A stretch of DNA of 64,000 nucleotides from Ascidia mentula (Eukaryota; Chordata; Ascidiacea; Phlebobranchia; Ascidiidae). The DNA is taken from the NCBI GenBank assembly GCA_947561715.1, contig OX387205.1, forward strand, positions 8,437,001 through 8,501,000, in the 5' to 3' direction. This document shows positions 1-64,000 of the stretch, one piece after another. The stretch's first letter is position 1, and the number at the start of each line of letters is the position of its first letter. The position numbers were made by a program, and so were the translations under genes. The notes beneath the pieces are model-generated. The model was given only the letters and a program-made list of their open reading frames with translations. It ran no database searches and was not told where the DNA came from.

Positions 1-1306
1 TTTGTGTGCAAAAAGTTTCATTTTTAGAGTTTTTATTTTGAAATCTTAAATTTTTATTGTTTTCATATATATATGTATGCATTTTACATTTTTCAAATCA
101 AACACTGTTGTGTCTCCAGTTGCCCGTCAAAATCCCTAAAAAAAAAACAATAAAATATTGTGTTGTTTTTAACATATCGGTAATTTTAGCGAAAATAAAA
201 GTACTACACTAACAAGAAACACCAAGAACACGTGCATTTCATTTCAGTGGATCACGTTCCTTTTTTAGAATTTACGTGCTCCGCAACACTGCACAAAAGC
301 TTAGCATACATACACCCTGAAGTTATAAAGGTAATGTATATTATGTGACTATTAAAACTTGTTTCAAATTTAATAATTGTGGCATTCAACGCATAGCGCA
401 AAAGATGACAACGCTGCGTACTTCTAAATGTATTTCAAGAGTTTCGTTGGCCGGGTTTGCAGGATTTGTCTTGACCTAATTGCACATGACTTTGCAAGTG
501 TCAATGTTAAGGTTACAAACTTCGCGGGCTCGCCCTTTTTTGAGAATAAAAATGATTTTGTGCGCTATTTTACCTGAAAATACGTTGCACCAGGATTGCA
601 GACTACAATGAAACCTCGAAGCCAAATTCTTAGAATTCAGAGAATTTTTTTCAAAAAAGGCCAAACTTCCTATGATTATGATGTAAAATCAAAAATCGAC
701 CTCATATATAGCAGAAATTACACACTTTTTTAAATCACAAAAATAGAGAGTTTCCACCGATGAGTAGGCCTACTGAAAGTAACACCGGAAATTAACAAGA
801 AATCACTTTCAATTTATCAACATACATTTCCGTACTATATATAAAAAGCCCAGAATAAATCAAAATTTCAACGGCCACAATTTTTTAAGGACCACACTGT
901 TTCAAAAAAGGCCAGATCAGCGAAAATGGGGCCAATCTTGGCAACCCTGCGCTGCGCTGCGTTGCAAGTCATAAAAAAAGATTATTATGACGTCACATTA
1001 AGGCACACGCTTGGTGCAATTTCTCCTTGGCGACATCACAGTTCAGTTCAATCATTGAACTTCAATGCCTACGTGATATGCTGCAACTATCATCATTTTG
1101 TTGGTTGTAGTTAATTGTGCTTGACTGCTTGTCGGTTAGTTTAATATAACACGCAACAGCTTGTTTGGCAGCAAATAGTGACAAGTTTGACTTTGCATGA
1201 AGAAACTGGTGAAAACATTAAGGTTAAATTTGTGGTGTTGATGCAAGTTAAAGTCATCTTTAATTTACAGATTTTTGTACATATTACTGTACACTGTTGA
1301 TTTGTA
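1..1306. other. Left-end non-coding flank of ABHD18
   Basis: I recognise no coding exon here. The stretch is AT-rich with short ORFs only. A TATA-like run lies near 835-847 and a CRE palindrome TGACGTCA near 988. An unpaired 3' splice site (pyrimidine-rich stretch ending in acag at about 1269) sits 37 bases before the ABHD18 start codon. It could accept either a 5'-UTR intron or a trans-spliced leader, as is common in ascidians; that is inference. Confidence 0.4.
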
Positions 1307-2861
1307 ATGTCTGGTCTGAGCAAAATTGACTTATTTTATCGCAAGTTGGTTTTGACCAAGTTCTACACTGAAGGATGGGGCAAGCCAGAAGACTTGAAAG
1401 AAATTTTGAAATTGCACAAACTGATTTCCAATCGTGGCACTTGTTCAAAGTTGGTTAACCCTCACCATGAAATAAAAATTGACAAGGAAATAAAGTCAAG
1501 TAACTACACTCTCATTAAAGGCCACTTTACAACCCCTGTAATGGAAATTATACCGAAGCTTGTTCCAAGTTCAATACAAACAGCGTATTTTGAATTAGTT
1601 CTTCCTAGAGATGATAAATTAAAAACTTCTCAACCAAAACCAGCTTGCATTCACATGGCAGGAACTGGTGACCATGGATTCAGCAGAAGGAGAGAGCTTC
1701 TTGCCAAGCCATTGTTAAGCTCTGGAATTACTTCTCTTCTTCTAGAAAATCCTTTTTATGGCGTAAGGAAACCAAAACAACAGTGGCGTTCTGGACTTTT
1801 GAAAGTTAGTGACTTATTTGTTATGGGTTCTTGCCTCATTTTAGAGGCACAAGTTCTGCTTCATTGGCTGAAGAAACTAGGGTATGGGCCACTTGGACTC
1901 ACTGGAATCTCTATGGGTGGGCACATGGCATCACTTGCCGCAACCAACTGGCCAGAGCCCCTGGCCCTTATTCCTTGTATGTCTTGGACATCAGCGTCTG
2001 TTGTATGGACAGACGGTGTGTTGAGTAAAGCAGTACCTTGGAGGGTCCTAGAGTCCGAATATGCATCAAATCCCCAATATGAGCAGGAGATACTTGGCCT
2101 TCTGGACGGTATTGACTCATACCAGCTTGGCAAAACTTTTGGATTCAAATCAGATTTAAACATAGGTATTATTATTATTAACCAAATTAACATTGCTGCA
2201 ATACTTTGTGGTATTAATTTCTACAGAAAAATCTGAGGTACATCCTGAAATGAGTCCAAAAATGGTGGACAGTGGAAGGCGACAGCGCGAGGCAATTCAA
2301 TTTATGAGAGGTGTAATGGACCAAGTAACCCATCTTGGCAATTTCTCTGTACCCGTTGACCCATCTGCAGTGACGTTTGTTTTAGCCAAGGGTGATGCTT
2401 ATTTTCCTCGTTCCTTTGTGAAGCCAATGGATGAAATCTGGCCTGGATGCCAGGTACCACAATGCTGGGGTTTTTATACTAAAGCAAAACATGCATTAGG
2501 AACAAAAACAAAAGAAAATAAATTTTAGTGAGCATGTAGATGTATAGTAATTTCCCAATTTTTTTTTTGAAAATTGAATGTTGTTTGTCTTAAACATTCT
2601 ATTTTTCAGGTGAGAGAGTTCGATGCGGGCCATGTTGCAGGAATATTGATTCATTATCCAAATTTCGTTCAAGCCATCATTGATACCTTTACTAGGGTTT
2701 TAGTAAAGCAAGAAAAGTTGAGTGAACAAAATGGCGACCCAAAAAACACCTTACCTCCAATTTACAGGCACATGTTGACGCAAGTGCAACACAAACCATC
2801 AAAACTTACCCTGCCCTTGTCCATGTCAGTTTGGCTAAAAGCATTTGCCTTGAAATCTTGA
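1307..2861 (+). CDS. ABHD18: ABHD18, alpha/beta-hydrolase domain protein (DUF2048)
   Basis: Three exons, 1307-2165, 2227-2453 and 2610-2861, joined by GT-AG introns with matching phases, give 445 residues. The protein opens MSGLSKIDLFYRKL, as the family does (short N-terminus, FYRKLVLTKFYTEGWG). It carries HMAGTGDHGF, then LLHWLKKLGYGPLGLTGISMGG with the nucleophile elbow G-I-S-M-G (Ser202). The probable acid is Asp343 (AKGDAYFPR) and the probable base His370 (DAGHV), so the catalytic triad looks complete. ABHD18 is conserved in animals; family knowledge suggests a lipid-related serine hydrolase, and the substrate is not shown by the sequence. The length is close to vertebrate ABHD18, and the poorly conserved mid-protein insert is short here. 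The first ATG of the open frame was taken as the start because it matches the family N-terminus. Confidence in identity is high; exact exon ends rest on splice motifs. Confidence 0.92.
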
Positions 2862-5235
2862 AGTGTGACTTATTGTTTGTTTAAGAATGGTGTTATTCAA
2901 AGGCCTATTTGCGTTATGCAACTCTTGTGATCTTTTTGTTGTGGTGCTGCAGAAAAATATTTCTATTAACTGTGTATTCAACGTGTAACTTTTCTTCATA
3001 AACGATTTTTTGAGACTGTGACTAAAGATCTCCCATTTAATTTATATGCCAGTAACAAACTGCATTGTGTTTGGGTCCCGGAACCAGGAGTGACACGAAT
3101 AGTTTCCAAAGAGAGTTAGCGTAAAATAAGGGTGATTTCAAAAATATAAACCGGTTTGATGCGCAGGCTGGAAAAGAATATCCTTTCATATTTGTAGAAT
3201 GCTCGTCCGGAGTTTATTCTGAGAAATTTAAGTTAACACTTCCCCAGTTCAACTCGAGGTCGCTACAGCGGATATTTAGCTGAATTGTATCATTACACTT
3301 TGCACAAACCTGGGTAATTCGTTATCAAACGACCTGCAGAAATTACTATTCCACGTTTTGGCAAAAAGTCTGGGAAACGATCCAGAGAAAATTTTCCGAT
3401 CCTTTTCGATAAAAAGAATGCTTATGTTTCGTTCCTTGAGCAATCACTTGCATTATAATTATTGCGTAAGTATAAATTGGAACTGGTCAACATATTGTTC
3501 ACCTGGTGGTGAGATGGAGCAACTCGGAGTGTCACTTCAACATATCGAACAGCATCATTCCTCTTGGCCGCATAAAACAGCTCAAGGATAGCCTACAATA
3601 AGCCGATTACAATTAAAGGACTTCATTTTCCTTTTTCGGCTTACCTTTTTGTTTGCTTTTGCAGTTAATTGCTACTTTAATCTTTATTTAATTGCGAAGA
3701 GAAACTGAGACAACAAACATAACAAATATTTAAATCACATTTGTATGTTTTTCTACTCGGCAAAATTCATTATCTAAAAAATCGCGCCTTTACGTATTGG
3801 TTGTTTATAATATCTTTGCTATAGAGTACCGTGCTTTTTAACTATTGTATCAATTTCAACAAAAATATGTTTGAGTTTTCAGATTTAACGATGTGCAAGT
3901 TAGTGAGATGTTTTCCTTCCAGTGGTAATAACATGCTTTTTATCAAGCCGTCTCAAGTATAGTTTGCATTGCATATTAGGTATAAAAATAGTTTTAGGCT
4001 GTATTACGGTAGGTTTTCTCAAAGCAAATTCATATGGCCTACCAACCGCACAACCAGTTAAAAAAAGATGAACGTTCGTCAGAGGGTAGGCGTACATCAA
4101 GGCGAGGAATCTAAATTTATGGTGTTACATACTGATGATGCTACAGCTGAGGCATACGTTCTCGTAGGCGTCATACCATTATAAAACGTTCAGAAGTAGT
4201 TTCAACACTACCCAGGCCCATTTTGCGTTAGACAAGCACACCGACAATCATTTGTAATCAGAATAATGTTTCTCTATCATCCAATATTCATAGAAAATAT
4301 GTTACCGCGTAGTATACTATGACATTACACTACAACAGTTTGAACTAGGAGAAAAAATGTACAGTTATGGAAAAGTGTGTAGATATAGCCTATCATGTGC
4401 AGAGTTTATTTTCAACAAACAGAGTTTACGACAGGACCAAAATAAAACGAATGTTCGTCTATGGCAGAAAATTTAATTTACCAAGAAATCAGCTAGGTTA
4501 GACCAGAGTTAATAAAATAGTAAAAGGTTGCAGTATGACCACTCATGTGTAGAGAGTTTGTTATGGTTCTGACGCAAGATCACATGACTAAAGCGTCAGC
4601 TGTTTCGTCCACACGTAAAATCAATATGGTAGCTCACCCGCCGTTTCAAATATTGTTGTTAATCTTATATAGCGGCAATATTTTTTCTATTTAAAAAAAT
4701 TGTTTGCAAAATTTAGCACTAATGTAAAAGCTAGAGAGAAATTTGTTGTTAAAATAATTAAACTTCACGAACAAGTTAATGTGGTGACTGCAAATACGCC
4801 AAACCTATTTTTGTAACGCCGTGTATGGCAACGGGCGTTGCTTTATGTGCGGTCGTTGCGCTGTTTTATGTTTCCTTTTGTGTGAGCCATCGTTCAGACT
4901 GAAGTCAGCCTTGTTGTTAACGGAGTACATGCCTGACAACACTGCTCCATTTGACTTTCTGATGTTTTTCTTGTCAAATTATATTCATCTTTTGACAAAT
5001 TATAACAATTTTCAGTATGCAAACCGCACCATTGCTAAAGTTAATCATGTTTATAACCCAATATGTACTAGATATCATTATCTTACACACAGATAATCAA
5101 CAATCGTTATTTATATGTGAGAGTGCATGCTTCTGTTAATTGTACAGATACACTCAAAAAGTTTAGGCTGAGTAGTAGTTAGGAAGACAGCATATCACCA
5201 GTGCAAGGCAAGACGAAGGGTAACCGAAGGACAGT
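2862..5235. other. Intergenic region between ABHD18 and the metallophosphoesterase gene
   Basis: No supported exon. It holds the presumed 3' UTR of ABHD18, AT-rich DNA and scattered short ORFs (for example 3358-3591 and 4821-5096) that show no domain and no splice partners. The promoter and 5' UTR of the next gene should lie in the last few hundred bases. Confidence 0.35.
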
Positions 5236-8200
5236 ATGAAGGAACTTTGCAAAGGTAAGTGCATTCATTTTGTTTCTATTTATTCGGTGGCGAGATACAC
5301 CACCCTTAGCCTGTTACGCAACCATCATGTAATGGGTTTTTACTTCAATATTTAAAGAAGAATGTTTGTTCCAGCTTGACATTGATTTGACTGAGCTTGT
5401 GCAGATTTGCTATGTTGTCGCCGTCGCACCAATCGTATGTTAACAATTCTGTGTGCTTTTGCATTCTGCGAGGTTGTAAACCAATTTAAATACCCAATTG
5501 GCCAATCCTGCAAATCATTCCGGATTTGGTGGTGCTAATCGCACTAAATGTTTATGAACCAATATCATGCGTCGTTTTCCTGAAAATGTTGTGTACACTG
5601 CAGTTATAAACTTGCAATGCATAAAAAATAGTTTACGATCTTATTACACGGACATATTTGTTGTTGTTATGCCGCCGTTGAGTGCCTGAACAGTAACCTA
5701 TTGCAAAGCAAGGTCATGGAAGTTCAATATCAAGGTCCAGTCGCCGGTACCTGGCAATCAATCGGCGATTCGGGGTTTCGTCGCCGAGCGTTGTTGCGCG
5801 TTCGCACACACTCGCACATGCACTCATAATGGACGTTGCCATTAGCGTCATAGTACAATACTCTCGTCTAGCGCTCCCACCTGTCCAGTATATATAGAAG
5901 CCAACGCTGACGGGCAATTTATTAGTCTGCAATGAATGAGTGTTTTATATTGACTTGGCCCGTGAGAAAAAATGTTTGACATAAAACCTGATGCCTTTCG
6001 TTAGCAATTGGGGCCGGATAAAAAATTTTAAACCTCATTTTTTTGTCTTCCTGGTTGAAGATTTTCGTAAACAATCCTAATTCGTTGCTTAAAATTTCTT
6101 TTTTGTTATACGGTTTCATAATTAATACGAAACAGCCTTCAATCGAAAATTGACAAGATTAACTTCCCTAGCTACTCGCCAACTTCGGGGATAAAATGTA
6201 CGGATGTTGACAGTTCACAATTGCCGATAAACCCAGTAATGCGTTAATGTAATTACGCAAATGGCAACGTAGCTCAGAAAACTACAGTAACATCTCTTAA
6301 TGTGACTAAAAAGGTCACCTGATTGCTCCTCTTGCGAACGTAGCCTACCGCGTAACAAGAACACTGTAACGACGCGTATATGAATAACATATAGACGTCA
6401 AGACCTGTCGTATTACGAGTTACTGCATCATAGACTTCGTCCGAAGGCTCAACTACAAACTGCTGCTACCTGACTAATACACAAATTCTTGTAGAGACAA
6501 ACACAAAGTTGAGATTAAATCTTGTCATTGTATTGAAGTTATGTTCGTTTGTCGCATCACAATAGCAATAATGTAAAATAAATGACTTGTTCTCAATTAT
6601 GTGGAAAATGAAATATTTTCGTGTCCAAAGCTTTTTGTTTGGTGATGTAGCCCTGCAGTGTCTTTTTTTGTAAGTATGTTGATTATTGCTTACTCATAAA
6701 TTTTGACCCAAGTGTTTGTGTTAAGTGCCCTAGCGTTTCGGAACAAATATTTTCGTTGTGGTGATAGTAACTGCGGTAACTTTCAAACGTATTTTAATAT
6801 GATAGACATTTGTGCTTGTTGATGTGATAGGCGCTGTTGTTTTCATGTAATGCGTGGCCAAAGTAAAATGTTTTAAATATTTCTTATTTTTTGCTTAGAT
6901 GGAAGGAAAAACCTTGAAAATAGCGAACATTTCGAAGAACAGTTCTTAGGCGGCACAGAAGTCTATCAAGTTGAGAGCACTTGTCCAACCACAGAAGATT
7001 GTAACAATCACCACCAAATCCAACAAAATATCCACAGTTCGAAGAATCACGAAAATTTTGTCAAAAACTGCACCACAAAATCGGCACTCGACCATCAACT
7101 AAAAGCGGTTTTTCATCTTTGTCGTGTGGAGGAGAAGGCTTCCAAAAGAAAGCAGAGTCTTCGCACAAGAAGTAGCGGCAGTACTTCCATTGAACCTAAT
7201 CAGAGCAGGCTCCCAAAGAAAAACAGCAGCGACTCGTTGTCTTCGATTGGTAGCACAGCTGACGACGACGTGTATACTGAAAATGCCTGTAATTGTTTTC
7301 CCAAATTAACTTGTTGCAAAAAATCCACTACTTCGTGTACAAGGTAATTAAAAACTGCTCTTCTGTTTTATTTGTTTACTTATTGGCTTGGTTTAATTGA
7401 AAATATGGACATGATACCGTCAAATCCTTTCGGAAAGTTAGGTTTCCAACTTTGCTTTATGTTTTCAGTGCAAAGTTGATGGGCTGCACAACCAGCAAGA
7501 ACGCTGTCACACAACAGAGCGCCATCTCGCGGCAAGACAGTTCTGTGGATGACGATTCAGATGACAACAAACAAATAGCATCTACTGACAATGACGTGGG
7601 TCTTAAAACGGCCAGCAAAGCCGACCTTTTGGAGACCCAGCGACTCGCAATAACTGACGTAACCAGGGGTCTGGAGAAACGTTGGCTTAAGAGTCATTTT
7701 GACAAACAAAGTGAAAAGGAGGTGGCCAAGGACAGAGGAGGAAAACGGAGAAAAGGTGGAAAAAAGACCGTTTCAAGTTCCGACCTAGATGTATTGGCAC
7801 CGGAAAAGGTTGCTCCCGTTCAAGCTCTTCCACCTGGGGTAAGTTTTATTGTGTTCGTGGTGCCAACATGCTGACAATTAACTAAGCCCTGCATAGAGAA
7901 TCAAAAATAGATCATTGCAAATGATACCGCACTTTATAATACAATTACATAACTATCGAATTTTTTCAATTGATTTCTAACGCCAGATGATTCCGAAAAA
8001 CAAATTAGTTTTGGCTTTAAGAGGTAAAGAGAGTGCTTTGCTGTTTTGTATGGGTTTGGTTTAAGGGTTTAACCCACGTATCATCCCAGATCATGCAACA
8101 ACGTTGGTATCGGCTCGTACAACGCAAAAAAATGCACAAGGCAGTGTGGGCGGTTGTGATTAATGCGTTTTTTTGCGACGTCACGTCCTAATGGCAGTTT

Positions 8201-11200
8201 TAGTGACACAGTCATTTAAATTTCAATGGTATATAAGCTTGTTGTATCGCCGCCCACAATGACATGTGGAATTTTCGAAACCGCTATATTTATATTGAGC
8301 GTATAGGCAACGTCTAGTACCTGAAAGTATCGGCTTGTATTGATCAACGGTCATTTTGCATTATTCATTGCAAGCAAACTCTAGTCTCTACTAGGGTAAA
8401 ATCCCTTTGAGCTGAGCGTAGTTTCAATGAAACAATACTTTCGTATGCCCATGTATTAGGTGTGTACAATATTGTGCAACACGTGTTTTTGCAACCACGT
8501 TCTTGGCTTTAACTATCCCACAATCTACATCTCCAATAGTGCAGAACTGTCGATGTAAATGCCATCACTAGCAATTGGACTTGACAAAAAATATGACTTG
8601 GGCCAAACCCAAGTCCAATCTTGTTCAAACCCTAGCAACGAGTACAGCAAGCAAAACCACTTCTTGGCCAAGTGGTAAATCCCCGTCATCGAAAACTACT
8701 TCTCGCGACTATTGAACCCCGAGAGTCGTGTCTCGTCTTTTATGAGTCAGAGAGAGCAAACCATTGTGACTGAAATAGGTTCTCTTATGGGCGCAGTGCC
8801 AACAGGCGAACTTTGCAGGGTGAAAAACGCCAGCACCGCATTTACCCTTCAAGCGTACCTGGTGTATCCTGGTACGGCGTGTGTGTTTTAAGGTAACGCA
8901 CACTGTGGAATTCAGTCTGTGCGTGTTACCTACTTTGTGCAACTTGACCCACTGTAAACACGTGAAAGAACGTGAAAGGTTTTTGAATAGGACAAAATAC
9001 ACAGGGTTTTTGATTACATTGTTTCCATGTGCTCGGTGACTTGCGACACCGGTTTTGTACCAATGGACAATAACTTCATTACAACATAACTTATTATTTT
9101 TTTAAAATTCGGTTTAATTTAATGAAAATATTGATTTGTTTGCAAATGAGTAACTATCATACACTTTTCGGGTAGATGGAGAAATCGCAAATGCCTTGCG
9201 TGTAACTCGTTTTTAGAGGGTATCAAGTTAATAACATATACAGCTGTTAATGTTGTAAAAGCAATCCCACCCCTAAAAAAATTGTACGCTTTTGTAACCA
9301 AGCTTCATTACTTATATGAATTTGTTTAAAGCTAACTAACTATTTTACCGAAGTAAACATAATCAATTGAAACGTATTGCAAGGTTCGAAAACGTCTGAG
9401 CATTCTCCACTTCAACGACGTGTACGAAATTTCTGAGCGTAGCAAGGAACCAGTTGGAGGTGCGTCTCGATTTGCAACCGCTATCAACCAGCAAGCCGAG
9501 AGGATTATACGGGAAACTGGGGAACGCCCTCTCATAATATTCGGTGGAGATTGCCTTAACCCTTCCACGCTCAGTTGCGCCACCCAGGGAGAGCACATGA
9601 TTGAGGTTCTCAATTTGCTAAAGGTGAGTCTGAATGCTTGCTCGCAGACGTATTGTATTGCGTTTGTTGTATTTGACATTCGAGGTATTGTTATTCATGC
9701 TAACGTAAGAAGAGCGATTAATTATACTCGCTACACTGGTCGACGTTTGTTTGTCGCTTGCCGTGTAATGTTTCGTTACAAACATACAACCCATTAGGCC
9801 TTTCAAACACAATTCGGGCTGTTGGTTTGCAGATTGATTTGGCGGTGTTTGGCAACCACGAATTCGACTTCGGAGCGGAACACGCCACCAAGTGCATCAA
9901 GAAAATGGGATCGACGTGGTTGCTTAGCAACGTGATCGACCAGCTCACCGGGAAAAACTTAGCAGAAGGAAAAACTAAACATATGGTTGAGCACGCCGGA
10001 TTAAAAGTAAGCTAATGTGACAAAACAAGGCACTCGACCCATGACAGTTCCAAACCCGATAAAGAATACAATATAAGCTTGAATCTTTCCATTTAGATTG
10101 GCTTGCTTGGTTTGGTTGAGGAAGAATGGTTGGACACACTGGCAACCATGGATAAAGGTCACCTCGACTTTCAAGACTACGTTAAAAGAGGAAGAGAAAT
10201 TGCGGCCGAACTTAGAGTAAGTACAAGCTATGCTCTGTGATTTTGCGACCTCTAAAAATTACATGTTCATTATGCAGCAGTGTTTACTATTCATCTGTGT
10301 TGCTCATGTGACATCATCAGTCGGAATATGACAGAAAAATGTGAATAAATGTAGCTAATAATCCTTATTGATTCTCAGCTTTCCGAAATGTTATGATCAA
10401 TAGCAGATTTAAAGATGCCAATCTAGAACGTTGTTATCCGCAATAATCTTTAGTAGTGAAACTCATATTAGGTGCAAAAAACTATGATAATTTTCGTTTG
10501 GTATCATAAACTTATATTTTGACAAGCAAAGTGGAGCCAATAATATGACTTTGCTTATCTTAGGATTATTTTGACACGGGGCCTGACGGCACTATTGGTT
10601 GAGCTTTGCTTGGCCATGGTGTTCCCACCTTGTTTTCTCCGTAAGGTTGCACCTAGTTTGGTGCCCAACGGATGACGGTGTATAGTGGAAGTCATACAAA
10701 GTGGAAGTCTTTGCTTGGCCGTTTGGTCAGCAAAGTCGTCTGAAAGTCACACCAGCTGCACTGATGAGACCTTTAAGGTCGAAACAGTGGCCATCTGTCT
10801 GCAGCTTACACTATTACATTTTGATGTTATTGTTTTGTAGGAGGAAGGTGCAGATTTCGTAATAGCCCTCACTCATATGAGATGGCCGAATGACGAACGT
10901 CTAGCTCGTCTTGTCCCAGATATTGATCTCATATTGGGAGGTCATGATCATGACTACGGCGTCAAAGAAATTGACGGTAAATATCAATAATTGTACATTA
11001 AGTTACAAGCATAGGTTACCACATGAACTACTGGAAGATTGCTGATTTGTTACCAGCAATAGTATAGTTGATCTTATTAGATTTTTTGTGCCAACATGTG
11101 CGACAATTTGTACCTTTAAGATTTTATTTGCACAAGACACTGCTTATAAGCGAAATATATTTGCGTTCAATGGTTAATCGACTGACCTTAGCCTTCGTGA

Positions 11201-13597
11201 ACATTTTCCAATTGCAGTTCCCCTGTTAAATCATTCAATATCCGATGCACAAACAAGGTTTTATTACCAAGAATAATTTTCGAAATCAGTGATTGTACTT
11301 ACGTACAGCTGGTACGGTTGATACTTGTTAAATTCATTTCTGCGATGCTTGTCTAATGTGGTTTGCCACAAAAACGCAACAATACATTGCATTGCAGAGT
11401 GCCTGGTTTTAAAAAGCGGCACCGACTTTCGAAACTTCTCTAGCGTTGACGTCTTTGTGCGTGACGATGGGTGTGTGGACATTCAACTTATCCGCTATGA
11501 CGTCACAAAGCAGATACCAAAAAATGCGGAAATGGCGGGAATCGTACAGAAGTACATGTCAGCGTTGGAAACAAGCTTGGATAGAAAAATCGGCGAAATC
11601 AAGGTTGGTTTTAAATTTGTTATTCACATGAAAAAGTGCACGTGATGACTTCATACTCGTAGTACTGGGACAGAGCCTTGTTACATCACAACTGCGTAAA
11701 ATAATTGAATTTACTTTCTGCCGCATTCGTCTCGTGTACTTTCGGGCCTAATTAAGACTTTCTAAAAAAATTGTAAAACAACGCAAAATGCCTTAAGTTT
11801 GCACATATCGAGTATTTGCTAGATATATTACACATAGTTAGAAATATTTACCTCATAAAATGTATTGTTTTATGGTTAGGTGCATCATATGCCATAAAAT
11901 TCCTGCTCTGCATTAAGTGGGATATTTACAGAAATAATATCTATCTCATCAACAGGCTGACCTGGATGGGAGATTTGACTCCGTGCGAACGAAAGAAACG
12001 GCCCTCGGCAACCTCGTGGCCGACATAATGGCAGCGGTGACACGTGCTGATATTGTTCTCATCAACTCGGGTACGTTTCGTTCTGATGACATACACGCAC
12101 GTGGCAACTTTCGATTGGACGATCTCATGAAGATTCTGCCAATCAGCGACACTGTGGTAACAATTGAGGTTACCGGGCGAGAACTTCTTGAAGCTTTAGA
12201 AAATGGAGTCAGCAAGTGGCCGAAACGTGAAGGACGTTTTCCACAGGTAGTTGATTTACAAAATGATGCCAAGCATCAAAAAACGGGATTGAATTCACGT
12301 TTGCATGATTTTGTAGCCTACTAAAGATTATTTGCGCACCTTTTGAATTAATAATTACGAAAAAAATACGTTTAAAAATACTAATGTTTGCAAAATGATG
12401 AAGTAAACGGTAGACCCGTACACGTACAACCACGCAATTCGTTCTAGTTTCAAAACGAAACGTAAACAAACAACAAACACTTGTGTACAGATTTCCAACT
12501 TTTGTTTTGCTTTCAATCCGAACGAGGAACCCAAAAAAAGGATTGTCCCAGGAAGTGTTGTTATTCGTGGAGTGCCGTTGGAAATGGAACGCGTCTACAT
12601 TATGGCAACAAAGGCCTACGTTGCTCGAGGAAAAGACGGCTATGATTGTTTGAAGACATGTACAATCAAAACTGATCCCGATTCAGGTCCTTTACTCTCA
12701 ACTGTGGTCAGAAACCACATCAAGAATGTTTCCCAACTGTTACAGTTCGAGGAAGAAAATTCATGCAAGGTAAACGAGTTTGATTGAAACAACGAGGTTA
12801 ATATAATTAGATCATGTATGGTTTGCCCGTCATCATGAATTTTTGGTTTGTTTTTATGCTGGATGGCAAATATTAGGACGTATAAATTTTCGATTCCATG
12901 TAAAAATGTCCATGGCAGTGATGGTTTTTACATTTTGACGGCGACTAACGATTAAAATTAACAGTTTACAACTCATAAACAAACGCCATCTTGTTACTTG
13001 TGATAGAATAAAGCATAAATTTTGGATTATAGTATGTCAGTAGGATATACAGTACAATGACGAATTTAAAAGACTTCAGGCTCTTCGCGCTTACTTCTAA
13101 CTTTCTCCCAACAACTATTAAGCCATAACCACGTGTAGCATATTTAAAATTTTATGGCCATATCGTAACAATTACCTATACGTCAGATCACAATATCAGA
13201 AGACGGAAAAATTCATTCCTCAAACAAGGATGCCAATCCCCACCAAGCTCTTATGGCGACTGGTCCAAACGGTTCGAATGAGGCCCCCCTTGAAATGATT
13301 AAAAGGTCAATGGGAATGTTGCCGGACATCAACAATAACAAACAAAGCTCTCCTGCACAAACTGAAACGCAAATCGTGCACACACCCAACTTTATCACAT
13401 ACGCCCCTAGTGGTCAAAACGATGGCTCAACTGTTGCGCTCGAGGTAGCAGCACAGAGACAACGTATTTTGCCCAAGGAAAGCCTAAAACTCCGCAAGGA
13501 ACGAGATTCCTCGCTGCAGGATTTGAAATGGCAAGTTCTTCCGTTTATCGAAGGACGAATTATTCAATGCAAATCAACGGATTTTACGAAAAGTTAA
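5236..13597 (+). CDS. UshA/5'-nucleotidase-type metallophosphoesterase
   Basis: Eleven exons: 5236-5254, 6899-7343, 7469-7838, 9384-9623, 9833-10006, 10097-10216, 10841-10976, 11398-11603, 11956-12246, 12491-12769 and 13187-13597. All phases agree, giving 896 residues. Residues 1-278 are low-complexity, Ser/Lys/Asp-rich and probably disordered. The catalytic domain starts near 283 with metal-ligand motifs in family order: HFNDVYEI (287-294), GGDCLNPS (D334), FGNHEFDFG (N366, H367), ALTHM (H468) and GGHDHDYG (H491, H493). The C-terminal nucleotidase domain has NSGTFRSDD and RGKDGYDCLK. The family removes phosphate from nucleotides and related phosphoesters using two metals. No signal peptide is visible, so unlike secreted CD73 it is probably intracellular. 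Invertebrate homologues are often labelled mannosylglucosyl-3-phosphoglycerate phosphatase-like, a name that should not be trusted for substrate. Residues 159-164 read MGCTTS, a possible alternative start. Intron 6 carries a hammerhead ribozyme. Confidence 0.88.
7479..7481 (+). promoter_or_regulatory. Alternative start codon giving an MGC (myristoyl/palmitoyl-type) N-terminus
   Basis: An in-frame ATG lies 10 bases into the third exon and would start a protein MGCTTSKNAV. Gly2, Cys3 and Ser6 match the usual N-myristoylation plus palmitoylation signature. Use of this start would give a 738-residue membrane-tethered form, against 896 residues from the upstream ATG. The 3' splice site just before it (7467-7468) could also take a trans-spliced leader. 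This is inference. Confidence 0.4.
10570..10810 (+). repeat. Putative ribozyme-bearing retroelement fragment in an intron
   Basis: This segment is less AT-rich than the surrounding intron and is internally repetitive. A 12-base word starting ctttgcttgg occurs at 10604-10615 and 10709-10720, and a 9-base word gtggaagtc at 10685-10693 and 10701-10709. A hairpin CTTTGCT/AGCAAAG spans 10709-10735. It ends in a hammerhead ribozyme motif. Type I hammerheads with short stem III are typical of retrozymes and Penelope-like elements, so this may be a solo fragment of such a unit. Outer borders are not defined; no target-site duplication was recognised. Confidence 0.45.
10754..10806 (+). ncRNA. Hammerhead self-cleaving ribozyme, type I
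   Basis: Every part of the hammerhead core is present in order. Helix I pairs AGCTGCA (10754-10760) with TGCAGCT (10800-10806), 7 of 7 pairs. Core box 1 is CTGATGA (10761-10767). Helix II pairs GACCT (10768-10772) with AGGTC (10776-10780) around a 3-base loop. Core box 2 is GAAA (10781-10784). Helix III pairs ACAG (10784-10787) with CTGT (10795-10798) around a 7-base loop. The cleavage triplet GUC is 10797-10799, so cleavage is expected between 10799 and 10800. Helix I is the open helix, making it type I, and helix III is only 4 bp. The motif lies in the sense strand of intron 6, with the cut 41 nt before the exon starting at 10841. Loop-loop contacts that aid activity cannot be judged by eye. 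Confidence 0.85.
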
Positions 13598-14680
13598 TTT
13601 TATTGCGCTTTTATGCCTTTTTGGCACCGCCTGCTTCAGTGTTTATACAATCGCTTATTGAATGCAAAATGATAATTGCACCTTTGCGCTTATTGTTATG
13701 CCTTTGGGCATATATTAATATATAGCATGTATGCTTTTTTAGGAGATTTATATATATATTGATGATTTAAACAAATTTATTTACTTTTAATTGTTGCTTG
13801 GTGATCGCCATCGCGCGAACGTTTTAATTGTTTTGTTATGAGGAAGCTATGAGTTCTGACGCAACGTCGGCATAGCGCAAAAGAAGCAATGAACAAATCG
13901 CTGATTTTTTTACTGCCATGTTCCGAATTGTTTCTTGTTTGTATCCCTGCTTTGTGTTGATGTTTCTATCAACACTTGTTATTCCATTTCACACCATGAG
14001 GTCACCTTGTCACAACGGGTGGCAAAACTTTCATACAGTTGAAATTCCATTGTGCCAGCTGACGCAGCGCACGATTTCATAAGGTGTTAATGTGGCAACT
14101 TAATTGTGTTGAATTAATGTGTGACTCGATTTAATGAAGTAATGCAAAAAAAATAGGCTTTCACAAGTGATAATCCGACAAAGTTTTATTGTTGCAATAC
14201 ATATTCAACCACATATTGTGTAGGCTGAAGAATGAATTTAGCTTTATTGCATATCCACCACTGCAAGCCTAAGTTTCAAATAAACACCAATCCAACATTT
14301 GGTTTCGTTCGACTCGCTCCAACGAGCTTACAGTTAAGGAGACAATTTTTATGGCACACAATTTTAAGCAGCCTTCCGCTTTCCTTTTCGTCGAGTTTGA
14401 AATTTTCGGAAACCACCCATGGCACGACGCTTTGCTTGTATTTCGTTAAACCTGGAGGAACAAAATGTCAAGTTTAACAACCTTTATATACTTGATCAAA
14501 CATTTAAACAACTTTTTTCAAGAACTTTCATAAATGCATGGCTGATGTAAATACCCTGGTAAGAAAAATATTTGGGACACAAGCATTGGTGGTTTTTCAA
14601 ATTGACAGAAGCCACTCATATAGTTTAGGGAAGTAGCACAATAAAACGAAAATTCCCTTTGTGTACCAATAATAAAAAAC
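13598..14680. other. Convergent 3' intergenic region
   Basis: It separates the stop of the metallophosphoesterase (+) from the stop of DNTTIP2 (-), so it should hold both 3' UTRs. A minus-strand AATAAA (TTTATT on the plus strand at 14243-14248) about 430 bases past the DNTTIP2 stop is a possible polyadenylation signal. No coding exon was recognised. Confidence 0.35.
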
Positions 14681-15947
14681 CTACTTTCTCTTCTGGTAGC
14701 GTTTAAAGTTGGCATCTGCAAGCAGTTCGTCGGCCAAAGTGGCTTTGCGCTGTTTCATTGGCACCCTTGAACTGTAGAAGTCAGCAGCATTGTCCATAAC
14801 CTTCCCAATCTGTCAAGACATCAAAACCAATTAAAATTAGAGCCTTTTGTGTAAATGTGATAAGTAACAAAAAGTTGTTCTGCAACTAAAATAACTATTA
14901 CAATAGCAAAATAGGAACTTCATTGTTTTAAAGTAATGGTTTACATAAACAACAAAATATAACCTGAAAGTATTTTGGAATAGTCTTTCTATCATTCTTT
15001 TTGTAGAATCTTTTCGGGTCAAGCACCGAACGCATTTGCAATATTTTCATGTCTCGTTTTACTTCCTCGGTCAACTCTGGGGCTTTCATGTTGAACCTAC
15101 ACAAAAACATAAAAATTATATTATGTGAATAAACTGTTGGACTTGCAAATTATGGAAAATTAAATGCAGGTTTCAAAAGTATACCATTTTTTTCCTGATG
15201 TTGCATTTCTTTCAGCTCTTCGCTGTTTTTTCAGGGCTCTTTTTCCAAGTTCTTTGGGTACTTCATGCTTTGTCTCAAAGTCTGGTGTAATCACAGAGTA
15301 TTTCATCACCTGCCGAACAAACCAATATTTTGCAGTGTCTATGCTCATGTTAGTATCAAAAAGTCATCTTGCTATGTAACCAAAATAGAAGTGTATGACA
15401 TTTTTACACCAACTTTATTTAACATAATATTTCATTACTGGATCGTCTTTTCCTGTCCCAGTGTAAAGGTCTAATATTTTTCTGTTTCCAACACTTGGTG
15501 TGTCCACTGAAATGTAGCCATCCAAATTAAGATCACCAACATCTATTGTTGACGAACTGAAATATATCAAAAGTAACACTATGAAAAGGTTAATAAAATT
15601 GGGCACAAAACAAAATCAAGGCTTGTATGATTTGCTTACGGTTTGCTTGTGCTTTCCTGCTTGTGTGAAATCATTGTTGATTTCTTGTTATTTTGGATAC
15701 ATAATCTATTTAACACTGTATCTGCAAAAGTGTCCGCAAATGATTCTAAATCATCACTATCCGCGTCTGAAAAACATTCATTCTCTACTTCGTCTGATGT
15801 GGTTGTTGGACTTTGGTCAAGGAGCAATGAAGTGGAGGACTTGACATAAGAAGAAACATCGTTTTTCTTTTCAGGCTGGGAGTCTATTTTTTCCACTTCA
15901 TCTTCACTCTCCTTTCGTGATCGTATCCGCAAACTTCTGCGAGGCAT
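14681..15947 (-). CDS. DNTTIP2: DNTTIP2 / Fcf2 pre-rRNA processing factor
   Basis: Minus strand, five exons in reading order: 15947-15640, 15556-15439, 15309-15185, 15096-14964 and 14809-14681. Phases agree, giving 270 residues. The N-terminus is MPRRSLRIRSRKESEDE, a basic start followed by an acidic, Ser-rich disordered region. The C-terminal Fcf2 domain (roughly 165-270) is unmistakable: KKWFNMKAPELTEEVKRD, RSVLDPKRFYKK, PKYFQ, GKVMDNAADFYSSR, then LADELLADANFKRYQKRK at the end. Fcf2 in yeast, and DNTTIP2 in animals, act in the early small-subunit processome on pre-rRNA in the nucleolus. It is much shorter than vertebrate DNTTIP2, whose long N-terminal part is poorly conserved. ATG 15947 is used because upstream in-frame codons offer only non-ATG starts. 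The second intron donor has two options (see findings). It sits head to head with DDX18, another nucleolar factor. Confidence 0.9.
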
Positions 15948-16555
15948 TACTACGTTCACCAAACCTTAACCTGATACACTTAACATTAGTTCAACAAGTC
16001 TAAAAAAGAGAAATAGTTTAAGGAAAATGCTTGCCAAGCACGCAACATACGATGGGTTTAAAATAAACAACGCGTTAGCTTTTCAACGACCTCGTTTCTG
16101 TGAAATTATTTTCCTATGAGACACATTCTGGTTAATACATCACAACAACTAACAAAAACATTACATAGGAATCATTTATGTTATACGCTTTTACTTTAAA
16201 GAAAATTAACGTTTTTAGTGAAATTCAATGTAAGCTGTGAGTAGGGAAATCACCAGAATTGCTGTAGCGAAAATAAACCACGTGCTAAATTGTTCCAAGG
16301 AAATGTTAATTCAGGAAGAATAGTGCATTTCATACTGGGACATTCGGGCGCTTACAAAAGTTTTGAGAAAATGACGTTTGTTTAGATTTGTTTGTGTGTG
16401 TTTGCAACTTATTTCAACGATTCATTTAGGAATCAAAAAAACATCATTAATTACCCCAGCTCTTACTTATTAGGTTTTGTTTAGAAAAGTATTTTAGTTG
16501 ACATAAATACTCATTGTAAACTCAAATATATTTAAAAACGTACATAGCATTAACT
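15948..16555. promoter_or_regulatory. Shared divergent promoter of DNTTIP2 and DDX18
   Basis: The 608 bases between the two start codons contain no coding exon and must carry both transcription starts. Both genes serve ribosome biogenesis, so co-expression from a bidirectional promoter is plausible. I see no clear TATA box or named motif that decides the start sites. Confidence 0.45.
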
Positions 16556-18337
16556 ATGGCTGATCATATGAGGAAGGTTCGGCAAAAGTTGGCGAAACGG
16601 AAACAGAGGCAACAACAATTAAAGCTGCTCCGTGATAGAGTTCTACAAAATGAAGAAAGTGTTGTTCAGCCACAAACTGACTATTCTAAACTTCATGGTC
16701 AAACTACCTCAAAACAGGTAGAAGAAGCAGAAGATAGCAATACTCCTGAAACTGTAGTGAAAATCGATAATGACACAAATATGGAAAAGGAAAAATTGCA
16801 TACTGTTGTTTCAACTGTTCCTGACACGTCATTGACGGTAAAAATGCTTGAAGAAAACCCTGTTGATGATACTTCCTTTTTATCATTAACTAAGTTGGGT
16901 GTAAGTGATCTTACATTAAAAGGAATTGAAGAAATGGGATTTACCCACATGATGGAAATTCAAGCAAAATCAATTCCACCTTTGCTTGAGGGGCGTGATC
17001 TGCTGGCTGCTGCAAAAACTGGAAGTGGCAAAACATTGGCATTTTTAATTCCTGCAGTTGAGCTCTTGTACAAGCTTAAATTCATGCCAAGAAATGGAAC
17101 CGGAATAATTATTATATCCCCAACTAGAGAGCTGGCAATGCAAATTTATGGTGTTTGCCAAGATGTGATGAAACACCATTGTCAGACATTTGGACTCATC
17201 ATGGGTGGAAGCAATCGATCTTCAGAAGCAAAGAAGTTGGGTAATGGCATTAACTTGTTGGTTGCAACACCTGGTAGGCTACTTGATCACTTGCAAAATA
17301 CCCCAGAGTTTATGTATCGCAATCTGCAGTGTCTTGTAATAGATGAGGCTGATCGTATTTTAGAAGTTGGTTTTGAAGAAGAAATGAAACAGATCATTAG
17401 GCTTTTGCCCAAGCGCCGACAAACCATGCTCTTTTCTGCCACACAGACTAAAAAAACGGAAGATTTGGCAAGAGTTTCACTCAAGAAAATGCCCCTGTAT
17501 GTTGGGGTAGATGATGTGAAGTCGGAGGCTACCAGAGAAGGCCTTGAACAGGGTTATGTTGTTTGTCCATCGGAAAAAAGATTTCTTGTGCTGTTCACAT
17601 TTTTGCGGCGCAACAGGGACAAAAAGATTATGGTGTTCTTTTCTTCCTGCATGAGTGTGAAATATCATTATGAGCTGCTCAACTACATTGATTTGCCATG
17701 TTTGAGCATTCACGGAAGACAAAAACAAACCAAGCGTACAACCACATTCTTCCAATTTTGCAATGCAGAGAAGGGCACACTTTTGTGTACAGATGTCGCA
17801 GCAAGAGGTCTAGACATCCCAGAGGTCGATTGGATTGTTCAATGCGACCCACCTGATGATCCTAAGGAATACATTCATAGAGTTGGAAGAACAGCTCGTG
17901 GTGTACATGGCAAAGGGCATGCTTTATTAATTCTTCGCCCTGAAGAACTTGGGTTTCTTCGATACCTGAGGCATGCCAAAGTGCCTCTAAATGAGTTTGA
18001 GTTTTCTTGGTCCAAGATCGCAAACATACAAAATCAGCTGGAAAAACTTATTCAAAAGAACTATTTTCTCCACAAATCATCACAAGAGGCATACAAGTCT
18101 TATATCAGAGCTTATGCGTCCCATTCTCTCAAATCCATTTTCAATGTGGAGACTCTTGATTTACAGAAAGTGGCATCGTCGTTTGGATTTACTGTTCCAC
18201 CTCATGTAGACCTCAATGTTCACAGTAAAAGAGCAAGCAAAGATGTACGCAGAAATCAATACAAGAATCAAAGTCAAAAATCCAAGATATTCAAACAGGT
18301 TGGCAAGAAGAAGAATGACAGAAGGCAATTTTCCTAA
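16556..18337 (+). CDS. DDX18: DDX18 / Has1 DEAD-box RNA helicase
   Basis: One uninterrupted ORF of 593 residues. Residues 1-105 form a basic then acidic, low-complexity arm ([20 protein letters not shown] at the start). The helicase core follows: Q motif region [19 protein letters not shown], Walker [10 protein letters not shown] (K159), PTRELAMQ, the DEAD box VIDEADRIL (D263-D266), SAT (294-296) and the C-terminal RecA motifs ending HRVGRTARG (H441-R445). The wording [20 protein letters not shown], and [19 protein letters not shown] after the core, mark the DDX18/Has1 subfamily. It unwinds pre-rRNA/snoRNA duplexes in the nucleolus during 60S assembly. The C-terminal tail is Lys/Arg-rich, as expected for nucleolar retention. 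No intron is present, although vertebrate DDX18 genes have many, so this copy may derive from a retrotransposed or intron-purged gene. No damage to any motif is seen. Confidence 0.95.
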
Positions 18338-20658
18338 ATGCTGCAATTTGTGGAGATGTGTGTTGTGTATACATAGGAAAAATACAAATTGTCAAAATGT
18401 TGTCATGTCTACAATATTAAAACGTAGTATTTAATTTTAACATTGATAACGCTAAAAAAGTTGTCACTTACAAATCTAACATATAAAGTTATTTGTTGAT
18501 ATTTCCACCCTGTTAGTCGACACATGCCATAAGTTAAACTTTAACTGCATACAGCCGGGGTTGGCAACATTTTCGAACTATTATACCATGTACAGTTTCG
18601 TTTAAAATTTGGTTAAAACCTGAAATATGGCGCATTTTATTCGAACTTTGCTGTAGCCCACGCCGAACTTATCTAGAGCCACTTGCTTGCAGAAAACATC
18701 AAACACCAGCGAGCCGCAAAATCTGTTTTAGTGTTTTCAATGCGATAAGCTCATCTGCGTAATAAGACTTGCTGCTGCCAAAAATCGCATTGGTTCGATT
18801 GAGATGTGTAGTGTTGACACGGTTTGATGGTCTTGCATTTTCACGAACCCGACATCGAGTCTGTCAAAAGTCTCAGTCAGACAGCATGATGACTGTAGGT
18901 CCCGTCACCGATGGTCTATTCCTGGACCCAAGTTCGAACTGAAACCAAAACTGAGATCTGGACTGATCCGTCAGAACAAAAGTTATGATCTCTGACCATA
19001 GGCGTCGATTTTTTACGTTTTGTAAAATATTAAGGGTGACTTTTCCAGGTTTTTGAAACACGCAAAAAACATTCCGTCAGTCGTATCGCCCTAAACGTAG
19101 GCAAACGACGCGAATTCCGTTTCGTGTCACTTTGTTGCGTAACAGTCCACGAGATACTTGTGTATCTCCTGATTGTGACGGTGATAACACAGGTCGTTTG
19201 AAACTAGCTTAACGCATGGTATAATGTATGTGATTTTTCTGACAATAATTTTTAATTTAAACAAAATCAAGGCATGCATTGTCACCCCTGTTTGTTTGTG
19301 AGGGGTGACATGTCACCCCTAAATCGACGCCAATGTCTCTGACCAAAAACCGTGATCTGTGAGACCACACGAAAGGATCCTAAAACCGTGAAATATGTGG
19401 GACAATATGAAAGACAATACAAAAGCCAAGAGATAATTACGGCGATTGTGCAACAAATGAGACTAAGAAGTAACGCAAGTTGAAAGACATACCACAAGCG
19501 ACATAACTAGCGAAAGTGTCAAAAGACGGGTGTAAATGTAAAAGAGTGGAAAGTGGCTTCAAAAGAGCATGTTAAAGAAATATTCAAAGGATTTTGTAAA
19601 TGGATTTCTTATGGTTCAAAGTGCATATTTTTGCCTTTTTAATCTTTATTTCCATGTTCTTTTTAATACATTTTGGCTAACATTTTATGAATATACCGGA
19701 CTGTGGAAGTTGTTTTGAAACTTAAGGACCACTGCCCTAAATTATTGGATATAACGTTTGGCCTTTGCGGTAAAAAAGGATCCGCTGTGAAAAAATATGG
19801 TTGGCGTTACGGCTTGTGAGGTTTGAAAAGACTTACATCACATACAGGGGCGCCCTATACTTCTCCGGTATATCCAAAAACCATTTAATATTATAACATG
19901 TCCTAGTCGTTATCGCCCCATTCGCGACAGGTAAATGACGGTTATAGCTTGTGGCATCTATCAGATTAACAGTTGGTAGGCTATGGCGTGAGAAAGGTCC
20001 CACGCGTTGTATTTCTACAAATTCGAAGTGACACCGAAGTGTAACAAATAGCCTGTGACGAGACACTTCAGGTAAGACAGAATTTACTATGCGGGCAAAA
20101 TGCCAGAAAAATTGAGGTGAAAAAAACGAACGTTGAGGTGAGGATCAAAGTCAAGCCCCGGCCCTCACCCGTCACAGCGCACAAGGTAAAATACAAATTC
20201 CAGACGCGACTTGATAGCAGTCAAGCGTAGAAGTGGGCTGCGTGAAAATGTTTGTATTTCAGCATTTTAACTTAAGTTTACTAATGGTAAATTACTATTA
20301 GTAATACAGCGAATGTTTCATCGGTAAACATGTTTGTTAATATTTTAATATGGTTTCCGACCTAACCATAGAATACCAAACATACCTGGTGAAATGCTGT
20401 TTAATCATGCGAAACGTGACAAATTTTGTAATGTATGGGGGGAATGTGCCAAAATATGAAAGATTTGGATTCGGCCGGCATATCTTGAAGGAATTGTGCG
20501 TGAAAACGGTTACATTGCATAAGCATTTGAGCAGGTTTGGGTGAAATGTTTTTTAAAAAAACTCATGTTTTCAAGTGAATTTTAAATTTTTTTGTCGTCA
20601 TGTAACTGTAAAAAAGCTTTTGCAGAAGTTTTATGCCCAAGTAAGATACAGTTTAAGA
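18338..20658. other. Intergenic region after DDX18
   Basis: It holds the DDX18 3' UTR, a 337-bp inverted-repeat element at 18999-19335 (listed separately) and the promoter of the LAP1-like gene. An isolated 3' splice site near 20616-20625 (ttttgcag) lies about 35 bases upstream of the next start codon. No coding exon was recognised; the short ORFs at 19833-20066 and 20350-20544 show no domain. Confidence 0.35.
18999..19335. mobile_element. MITE-like element with 10-bp target-site duplication
   Basis: The element starts taggcgtcgattt and ends aaatcgacgccaatg, so GGCGTCGATTT forms an inverted terminal repeat of 11 bases. The 10-base word TCTCTGACCA flanks it exactly on both sides (18989-18998 and 19336-19345), as a target-site duplication would. 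A perfect 20-base palindrome, AGGGGTGACATGTCACCCCT, lies near the right end (19302-19321). It has no coding capacity. The transposase family is not identified; 10 bp is longer than the 8 bp usual for hAT. Confidence 0.7.
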
Positions 20659-23600
20659 ATGGTAAGGACTAAAAGTCCAAAAGTCAACACGGATAGCAAA
20701 AAATCTAAACAAACTCCACCAAGACGCTCCTCTAGGATCAAAAAGATCAATCGAGACATACAGCCTGAAAGTTCACTCTTAGATGATTCACAACTAAATG
20801 AATCCACAGCTAACAACAGCAGCAGTGATGAGTTATATGATGAAGAAACAGATGTAAGCACTTTCACATATGGAACTCAACCTGAGAGTTCCAGCTTTGG
20901 TATGTATTGATAATCATTGCATTTGAAAAATATATATGCAGCCCAGATTGGAAGGTTTGTAATTTGCAGGGAGAACTTTTTCGGTAATCATTAATTGTGT
21001 GGATTATGATAACCTTTTTGTATGCTATTGCATGGACTAATTTATTTTGCATGAATTATTGGTGAACTTTCACACAACATTTTTTCCAATTTGCAAAGAA
21101 AGCAACAAGCTTGCAACTTTTATCTTTTTTATACAGATAGTGAAAGCTTTCATGCTGATGACCAAACAGCTAAAGATTCAACATTACAAGTACTTTTTAC
21201 CACCTTGTTTAGTAGCCTATATTTATTGTGGGAATAGGTTTTTGTGTGTTGCCCAGTAACAAATAGCAAAAGGCTCATAAATGCAAATCCACGGAAATAC
21301 ACCACACAATGTTGCGTCAGTAGAGTGTTCTTGTCTAAAAGAAGATTTTTGTACTTGTTGTCTATGTAATGAATAAAGATATCTAGTCAACTGATACTAA
21401 TAACTTTTTTACCTGACAAAAATTTGTTTTAGGAAACAAAAGTTGTAACAACCCCAGACAAAGCCCCCAAAAAGCAAGGTATATATATGTAATTAGGTGT
21501 TTATTTCGCATTATAGATTGGATCCTCCAGATGTGTTAGTTTGATGTGCAGCATAAATTATAATGTTCAAAGCAGTAAGATTCCGAAATAGCAGCAAACT
21601 TATTAGGGTAAAATATGACATTGTTTTGAAAAAAATATTTTTATTTTTTTTGCTTTTTTTTGTTATTTTCATATTTTGCAAGATACATTTGACTTATCTA
21701 ATGCTACAACAGTTTATGCCCAGACATGTTCTATTTTTAGTCATTTTACTGTTTTTAAGTGGATGAATGATAAAACATGAGAAAAAACATATAGCTTACC
21801 AAGCATATGCTTTCTAATGACCTGGGACAAAGGATGGCAACCTTTAGTATGTCACAAGCTAGTTAACAAAGTTAAATTTTTTAAATTTGTACGACCTTAT
21901 GTGCCAACCTATATATGCACCCTTAAAATGTGGACCTTTTTTTAGTCAACACTGTATGAATTTTTATGTGTACGTTTATACAATTCCAAGATATATGGGC
22001 ACTTTTTATTACCTTTTCTGAAGGATTGTTGAATTGGACGTTTCATAGTTAATACACAAAAATTATCAGTTCTCAATTTTTCTGCCAAATTTTACAAACA
22101 AATAGTTAACATGTTTTTAAAATTATATTTCATAACAGAGCCAACGAGACTTGGGCCTCTATTGATCATCGCATTATTGGTACTTGCTATGGCTGTGTGG
22201 TTTGTATATTTTCCAACTGAAAACTCACATTTCACCATGGAAAATGCAGCCGATCAACTAAAAAACCAATTAAAATTAATGGCATCTGAAATTGGCTCAC
22301 AAGATGCAATTCTTTGGAAAATAGCCAAGTAAGATGTTTTGACAACTATCACAAACATTACCTTTTGTGGTGTAACTAACACCTAATGAAAGCTAGTGTT
22401 AAAATGTAACTCACTGTAATTTACATGCTCTGTGCATAAGATTTACTAAAAGTGGTATTGTGTTGCGAAGGGTGAATCTGGTGAAACACAAAAATAATTC
22501 AGACAACCGACAGCCAGCTGTTTTAATGCTTGCCTCAGATAAAACTTCTTATTTAACGACCAAGTGTCTTGCCAGCAACATTGCTACTGCTTACTCAAAC
22601 AACTGTACCAAGCCCAGCATGCAGGTTTGTATTGCTGTTTAATCATGCTGACTTTAAACAAATATTGAAAGGAAAATTTTGCAGTTCAACTACAGTGTGA
22701 AATACCTTTGTTTTTTTAGATAAAAAATACACTATCATTATTTTCTGTCAAGCCCCTCTGTGAAAACTAGAAACTTTCTTAGATGTTCACCTAAAAACCC
22801 TTGCCTTATAAAGGCATGTTTCCACTTTCCAAACATGTAGCATTGTCACAAAACTCATAAACAAAAGCATTTTTTATTGTAATTTTATTCAGAAGCCATG
22901 TTGCTACAAAAAATCTTGTCCAGGCGTATGGGTTGTAGCATGTCCAAAATTGTACACTATTACTCTTCATGCATGATATGATTAATTGACCCTGTTTTAC
23001 CAGATATCTGGTGGCGACCTGAAAAATCTTCCAGACTCAGAAGCCAAGTTCGAACTTGACCGAATGCTTACTGCACACTTTGAGTCTGGTGCTTGTGCTG
23101 TGGTTGTCGACCGTTTGGATTTAATTCCAGCTGCAGCAACAACTGTGTTTTATCAATTCTGCGAAAATGATAATGCCCCATATAAAAATGTGGCAATAGT
23201 CTTCACCTTGCAGGTAAAGTATTTCATGTGTACTGTGTACAAGATTGTAAATAATGCAATTTGTTGTAAAAATTACCACGCTTTACTATGACTATGGTGA
23301 CATTAAGGAATTGTACAGCTTTGCACTTACTGCAACACATACAATGATAGGCGTCGATTTTTTTCAATTTCCAGGTAGGGCCAGGTAAAATCTTTGCCCG
23401 GCCCCGAAGCTTCTTTGGCGAATAAACATATTTGTGACTGACGCCTCATGTGAGCTCAGAGTAAAAATATCGCTTTTAACTCGTTTGTTTAACAGAAAAC
23501 CGACTCTGTCTTAGCAAGAAACTTGTCTGAAAGTTTTGTTAGGGTTTAGCATTTTGCCAAGCCTTGTGACGAATGACTACCCTATAAAGATAATACCTAA

Positions 23601-24202
23601 TAATTTAGTTAAATACCCTTCATAAGTTTGGAGCAACCAATGTTGTATTTTATGATCATATCGCGTTTGTTCATACTCATAAAAATTAATGCACATGCAA
23701 GAAAAGATTCGGGTTTGAAACTTTTTTCTTGCGGAACATTAAGATTCATGTCTTGTGGCGATAAGATCATTCATGCCATGAATCGAAAAAATAACACAAA
23801 AAGCGTTACAATGGCACTATCACATGGCGCATGGCTACTAATACACAGACTACCGACTTAGATGTTTCATAAAAAGGATAGACTGGTCATCACCGGTAGG
23901 TAGAAACCGACGCTTATGCACCCAATTGCATTATTAAATTCAACTACAATGATGATATTTGTAACATGTAATGTTCCTATTGGCAGGTGGAAAATGGGGA
24001 TTGGACGTCTTCACCTCAAGATTTAAGTAACTTGCCACCGAGGCTCTGGGATGAAACTGTAGATAAATTTCTCCAGCATTCCTTGCAAACCAGAGACCCA
24101 GGTGTTATGACTGATGACATGATTGCTGGGTTAATGTCCAGGATAACGCCTGCTGTAGCGTGGGTCAAGAAGGCTGATCCTCTAACACTTTGTAATGCTT
24201 GA
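20659..24202 (+). CDS. TOR1AIP1: Torsin-interacting protein, LAP1/LULL1 family
   Basis: Seven exons, 20659-20899, 21137-21189, 21433-21478, 22139-22328, 22441-22624, 23004-23213 and 23987-24202, with matching phases, give 379 residues. Residues 1-113 are basic then acidic and Ser-rich (a nucleoplasmic or cytosolic arm, MVRTKSPK start). One membrane segment follows at about 119-139 (PLLIIALLVLAMAVWFVYF). The rest is the luminal torsin-activator domain: VLMLASD, TYxTTKCLA-like AAA-like strands, GACAVVVDRLDLIPAAATTVFYQFC and VAIVFTLQ. The end, GLMSRITPAVAW, has Arg360 about 20 residues from the C-terminus, the position of the arginine finger of human LAP1/LULL1 that completes the torsin ATP site. 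A single family member is seen here, so it may stand before the vertebrate LAP1/LULL1 split. Its partner, a torsin ATPase, is not in the window. Confidence 0.87.
23349..23920. repeat. Possible degenerate relative of the 18999 element in a LAP1-like intron
   Basis: The left boundary reads gataggcgtcgattttt, the same word that opens the element at 18999. A degraded inverse, accgacgcttatg, is found near 23907-23919. The interior does not obviously match the other copy and no target duplication was recognised, so this may be only a partial or diverged insertion inside the last intron of the torsin-activator gene. Confidence 0.35.
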
Positions 24203-25630
24203 CGTTTTGCCTAAATTTGTATGTGTTGCTGAACCCTTTTGTCATATGAAAATAACATAAAGATAGAGAAATATATCGAATCAATTACAGTTGCAGGTAA
24301 CTTATTGGACCTAATAGGCCTACTAATGTTTCAATCATCTAAAAGCGCACTTATTTCTTCAAAGGTCATTTAATATCACTGTGCTTACTGTGCATGTAAG
24401 AAAACGACCATGTTTGTTAGATGTGTTTGTGCCTAATTTCACCTAAGAGCAACGCATAACCTATTTGTTTAGTGCTGCCATATAAATTTTGTCTAATTGC
24501 TGGAATATTTTTTTTACATAAACTTTGCCGACTTGCAAATCACGACTTTGCTCCTTTTTGTAAGTTATTTGTTTCTTATCTTGTAGGCCCAGACTGTTAT
24601 GTCATTCCCTGTTAGTCAGTTACTGATTAGTGCTCTGAAAATGGGCTCAGTTCATGTTTAAAGGCAATTATTCATCTTATTGTTAGCTATTTTGCACCAA
24701 CGCAAGGTTCAGAAAAGCACGAAATTAAGGTTTTGGCCAGAGATATTGCCAACATACCAATACGTCTCCACAGTAAAGCCCGTACATATGTATTATGTAA
24801 GTAAGTTTGGCTGTAGCACTAAATCATTGTGCTGGAGTTTTTTCGACGATTGCAAAGATTGGCACGAACTTTCTAAACAAAAATTATTTTTATTTCGTGC
24901 TAATCTCTGTAATCTGTGAGTGTAGCCAGGTGCTCAAAACATATGACATCCTGTTTTCTCCCTGCTGCCCAACCTAGTTACGTTTTTCTGCATAAAACCG
25001 AAATTGTATAAGCGGTAGTTCAACGTTACGGCTTGAACATATCTGCTTTCTGACAAACTATCCCGTTGTACCGAAACATTTTTTGGTGACAAGAGCTGTC
25101 AATGAGATTCAAAATGCAGACGTGGGTTGTGTTATGTACAAATTGCACCGGAACTCCCGCTTCTTTCAAACATTTGACTTAGAATATACCACATTTAGTA
25201 CATTATGGCAGAAAACGCCATAAACGGCCAAATGTTTCCTTTACTGTTGAACGATATTTTCGAGTTCAAGCCGCCAAATTTATAAAATCTGGCCAAATGG
25301 CAACAGTGGTGCCCTATGACTCTCCAACAGTATCCCATACTGTTTTTTTTAAATCGCTGAGGTGCGACGAATTCAATACCTCGAGTCCGCACCAGCTGGC
25401 AAATAAGAGATATTTTGATGCCGAAAACATTCCTGTTTACCAATTACCAAACTTTAGCCTGTCGATCATTCGGCGGATTCAACAAAGCCAAAGTTAATTA
25501 TTTGCCAGACACAAGCCAGAATTTGCCGCTGTATGGATTCTCAGTGCATTGGTCACGTATACGTTTGCAAGCAACAAAACAGGATTAATGGTAAATCGTT
25601 TCTGCTCTGTTACAAAGTTAAGTCGGAAAA
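24203..25630. other. Intergenic region before the dioxygenase gene
   Basis: AT-rich sequence without a recognised exon. The ORF at 25297-25497 is open, but no domain, conserved wording or splice link to the downstream gene was found. Confidence 0.35.
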
Positions 25631-28331
25631 ATGGAAAACCCTAAAACTGGTGAGCTTTGTAACATTCAAGTTATGGCAATTATTAAATTGTTTAAATTTT
25701 CCTTTAAGTTCCTGTGCCAGAGTTTGCGTTCACTCCGGGCGAGAACCTTACTGTTACCGATGACATGAAAAAAGCTTTCGAAACGGATGGATTTATTCTT
25801 GTGAGGTAATTAATGCCGCATTAAAACATTCACCAATTACGTAGAACAGACATCTGACGTCTTTTATCAACCAACTAGGCTAACTTTTAATCACGTTGGG
25901 AAAAAAATTATTTTCAAACTGTTTTAGAGGACTGTTCACGAAACCAGAAATAGACAAATTGGAACATTGTATTAAACTGGGTCATGTGACGAAACATGCC
26001 TTCGACATTGCGGATGGAAAGAACACAAACGCGCGTATGATTTTGTTCAACCACCCAGGCAACGATTATACCGGAATGTTTGGCAGATGTAGACGAGTTG
26101 TTGATACTACGGAAGAAGTAAGAACCTCTCCTAAGTTTGGGTTGCCGATATCAGCAATAATCTATGTCAGGCTATTTTCAGTGGACAGTGGCTAGCCTAT
26201 ATACCTAATGCCAATTTGTAACAATCAAAACAAGTTGTTTTTTGAAGTTAGCGTTAAAAACAATCGCTAATTAAGCGAACTCATGCAATTCAATCCTTTG
26301 CCAAGTTGTTATTAGTAGCTCAAAAATTTGATGTATTTTGTCTGGTAGCTTCTTGGTGGTGAGGTTTATCATTACCACACCAAGATCAACCTAAAGGAAA
26401 AGGGAAATGCTGGCGGTTTTGAATGGCACCAAGATTACGGGTAAGAATATTGTTGAGACGAAGCACATGCTATATACACGTACTGGTCTTATTGAATAAT
26501 TGTGATCAGTAAAATCTCTCACTAACTAGCTACAATGTTTTCATAGTTACTGGTATAATAATGGATTGCTTTTCCCGGATCTTCTATCTGTGATGGTTGC
26601 TATTGATGAGTGTGAAAAGTCAAATGGTTGCCTGAAGGTCAGTTCTTAAAAAAATATATTTCAGGTTGTTCAAAAGCACGTATGGTGCTAAGTCGCACGT
26701 AACTACGTTCTAGAAATTGGGAAATTACAGCACCACGAAGTATAGGGGTCATGACGTCACACCAAAATGCATATAAATATGACGTCACTGAGCTAACGCT
26801 ACGCGCTATCGATGCGTATCGTATCCTACTAGCGGTGTTCCCGTTAAGGGCAATTAATACCGCACGGCCCAACAGCAACGATACAACAAAATTTTACATA
26901 CTTTCACATTTGTTTCATAGGTACGTGATTTGATACTTCATTATGTTAAGTCCCTATAAACCCTGAACAAATGTCTCAATATTTTTACGCTATTGGCTCT
27001 ATGTAAGTACACTTCAAATGAGTTTGTAAGTACACGGAAATGTTCACAGAATAAAAGTAATGCTGTTTGATGCAAAATTTGAAATCACTTTACCAATAGT
27101 AAGTTCACAATACAAAAAATAATATTAGGTTATTACAAATATACCTTTATGACGCTAGGTTTAATTTCCACCAACTGGGAACAATCTTATGTGTAAATTT
27201 TGCTGATTGGCAGCTTATTTGTTTATGAAGAGGTAATTTTTTTAGGTTCTACGAGGAAGTCACAAACTCGGTCGAATTGATCACGTGCGTATGGGAGGAC
27301 AGAACGGAGCTGAAAAAGAACGTCTTGCTGAGGTAATCGAAAAATCCATTTCATATACGTATTTACACGTGTAATTAACAATTTGTCTGTAGACAATTTA
27401 AACGTATTTTGCAAGTGTGTTTCAACACAAGCAATTTGACATGAAACGCTCTGGAATCTGGTTTGGGTTCATCGACAAATATAACGTAAATTATAGGCAT
27501 TTATTTTTCAAGTGCCAAAAAGTTTTGGAAGAATTCTATGTGGAAATGAAACCGGGCGATGGACTATTTTTTCATTGCAACGTGCTACACTCCAGGTTAT
27601 CTATGTGAAGGCCCAGAATATTGAAACATAGGATAACATCTGAAATAAATAAAAATAAAAAAGTTTTATCTGAAAGTGTGCATGGGGATGAGATAATAAG
27701 TATATTTTTTTCACATCGAAAAGATCAGTTCTCTATTTCACGACGTAGCTAACATCACATGGGCATATATCTGATTTCTTCTAATCTTATATCAAAAATG
27801 AACGGTAAATATCTTTACAGCGACCAAAACTGGTCCGACCGTAAAAGATGGGTCATAATTCCTTGCTACAGTCGAATGGACAATGACTCGTATGTTGACC
27901 ATCATCACGCAAGAGCCACGAAGTTAAACAAAGTAAGAATATTATGTCTTGTTTGGAGTAGGCTAGTTTGAAATTTGACGTTATATAAATTACCCAAACA
28001 TATGCTTGCTGAATTATGGTGCCGTTTAATCCGTTTAATTTAAGTTTTGAAACAAATTTGTAGCATATCAACTAATGGAAAGTATATGTAACATGGATAT
28101 AGTGGCATAAAAATGAGCACCGGTATATATGTTACACACATAATTACCTCTTAAAAACATTTGGTCGATTCTTGCATTGCTATACAGGTGGAAGATTCAG
28201 AGCTAATTGCGTGTGAGGAGTTTGAAGATATCTCCGGTAAATGGTTCATGGATCCTAAAATAGACAAAACGATTATTGCAGAGAAAGTTAACGAAGATGT
28301 TCCATCTGAAACTGATCAAACACTAAAATAG
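25631..28331 (+). CDS. Phytanoyl-CoA dioxygenase (PhyH) family 2-oxoglutarate/Fe(II) oxygenase
   Basis: Nine exons: 25631-25649, 25709-25805, 25928-26117, 26349-26440, 26547-26637, 27246-27332, 27513-27595, 27821-27932 and 28188-28331. Phases agree, giving 304 residues. The protein starts [20 protein letters not shown], and [18 protein letters not shown] is the usual PhyH N-terminal pattern. Iron ligands are H129 and D131 in EWHQDYGYWY and the distal H218 in CNVLHSSDQNW; R227 or R229 (DRKRW) should bind 2-oxoglutarate. [12 protein letters not shown] is the typical jelly-roll strand. The enzyme should hydroxylate an unknown small molecule. The closest family wording is that of invertebrate PhyH-domain proteins sometimes called proline 4-hydroxylase-like. 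No peroxisomal targeting signal (PTS1) is seen at the C-terminus (ending DQTLK) and no signal peptide at the N-terminus, so it is probably cytosolic. All active-site residues are intact. Confidence 0.85.
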
Positions 28332-29535
28332 GCTGAGACCAATTAACATTTTACGCACAGTAACTTTGTAACGGAACCGAAGATTATGTTTTCAAATTAA
28401 CATGTTAACAGCCCAAAGAGTTCAATCTTTATAGAAAGCTTTTAATCGATATGCTCTGTCAAATTTGTGTGTTTTTATTAAATGTATTGCAATCTTGACT
28501 TGTTTATTTGTCGCTCTTCACCTACGTCGCAAATTTTGAAAATTAAACAAAGGCATGCAGCCCTTTGAGTTCCTTTTTGCACTTGAGGACCGGTCGGCCA
28601 AGTTTTGCAACAACTTTTACAGCCCAGTGATTTGGTAAAATTTTATCTAAAATGCAATGCAATTACCATATTAACAAAAATGGAAATTGAATATTCCAAA
28701 ATTATGCACTTCATACCAAAGAAATCTTTTTACCGTATTTTACGGACCATAAGGCGCAACTTAAATCCTTTTTTTTCCTCATAAATTAATCGTGCGCCTT
28801 ATAAGCCGGTGCGCCTAATGTATGGATCAAGTAGTGCTTTATTGCCTACACTCAAAACCAGTACCGATACTATTATAAATAAACCACCGTCTTACACAAT
28901 AAACTACGGTAAAAGCAACTAGCAACTGTGATATTCATACTATTGTGACTTGCTTACATTTATTACCTAACAAGTTTTTGTTTAATGAGCTTTATACGGT
29001 AACCCATACTCCTTAAAATACGTTGCGTTCTATAGCCCGGTGCGCCTTATGTATGAACAAAAAACTAATCAAAGCAATTTATTGACAGTGCGCCTTATAA
29101 TCGGGTGCGCTTTATGGTCCGTAAAATACGGTAACATGAAAATGACCTTTAATAGAGACCAGTACGCAACTATTTTACAAAAATATTTTTGTCTTTCTGT
29201 GCTTCTTTTCGAATGATTTGTCGTTGTCAATTAGTTGAATGTGATCGGTACGAATTGTTCCATACAAACTTGGGGTAAAAATCGTAAAAATCGTATAGAT
29301 TTGTATATTTTGGTCGGAAGCATAAACTTGCCACTGTTGCAAAAAACATAAAACTCACCTGCAGGATGATAATGTACGTTAATTGGTTCGGAATAAGTTT
29401 CCAGATTTTTGTTTTGATTCCACAGCGCACGTGTTGCTGTTTATTGCATTCTGAGTCCAGACCCAAGGAGTTTGCAAAAAACTGTGGCCAAGTTAAAACA
29501 CTTTGAGTGACGCCTTTGAAGAATTGTCCGTAATA
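28332..29535. other. Intergenic region with MITE, upstream of NOL8
   Basis: A 399-bp MITE fills a third of this gap. I looked here for exons of an RRM domain, which NOL8 normally has at its N-terminus, and found none. The antisense ORF at 29227-29556 shows no domain. Confidence 0.4.
28733..29131. mobile_element. MITE with 26-bp terminal inverted repeats and TA flanks
   Basis: The left arm (28733-28758) begins CCGTATTTTACGGACCATAA and the right arm (29106-29131) is its inverse with 25 of 26 matches. TA dinucleotides flank both ends (28731-28732 and 29132-29133), as for Tc1/mariner-type insertions. Inside, the motif GTGCGCCTTAT recurs several times (for example near 28811, 29041 and 29090), and the arm itself can fold (CCGTA-TTT-TACGG). 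There is no ORF. Very similar termini are, to my memory, widespread in invertebrate genomes; a repeat-library search would decide the family. Confidence 0.85.
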
Positions 29536-32500
29536 ATGAAAGGCCCCAATAAACAAGCATTATCCAATAAAGTACGTTTGGCGTCCCTTCATCAAAAGAA
29601 GGAAAATGCATTGAAGTCAAATCTGTTGATTAAAAACTCCCTTAAAAGCTTGGTAAGTAAAGTTTGTTGTGATAAAATGGACAAATTAAAATTATAGATG
29701 GTGAACTGCTTGATTATTTACATATGTTGCATACTGTAGTACTGTCATTTTAAGTCTAACATGTGTTAACTTGTAGGATCAAACAAAAAAATCTAATCAG
29801 CACATTAAATTTGATGATGAGAGCTCTGACGAGGAAGAAATTAATGAGGTTTCCAACACTCCTAATACTATTTATGACAAGGTACAGTATTAGACCACAT
29901 TGGAAAAATCAAATCCTCCGCACACTTTAGCGAAAATTTGCCGACAATCTGCACAATATTAATGAGCTGATGCAATAACATACAAAAAAAATGAACGATC
30001 GCCAAAACGAAGTTATGTGATGTATTAAAAACTTAGCTTGCATGTTGCAGAATGTGTTTTTTCTGTGATGTTTGCATAATAGGAGCATATATTTTTATGT
30101 GCAGTCTAATTTAAAGACAAAATCACATGGAGATGTATTGGGACTAAACAATGCTTCCAGTGATGATGATGAAATTCAAATAAAACCCCAATTTGAAGGA
30201 AAATCTGGAAAAAAACTTTTGGAGATACAGGCAAGGTAAAAAAGCTTTGTGTGCTGCAGTTTTAAGTATAAATATTAAACTAGTCTTAAACTGTGGTTGC
30301 AATTGTGTAAAATTGTTTTCCTTTTAACAGATCTGGAATAGATGCCAGATTCAAAATGGATGAAAGGTTTATTGAAAGTGATTCTGCAAATGAAGAAGAA
30401 AAAAATATTGCAGAAGAAAACAATGAACATTTAGATGGTAGGCTTAAAAAGTGTGTGATTTAATGCTTTAATGTTATATCAAAATGCATGTTTCTCCTCA
30501 TGGCAATACTTTGCTTTTGTAACATTTATATTAGTTTTTTCATTTTATCTGTAGAGTTAAAAAAGTAGATTGTGTTTAGAAAAAAAACGTAATTTGGCAA
30601 TCCTGCAACAAGTTGTTGGAACAGCGGCTACAGCTAAATCTTTAAAGCGCAGAGGAAAAACATTTCAAGACCCAGATGCAAAAAGATATGACCCAAATAA
30701 AGAGGACCATGTTAAACTTGAAGTTGCCCCTAGCAGGTTTCTCAAGAAACAAAAAAAAAACTTTTTTGTTTTAAGATTTATGTTGATTAAAATCAAATCA
30801 ATATTAGCTGGAAAGCTGCAGACAGGGTGTGTATACACACTGTTAAGACCTGTAAGGTCTTATCAGTGCAGCTGTTAAGTGGCACTGTGCTAGCTTTTAC
30901 ACTAGCTGGCACACTAGTCTACACTTTGTGGTACCTTTCGGTCAACATCTGCAGCTTTGCAATAACATGGCTTTTTTTGCACAAATATTTGCTGGGTTTG
31001 ACAGAAACGTTAAAAAAATTTTGGCACAAAACCTCAGTATGGTTTTAATATAGTTAATTTTTTTGAAACTAAAACATCTCTTAACAATATCCAGACCTCA
31101 AAAGTAAATTATTGCAGCGAAACTGTTGAAAAGAAAAAGAAAAAAAGAAAAAAGAAACATGATAAACCCGTTCCTGTTGATGCTACAAAGTTTTTTGAGG
31201 CAAGCACCACAGATCTAAAAAGTGCTTTTGGCAAACACTTAAAGAAAGAGGTATATGAGCATACGTATATATTGCTTTTAATGAATTGGAATTTTTAACC
31301 CTGTGACATAAAAAACTGAGGGAAATTTGGTAGTTCCATATTATTGTTGTTGACAGACTAATGATGGCAATAAAAAGGACAACGCTACCACTATTAACGA
31401 TGATGATGGTGGTGGAGAAACTCAAACCTTTTCATTTTTGAAAATGATGGGAAGAAAACCTGATGAAGACGATTCTTCTGATGAGGAGAGGTTTCCCTAC
31501 TTTAATGAAGGTGGGTAAAAGTTTAAGCGTGAGCAAATTTGCTCATAAATTGTGTAAAAGATTGACATTTGAATGTAAAAATTCCATAACTGCTTTAACT
31601 GAAACAATCTTGCTAGTTTTTCTTTACTTCAGTTATGCATTTACTTCTGTGGGAAGGGTTAGGGATTTTTTCCAAAAAATCTGTGATTGTTTTAGGATTA
31701 GTTAATCTCTTAACATTGTTACAGAGGTCCCGTAAAAACTTTTTCTGCAAAGCTACACTTAAGTTAATAATATTAAAACTTGGAAGCAAATTGCTCCTTT
31801 TCACTAACATAAATTACCAATAATAAATTTGCAGAACTTCCTCAAAGAAATGAAAAGTCAAAATTAGAATCTCAGTTTGGAAGACGAGTATTTAAGCATG
31901 ATAGCAGTGACAGTGAAATGGAAACAGAAGATTACCAAGTAAAAATTGGTGAGTTTTGGTTATATGTAAATAGCATGTTATATTGTTAAAAATATTATTT
32001 ACTAAACATAAAGAGTTTTCCTTAAGGCTTTGCTGCAAATAGATCGCTAGTTTTGTTTGGCTCTACAAAATGGTAATTTTAATATTTCCAACTATATTTG
32101 ACAAACTTTAGCAATCCTGAAATACTGTGAATTGTCCAGCACAATTTCGGTGTGTACGAGCACAACTTAGAATGGACAAATCATTGTGTCGAAAATAAAC
32201 CTGCCTCCTAGCATAAGACCAACAAACAAACATTATTAGTTGTTGTTTAATTGTTGTTCAAACAGTGATAAACTAAACTGTTACCACTTCTGAACTAAAA
32301 CCTCGTATTTTAATGTATAGAGAAAAAGGAAACTTCTAGAATCCCAACAACTTTGTTTCTAACTTCACGGAACGACCCTCGTGTGTTGGAAGGCCCGACC
32401 CTGTTTTGCTCCAACAAAAGTATGGATAAAATACGGGAGGAATGGCTGGAGTGCAAAGACATGCTAAAAGCGGTGATTTGCTTTGTTTTATGCTGTATTA

Positions 32501-33021
32501 TCGTGCCTAGTTCTAAGAGTTGTGCTTTTTTCAAGAGCGCTGTCCTGGATAATACAAGTGTGGTTATTGTTAAGAAAGGTGCTTGTTTTTGGTCGGCGGG
32601 CTAGTTTTAAATTGTAATGTGTTTTTAGTTATACGACGCAATGTAGCAAACGTTTTAAATTATTTATGTGCATTTGTGCACCCCGTCGACAAATACAAAC
32701 ATATTGTTTTTTAAAAAAGATGATCGTCCTGACCTAATTAATAACAGACTTCAAAGTATGACGGAATAAATCACAATCGTATCTACTGCGTCATCAAAAC
32801 GCAAGGTGTTTATTTATTGGTTGAGGCCGATGGAAGCGCGGTTTTTTGTCATATTGTACTTTTGTATACACACAGCGAACTTACGGAATTGCCGACCTGC
32901 ATTTTTACTTTCCGTAACTTTCCGTTTTTTGATACAGGATTACAAGAAAAAACACAGGAACGCAAGAACGTTACTGAAGCGTGGAAGGTCCAGCCAACAA
33001 GATGGTTTTGGGGACCAATGA
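29536..33021 (+). CDS. NOL8: NOL8, nucleolar protein 8 (short form without visible RRM)
   Basis: Ten exons: 29536-29652, 29777-29881, 30105-30235, 30331-30437, 30580-30736, 31118-31250, 31357-31510, 31835-31948, 32321-32472 and 32938-33021. Phases agree, giving 417 residues. The conserved pieces of NOL8 are in order: KVRLASLHQKKENAL, SLKSLDQ, HIKFDDESSDEEE; GKKLLEIQARSGIDARFKMDERF; LQQVVGTAATAKSLKRR; DPDAKRYDPNKEDH; a Lys-rich KKKKKRKKK run; then the signature tail TSRNDPRVLEGPTLFC, SMDKIREEWLECKDMLKADY and KKKHRNARTLLKRG. Acidic Ser/Asp tracts are typical of nucleolar proteins. NOL8 takes part in large-subunit rRNA processing in the nucleolus. Vertebrate NOL8 is over 1000 residues and starts with an RRM. 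Here the first ATG of the first recognisable exon, just after an in-frame stop, already lies in the C-terminal half, so the RRM is lost, separate or missed. Confidence 0.82.
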
Positions 33022-34151
33022 TGCAAAAGCATTGACGCTCTTGGTTACCATTGTGGAGCATCTAAAAGGGGTGGATGCATTAGCTATAAGGCTGTATTAG
33101 AGAATGGTGCAAAAGGTATCGCATCGATCAGTGTGGTTGAGGCGATTTAGTGGGTTGCCAGAGATTGGGAACTGTACTTTCCATGTGTCCACAAAGCACT
33201 TTTTCTTTTGATTGAAATATTAAAAGTGAAGCCGTAGTTATGTTTCGTAACTACAAATAGTCCCTGAAAAAGCTGCAAAAATGAGTAAAAGCAAACTTGT
33301 TTTAATAAAGTTCGAAGTTCATCTGCATGTGCTACTTTTAGAATACTCCTGTATTGGTTGCGTTGACTCCTCGTTCTCAATTATAAAAAAATCAGGTCTT
33401 CGACTTATGCATCGCTTCTTTGTATTTCACGTCGCTAATGATTAGCGGCAAGCATACAATATTATACAACAGCACTACAGGAGAAAAAACTGAAGGAAAG
33501 CAGAAGAAAAAGAAAAAAAGGGAGCATACGTCCATGCCCGATGATGTTCTTTGTAAAATAAAACAATTCAGCCCAAGCTGAAATATTCCTTTTACGGATG
33601 ACTGCGCACAAGTGGCCAATAGTTGGTCACACCAAGCTGTTATCAAGACATGAAAGGTTACAGAGCGCAAAGAGCTTTGCAGCGACAATACGTTTGTACA
33701 CAAGGGTGGTCGGCTGCATGCGTCTTTTGGAGACCGTACAAGGCTTTCGAAGCGATATTATACATGCAACAGTGATGCACAATCAGCAGAGTCAAGTTCC
33801 TAAAACAAAGCTGTTTTCAGCACATTAAGTTACGACATTTAGCACCATGGGCTCAACAACCTTAGCAAAACGACAAAATTATTGAGGTAAAAGTCACTGC
33901 AAAGCGAAGGGCGCAGTGCAGGCGTAAAGCGCTTCAAAATAATGCAGTGGCCTTAAAGCAAAGAGTTGGAACTGAACTATACGCGTTTTACAATTCAGTT
34001 CTATTTCACGTGGGTTTTCGAACTGTGCTGCGCAAGCTTCAAATTAAATTTAAGCGATAATTACCACGTATCACCAGGCGAGCACACTAATTTCAAACAC
34101 AGAAAATTAAAAAAGCAGCCACTGAAAAAAAGGCAAAATAACTAAAAAAAC
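33022..34151. other. Convergent 3' intergenic region between NOL8 and NAV
   Basis: It should hold the 3' UTRs of NOL8 (+) and NAV (-). No coding exon was recognised. A purine-rich stretch (33480-33520) and short ORFs are present without further support. Confidence 0.35.
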
Positions 34152-37100
34152 TCAGCGACTAAATCGCGCGGTTTTTGTGGGTGAGGTCATTGGACTTGTT
34201 TGTCTGTGCCACACGTCATAGTCCTCCACTGTGCCACCGTTGGTGACGTCATCAGCGGAGTGACGTTGCTGTTTCACAGGCCCGTTATCGTTGTAATTGC
34301 TCAAACTCGAAGCTCGAATTGGTATCATCGGTCTACCGCTGTTTATTTGACTCTTAGTCGCCAGATCTGGACGGGGAGGAACCGGAGGTGCCATGACGTC
34401 ATCTTCAGTGATGCGCTTCAGGCGAAGAGTGTGATCGCAGCCCATGTCGCTTGCATTCCAAGGAAAACTGGAAAAACAATATTATTGTGTCAAAAGTGAT
34501 TACTTTTTCAGGCAAATGTTATGATCATTTGCAAAGACTGGAAAGTTATGGTGGCTGCAGAAATCAACAAAAATATTTGCATGTAACAGACGCGGGAAAA
34601 TGCAGCAAGCTAAACACAGTTAAAGAATTTATTATCATCCATATATGGCGTTGAATGCAGTTAAAACCAGTAATTCTATTCCACGACTATGAAAACATTC
34701 TTTTACCTGTCTATAACCCACTGGGCGGGATCCTTCCATGTCAAATCAGTGTCAAGCTTCTGTGATTGGCGAACTCGCTTAATGGCGGTGATGACGTAGG
34801 GAGCAATCACGTGGTTCCACACTTGCACAAACCACGTACAGGAAGCGTAAAAGTCTGGTGGACATGAAGCGAAAACTCTCGGTCCTGCAAAATGTAAAAA
34901 CCCTCATTATTTTTTGTAGTACAGTGGGTGGTGCATGGACATATCACTATGTTGGAATTCAAATCAATAAATGTTCCCCTACATTGACTATTTTGTTTTT
35001 GTTCGTCTGGAACACACGAATTATAAATCTATTCACTTATTGTTATGTTATTTAACAAATCGGGATTCGAAGTCTAGTTAACCAGGGCAAGAATTCCGAT
35101 CAGGTTTTCTATATTTGGAATATGGGTCGTTCGTGCTGACCGATCAGCCAATTATTTGTGGGGCATTTCACTTACCAACAGTGACATCTTTCGGACACTG
35201 CGTCTCGAGGCATCTGTTCACGTGGTGCCAGCAGAGAGGCAGCCAAGTAATCACGCGTAAAGTATTTTGAAACTCGTCTTCATCGTTCTGTTGTCCCGAT
35301 ATTTCGTGTTCCATGACTGCTCGCCTGCAATTGTTTTATTTACACGTTAACTACTGCATCAACACGTAAGAGATAAACCCAGAAATTTTTACTGGTATTG
35401 TTAGATACATTCGGGTTGTTAAGTTTTGTAAATAACTTTACATTCAGTATACCTTAGGAATCTTCCAAGATAATCTTTTACGTGGGGACTGCTGTTAGTG
35501 CATGAAATCCAATTAAAATCGTGCTTGGATTCTTCTGCCAAATTACCCTGAACTTTTCCTTGAAGAATGGTACCTGAAAGTGACGATATCAAAAAATTAA
35601 TTAAGAAACTTACTTTTTAATGTCTCTGAACCACCGTAGTTCGCACAGTTCATACCGATGACTTTTTGGCTGTGTGGTAACTTGTTAAGTATTTTTTCCG
35701 CCCGATTGCGCCTTATTTATAATACATACGTATGGGCAGAAACTTGTGTCACCATAAGTGAAACATGTTTCTACAGTCACAAAACCTAAACCAGATAGAA
35801 GTTTACCTATGACGTAAGGACAATTCACGTCAGCTGGAAGATCAAACAGAGGGGCAAACATGTCTGTGAGTGACGTAACGAGATGCGTGTTTTCAACTAT
35901 GATGACGTGGGGTAGGTTGATGACGTTTCCTGGACTCGTTCGGCGACAAATATCCGAGATGTTTTTTAAATAGTTTTGAAGCTCCTGTTAAAAAAGAAGT
36001 ATATAAAATTTTCTTTGTTGAAACGAAATTGTGTTTGTTAATAAATAAAAGGAGAGAAGTTTAAGCAGTTCTTTGATCACTTGTAGCATTTCTACATATT
36101 TTTACCTGTTCTCCTTTTTGCTTCACATCGTATACGAATATCAACGTCGATGGATCATTTTGCTTTCGCAGTCTGGTCACCAGATGATGCGCCAAACTGT
36201 CATAAACAAACAGCATAATGTTTACATACACCTTTTTTGTAAATACGTACAAAACAAGTGCAATATCAGAATCTTAAAAAATCTCATTATTATAAAACAA
36301 GATGAACATAGAACGTTTTCTCAACAGAACAAATCGCACTTACCTGTGTGCTAATGATGTTTTTCCTGTGCCCGACGGCCCATGCAACATTATCCTCTTG
36401 TCGTGCATCACATTATTCACGTATCTCAGTAACATGTCCTTTGGAATCAGGGTGCTGAATGCGAGTAGGTCCACCGAACCACATGTGGCATCTGAAATGC
36501 AAATTTTTAATGGTCAGAGAAAGCCATACAAAAATATCTCGATTTCAAAGTAATTGTTTAATTCACATTGAAATGGTTTAAGTTGAAACCGAAACATCTT
36601 AATATGATTTTTTTAGGATCATTTAGTGCTTTAAAATTTAGTGGATGCGCGTGTAGTGTTATATGTTCCCAAACTAAAGTTCTATTTTGCGGTGGCTACC
36701 TTTCAATGATATCTCAACAGTGTTAACGTCTCCGATGATAAAAGCACATGGAAGAAGTTCTGGTGGCGAGGATCCGGGAATACGAACTTGTTCGCCAACT
36801 TTGTAGAAAGCTATGCTAGAGGTCGACAAACCAAGCCTGCTGTCACCGTCCACACACCTGCAGTATTCCTGCAAACAACGACAGTGCTTTAATTAAAAAC
36901 AAGCGACAAAACAATTTCGTCAAAGATTATGAATATACGTTTTTTTTGTCAAAACAATTTACGTTTTCGGTTTTATCAAATACAAAATGCAAAGCCAAAA
37001 TCAAATGCAAAGCTGCAAAGGTTTGCTCAAAATATTTTGCATTAAAGAAACGAAAAAATTAACAATCAGCATTATCTCCTAAATGTTATTGGGAATAAGT

Positions 37101-40100
37101 TAACATCAAACCCAATCCAGACAAGATTTACTCACGAGAAATATTTCGCTTGTTCTTCTGTCGAGATCATCCCAACTCGCCTTTCTCGGAATACGTACAG
37201 ACCCGATCAACAGCTCGTTTCTTGACTGCGTGGAAGCGACTTTCGGAGTTCCAGCAGTTCGAACCACAAACCTTATCTGGGATCCCTCTTCCTCGCTCCC
37301 GGGCGACACCAAACGGTGAAGTTTACAACAATCTGTGTCGACAAAAAAATCCCTTAAATTCATATTTTTTACAGTTAAACTACAATCAGTAATTTGTAAA
37401 ACGCACCTAATCTTGGTAGGTTAGGACTTAAAGACAATTCGTCAGGTGGTGCAGTTGAGGTGAATTTTTCTCTGTAGGGGGCGAGGTCGGTTGCGCGCTG
37501 CCTCCTGAGCGTGGAACGGTTCGATGTCAATGTATTCGCGGTGTAGTCGGGGGTGACCGTGTGTGCCTGAAGTCTCTCGTTTTCCATTCTCAACAATTGC
37601 ATTTCGTGCTGGAAAAAAATTCTACGTTTCTGATTTTGCACACTCCATATTACACAACATTCTCATATTGAACTGGTAAAAAAACACATTCAACTACATT
37701 AATCTTTTTCTTTTTTGCTGAAATTAGGTGAATAAGTCATTTTAGTCGCTTCGTCGTCCTTGGCAAGAGGGCAAAAGTTGCCTCGCAAAGTCATAGGAAT
37801 ACATTAGTAAGTAGCGCACCTGCATTTGAAGAATCTGATCCTGAAGTTGATGCAGTTGATGTTGAGATGTGAGAGCAGCAAGACGAATATCCGTCAACTT
37901 CCTATCTTTCTCCTGAACAACCTGGAGGATCTCATCGTACGAGATTCTTCCATTCTGAGGAGTGAGCCCAAGACTAAAGAGAAAATAAATGATTTGAGTA
38001 AAATGTGGGATGGGAAAAAGATTTAACGTTGAAAATTTTAGGAAAACTTTTCATCAACACAAGAACTTTTGTAAACGCTTTCAAAGAAATGACAAACATA
38101 AGAAGTATAAAATACCATTGTCGTCAATAAAAGCGATTTTACACTAAAAACTGTATTTTGGTTATCAATGTCTGTTTGTTGCTAGCAGTACGTTACCAGT
38201 GAGAAGCTAGTTAATAGTTGCTATGACCACTAACGGTTATAATTGCAACCCACTAAAAGGCATTATGTGGTTAACAAATTGGTTTAGTTTAGTTTCGCCC
38301 AGCGGTGCACGATTTTATGCTTCTCTGGTCATTATAATAGAATTAGTGGAGAGATTAGTCACTACCCGAGGATTAATCCCATATGTTGCCTTAATACAAT
38401 AGTAATTGCTAACATATCAGTTAAAAATAATCCAGCAGGTTTTAGCAAGCATATTAAAGTAATGCCTTTACGTAATGAAAGTACAATTAGCTATTGTGAA
38501 AATCAGATGTTCCAACGTCCAGCATCAAAGTTATCATGGTAAATTATAAAATATTTTAAACGCTATGGTAATCTTTCCTGCCCAAGTCGTTTGTTTGACA
38601 TTGTTCAGGATATACATGTTTCGCCTGTATTTACAGGCATCATCGGTATCGCTTAATCAAATAGAATCTTGCTTTGTCTATTAGACAACTTTACATCACA
38701 TTCTGGACAAATTCAACAATGCAGTTGACCTTAATGTGAAAAGTCAATGACCCATGGTGACCCCCACCTACCTCGGGTTGTGTAGGATTCTTCTGGCGGT
38801 AGTGGGTGATATCGGACACCCAGAATCGTCACCGTCTACGAATTCCTGACCTCCACTTGACTGAGACGACTTTGTGCCACGGGAGAAAGCGGACTTGAGC
38901 GGGAGCTGTTGGGTAAATACATGCTAGTCAGTATAATGTATTGTATTTTGTTGGCTATAATAGGTTCAAAGTTTTCATTGCCGACAGTTTGGTGAATTTG
39001 GAATAAAGGTGATGGTATATAAAAACTGTATTTTATACTAAAAGCAGTCATGCAAGGTTTCTAACACCAAGTACGGCACATAGTGTTTATACCAATACCA
39101 ATGTACAAAAATTGATATGTACGTTTATCCTGATGACTTTTCCATCACAACAATGCAAAAAAAAATTTTTTTAAATCTTGGAGTCAGATTCCGAAACTTC
39201 AACAAGTCGTTTATATCAACCGATCGCAAAAAAGCCCACAGGTCGTTAGTTAAATAAAACACTATGGGGCAAACGGAGCCAGAGGCGTCGCGCCATGTCG
39301 GAGAAAATGAATCTGGCTCCACTTAAGAATGGCCGCCTCTCGCTGTCTGAAGCCGCGATCGAGACGACAGATGATCAATGCTAATCTAACGACGTCTACT
39401 GCCATTTGCTTTCTTGCTTTTTTGTACCCTAATCGTGCACATTGTGACACTATGACATTTTATTGCAGAACAAAAATATCCATTTTTTCAAAGGTAATTT
39501 TGAATTAAACCTTAACACGTAAAAACAGAAACTAGAAAATGCATTCGTATAACAAATATACCAAGACCCTATGAAATCAGTCCCAAGGAACGATACATGA
39601 CTGAAGCTTGTGAGCACAAAAAAAAAGCTTTTAGACAGATCTGTCCATTACATAAATACCACTCGAATTTACTTGATTAATTAATGGATTACAAATGATT
39701 GACATACCCATCTTTTCTTTTTGGCTTCTTTCCGTTCATTATCGCCACTGCTTCCAGAACTGGACGATGACACGCTCGAGTGACTCGCGTGGGAACTCAT
39801 GCTGGATAGACTTCCGGATGATACTCTTTTGCTGGCGTTTGGCGACAAAGGATCTACAAAAGAAAACCAAAATGTAAAAATTTGGCAAAGGGTTTGAAAT
39901 AAACTATTAAAAAAATTTTATATCTCAGCCCCGCACTTTTTACAGTTGTACAGAACCCGTTAAAAATTCCAATACCGTTTACGTACTTTAAACAACATGT
40001 GAAAACACAGCACTCAAACATGCAAGAATCGTAACAAAAAAATCACCAGAGTTTCTTGAACTCGATCCCCAATGGCTTCCATCCGACGACGAAAATGAAC

Positions 40101-40278
40101 TGTCGCTGTGAACGTGCATGGAATTGCCATGCTTTGCATCCGGAAAGAAGGTATTTCCACCATTAGGCGTCCCACAATATGGACCCAGGTTTCCACTCCG
40201 CTCCGCCTTGGCCCGGAAGTCCTCAATGGTCTTTCTTAATTTGTCCAATTCTTTTTCTTCACCGCAACCACGCTCCAT
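34152..40278 (-). CDS. NAV: Neuron navigator (NAV/unc-53 family), C-terminal isoform with AAA domain
   Basis: Minus strand, 14 exons in reading order: 40278-40047, 39853-39708, 38905-38772, 37973-37820, 37608-37407, 37332-37136, 36868-36700, 36491-36344, 36196-36106, 35984-35807, 35573-35453, 35324-35176, 34884-34707 and 34467-34152. Phases all agree, giving 804 residues. The order is: LDKLRKTIEDFR helix (10-30), Ser-rich linker, KKKRWLPLKSAFSRGTK motif, coiled coil (about 185-245, DEILQVVQEKDRKLTDIRLA then MQLLRMENERLQ), linker domain, and a AAA domain with Walker A GPSGTGKTS (K455). The Walker B-like strand reads VIIVENTH (522-523 E-N), where vertebrate NAVs keep acidic residues. NAVs bind microtubule plus ends and guide neurite growth. 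The tail has APPVPPRPDL, a likely SH3 ligand, and is longer than in vertebrates. An in-frame TGA precedes ATG 40278, so this looks like a short isoform; longer forms could splice in from further right. Confidence 0.9.
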
Positions 40279-43200
40279 AATGCCTGGACACGGGATAGAT
40301 GGCACTCAAGGCTAACGATTTCAGCTTAGGCTCGCCTATTGGGCAATCGATCGTCTGTTTCTGTCTGCAAAAGAATAGACGGTGCTTTAGTTTCTATTGT
40401 TTAAGTTTTTGAGCCTTCCAAGTAATTCGATTTAAGGGGTCGCCTTAATTCCATTGTGATCCGGACAGTTGGCTGGTTGTTTTTGTAACCAGCGTAACCA
40501 TTGCATAGAAATTTGACACTTTCTTTTAGTCTTAACAAAAGTCGACCGGGTAAGGTTGGTCGATCACATTGGAGTTCAATATAACCACCTCGGTTTAAAT
40601 AGTGTCGTTAGGCAAAAAGTTGTATGTGCAATTCTAGATAAAACTATTTTTATATTCTTTTCTTCGAAGTTCTCTGTTGTAGATTTATTACGTTTCGCGG
40701 TACAACTGCATATATTATCAAGCAACATTACAAATCTTTCCAGACAGTAATTTCTAACAATACCTTTTAAATACCAAACCACAAAATAAAACAACACTTT
40801 ATAGAGTATTACTTTCAATCGTAAATCTTCATCATCACAGACTCCTATAAAGAACAGGAGACAGTGAACAAAGCAAGACTGAATGGGTGAATCTATCTGT
40901 CAACAGACGATACGATATCTCCGACAGCAATGCAAACGCCTGTGAATGTCTGTCTGATTCTTTCCTCTCTGCGTTGGTCTCCGCAAATTACTCATAACCC
41001 TGGGTTACGCTCATACTTTTCACGTTAAAACTACTGCACCATATAATGCGTTGATGCAATGATGTATCTTTTTTGGCGAAGTAGGACTAGATGTGCATGT
41101 TTTTTTTTATTTTTTAATAAATGCTGCAAAGGCCTGTGATTATGGTTCTATACGTTGTACGGAAAAGCATGCATGTTAACTGTTTAGTTTTAAACAAAAA
41201 ACCTGTTTAAACGGCCTGTCGAGGTTACATTTCCATCGTCATGCCATTAGAAACCTTACCAACAATTACCAATCTGTGCAATGCACAGAATCAGATTTAA
41301 AAACACACTCTTGCTCGTTAAAGCTGCATCACATCCCATAGCTCTGTGCTATATGTACAAATACTATTGCTGCTTTGAGTTGGACATAACAGCCTTTTCG
41401 CCACTCCACCAAGTCGCAATCTGAGCTAATGTCCGGCCTATTTCCCTCATACCGATCTCTAATCCGTTGCCACGATTCTTAGATTGTCCCGAACTATCGT
41501 GCGAACTCGTAACCGGCGCAATAAAGGGTGGTTCAGCTAATCCACTCTCAAACGATTACGCGATTATATCTCAGCGTTATGTGTTTTCTAGTGAAAGCGT
41601 TTGATGCCCTATAATGCTGATCAGAAGCTGTGTGACGAATTGACGTCCGTTTTACAAGAGGAAACTATTAAAAAATTTTACTGTAACTTAACATCCAGGG
41701 TTTGAACCACTATCTTCCTGCACTTTTTTCTTCATGAACAACTTTGGCGTGTAAATGATGCTAAATGACCATAGCATGACACGTTACCTGTTGTTTTCAG
41801 GCTTTGCACGCAAGGAAACAACAACCAAAACACATAACGTACTAAATATCTATAATCAACCCTGCTGCAGCACGCGAACTTGTTACACAACAAGCAATGC
41901 TTACAGACAACTCTAAAAACAACCACTGTTTTGGCAGCAGGCGCGACCAGGAAACTGGGGGTTTGTGGCCGACGACAAGTTAACGAGAAAGTTGATTAGA
42001 TTAAAGAACTTCCATGAAGTACGGACCGCCAACGGTAAAGGCTTGTGCCCTGATCGCGCCTAACTCCCCAAGAGGTCAATTAAATTCATTGCAACTTCGG
42101 TTAAGTGCTTGGCGCCTTGCCAAGGTCAAGCAGCGTCATCCCACTTCGCTCTGCGGCATATCGAGCCTTGTTTTCCCGCAGAGGCCATTTGTACGTTTGC
42201 TTCGACCGCACGTCTATTTGCCGGCGCCAACAGTGGCAGAAAATTACTTTCACCTTACAACTTGCGGTGACGCAGGTAGCTAATTGTTGTTGTTGAATGC
42301 CACACATTAGCTTATAGCGCCCAAGAGAAATGTTGAACTCCCGCCTTTCGAACCTTTGGTTCTTGATTTGTAACCTAAATTTACAATTACTTTCTTCTTG
42401 GGTAACAAATTTTCCTTTGCTACAGACGTAGATACATCTGTTTGATGGTACCAACGCCCAGTTTGAAATATCTACCAGGCAAGCTTATAACACTGCAAAA
42501 CCGAAAACCTCGCGTGTCCACTCCTTGCAATTTACCTAAACTAGGTGTTTGTTCTCGAACCTCGCGCGACAAAAACAGCTAGATACGATGACGCGCGTGG
42601 CGGGAAAATCGTTTGCACTCGAATGGTTCGATTGTGCTATCACAATGGCTCATTACGTAGTTAGCAGCACCGGTGTTGATAGGTTTTTTGTTGACAAAAC
42701 GTAGCTGGAGGATTAGCACTGGTCGATTTAGGGACGACTATTGTGACAGATTTGCATCTAATTGCAAATCACAATACAGCCTTGCCAAATTTAGACGCAT
42801 GTCACCCACATCGAATTCAAGGAATGTTTCCCGACTGCAAAGGTATGTGTGTTACATTGCAGTACTAAAGCATAACTTGCAATAGGTAAATCAGCTGTTT
42901 TGCTTGCAGTGCATTTGTCTGGTTTTGCGATTGTGACGCACAATGACTTGCGTTTGGAAAATAATTCAAGCAATCCGAATTGACCAAAAGAATCGACAAC
43001 TGAAGACAGTTCTGGAACTAAATCATTTCCAGCAACAATCACAATTCGCAACACCTCTTGCCGACCTTTGACCGCACCAACAAAACCGTTAGCCCAGATG
43101 AATGTACAAAGAATCGTTGCAAATTTAATGTGGACTCTGCGCTGCCACATGTAGGGGCCATCAGAACCACGGGTCGATTCTCTGCAATCGATCGCATAAA

Positions 43201-46200
43201 GTGTGACGCACAGATGGTACGACTTGGAAAGTTGGTGAGTGCTCCAAGATTTACAAGCGATTTGCGATCGCTACTTTACTCGCATCGGTCAAACTCGCTG
43301 CCTGTAGGTTAGAGAAAAAGCATGCAACTGGAGGTTATTGTAGGCTGCTACGGTTAATTTCGATAACAGCTCGCATTGTTTGTAAACTTTCACGTTCAAA
43401 CGGCGATAAACTTTCTGTCAACTGATATTCATAGTTATGACGTAACAATTATAGTTACCTAGAAAAACACATAGGCAATTTCGTCCTAAATTCTTTTCAA
43501 GGTGTTTTTTTCTGGTAAAATGCAACTCATATGCGCTAACTTCTGTGCATAGCTATTACAGAAGGTCAGTTCACTTTATTTAAACTTTAAATTTCTCACA
43601 AAAGGTTTCGTGATAAATATTAAGAGATAAAATTAATACACCTAGTTGTGAACTATATCCCCAAAAAACTCTTATCAACAGCAACGACACAGTTAACAGA
43701 AATAAAGAGCACTCAGCAACGCCAACATTTCTCTACCTCCTCACTTACTCTAATGCGGAAAGCTGCAACAAAACATGGAACAACAGAATTCCTGAAAGTT
43801 TGGGATTTTCCGACCACGCAAAACAACGAAAATCAATAAAATTCGAGAGATTCTCCTATAATTACTGAGCCTTCGATTCCCTCATTGAAATCTCGGGACA
43901 TCGGGATGAGAGCCCTTCAAGGCAACTCAGAGGCTTCACGAGAATGAAGTCAAACTCGTAATTGACGTCAAAGGGTCAAGGGTCGTCGGTTGGGTCATGT
44001 GAGGCTAAAGGCTGCTCTCTTTCTGGCACAGGTGATAGGTAGCAAATGTGAGTTTAAGTGGAAATGCGGTCGCCCGAAGAATTCATGCACCTGTCGTGCG
44101 CGCAGTAGTTCTTGGGCACATTCAGATCTTTACTTGTGATCGCGATTTACCAAAGCTTCGAGTACACGTGTACTTTTATATCAAACTAAACCTCGCTTTA
44201 TGTCGTATCAAACTTAAGGTTCGCATATAATTTGATAATTTTATTTTTCCTGTCGTAATAGCAGTCTAGTTATACGCCGTAAACATGGTGCAGTGAACTG
44301 AACAGCTTTGAACCGCATGGCGGTTATCGAGAAGCTGCATATATTCGGAAAGTACATATAAAACCTTGAAAACATGAAGCAAAACATCTGCACTTATACA
44401 TTCTCACAAAGGCAGGTTACAATACCACGTCTGCTGCCTTAGTCGGGCATTTACAAGCTTTAAATAATTTCCAGTGTTATAACCTTCTTCATGATCTCTT
44501 ACTGTGGGTATTTCCCACCGTGTATGATAGATAGCATTGCATGATGGCAAAGCAAGCGCGAGTTCCAGCGTTTGCAAAACACAGCAAGCCTCGCCACGGA
44601 CACCACGTTCGTGAGCCGGTGATGTTTTCACTGTTGGGAGTATGAGCACATGGCAGGGCGTGCGCACACAAACAGATGTTATCTCAATAGTCTTCTCTAA
44701 TGAATTTTCGACTATTTTTGTCGTTGTCTCAAATAGGCCTTATCTCCGATCAAACGTCTCTTCGTGGCGATGTTCGCATGACGTTTGGAAAATTTTAGAC
44801 TCTTCGTGAGAAGACCACGAGGCGCCAGAACAACTTATGTGTGGTGTTGTTGCTGGGCACAACATAGATTTCAAAGAACTGGGCCTCTGTCGCAAATAAT
44901 TTACTATAGTTATGTAAATTGCTCTGATACACAAGGACGGTCAACTGTTTTTCCGCCACCGAAGTAATTTTTGTCCTTTTGGTTGTTGGAAAACAATATG
45001 ATAAACGTATGCAACAGCCTGTTATATCGAACCTTGCTTACATTGCTGCTAAGTTAAAACAGCGATTGTCAAAAACTGAACAATGAAAACCAACACGTTT
45101 TCGTAATATTCTGATCCCTTATATTTACAAACTGAACGAACAGAAATATTTGCAACCTAGCTGTCAGTGTATCAGTCAAATTAGTTACAGTTAAAGGTCT
45201 TCAGCAAACAGTCAGAACAAATCTCTTCAAGCGGTAACATCTGTCGTCGAGTTAACCAACTGATTGCTTCACCTCGGAGCACGCGAGGTCATGAAAAAGT
45301 ACAGACACTTCATACGAAAGCATCAACTGCAGAAACGGTGCTAGGATTAAAGCGAGGGCATTAGCACCGTCATTTCTCTTGACACGAGTGTCAATTAACA
45401 ATCGCTTTACTTGCTCCAGCTCCCCGGGTGGCCTCGAATCACGGTGACAGGAGATGCTCATTACAGCTAAAGCTAAATGTTGTCACCTATCCTTGGTATT
45501 TAGTCAATTTCTGCCATTTTAAACCGAAAGGTTTTTTTTAAGTCGAACCTTTAAGTGATACATAATGTCACTTTTTTTTCTGGATTAATATGAGCATTTT
45601 TTAACCGACGTTTAAAAACCCTTTTCCGTAACTGTAATAAATTTAAGCCAAAAATACAGAAAACGCAAAGAAAAACTAATAAAACTACACATGTTTACTC
45701 ACTTTAGCAATTATGGAGTAGCAGATCATATACAGTCAAGATGAGGTCACGGGCAGTTCGCTGTCCTCGATTTTGGCAAGTTTGATTCTTGGTCGTGTCG
45801 GCGCCACCTCTTAGTTGTCTTCTTTTCACGAACCACGGCGTCCTTTCATCTTCAAATTTAATCCTCAGCGACACAGTTTACAGGCAGTTGCATGCGACAA
45901 CATTTAGCTACAAGAACATCTAACACTCAACACCACGCTGCAAAGTAAAGTAACAAGTTTGCGTTAAACGCACAAACCAATATTTTTTTCTCGGGATTGT
46001 AAGGTGTGTTTTGTTTCTTTGAAATGAAATAATCACACTAGTATTTATAAAAATAAAACACTTATTTTATCTTTAAAAAGAAGATTTCAGTCTTTTCACG
46101 TAAAGTAACAAAACTTATTCTATAACTTAAAAAAAAAAAAAAAACATCACACAATACAACTTGTACTGTAGACATCAATCGACGGCTGCACTGACCCCAC

Positions 46201-49058
46201 AGCGAAAATACAGAGTCTTATAAATACTTGCTAGACTATTCCTCTTTAAGCTCCCTTTCGGATTTCGGTACATCTTTTATTTGCCTTCATCTTTACTTCC
46301 TAATACCTCAGCAAACAAATAGCATTCCTTACCACACAGCACGTCATTGCGGTACGCATCAACATTACTTAGCGTGCTGACACGCCTTGGGGGCCGGTAA
46401 TGCGCCGCTCAGTGAAAACCGAACCCTCTTCTACACCCTTGCCTCGTGCATACAGTGAGCTCAGTCGTGGGTCAATGGTACTTGACTAAATCGAAGACTA
46501 CTTTGTGGAAAACGCGATCGTCTTCGTGTGCGGGTAAAGCATGAACGATCATAGATGCCAACGTACGGGACAGTATTTTGTCATTTTTTGCACAACTAAA
46601 AATTATGCTGCAGATAAAGAGCGATGGCGTCAAGACCATGGACTGATCTTCAGAGCCTGATTGTTATTGGGTGGATGCTACGTTAAGGGAGGCCAACCGC
46701 CGACAGATACCATTCTACAATGAAAATTACACGGATGAAATATTTTTCACACTTTCAGAAGCAAACTATCACAAAAGTTTTGATTCGGAAACATAAAAAG
46801 AATTATTCTCCCAGCAGTCGCACACGCAGCTCCTACTGTTTTCATGGACCTTACACTGCATCGCTTTCACACGTTTACAAACGCACCAGAAGCCTTAAAC
46901 CTGAACCGCAACGCTGTGTTGAGTTTCAATGTTTTCACTGGCTGCGCAAGTGCCCGATACTAATAGCAGTTCAAAGGAACGAATTTCAAACGACCGTGAA
47001 TCGTCACTTCGTCGGTTGTGCGACTTACGACACGCAGGAATCCGACGTTACAATGCTGTTTTCAAGGAATCCCGTTTTACAATAAATAATGCGATTTTGC
47101 TCAAAATACTTATAAGTCACGGGCAAAATCATTTTTAACGTGACACGCCTGGGGCCACAGCTATAGAGTATTATCCCCTCATTGAATTCGTATTTTTGGC
47201 GTTCAATGCTTCAATGAAAGCCACCGAGATCGTTTCCTTTTTGATATGAAAACTTCAGTGACCTACACCGTGGCGATGACCCCAGGTTTGCCACAAACAA
47301 CTTTCAATAACCCGACGAAAGTTTCTTGAAAACGTCGGGAAATTGCAGGTCGCGCGACGATTAGCATCAATGACGCCGAATACTGGAATCCGGTTCTATT
47401 CTCACGAAACGTATGCGGTCGACTGATAGAGTGCGGATAAACGACTACCCCTCGACCTGGGGTACTGCGTCAAGGTTTCCATGACAACCGGTTTGTGTGC
47501 TCTACACACTGTAGTTTGGGGTTTTTAATGGGCAAACGCTCAGCAGGTTAAAACTGCGGCTTTACTCTGGGCTTGGCTGTTTTGCAGGACGGCAAACACT
47601 TATCCTGATGACGTTTGCTCTGATGCGGAAAAGACAAAAACAACAGATAATATAAAATACTCTGAAAATAATAATACCTTAAAAATACACTCAAAAATAA
47701 GCACATTACAATATGTTTAAACTACACCTTAACAACAAATATCTTTTCTGCACTAAAATGTTACTGCAATTTCGCAATGCAGAGACTTCATTTCAGCACC
47801 TAATAGAGCCAATGAGAAGCTGATCAATCACAATGGCAGTCGAGATTGACGCCCTTTTAGCAGCGCACACGTCACGGATTGCTGGACGAACGTGATCGCG
47901 AACTTTATGCAGGTGGCGACCTTTCACTCCACTAATCTACTCCTTTGGTTTGTTTACGATGCGACAAGACGGACATAGTTGGCCGAGGTTGTAACATATT
48001 TCGTCAAAGTGGCTTTACGTATTGTTTAGGAAAGAATTAACCTCATTGATAGTGCTGCACATAAGTCTAATCATGTGGACACATAGGTCTTATCACATAT
48101 TCGTAACTTGCAAACTATTTTAAACGAAGTTACATAATTAAACTACGGAGTAGAAATGCGCAAAGCGCAAGTCTAAATACATTATACCACGCTCTTTTTC
48201 GCAACAAACATTCGTGTCCAATTTTTTTCCAGCTTTTCACTCTTCGCTAAAAACCCTCACAGCCCGGCACTCATGCTAATGGGGCAAAGGTGTAATGCCA
48301 AGTAATCCCCTCTGTGTCCAAGCCGGGCGCGTAACGCCCAGGAGAATTTGCATTAATTAGGTCCTTACAAAACGTCGAATTCCACCGCGGGATATCAATG
48401 AACAAATCTCTGTCGAATTAATCAACTATTTCTAATCTTTGTCGACAAAAACTTCATCAGTTTTACAACTATAAATTACTTACGATGGTTTGTGTTCTCT
48501 TATTTTGCGTAACGTATTTGATCAAATCGCTTTTAATAGATGCAAGCATACGTTTTATATTATTTAAATCTACAAGTTCGAGAACATATGGTAGCGGCGT
48601 AACATTGATTTTTATATCTGTTCAACGAAAGCTGACACAATTAGCGGCGTGAATTACATAGATCTGTAACAACAACTTCGATTCGTTCCAAATGCGAAAC
48701 CACCCTATTTAGTAAGAAACAGAAAAAATGGTTGAACCACAAGTTGTGTGTGATGTTATTATGGAGATATAACAAAGAAAATTGCGTTTTCTCCTTAGAT
48801 TACGACGTATTTAAAGCTTTATATATTGTTGCATCCTCTCCCAGAAACTCGACCACTAAACCACGGAGTCGGCTGAAGTACAAAAGGCAACCACCTGTCT
48901 TTCAGTGAATCACCAAATGTGGCCACAGCGCGGAGTTGTTTATCAGGGGTCGCATTTCTTTTGCGCGGATCACCGAAAACCTCTTTCACCTAAATCTAAT
49001 CACTCTCACCCGGTGCCAAAACACGTTTCGCTTCCCGGATCGCTCGCAACACCCCGTG

Positions 49059-49090
49059 TGACGTCACAAAACTGTTCTAGCGTGACGTCA
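49059..49090. promoter_or_regulatory. Paired CRE palindromes
   Basis: Two perfect TGACGTCA sites, 49059-49066 and 49083-49090, are spaced 24 bases start to start, each within a wider GTGACGTCAC palindrome. CREB/ATF proteins bind this sequence. The pair lies about 8.8 kb upstream of the NAV short-form start. Confidence 0.5.
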
Positions 49091-50147
49091 CGAACGAGCG
49101 CTTTCAGTCGATCAGATCACTTGTCTCTGGGATCAGGTTATTTTTCTTTCAGACTTGGCGGTAGATAAACAATGCGGAGTCCACTTCACGAGGGGTCCAA
49201 CCCGCGCCTTTTGCTGTGTACTTTGTGACAAGTGTCTTAGGTCTACGCGGAGGTTGATCTGTTTTCTCTGTCTTATTCGCATCCGAGCTATAATGTTGTC
49301 ACCAGATCGTCGCTTTCGAGGACCTACCGGCGAGACCCAACACGACGATATACCGATTATTTGCCACAATTGCTTGCACAACAACCAAGATTTTGCCGAA
49401 AAAAGATTTAAATAAGCATATTTGTTGCATTACCGTTATCAAGGCATTTATAAGGAACAACATATACACTTGTACAGATCGGTAAAGCCACCCAACAAAA
49501 TCGGTTTTTGTGTAGTATTACGCAATTTCTATATCCGCATCAAACAAAGGCCTCACATTTCAGAGGCAAAGCAACTCCTTTTGGAACAACAGTCTTAGCT
49601 GGGATTAGGAACCCACCAACATACTTAAGTCTACCGAGGCTGCACAATTCACGGTTATTTATCGTGCTTTTGTGTCGCACAAAGTATCGGCCGTTCGCGG
49701 ATGAGAGTGAAAGAAAGCCGTCGCGACGAATGGAGTGAATCATATCCTTGCCACGTTAATTCAGGTGCCCAACATAAAGCCAAGAGCTTTCAACTGGATA
49801 TCGAAGGGGCGGCTGTTTACGTAAGGGCACTTCAAACGACTGGTGTACAGCACTTAAGGAAGGATAAATGTTAAAACCTATTGATGTCCATTTCCTTCGC
49901 TTGCAATTGCTTTCTACTGTATACATTGTGTATTATGGATCTGCACCAGTGATTTTTAATCGGGGTTATATCTTCAGGTTTTATACGATATACTGCAATA
50001 TACTGAGTTTATACGATATACTGCATGACATCTAACTTATATTGGAAGGGAGTGCCTAAACTGTTGGTGATTTCAAAGGTAGGTGCCGACAAGGAGAAAG
50101 GTTAAGAACCACTGATGGACACCTTATGTCATTCGAAAAAAATTGCG

Positions 50148-50318
50148 ATGAATTTAAAGTTTTACCTCTATTTCATTCCCTTGCTGTTTACTTTGACACT
50201 CAACTGTGTCGCACGACCTTCAAAACATTTCCGCGAGGGAGCTTATAATCCCGATATGCGACGAGTGACGTCTTCCGCGACAGTCAGTCGAACACAACAA
50301 TCTTTCAAACAGCTTTAA
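50148..50318 (+). CDS. Possible small secreted peptide precursor (56 aa)
   Basis: An ORF of 56 residues begins MNLKFYLYFIPLLFTLTLNC, a typical signal peptide with a basic start, a long hydrophobic core and small residues before a likely cut near VA-RPSKHF. The remainder is short and basic with one dibasic site (RR after AYNPDM). No family is recognised. An upstream in-frame ATG at 50115 would spoil the signal peptide position, so 50148 was preferred. It may be a chance ORF or the first exon of a spliced gene: a GTGACG donor-like site follows the RR codons. Confidence 0.25.
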   Translation: MNLKFYLYFIPLLFTLTLNCVARPSKHFREGAYNPDMRRVTSSATVSRTQQSFKQL

Positions 50319-53300
50319 CGCTTCGTGTCCACACAAGCGACGCGTCTAAATAAACTCCATCGAATATTACCACAACGCGGATAAACAGGCGATTTAATAT
50401 CCCCGCAAGCTGCGCGACAGTTTTTTTCAAGGCCTACGTTATCACTTGTTATTTTCAAGGCACTTCTATACGTTTGAGATGTTTCACAATGAAACTAAAA
50501 AAAACAAAAAAATACACTCTTTGTGAGACATATTGCTGCAATTCTACTTTATTTTTACCAACAAAATCTGCTATACTTTATCACATAAGGTTTGGAACAA
50601 GATACATAAAACATTTTTTTAATATTGTGCCAGTAAAACAATTTCAGTTTAAGATTTTCCGTCTGCTCAAATATTTATACTATCGAATGTTGACAAAGGT
50701 GGCACTGAGAACATATATTTAACATTGGCAAACAAGTTGATAATATATGACCAAACTCAATATCTGCACACTCAACTTTCGTTGCAAACAATAGGGCCAT
50801 TGTTGTGTAACAATATGCCCTGAAACGTCCATTAAAACTCTTGCTGGGTGAAGTGTATGCACAAGCTGCTAACGTCGATAACATATTATACCTAACAAAC
50901 AATGGCAGCCGTGTTTTGCACGACTACCTTGTTACAAACCAACCGCTACCAAAATTTAATCTCTTACAAGCGGTGCAACAGAAAACTTTGCAAATTTACA
51001 ACAAGTGTGCAAGCCCTTTGTTGCAAAAATACACGCATTTGAATTGGGAACAATGGTCGTTAATCCTTCACTACGTCACCTGAACTGCAAATCCTGGCAA
51101 CAGGGCACGGCGTAATCCAATAGCAACGCTGTGTCACAAGACGGATGTGCCAGTTTTTGTGCCGCGGCCCCTTAACACGCAAGCGCAACGGCGTAATGGC
51201 AAACATACATTATCGCGACCCAGCGCGGCGGGAAATAAAGAAGAGGCTATTTCCTAAATCTCGCGTCTGAAATCGACGCTCCGATGAACGTAAACAGTGA
51301 AAAGGTAATAACTTTCTCCCCAATTTTCGGGCACCTAGGCACATTTTGACCCACAGTGGTCTTAATCATTGGCGCGTAAAGCCTGTTTTCATGTGTTTGA
51401 AGGCGGATAAAATGCCGTCTCTGACAAGCTTAAATTACAGACCTCTGCGGAAAATAGGCTATTACATCTGCCTGTGAAGCATCATTAAAATATACAGTGT
51501 CAATACACAACTGTGAATCGCTTTGTAATCCAACCGTACAACCTTTTGCAGCAAGTTGTTTGACAAGAAGCATGAAATTATTAGAAATTGCGATTAAAGT
51601 AAACTGTTTCACATGGCCTTTCTGAAATCTTTTAAAACTGTATCCAACTTTACGCAAATTTGCGTAAATCAATGCGAGTTTGTTATTAACCAAAGCATTT
51701 TGTCCATTCATGTTTTAGATTTGTTGTTAAAAGTTTCGTGCGCTGAACTGTTCCCTTATAAAATGCACAGTTTAGAGTTAAATTATCCTTTTTTTGCAAT
51801 ACATGTCACAATTTCTGCATCTGTCACTAATTAACACCTGTAAAAAAGTATGCAAAATAAATTTGCTACTCAACAACCAAAAAATCTTGACTTCTGCATG
51901 TCGTACAAAACAACTTCCTTCTTACAACCATGGAGCTACAAATTGGGTCAATTTGCCCTCTGCTCAATTGCACACCAACCTCCAGCAGCAAACAACTATA
52001 TCCAGACCGGCGTAACAATATGGAAGTAGCTCACAGTGATCCAACTCCATCGCACTGCTGGTTAGCTTTGTTTTGAGAGTAGTAAAACTGTCGTTTCATG
52101 CGCAGAAGTAAACAAACGCGCATCTAATAATGCGTCTATGCGCTCATAATGACCGCCTTGTGTGGAGCTCCACGTCGTCGGGAGTGATTCTCTGATTTTC
52201 TGTGGAGCAACTAACAGGAAAGAAGGTGCAATTGCCGGGTCGCAGGGCACTGGATTGCAGCTGCATTGTCATTAATGAAAAAGGCACGCGTTTGACGGTT
52301 CATTGCGATAAACCAAGCTGATGCATCCAACCTTTTGCAACGACTATCACACAAAAAACAGCACGATAACAATTTGTTGCCACTAAATCAAAGTGTGTAT
52401 GCCAAACAATTGTCGTGATTTTTACCCGTAAGTCGCGAAAATAATACCATCAGCAAATTAATGAGACAGAAATCTTCGCGGATATTTTAATATAAATTCC
52501 CCGTCACGCCGCACCGATGATCCGTAGAATTTTCGCCTTTGTTAGGCGACGAACTGCGGTGTACGCAAACAACAGTGCTATCCATCAGTTGGCTCGTGAT
52601 TTTTAAACAACCACGCACTGTGTTTGTGTGCTACACAGAGATACGACAAGAGAACATGTGTTAATCCGACCTCTGCATGCACGAATTTACTGAAATCATC
52701 GTGTGAAATTTCCCGAAATAGGACAGGACGGTCCCACACCTTTTTGCACACGTTTGCTCGTTGAAAAGAAAGCAGCTTCTACATTATTTGGTAAAAAATC
52801 ATCATGAAAGTTTTGGGGGTAGTTAAAATGTAAAACACGCCAACTATTCAGTAAGACTCAAGAAATTCAAACAGGGCAAATGATTAGTGTTAACAAGATC
52901 TTTAAATTCAAAAAACAGAAACATTAGTTTCGTCTGGTGGAAATGACATCATCAGTTTCTTTTTTAAAAGAATTACATAACAAACAAAAACAAATTCCGC
53001 AAAGATTACAATTAAATTACAAAGTCAAAAAAGTTACACATTTACTGCTTTTATTTTGCAATTACACACTTGATTTCAGTTCGCAAGGGAGTGGTTTCAG
53101 TTAGAATGGAACGATTAGTTCTTGTGGGAAATTCAATCTCTACCCGTCGTTAAAACGTCACGATTTGTTTCGCGCGGTAAAGAAATTAGGCGCCGGCGTC
53201 CCATCACCCGTACGTCGGCTGGCTGTCGGCCGTCTGCTGACCCCCGAGTAAACAATGGGCGTGTTCCGGGTGATTAATTTAACAGGCAATTAACAACGAA

Positions 53301-54955
53301 AATAAAAAAAAAACTTTTTCTTACTCGTGATGTTATAGATAAATACCTATGTCGTGCACACAGTACCTAAATATTATACGAAGGAATTTCTAATGAATTG
53401 CAGTGGCAATTTCACCCAGAAGAACGTTTCTGACACAAACAGCGTAACTCGGTTAACTGTAAATGAGAACAAACTATCTCATTGCAGGTTGTAATGCATT
53501 GATTCATTTTCAACTGATGCCCCAAAACAACATATTGAACTGTTTGAGAAAAGCACACGAAATACAGCTTAGTCTGATTTAATGTTTCGTACTTTTGCAA
53601 AACGCTAGGTCATAAAAATAAACAGTCCAGCTTGACAAAAAAAAAGGACTGTCAATAATCTTCCCCTTTGCCAACCAACAATAAACATAGCTGTATATCA
53701 ACAGTTTCTCAAATCTTCGCAAATAATCACAAAAGCGAATGACTAATGACCGCAAAAGTAAACCGAGCCAAAAATTGTCACCTCAAGATCCCAACGAACT
53801 TCATGGCTCGCACGCAACACTTCACGATTCCCGCCCGTCGATCATGCAATACCCACGCTATGAACACAATACAACTTTCACACGCAAAGCATTCCTCTTG
53901 CGATGTGCTGTTGCCTTTAGGATTACCGTCCAGCCGCCCGTTTGCTCTAGTTACTGTGTCAGCCTGTGAAAGCACAAACATCTGTAAATCCGCGTCGGCA
54001 CGCATCCAAACATGGGTGTGAAGGAAGGGGGTTGAGTTGTAATCCTTGATGGTGCTTCACTTAAGATTTTTATGTCACAGACTTGCTGGGTGTTTTGGAG
54101 TGATTGATGTTACGCGCTGTGTGTGCTCGGTTTAGCCTGTCAACTTATTCCATTTTTTACCTCAATTTCTCTTTGGAGTGATCTGATTATTGAAGTTGCT
54201 GGCGCTTTAATGCAAAAATTTCAACGAAAAGTTTCGAACTTTGTGTTTTGGGTGGGCGAGTTTTAAGTGCAATTGTTCGTTAATAACAAGAGCAAATAAC
54301 GTTGCGGTTAAAAAACTAAATCTTCTTTTGAAAACTAAACATTAAAAAATCTGCTTAGGTGATTTACAAACAACAAGTTGCCTTCCTGGTGTCTAGAACG
54401 TTACACCACCTGGAAAAGGATATTTTTTACCTCCACTTGTCTCAAAACTGTTCGAAAAGAACTTACTCTAACTTTTCATGATATTCATTATGAACTTCCC
54501 ATTTCATGACAAAAATTTAACCATAAGCGAAACAAATGGCAATAGCAATACCACGCAAAATTGTCTTCTGATACTACATACTTATCAACTCAAAAACCTT
54601 TCATATTTAATCGACAGACGACAGTACCAAATTTAATTGAGAAAACTTCGTAAAACTTTTCCATCCAAGCGACACGTGTGTCAGCCCATGTGCAAACAAC
54701 GACGGGGGATAATATTTAATCTACGTTGCTTGAGAAAAAACAGAGTCGGTTGATTCATTGTTCTCGTCGCGGGACAGGTGTGCGTTCGCCACTAGGGGGT
54801 TGTTCTATCTGACAGGTTGATCTTCGATATTATTAAAGCAAATCTTTGCTGATTGTGATTGATTTTCTCCACGCGTGTGCTTTAGCACATTGTATACGAT
54901 ATGACGCTCCTAACTGCAGGTTATCAAAATGATTGAACTAGCAGAAACGGTGTTA

Positions 54956-54977
54956 TGTATATGTATATATACATACA
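54956..54977. repeat. AT-rich palindromic microsatellite
   Basis: A short tract of alternating TATG/TATA words forms a near-perfect palindrome (tatgtatatatacata core). It is low complexity and of no assigned role. Confidence 0.5.
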
Positions 54978-57333
54978 TTGTAAAATTAAAAATAATACAA
55001 ATGTCGGCAATTGTTTTGATTTTAGGTTGTTGCAATAAACGAGTTGCTAGTTGGAAGTAGAAATTCGTGGCATATTGAGCGATGCGTAAATTGCAAAAAA
55101 ATATGTTATTATCCCAGAAATTAGGCTCAAACTAAATCCTCAAGCATTTGCAAACTAATCATCAGGCGTCAAACCAAAACTTGTCCATGGTCTGAGTCTA
55201 ACGCAGCAATGATTCCTACACTCACACGAACTAGCAATGCGAACCAAAGAGGGCCTCACACCCCTTGGTAACAACCCAGAGAGCAAACCACAACTAAACA
55301 CACGACCTGTTCCAACGACTAATCCTTGCTTTCTCACGTGATCATGTGATCGATGTTCGCTTTGGTTCCCTTTGCCACCCTGAGAGGTAATCCACATAAT
55401 GGCTATTGGATCTTTTAACGTCTCACCACGCGCAAATAGCAACTCGACCAGAGTAACTCGTTGAAGCAACAAAGGCGGGCAGTTACTCCCCGATTCCGTG
55501 AGGGCAGTTCGCGCGCTTTCGTTGAATAGTAATCGAACACTGGCTGACATGTGTCATGGAAGCTAACGTTTGCGCTTCGCGAAGCCTAATGGTTGTTTGT
55601 TAACGGTAACCGGAGAATTTTACGCGATTGCTGCAAGATTGTTTTGTACTGACTCAACTTGCTAGTCCATATAACTTACTTCGTAACCACCAAGATTGCC
55701 ATAGCACTAATTGCTGGACCTAAAGCAAAATACAAAGACGTGATTTTGGCCAATAGTTTTATTGTTAAGGCAATTGCGTTTAAAATTTTGTTACTAGTTC
55801 GGCCAAATTCACTGTTTTTAGCTTTCTGGTTACATGAAAACTTTCGCGTACTCCAGGAGTGCCAGCATGTGAAAAACAATTCGACCTTCGCAAACAACAG
55901 CGAAAATCGCACAACAAATAATTATCTATTAAAAATAATTGTGTCCTTTTTAGTTCAAATTCATATGTAAAGTTTTGCTTCATTTCTAAACTCTGGTAAA
56001 AGCTACTGCTGACATTTCTCACTCAAGTACGCAATATTTCTTACTTATTTTTACCTAACAATAAATTCAAGCACAACTGTTCGCCCTTAACAACTTTGCT
56101 GTCAGTCTAACGTCAATTTTATTGACGGCAAAGTAATTTCGGGGCGGTTTCGTGCTGCAAATTTGCTTGGGCCTATCTACGTAAAGTTCAAAGCATGTAG
56201 CACAGGTAAAGAAAATCATCTTAAGCTTATAAGACCTGATTCTGTTGTTCTGTGTGTTTCTACTGTAAAGTTTAGGAAACACCTTTAGGTTTTAAACCTC
56301 TCTAACTCCGAATTTCAAACACTTCTTTCGAACGAGAAAGTCAATACAATCCATAACCTCGCTTAAAAAGTTTTTGAACTCTAACGGCACTTTACCGTGC
56401 AAGTTTTACACCCAAGTGGCCTCGAACTCTTCGATTATAATTAAATTTTCATCGGTAATTGGCTACGTTGCATTAAAATCAATGGGTAGAGCTCTTTCAG
56501 TGCGAATTATAGAAACGTCATTCTGATTAGAATAGTTTTAAATGCCAAATTTGACAACAACTTTAAAACAGCAAGTGCTAAACAATTTTCTATAATTTGC
56601 ATGTCGTTGTTTTGTTTATCTGGCAAGAAAAACCGCTTTTAAACAAAACATGGGTAAGTCAACCAGATTGAGATAAACCACTTCACAGCCCACACAGATA
56701 TTCGGAATATTTGGGAACCAGTCTGTGTTACATCCAACCGCATTAATCTGTAGCTGCCACCAGCAGCTTGGTGATGGACGGCAGGCGTTTGCGACGTACT
56801 GCGTCAAGCTGTTATCGATAAGTAAGTGACAAGAATTCCGGCCTAGAGGTTTGATTGAAAAGCCAGATTACTAATTGGATAAGAATATTTAAGGTTGGCA
56901 TAGAGCAGAGGAGTGGCGTTCATTCTAAGAACAGAGAAACAATACGTTTTTATCGCATGTTTTTCTGGCATTTGTCAACGCCTGATACCTTGATCCTTGT
57001 TCTGACTTAAAGTTAAAATGCAAACCTAGAGAAAAAAAACATGCTTTACATCACTACAGACATTACACTTAATTGTTACGTCATTATTCCAATAAAGGAC
57101 TCGCATTCATTAGTTTTGCATCCAAAAATAGAACAAAAATCATTCATACAATTGACATTCTCACAATTCTTTGCTACGCCTTACGCACAATGTGATCGAA
57201 CAGCTTCTAATCCATCACTTACATTTGTCAATTAGGCATTTACGGATTATTGAATCTCGAATTCACGAGGCGATAGGATCGGTGTCGCCAGCCAGCTGAC
57301 AACCATTCTTTCCTTGGCGTCGTTAAACTGTCA

Positions 57334-57493
57334 ACCTTTTAACGGGATGAGCTCCATGTAATATCTACGTAATTGGTTATGCATTAAATACAACATACGA
57401 CTGACAAATAACATCGTTGTAGTTTTGTGGAATAACATTGGGAATATTCAGCCACAAACTGAGCCTCGTTCTCAATTTCATGAACTTTTGACG
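57334..57493 (+). repeat. Direct repeat, copy 1
   Basis: This segment of about 160 bases matches 59128-59293 in the same orientation over nearly its whole length, with small indels. Shared words include cgactgacaaataacatcgt and cctcgttctcaattt. It lies about 1 kb beyond the 3' end of the olfactomedin gene. It may be a dispersed repeat or part of a segmental duplication; no terminal repeats or target duplication are obvious. Confidence 0.8.
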
Positions 57494-58469
57494 TGTCAAG
57501 ATGTGCGGTTCCGCATCAACGCGCATCTAATGGTATCTGATATTGCATTTCCTCAGCGAAGGTTGATTCCTTTCAGAGAAAGTGCATCGACTCTTATTTG
57601 ACGTCTGCACCTTTGTTGGCGAATCTGTGGGAACTGTTGGCGGGTGTGGGAACTCGACAGACAATGCCGTCGAATGGTATAAATATCTTGTTTGTGTGTT
57701 GGTGTCTGTTGTTTTATTCAGTTTGCACAGAGTGCTTTGCGACGATTTCGGCCGATCAGTAAGCTACTTGCACAAGTGATCTTCCGTTTCTGCTTTAACA
57801 GCTACTATTTTCTCAGTCATATTTAAGCAATCACTTGGCATTTGTTTTTGTTAGGTCATGTTATGTGTTTGATACTATTGGCCATGTTTTGCTTTCAACA
57901 ATGTTTGGGTTCGAGCCATTTATTACAACACAAAACAACCAATATCAAGTAACTACAAAGGCGAAATAGCATGCTGAAAGTTTTTACTCAGTAAAACACC
58001 TTTCGTCACCAAGCACGATCACAACTTGCTAAAAACAACAAGAACAATACTCAATGAACTGAAAAAAGCTAATACAGAGAGACGACCAAAGGCAGCACAA
58101 CAATTAACAGAAATTGAAAGTCAAATCCACTAGACATTTGCTGAAGTATGTAATGATGTTGTTTAGATTTCTTTCCGTGTTATGTGTATGTTAAGTGATT
58201 CTTATCGCAATTTTGCAGAATATACAAAAACTTGCAAATGTTTTTCATTCAGTTGCATCGGAATAGATCTTGGATCCAAGGGCAGTGAGAAGAAACATAG
58301 CAAATAAAACGAGTTGCACAAAAACGCAGCAATGCGAAGAAAACGCCGGAGCGTCAAAACATCCCTCAAATATTCGTAAACTAGACAGCGTTTTCTTTTC
58401 TTTCTCTCCAAGCTTCGCCTCGCATCTGAAAGTTGCCAGCAACGACAACATCAGCTCCCTGTCGCCACC

Positions 58470-60625
58470 TTACGGATTTTCTGATGTCGGTTTAACGGTG
58501 TCGCCCTTGATCGGACCAAGGGTGGCATCGAGTGTAGCTTTGTATCTAACCTGGCGGCCTCTGTCCCACGAATAAACGTATCTGTCACGCGGATTGTAGT
58601 CAATCATTACCGTGTGTCTGTGAACAACAAGGACTTGAATTATGTTGCATCACCACTAGCGATCACTTGCAACAACTTTTACATCAAACTCCATTTAAAT
58701 TCAAAATTATATATATATATATATATCATAGGACCGGTAAAAATTAGAAATCAGAAACACTGGTTTACACCACAGATGAGGCAAAAGTCAAATTACAACG
58801 ACTACGAAACGATCGATGTATCACGAACGAACAAAAATGGTGGAATACTTAGGTTTTTGAATTTATAAAACTGCAATGCACCGACGTACCTGTAGGTATT
58901 GATGTAGGGAATGTTAGGTCGAGTCACTTTCCTTGTTTTTAAGTTAACGGCGTAGTTGACTTTGGCATTTGGAGTGTTGTATGAGCTTACCGTGTAGAGG
59001 GTTTGGCAAATCACAAACGCGTTTGCTACAGAAAGTTTCTGCAGAAAACAAATAGAACCGAAATTTAGTCGAACGTTTAGACAGGAAATTGCGATCATCA
59101 ACTAGTAAAGTTGCCAGTACAAACAACACCTTTTAAAGGGGTGAGCTCCATATCATATCTACGTAATGGTTATACATTAAATACAGTATACGACTGACAA
59201 ATAACATCGTTGCATTGTTGTAGTTTTGTTAAATAACATTTAATCTATCCAACCACAAGCTATTCCTCGTTCTCAATTTCTTGAACTTTTGCGACTGTAC
59301 AGCTTTACGTGTGAGAAGCATTTACAAAGTGCAATTTTCAACAAGCGAACATTAATTAATAGACGTTTACTTGGAAATAGATTTACTCATTTTTTTCATA
59401 TTTACCGTTATTTTAGTCTTGACATGTTTTGAAATTCTCAACGTAATTGGATCCATCCTGGATACCACAATCTGTCCCGAGTTTTCACGGGTGCTAAAAA
59501 ACAATGAATTTCTATCACATCTTTGTACACATATTTATTTTCAAAAAATGTATACTGTTGAGTCTATTTACGAGGCGGTTAGTCAAATCTTACCTGTAAA
59601 TAACCCAAATCCCAGTTTCATCTACAGCCAGATCAATATCGGAATATGCGCCGAACTGATAAGCAAACATCCCATGGTAACCGGCATTTCTAATCGGTCT
59701 CTGACGTACACTTTGTCTTGACCTCAAATCGTATCTAAAACAGAAACATAGTGAAATTGTCAAATTAAAATTTGCTTAGTTGCGTTATACCAAATCACAC
59801 AGTAAGTCGTATCAGTATTTGTCACCAAACTGCACATATCGCAAATTTTGTAGCGAAAACGTACAAAAGAAGGATTTAAATTTTCCAAAAAATCTTTCAA
59901 GCCTTGTCAAAGGTTCAGATTTATCTTACGACTTGCCTACCTGAATGTAGTCAACACGTATTAAATATATGCAACCCACCTCACAATCTTTCTCGAATTC
60001 TTGCGCTGATAATAAAGACTTCCGTTGAACATCACGGCGCCAGTGTTTTCCAGTGGTATTTGCAGACGCCACATGTTGCTTACTTTTCTGTCGCGAAACT
60101 TCCCCACGTTGGCGAACTCGAGCAACTGAAGACGATAAATGGAGAGGTTGGCAGGGATTGGTGATTTTGGTCAAGGCGCACTACCCAGGTGAAAAACCTT
60201 ATCCGGATTAATCAGGATTGTGATCCCGGTTTGGTAAAAATGTTACTGGTACAACGTTAAAATTTATAAAAAGTATAACTGGAATTGTCACAGAAGACTG
60301 CAGGAAACGGCATGTGCTGTTAGATGTTGACCGATGGAAAAATAATAAGTTGTGTAAAATTACTATTGATTAAACAACAATAGGGTAAACTTCATTGCTA
60401 CCACAAATAATTCATCGCCTTTGGGGGTAGAATTCCTATAAACGTAAGACCGTGTCTTATAAAGACCATGCCGAACCTTAGGAGTGCGCGTGTAAATAAG
60501 GTTGATCATCCAGATCTTATTTGGATCACGCTGAGGATCTTTCATCCAAACTCCGTATCTTCCAAGCGGACTCGTCGATTCAGCCATTGTCTGCGGCTCC
60601 GACAAACTCACCAGGCGTCCACATT
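58470..60625 (-). CDS. Olfactomedin-domain protein, 3' exons (5' part not found)
   Basis: Minus strand, six exons in reading order: 60625-60477, 60125-59980, 59734-59594, 59493-59406, 59038-58890 and 58617-58470. Phases agree; the first needs one base from an upstream exon. They encode a C-terminal block of 272 residues that is a full olfactomedin propeller: CGRLVSLSEP, GRYGVWMKDP, KLLEFANVGKF, GAVMFNGSLYYQR, IVRYDLR, DIDLAVDETGIWVIYST, GQIVVSRMDP, VANAFVICQTLYTVSSYNT, NIPYINTYR and MIDYNPRDRYVYSWDRGRQV. The two conserved cysteines (first residue of CGRL and FVIC) should form the family disulfide. The calcium-site positions known from myocilin are kept (D of DLAVDE, N-A of ANAF, I-D of MIDY). 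The wording is nearest to the gliomedin/colmedin/noelin branch of extracellular proteins. No collagen-like or coiled-coil exon was recognised upstream, so the subfamily stays open. Confidence 0.88.
58708..58726. repeat. (TA)n microsatellite
   Basis: A pure alternating TA tract of 19 bases, in the 273-bp intron between the last two olfactomedin exons. Confidence 0.8.
59128..59293 (+). repeat. Direct repeat, copy 2
   Basis: Second copy of the segment at 57334-57493, in the intron between the olfactomedin exons 59493-59406 and 59038-58890. It differs from copy 1 by scattered substitutions and a short insertion (ttgcattg near 59210). Confidence 0.8.
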
Positions 60626-63600
60626 CTGCAAAACATGCGAACTAACTTGAAAGAACGGTCACAGAATTTAGGGTCAACGTGTTTTGGGCCTGCGACTTGT
60701 TATAAAAAAACATGCGTAATTAACATTAAAAATATTGACGGACCTCGTAAATAAACTGCTTGAAATGGTTGTCAAATATCTAGACGTTTACTAAGGCTCC
60801 GTTGCGTCAGAATGACGCGTAACCCTAATTGTCGTAACGTCAGTAAAATGGAACAATGAGTAAGAGTTGTTTATGAGTCACTTCCCAGCAAACATTACAT
60901 AGACCGACTTAAATGAAATCGGTGATTGAGTCAAAAATGTACTCCCGTCGTGTAATTATATCGTCACAAGAAACCAATCAAAAGGGAGAAAAAAGAATAA
61001 CAGTAAATTTAAAATTACCAAATAAAACCAACGTTTAAAATTGCTTTTTATGTTGAGAACCGCGCATTTGAATACAATACAACATACAGCTTCCAGAAAA
61101 CTACACAAAAACAGTTCTATAGCCTGTAGGATTAAATACCTACGGTGCAAACGGTTTGCAAGTGCATTGGATAATTCCAAACAAATTTAGAAGCATCATC
61201 TGCACAATATTTGCTGAAAACATTTGCCGAAGTGGTTATAAATTTGGTGAGTCAGACTTTTAAGCCGGCCTATCTCGCACGTGATTCACAGGCCAAGGGC
61301 GCAAATCGATTCAATCCGATGTAAAGTAGGAAGTGACAAGACTTTCCCGTTCGGCCCAAATTGGGGCTTTTAAGGCGGGAAAGTGGAAAATTTGTCTTAA
61401 TTGTGTTTGACAGCGCTGGAAAGTAAAGGTGGCTGAAAATGGGCTCACGTTTCTATGCCATTCAAAAGCTGTGCCACGGGTTCAAAGCGTGGTATATTTC
61501 TAATGTTTGCATCTGAGCTTTACTATCAGCTCAAAATGAGGAGAAACATGACAAAACTTTGGACCAGCACTTAGCAACTCTTTGTGCCGAGTTATTGAAC
61601 CTACATACCAACAAAATTGTTTTCACTTAACTTTTTCTTCCATTCTCACTTCAACGTCAAACAGTTTCAAGATAAGATATTGACATAGAATGAGTGCCAA
61701 CTTGACATCTTGTTGCCACAGCAAGCAAAACACCCCTAATTACGTAATGTTTGAGTTTGCAAGGGGGTAGGCGACAGAAAAGGTCAACACAACAATCCGG
61801 ACTGCTACTCTACTTGATGGAGTGGCCAAATATGATGAAGAATGACGTATGGTAAAGGGCCAGCACTCCTGAGTGTCATGTCAAGTTGTCCGGTGAAGTG
61901 GTTTCAAGTACAAACACTCAAGGGCCCTCTCGCGCCGCATAAATACGCCTCCAGTGGTCCGGATCAAAGGTGCGAGAGGTGTCAAGTTGGACTTTGGTAT
62001 TTATGCGGCTTGGAAGTGCGAATTTCGAATTCAATCAGCTTTGTGAGAAAATCTTCAATATTGTCGCAACAATATGGTACTTGTGACATACTTTTTTATT
62101 TGCTTTGTTTGAAATATTGAATTGTTGTATTTTTTCCTTCAGGTTGTAAAACCAGCTGTTAAAACAACACTGGGTTCTGAAAAATAGTATGACAATTTCG
62201 CGTACAAGCCTGTGTGCTCGACAGTATATCTTGTTAGACCAATATTTAAGCAGTTAGTTTACCACGTTGTAAAACCAACTCCGGCGCCAACCGAAAAACA
62301 CACTTCCGAAAATCGTTGAAGCCCCAGGGGGTCCCAAGAAAACCACTGACGAATTACGGCGAAAACAAAAAGTTATTCGTTATGGTTGTAACTGAAGACT
62401 TGTTTCACGTGCGAACGAAATTGAATTGTCCTTACTTTTTGCAGGTGTGCATTGAAGAGCTATCTGTAAACTTGTTTTGTGCGTGCTTGACGTTGAATTT
62501 CAGACAGCTAAAACTATAAGTATCGTGCTCACTACGCTAAGGTGATTGCCAGGTGTGCATTAAAGACAGTAAAATTAAGCTACACAAATTGAAAATTTCG
62601 CCCCTACATACCCCAAGACTTTAAACGGATTTCAGTCAACGACCAAAAATATACAACTTAACACAAAGGAAATAGGTCAAATTCAGCATCAAAAGACTTT
62701 TTTCATGGAACGAGCACGAAAGCGATCTGTGTAACTTCCTGCACATCGCTTGTATTTCAACCCGCCATATATTACCATTTGCAATATGATGTCATGCACG
62801 GGTATCTGCACCACATGTACACGTTAGTTGCAGCTAACATGACGTGCGCTGGCCATTAAGTTGAAACTTAAAACTGAAATCGGGGCCCGTCCGTTAAACT
62901 TTAGCAGTGTTATCTGCGATAAAAACGTCTTTTCTTACACCAGTTTTAGGTTTGGAAATATTGTGGGGGTAATTGACACATCCATGTACAAGTAGGTGCA
63001 ACTTTGCAAATAGTTTAACCCTTTAATGCTCTGCAATAGCTGGGTGCAAAGTTCAGTGGTAAAAATACACACTTTCCCTTCGTGTCGTGTCCTGTGTATG
63101 GAGGATACTGATTTCATGATTAGGCATGCTAACGTATCTGCCTCGTTGCGTATATAATCCCTGCAACTTGAGGTTTGCAGTTTGACCTGACAAGCGCATA
63201 ATCTCATGTTTTTGACCGCACAACTCCGTTTTAGCCAATTATCATACTTGTCCGCACGTGACAAACTGCTCACTGACCCATGGTGACCTTCGTTTGGGGT
63301 TGGTCGGGAGTGGTTTACTTTGGCCGGGTGCCGGACATACTTCACCCTGCGAAGACCAGCTAGGAAATAAATTGCCTTCGTACGTCGCCCATGGACGACT
63401 TGTTTACTCGCCTACTTATCGTTAGGGGCTATTAGCGTCTGTCTCGAAGATCCAGAGACACTGGGTGCCACGTAATGGTCTGTCCATGGTGTTATTCGGT
63501 TGTGTGAAGCAGCTAAAGAAGAAAAGAGTTGACTTGGCTTTAATAAACATACATTTATTTGTTCAACTCTTTTCCAACGCGTTTACTACAATGCCGAAAA

Positions 63601-64000
63601 CGACCCGGCGTTAACATTAATTTAGGCCTTTTTCCGAACAAGTAAAAAGTCGCGGACCATCTTGCCTTAACAGTTGCTGTTAGTCCAACGCATGTTTAAT
63701 TACAGAAAAGCATTGTTAGAATGGAAAAGCCGGTGTTGAAATGCGTGTACACGGCACCAGCCCCGAAAGCAAATTGCGCGAGGCCAAAGTTTTGACACCG
63801 AACCACATTGGTCGGTGAACTATTTATTTCGTGTACCTCGATGGGGCGGGAGTGTTTGCCCGGACCAACCCATCGGATGAAAGATAAAGTCATTATCACG
63901 TCACAGGTGCGCAGCGCAATGGATTGTACTAGTTCGTGACAACTACACAACTGCGGTGTGAAGTAAATCACGTGTCCACAACCGCAACGCAAAGTTCGGT
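60626..64000. other. Right-end region without recognised exons
   Basis: The upstream exons of the olfactomedin gene should lie here or beyond the window, but none was recognised. A 136-codon minus ORF (62935-63345) and a 98-codon minus ORF (63696-63992) have no familiar motif. An interlocked inverted-repeat pair lies at 61926-62009. Confidence 0.35.
61926..62009. repeat. Interlocked inverted repeats (A-B-A'-B' order)
   Basis: Arm A, CCTCTCGC (61926-61933), pairs with GCGAGAGG (61972-61979). Arm B, GCCGCATAAATAC (61934-61946), directly abutting A, pairs with GTATTTATGCGGC (61997-62009). All 8 and all 13 positions match. The order A-B-A'-B' is that of an H-type pseudoknot if transcribed. No known family was recognised. 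Confidence 0.75.

Follow-up and report, generated by a model that had tools for sequence, protein, structure and literature searches.

Cervera and de la Pena (2020; PMC7229834) describe metazoan retrozymes from hosts that include cnidarians, molluscs and amphibians, and put forward Penelope-like elements (PLEs) as strong candidate movers of animal retrozymes; a second source names either LINEs or PLEs as the movers (PMC11722881). According to the open text of two reports (PMC7229834; PMC7761336), most invertebrate retrozyme hammerheads cleave as monomers, while the dimer is needed for good cleavage by amphibian hammerheads whose helix III is weak. For ascidians, the only report found in the open-licence literature concerns Didemnum, in which its open text gives nine type I hammerhead loci (PMC8704543). 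The insertion chemistry of PLEs has been studied in vitro with an anole element, which cuts and extends both target strands and begins reverse transcription internally, at two closely spaced sites within an AC-rich part of the RNA, the stretch between the two sites corresponding to an optional tail of 30–40 bp in genomic copies (PMC11167929). In the PLEs of a bdelloid rotifer, head-to-head inverted pLTRs are the most frequent arrangement, one of the pair bearing a 31-bp tail, and target-site duplications (TSDs) measure 8–10 bp (PMC3846280).

The window analysed here is the whole stretch of 64,000 nucleotides from Ascidia mentula. It contains a feature that we regard with high confidence as a solitary insertion of a metazoan non-LTR retrozyme, most likely moved by Penelope-like machinery (Table 1). 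The original prediction had placed a complete hammerhead on the sense strand of an intron in a metallophosphoesterase gene, 41 nt before the 3' splice site. Both the motif and its setting were borne out: the exons on either side of the intron join in frame to encode a Metallophos (calcineurin-like phosphoesterase) domain (Pfam PF00149, E 4.7e-9), and 41 nt lie between the predicted cut and the acceptor, the final intron base being 10840. The CUGANGA...GAAA...NUH core with three helices, open at helix I, is present in full, with the boxes, the helices of 7, 5 and 4 bp and the cleavage triplet in register, and the motif is confirmed as real. A DDX18-like gene neighbours the host gene; its closest named relative is from Phallusia mammillata (90% identity), and further named relatives are from Clavelina, a sturgeon record marked as an unverified contaminant, two Ciona species and Styela.

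Table 1. Features of the retrozyme insertion, its hammerhead and its host intron, with a second hammerhead, in window coordinates.
Feature	Position	Strand	Remarks
Host intron, 624 nt, GT...AG, metallophosphoesterase gene	10217-10840	+	Flanking exons join in frame
Target-site duplication, left copy, TTATATTTTGA	10512-10522	.	10/11 positions match 10814-10824
Inverted stub, ~25-nt element tail, outer end at site B	10524-10548	-	BLAST, end class B
Main retrozyme copy, unit position 35 round to ~12, end at site A	10548-10811	+	
Type I hammerhead, intact core	10754-10806	+	Predicted cleavage after C10799; sequence, covariance model, shuffles
Helix I (7 bp)	10754-10760 with 10800-10806		
CTGATGA box	10761-10767		
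Helix II (5 bp)	10768-10772 with 10776-10780		
GAA + A15.1	10781-10784		
Helix III (4 bp, counting A15.1-U16.1)	10784-10787 with 10795-10798		
C17	10799		
Target-site duplication, right copy, TTACATTTTGA	10814-10824	.	Exact 7-mer by script
Broken second hammerhead, sister family B	30815-30874	-	CTGATAA for CTGATGA, TTAA for GAAA

The hammerhead forms the 3' part of a repeat of about 285 nt, which was inserted shortly before the 3' splice site and is flanked by a target duplication of 11 bp with a single mismatch; an exact 7-mer, ATTTTGA, was found by script and the 11-bp extent was read off the sequence. When the window was compared by BLAST with a genomic unit from locus L001, positions 10520-10553 matched L001 1321-1354 (unit 47..14) on the minus strand at 91%, and positions 10548-10808 matched L001 1349-1609 at 90% identity, with an end of class A. 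The window copy thus repeats the anatomy of larger insertions in miniature: duplication, stub at site B, main copy at site A, duplication. Joining the flanks without the insertion leaves a 322-nt intron ending in the same TGTTATTGTTTTGTAG, so the intron is most likely older than the insertion. The second hammerhead of Table 1 keeps its helices and scores 60.5 bits with covariance model R1 and 72.5 bits with R2; of the two retrozyme ribozymes in the window, one is therefore intact and the other broken.

The relatives of this copy were sought across 196 Mb of genome. A 161-base query gave 47 matches, with 40 of 1750 first-look candidates scored, and the exact 49-mer of the common form (family A) occurs in 519 genomic copies against none for a reversed-pattern control. 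Hammerhead cores with at most two mismatches number 3598 in the genome, and a sister family (family B), which differs in its helix II loop and has a helix III loop of greater length, accounts for 518 exact cores. The unit is 285 nt long with a GC content of 46%, and with a longest stop-free stretch of 94 aa it encodes neither a reverse transcriptase (RT) nor a GIY-YIG endonuclease. Its hammerhead lies in a repeat within the 150–450 bp range of metazoan retrozymes that is both dispersed and tandem (285-bp period, 519 copies), target duplications longer than 4 bp occur among the 31 insertions analysed, and long terminal repeats are absent, no long flanking direct repeats having been found in 31 clusters when up to 1.3 kb of either flank was compared. 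The family of the window copy is new; its kind, the metazoan retrozyme, is known.

Several further observations concern the same set of sequences. In the array at L029, the unit length is divisible by three and, followed round the circle, one frame stays open over 94 codons, probably by chance. A third hammerhead family was seen at L034:243-295 and 5009-5061 on the minus strand, with CCAATAGG in helix II and with AGCGGCA or AGCTGTA opposite TGCTGC as helix I variants. Same-strand hammerhead pairs 4–5 kb apart were considered as terminal repeats of PLEs and rejected: in the three that were read (L032-L034), the flanks are themselves duplicated at 94–100% identity, no long reading frame is present, and the pairs look like duplicated DNA.

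The insertion footprint was read from 31 loci (L001-L031), onto each of which the genomic unit was mapped; most are best matches to the window copy, and the sample is not random. An exact run of at least 8 bases is shared between the two flanks in 19 of the 31 insertions, compared with 19 of 930 mispaired flank pairs; this count includes both L008 and L009:3627, which share flanks. The remaining 12 of 31 share no run of that length. The mean exact run is 8.9 bases, against 5.1 in mispaired flanks, and the longest is 16. The outer ends fall at two sites: (i) start site A, approximately 12–16 nt past the hammerhead cut within CTTACACAA, and (ii) start site B, approximately 30 nt beyond site A (about 43 nt past the cut), after TTTGCTT.

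Ends were scored in clusters of at least 120 bp, of which 35 were available and three were dropped (locus edge, duplicate flanks, family B). The resulting 32 clusters comprise 19 with two ends and 13 with one (10 A, 3 B). With the gapped script, every two-ended insertion (19/19) pairs one end at A with one at B, with no A+A and no B+B; an earlier ungapped script had returned 17 A+B, one A+A (L014) and one insertion with an end left open (L007). By arithmetic, drawing the ends independently at their observed frequencies would make only about half of the two-ended insertions A+B. No earlier description of such a rule for retrozymes was found in the parts of the open-licence literature available to us. 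All 35 clusters have an end past the cleavage site, in a sample biased by a locus query that spanned the cut and may have under-sampled copies ending there. A linear monomer ending at the cut was hence not the template of these clusters, and a circle or an uncut multimer may have been.

Orientation is equally regular. In the 17 clusters that contain both orientations, the order is always minus then plus, with the ribozyme ends outward. Among opposite-strand neighbours less than 1.2 kb apart, family A gives nine divergent pairs and one convergent pair in the 100 of 519 places listed, the sole convergent pair being two separate insertions. Family B gives nine divergent and no convergent pairs in the 100 of 518 places listed, where two spacings recur twice and probably mark duplicated DNA. 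All cores together give 11 divergent and no convergent pairs in the 100 of 3598 places listed, a list that overlaps that of family A.

Divergent inverted and tandem insertions, together with two start sites that set off a tail of 30–40 nt, are the marks of PLE insertion, and the retrozyme family has them; PLEs are most likely the elements that move it. The unit is inserted like a PLE, yet is not itself a PLE. In the mechanism proposed, the type I hammerhead would cut multimeric transcripts of tandem arrays into monomers, which would then be circularised. A PLE reverse transcriptase with a GIY-YIG endonuclease would make a staggered DNA break and begin cDNA from both ends, one DNA end priming on circular or uncut multimeric RNA at site A and the other at site B. 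The two cDNAs would meet, leaving arrays that are divergent and in some cases tandem, with a target duplication on either side. On this account the window copy would be a short product, with an inverted stub of about 25 nt at B and a nearly full unit at A.

A comparable footprint is left by one PLE of the same genome. A search for GIY-YIG domains, in which 150 of 382 candidates were scored and 121 passed, gave 17 divergent, no convergent and six same-strand neighbours within 6 kb among the 121 passing matches, and one GIY-YIG array runs (-,-,+,+,+) with a 2870-bp period. In this PLE, which has both RT and GIY-YIG domains (L057), the difference between the two outer ends is 39 nt, and inspection of the flanks (L058, L059) gives a 12-bp duplication. 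Two further GIY-YIG loci, L037 and L040, are divergent with both sides ending at the same place, so the tail is present in one of three PLE loci. The PLE tandem array at G000:C69:12189000-12195100 (L057-L059) lies within a tandem satellite, and its flanks repeat AAGCTTTATTATACAGTGG. Taken together, the A+B end rule, the divergent arrays and this PLE footprint turn the existing guess about PLEs into one that is specifically testable.

None of the PLE loci examined was shown to carry the family hammerhead as part of the PLE, or to have more than short matches in common with the retrozyme unit. A decayed hammerhead of the same kind was observed in L036 and L043 (945-995, minus strand), about 0.3 kb downstream of the PLE 3' motif. 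It was rejected as evidence of a PLE-borne ribozyme, as it scores 37 bits in these two loci but 10.5 in the similar L039; it may be an old unrelated retrozyme insertion or a hint of such a ribozyme. A half hammerhead, CTGANGA-stem-CGAAA, was also seen at PLE 3' ends (L057:565-600, L037, L038, L040); it has no obvious helix III or cut site and was not counted as evidence.

The same insertions might instead be the work of a LINE-type (non-LTR) reverse transcriptase, with the inversions arising by twin priming, which we consider improbable. Twin priming does yield inverted copies, duplications of the observed size would suit LINEs too, and LINEs are probably among the RVT_1 matches in this genome (150 scored, families not sorted). 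The usual end of a LINE is the 3' end of its RNA, whereas the retrozyme insertions have two distinct 3' start sites, one per end, as in published PLE behaviour. Inspection by eye of the insertion ends displayed picked out neither a poly-A nor a simple-repeat tail, and the sampled RVT_1 matches include no divergent pair within 6 kb, although with a single adjacent pair, convergent, they are an uninformative control. On contigs C15, C21, C49 and C51 of G000, the search placed RVT_1 matches within open frames that it gave as 3977 to 19197 aa long, lengths that look unlike those of ordinary genes.

Whether a lone intronic copy would cut was approached by thermodynamic folding. In the lone copy the predicted probability of helix III is 0.04–0.05 when the flank is 60 nt or shorter and 0.0 when it is longer, since the ACTG that opens the core pairs with CAGT. 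A double hammerhead is predicted for two copies in trans, where the gain is 12.9 kcal/mol, and also for a 391-nt transcript of two tandem units, in which the dimeric helices have probabilities of 0.90 and 0.87 (helix III) and of 0.35 and 0.86 (helix I). The earlier suggestion that the short helix III favours dimeric activity thus agrees with fold prediction. As such models ignore tertiary contacts, the lone copy may still cleave weakly, and its cleavage of the host intron is a possible but doubtful outcome. The monomer cleavage reported for most invertebrate retrozyme hammerheads speaks against a dimer-only rule here. In family B, L033 and L015 are predicted to fold as hammerheads both alone and as dimers, and L032 and L009 as neither; in family C, a hammerhead was predicted for neither of the two copies.

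These predictions bear on the proposal that the hammerhead serves its host gene, by cutting the intron 41 nt before the acceptor and so altering splicing or making a new 5' end. The core and helices are intact, the motif lies on the sense strand close to the acceptor, and a single copy can in principle cleave; the proposal is nonetheless decidedly improbable. The copy is one of thousands dispersed in the genome and can be recognised, with its target duplication, as an insertion; downstream of it the intron retains its original 3' splice region, and the helix III of the copy has a predicted probability of about 0.05 or less. A host role is unsupported. Of the original reading, the resemblance to retrozyme and Penelope-type hammerheads stands, and the gene-specific regulatory device gives way to a dispersed copy with thousands of relatives and a target duplication.

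Returning to a mobile retrozyme, a fuller proposal stands in our judgement at about evens. Retrozyme circles would template two-ended PLE reverse transcription that rolls from both sides, and each of the two DNA ends would be forced to a start site (A or B) different from that of the other. The family A hammerhead, with its palindromic helix III, would be a tandem sensor that cuts only in array transcripts, stays silent as a lone intron copy and so spares host genes. Tandem-only folding, if true, would help to explain how thousands of ribozymes are tolerated without cutting host transcripts.

The internal structure of the arrays was also compared. Same-strand neighbours less than 1.2 kb apart lie 284–286 bp from each other in family A, with one at 570 (13 pairs in the 100 of 519 places listed), and 291–294 bp in family B (five pairs in the 100 of 518 places listed). 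Thirteen complete units differ at 0–4 positions within an array and at 1–19 between loci, and each of the three inverted arms tested is closest to its own array. Such likeness would be expected if a single circle had been copied by rolling from both ends, but homogenisation at a later time could produce it too. It could also suggest that the arrays arose as DNA, through satellite amplification or unequal crossing-over with the hammerhead incidental, given that the 285-bp units are tandem and near-identical within an array and that some copies sit in duplicated DNA (L008 and L009, L032-L034). Satellite expansion predicts neither the flank runs nor the two shared end sites, which single copies and the arrays L029-L031 have alike, and we judge this origin very improbable.

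The strength of the motif itself rests on several comparisons. The window contains a single instance of CTGATGA-N9..20-GAAACAG, where 100 shuffles give a mean of 0.01, and positions 10754-10806 score 68 bits (E 2e-19) with a covariance model that lacks the family of the window copy; that model was built from six sister-family copies of the same genome and its E-values are rough. Helix covariation is not significant, the observed score being reached by 109 of 500 shuffles (12 distinct rows, 94% of cells paired, too little divergence). A covariance-model score had been proposed as a check, with a value below threshold as the refuting outcome, and taken literally that outcome occurred. In the Rfam scan of the window, no family reached its gathering score, which is a threshold of the library and not a structural feature. 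The best Rfam matches at 10754-10806 were Hammerhead_3 with 17.6 bits (cut-off 48.5) and RAGATH-1-hammerhead with 19.7 bits (cut-off 56.3); Hammerhead_1 has no row of its own, only the best one of overlapping clan matches being listed. Rfam alone would hence miss this hammerhead; we judge that the family evidence overrules the threshold failure. A chance match, in favour of which only these sub-threshold Rfam scores can be cited, was expected 0.01 times in shuffles and must contend with the family-excluding E-value and the 519 exact copies of the 49-mer, which already refute it; we judge it extremely improbable, and the original prediction had likewise held it very unlikely. A scan of IMG/VR gave no matches.

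Conserved intronic hammerheads of amniotes are single conserved copies. The window hammerhead is like them in its intronic location and unlike them in being part of a mobile repeat. It shares with the newt and axolotl satellite hammerheads, in the main text of PMC7229834, a palindromic helix III loop, tandem repeats and, for family A, a fold predicted for the dimer and not for the lone copy. Those hammerheads have a single base-paired helix III stem in the text available, unlike the 4-bp helix III counted here with A15.1-U16.1, for which the dimer is a prediction; the helix is also longer than in the minimal PLE hammerheads of the open text of PMC7761336.

The closest likeness is to the metazoan non-LTR retrozymes as the main text of PMC7229834 presents them: a type I hammerhead, repeats of 150–450 bp, tandem copies, a GC content below 50%, target duplications, no long flanking direct repeats and hundreds to thousands of copies. 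The family differs from them in its ascidian host, and in its divergent arrays and two start sites, of which no mention was found in that text; the words 'inverted', 'ascidian', 'tunicate' and 'Ciona' have no occurrences in it. In these last respects the family resembles PLEs that carry hammerheads and tails, as given in the available text of PMC11167929 and PMC3846280, with divergent and tandem insertions, target duplications, start sites 30–40 nt apart and, by eye, A and C near site A. It is unlike PLEs in having a unit of 285 nt with no stop-free stretch longer than 94 aa.
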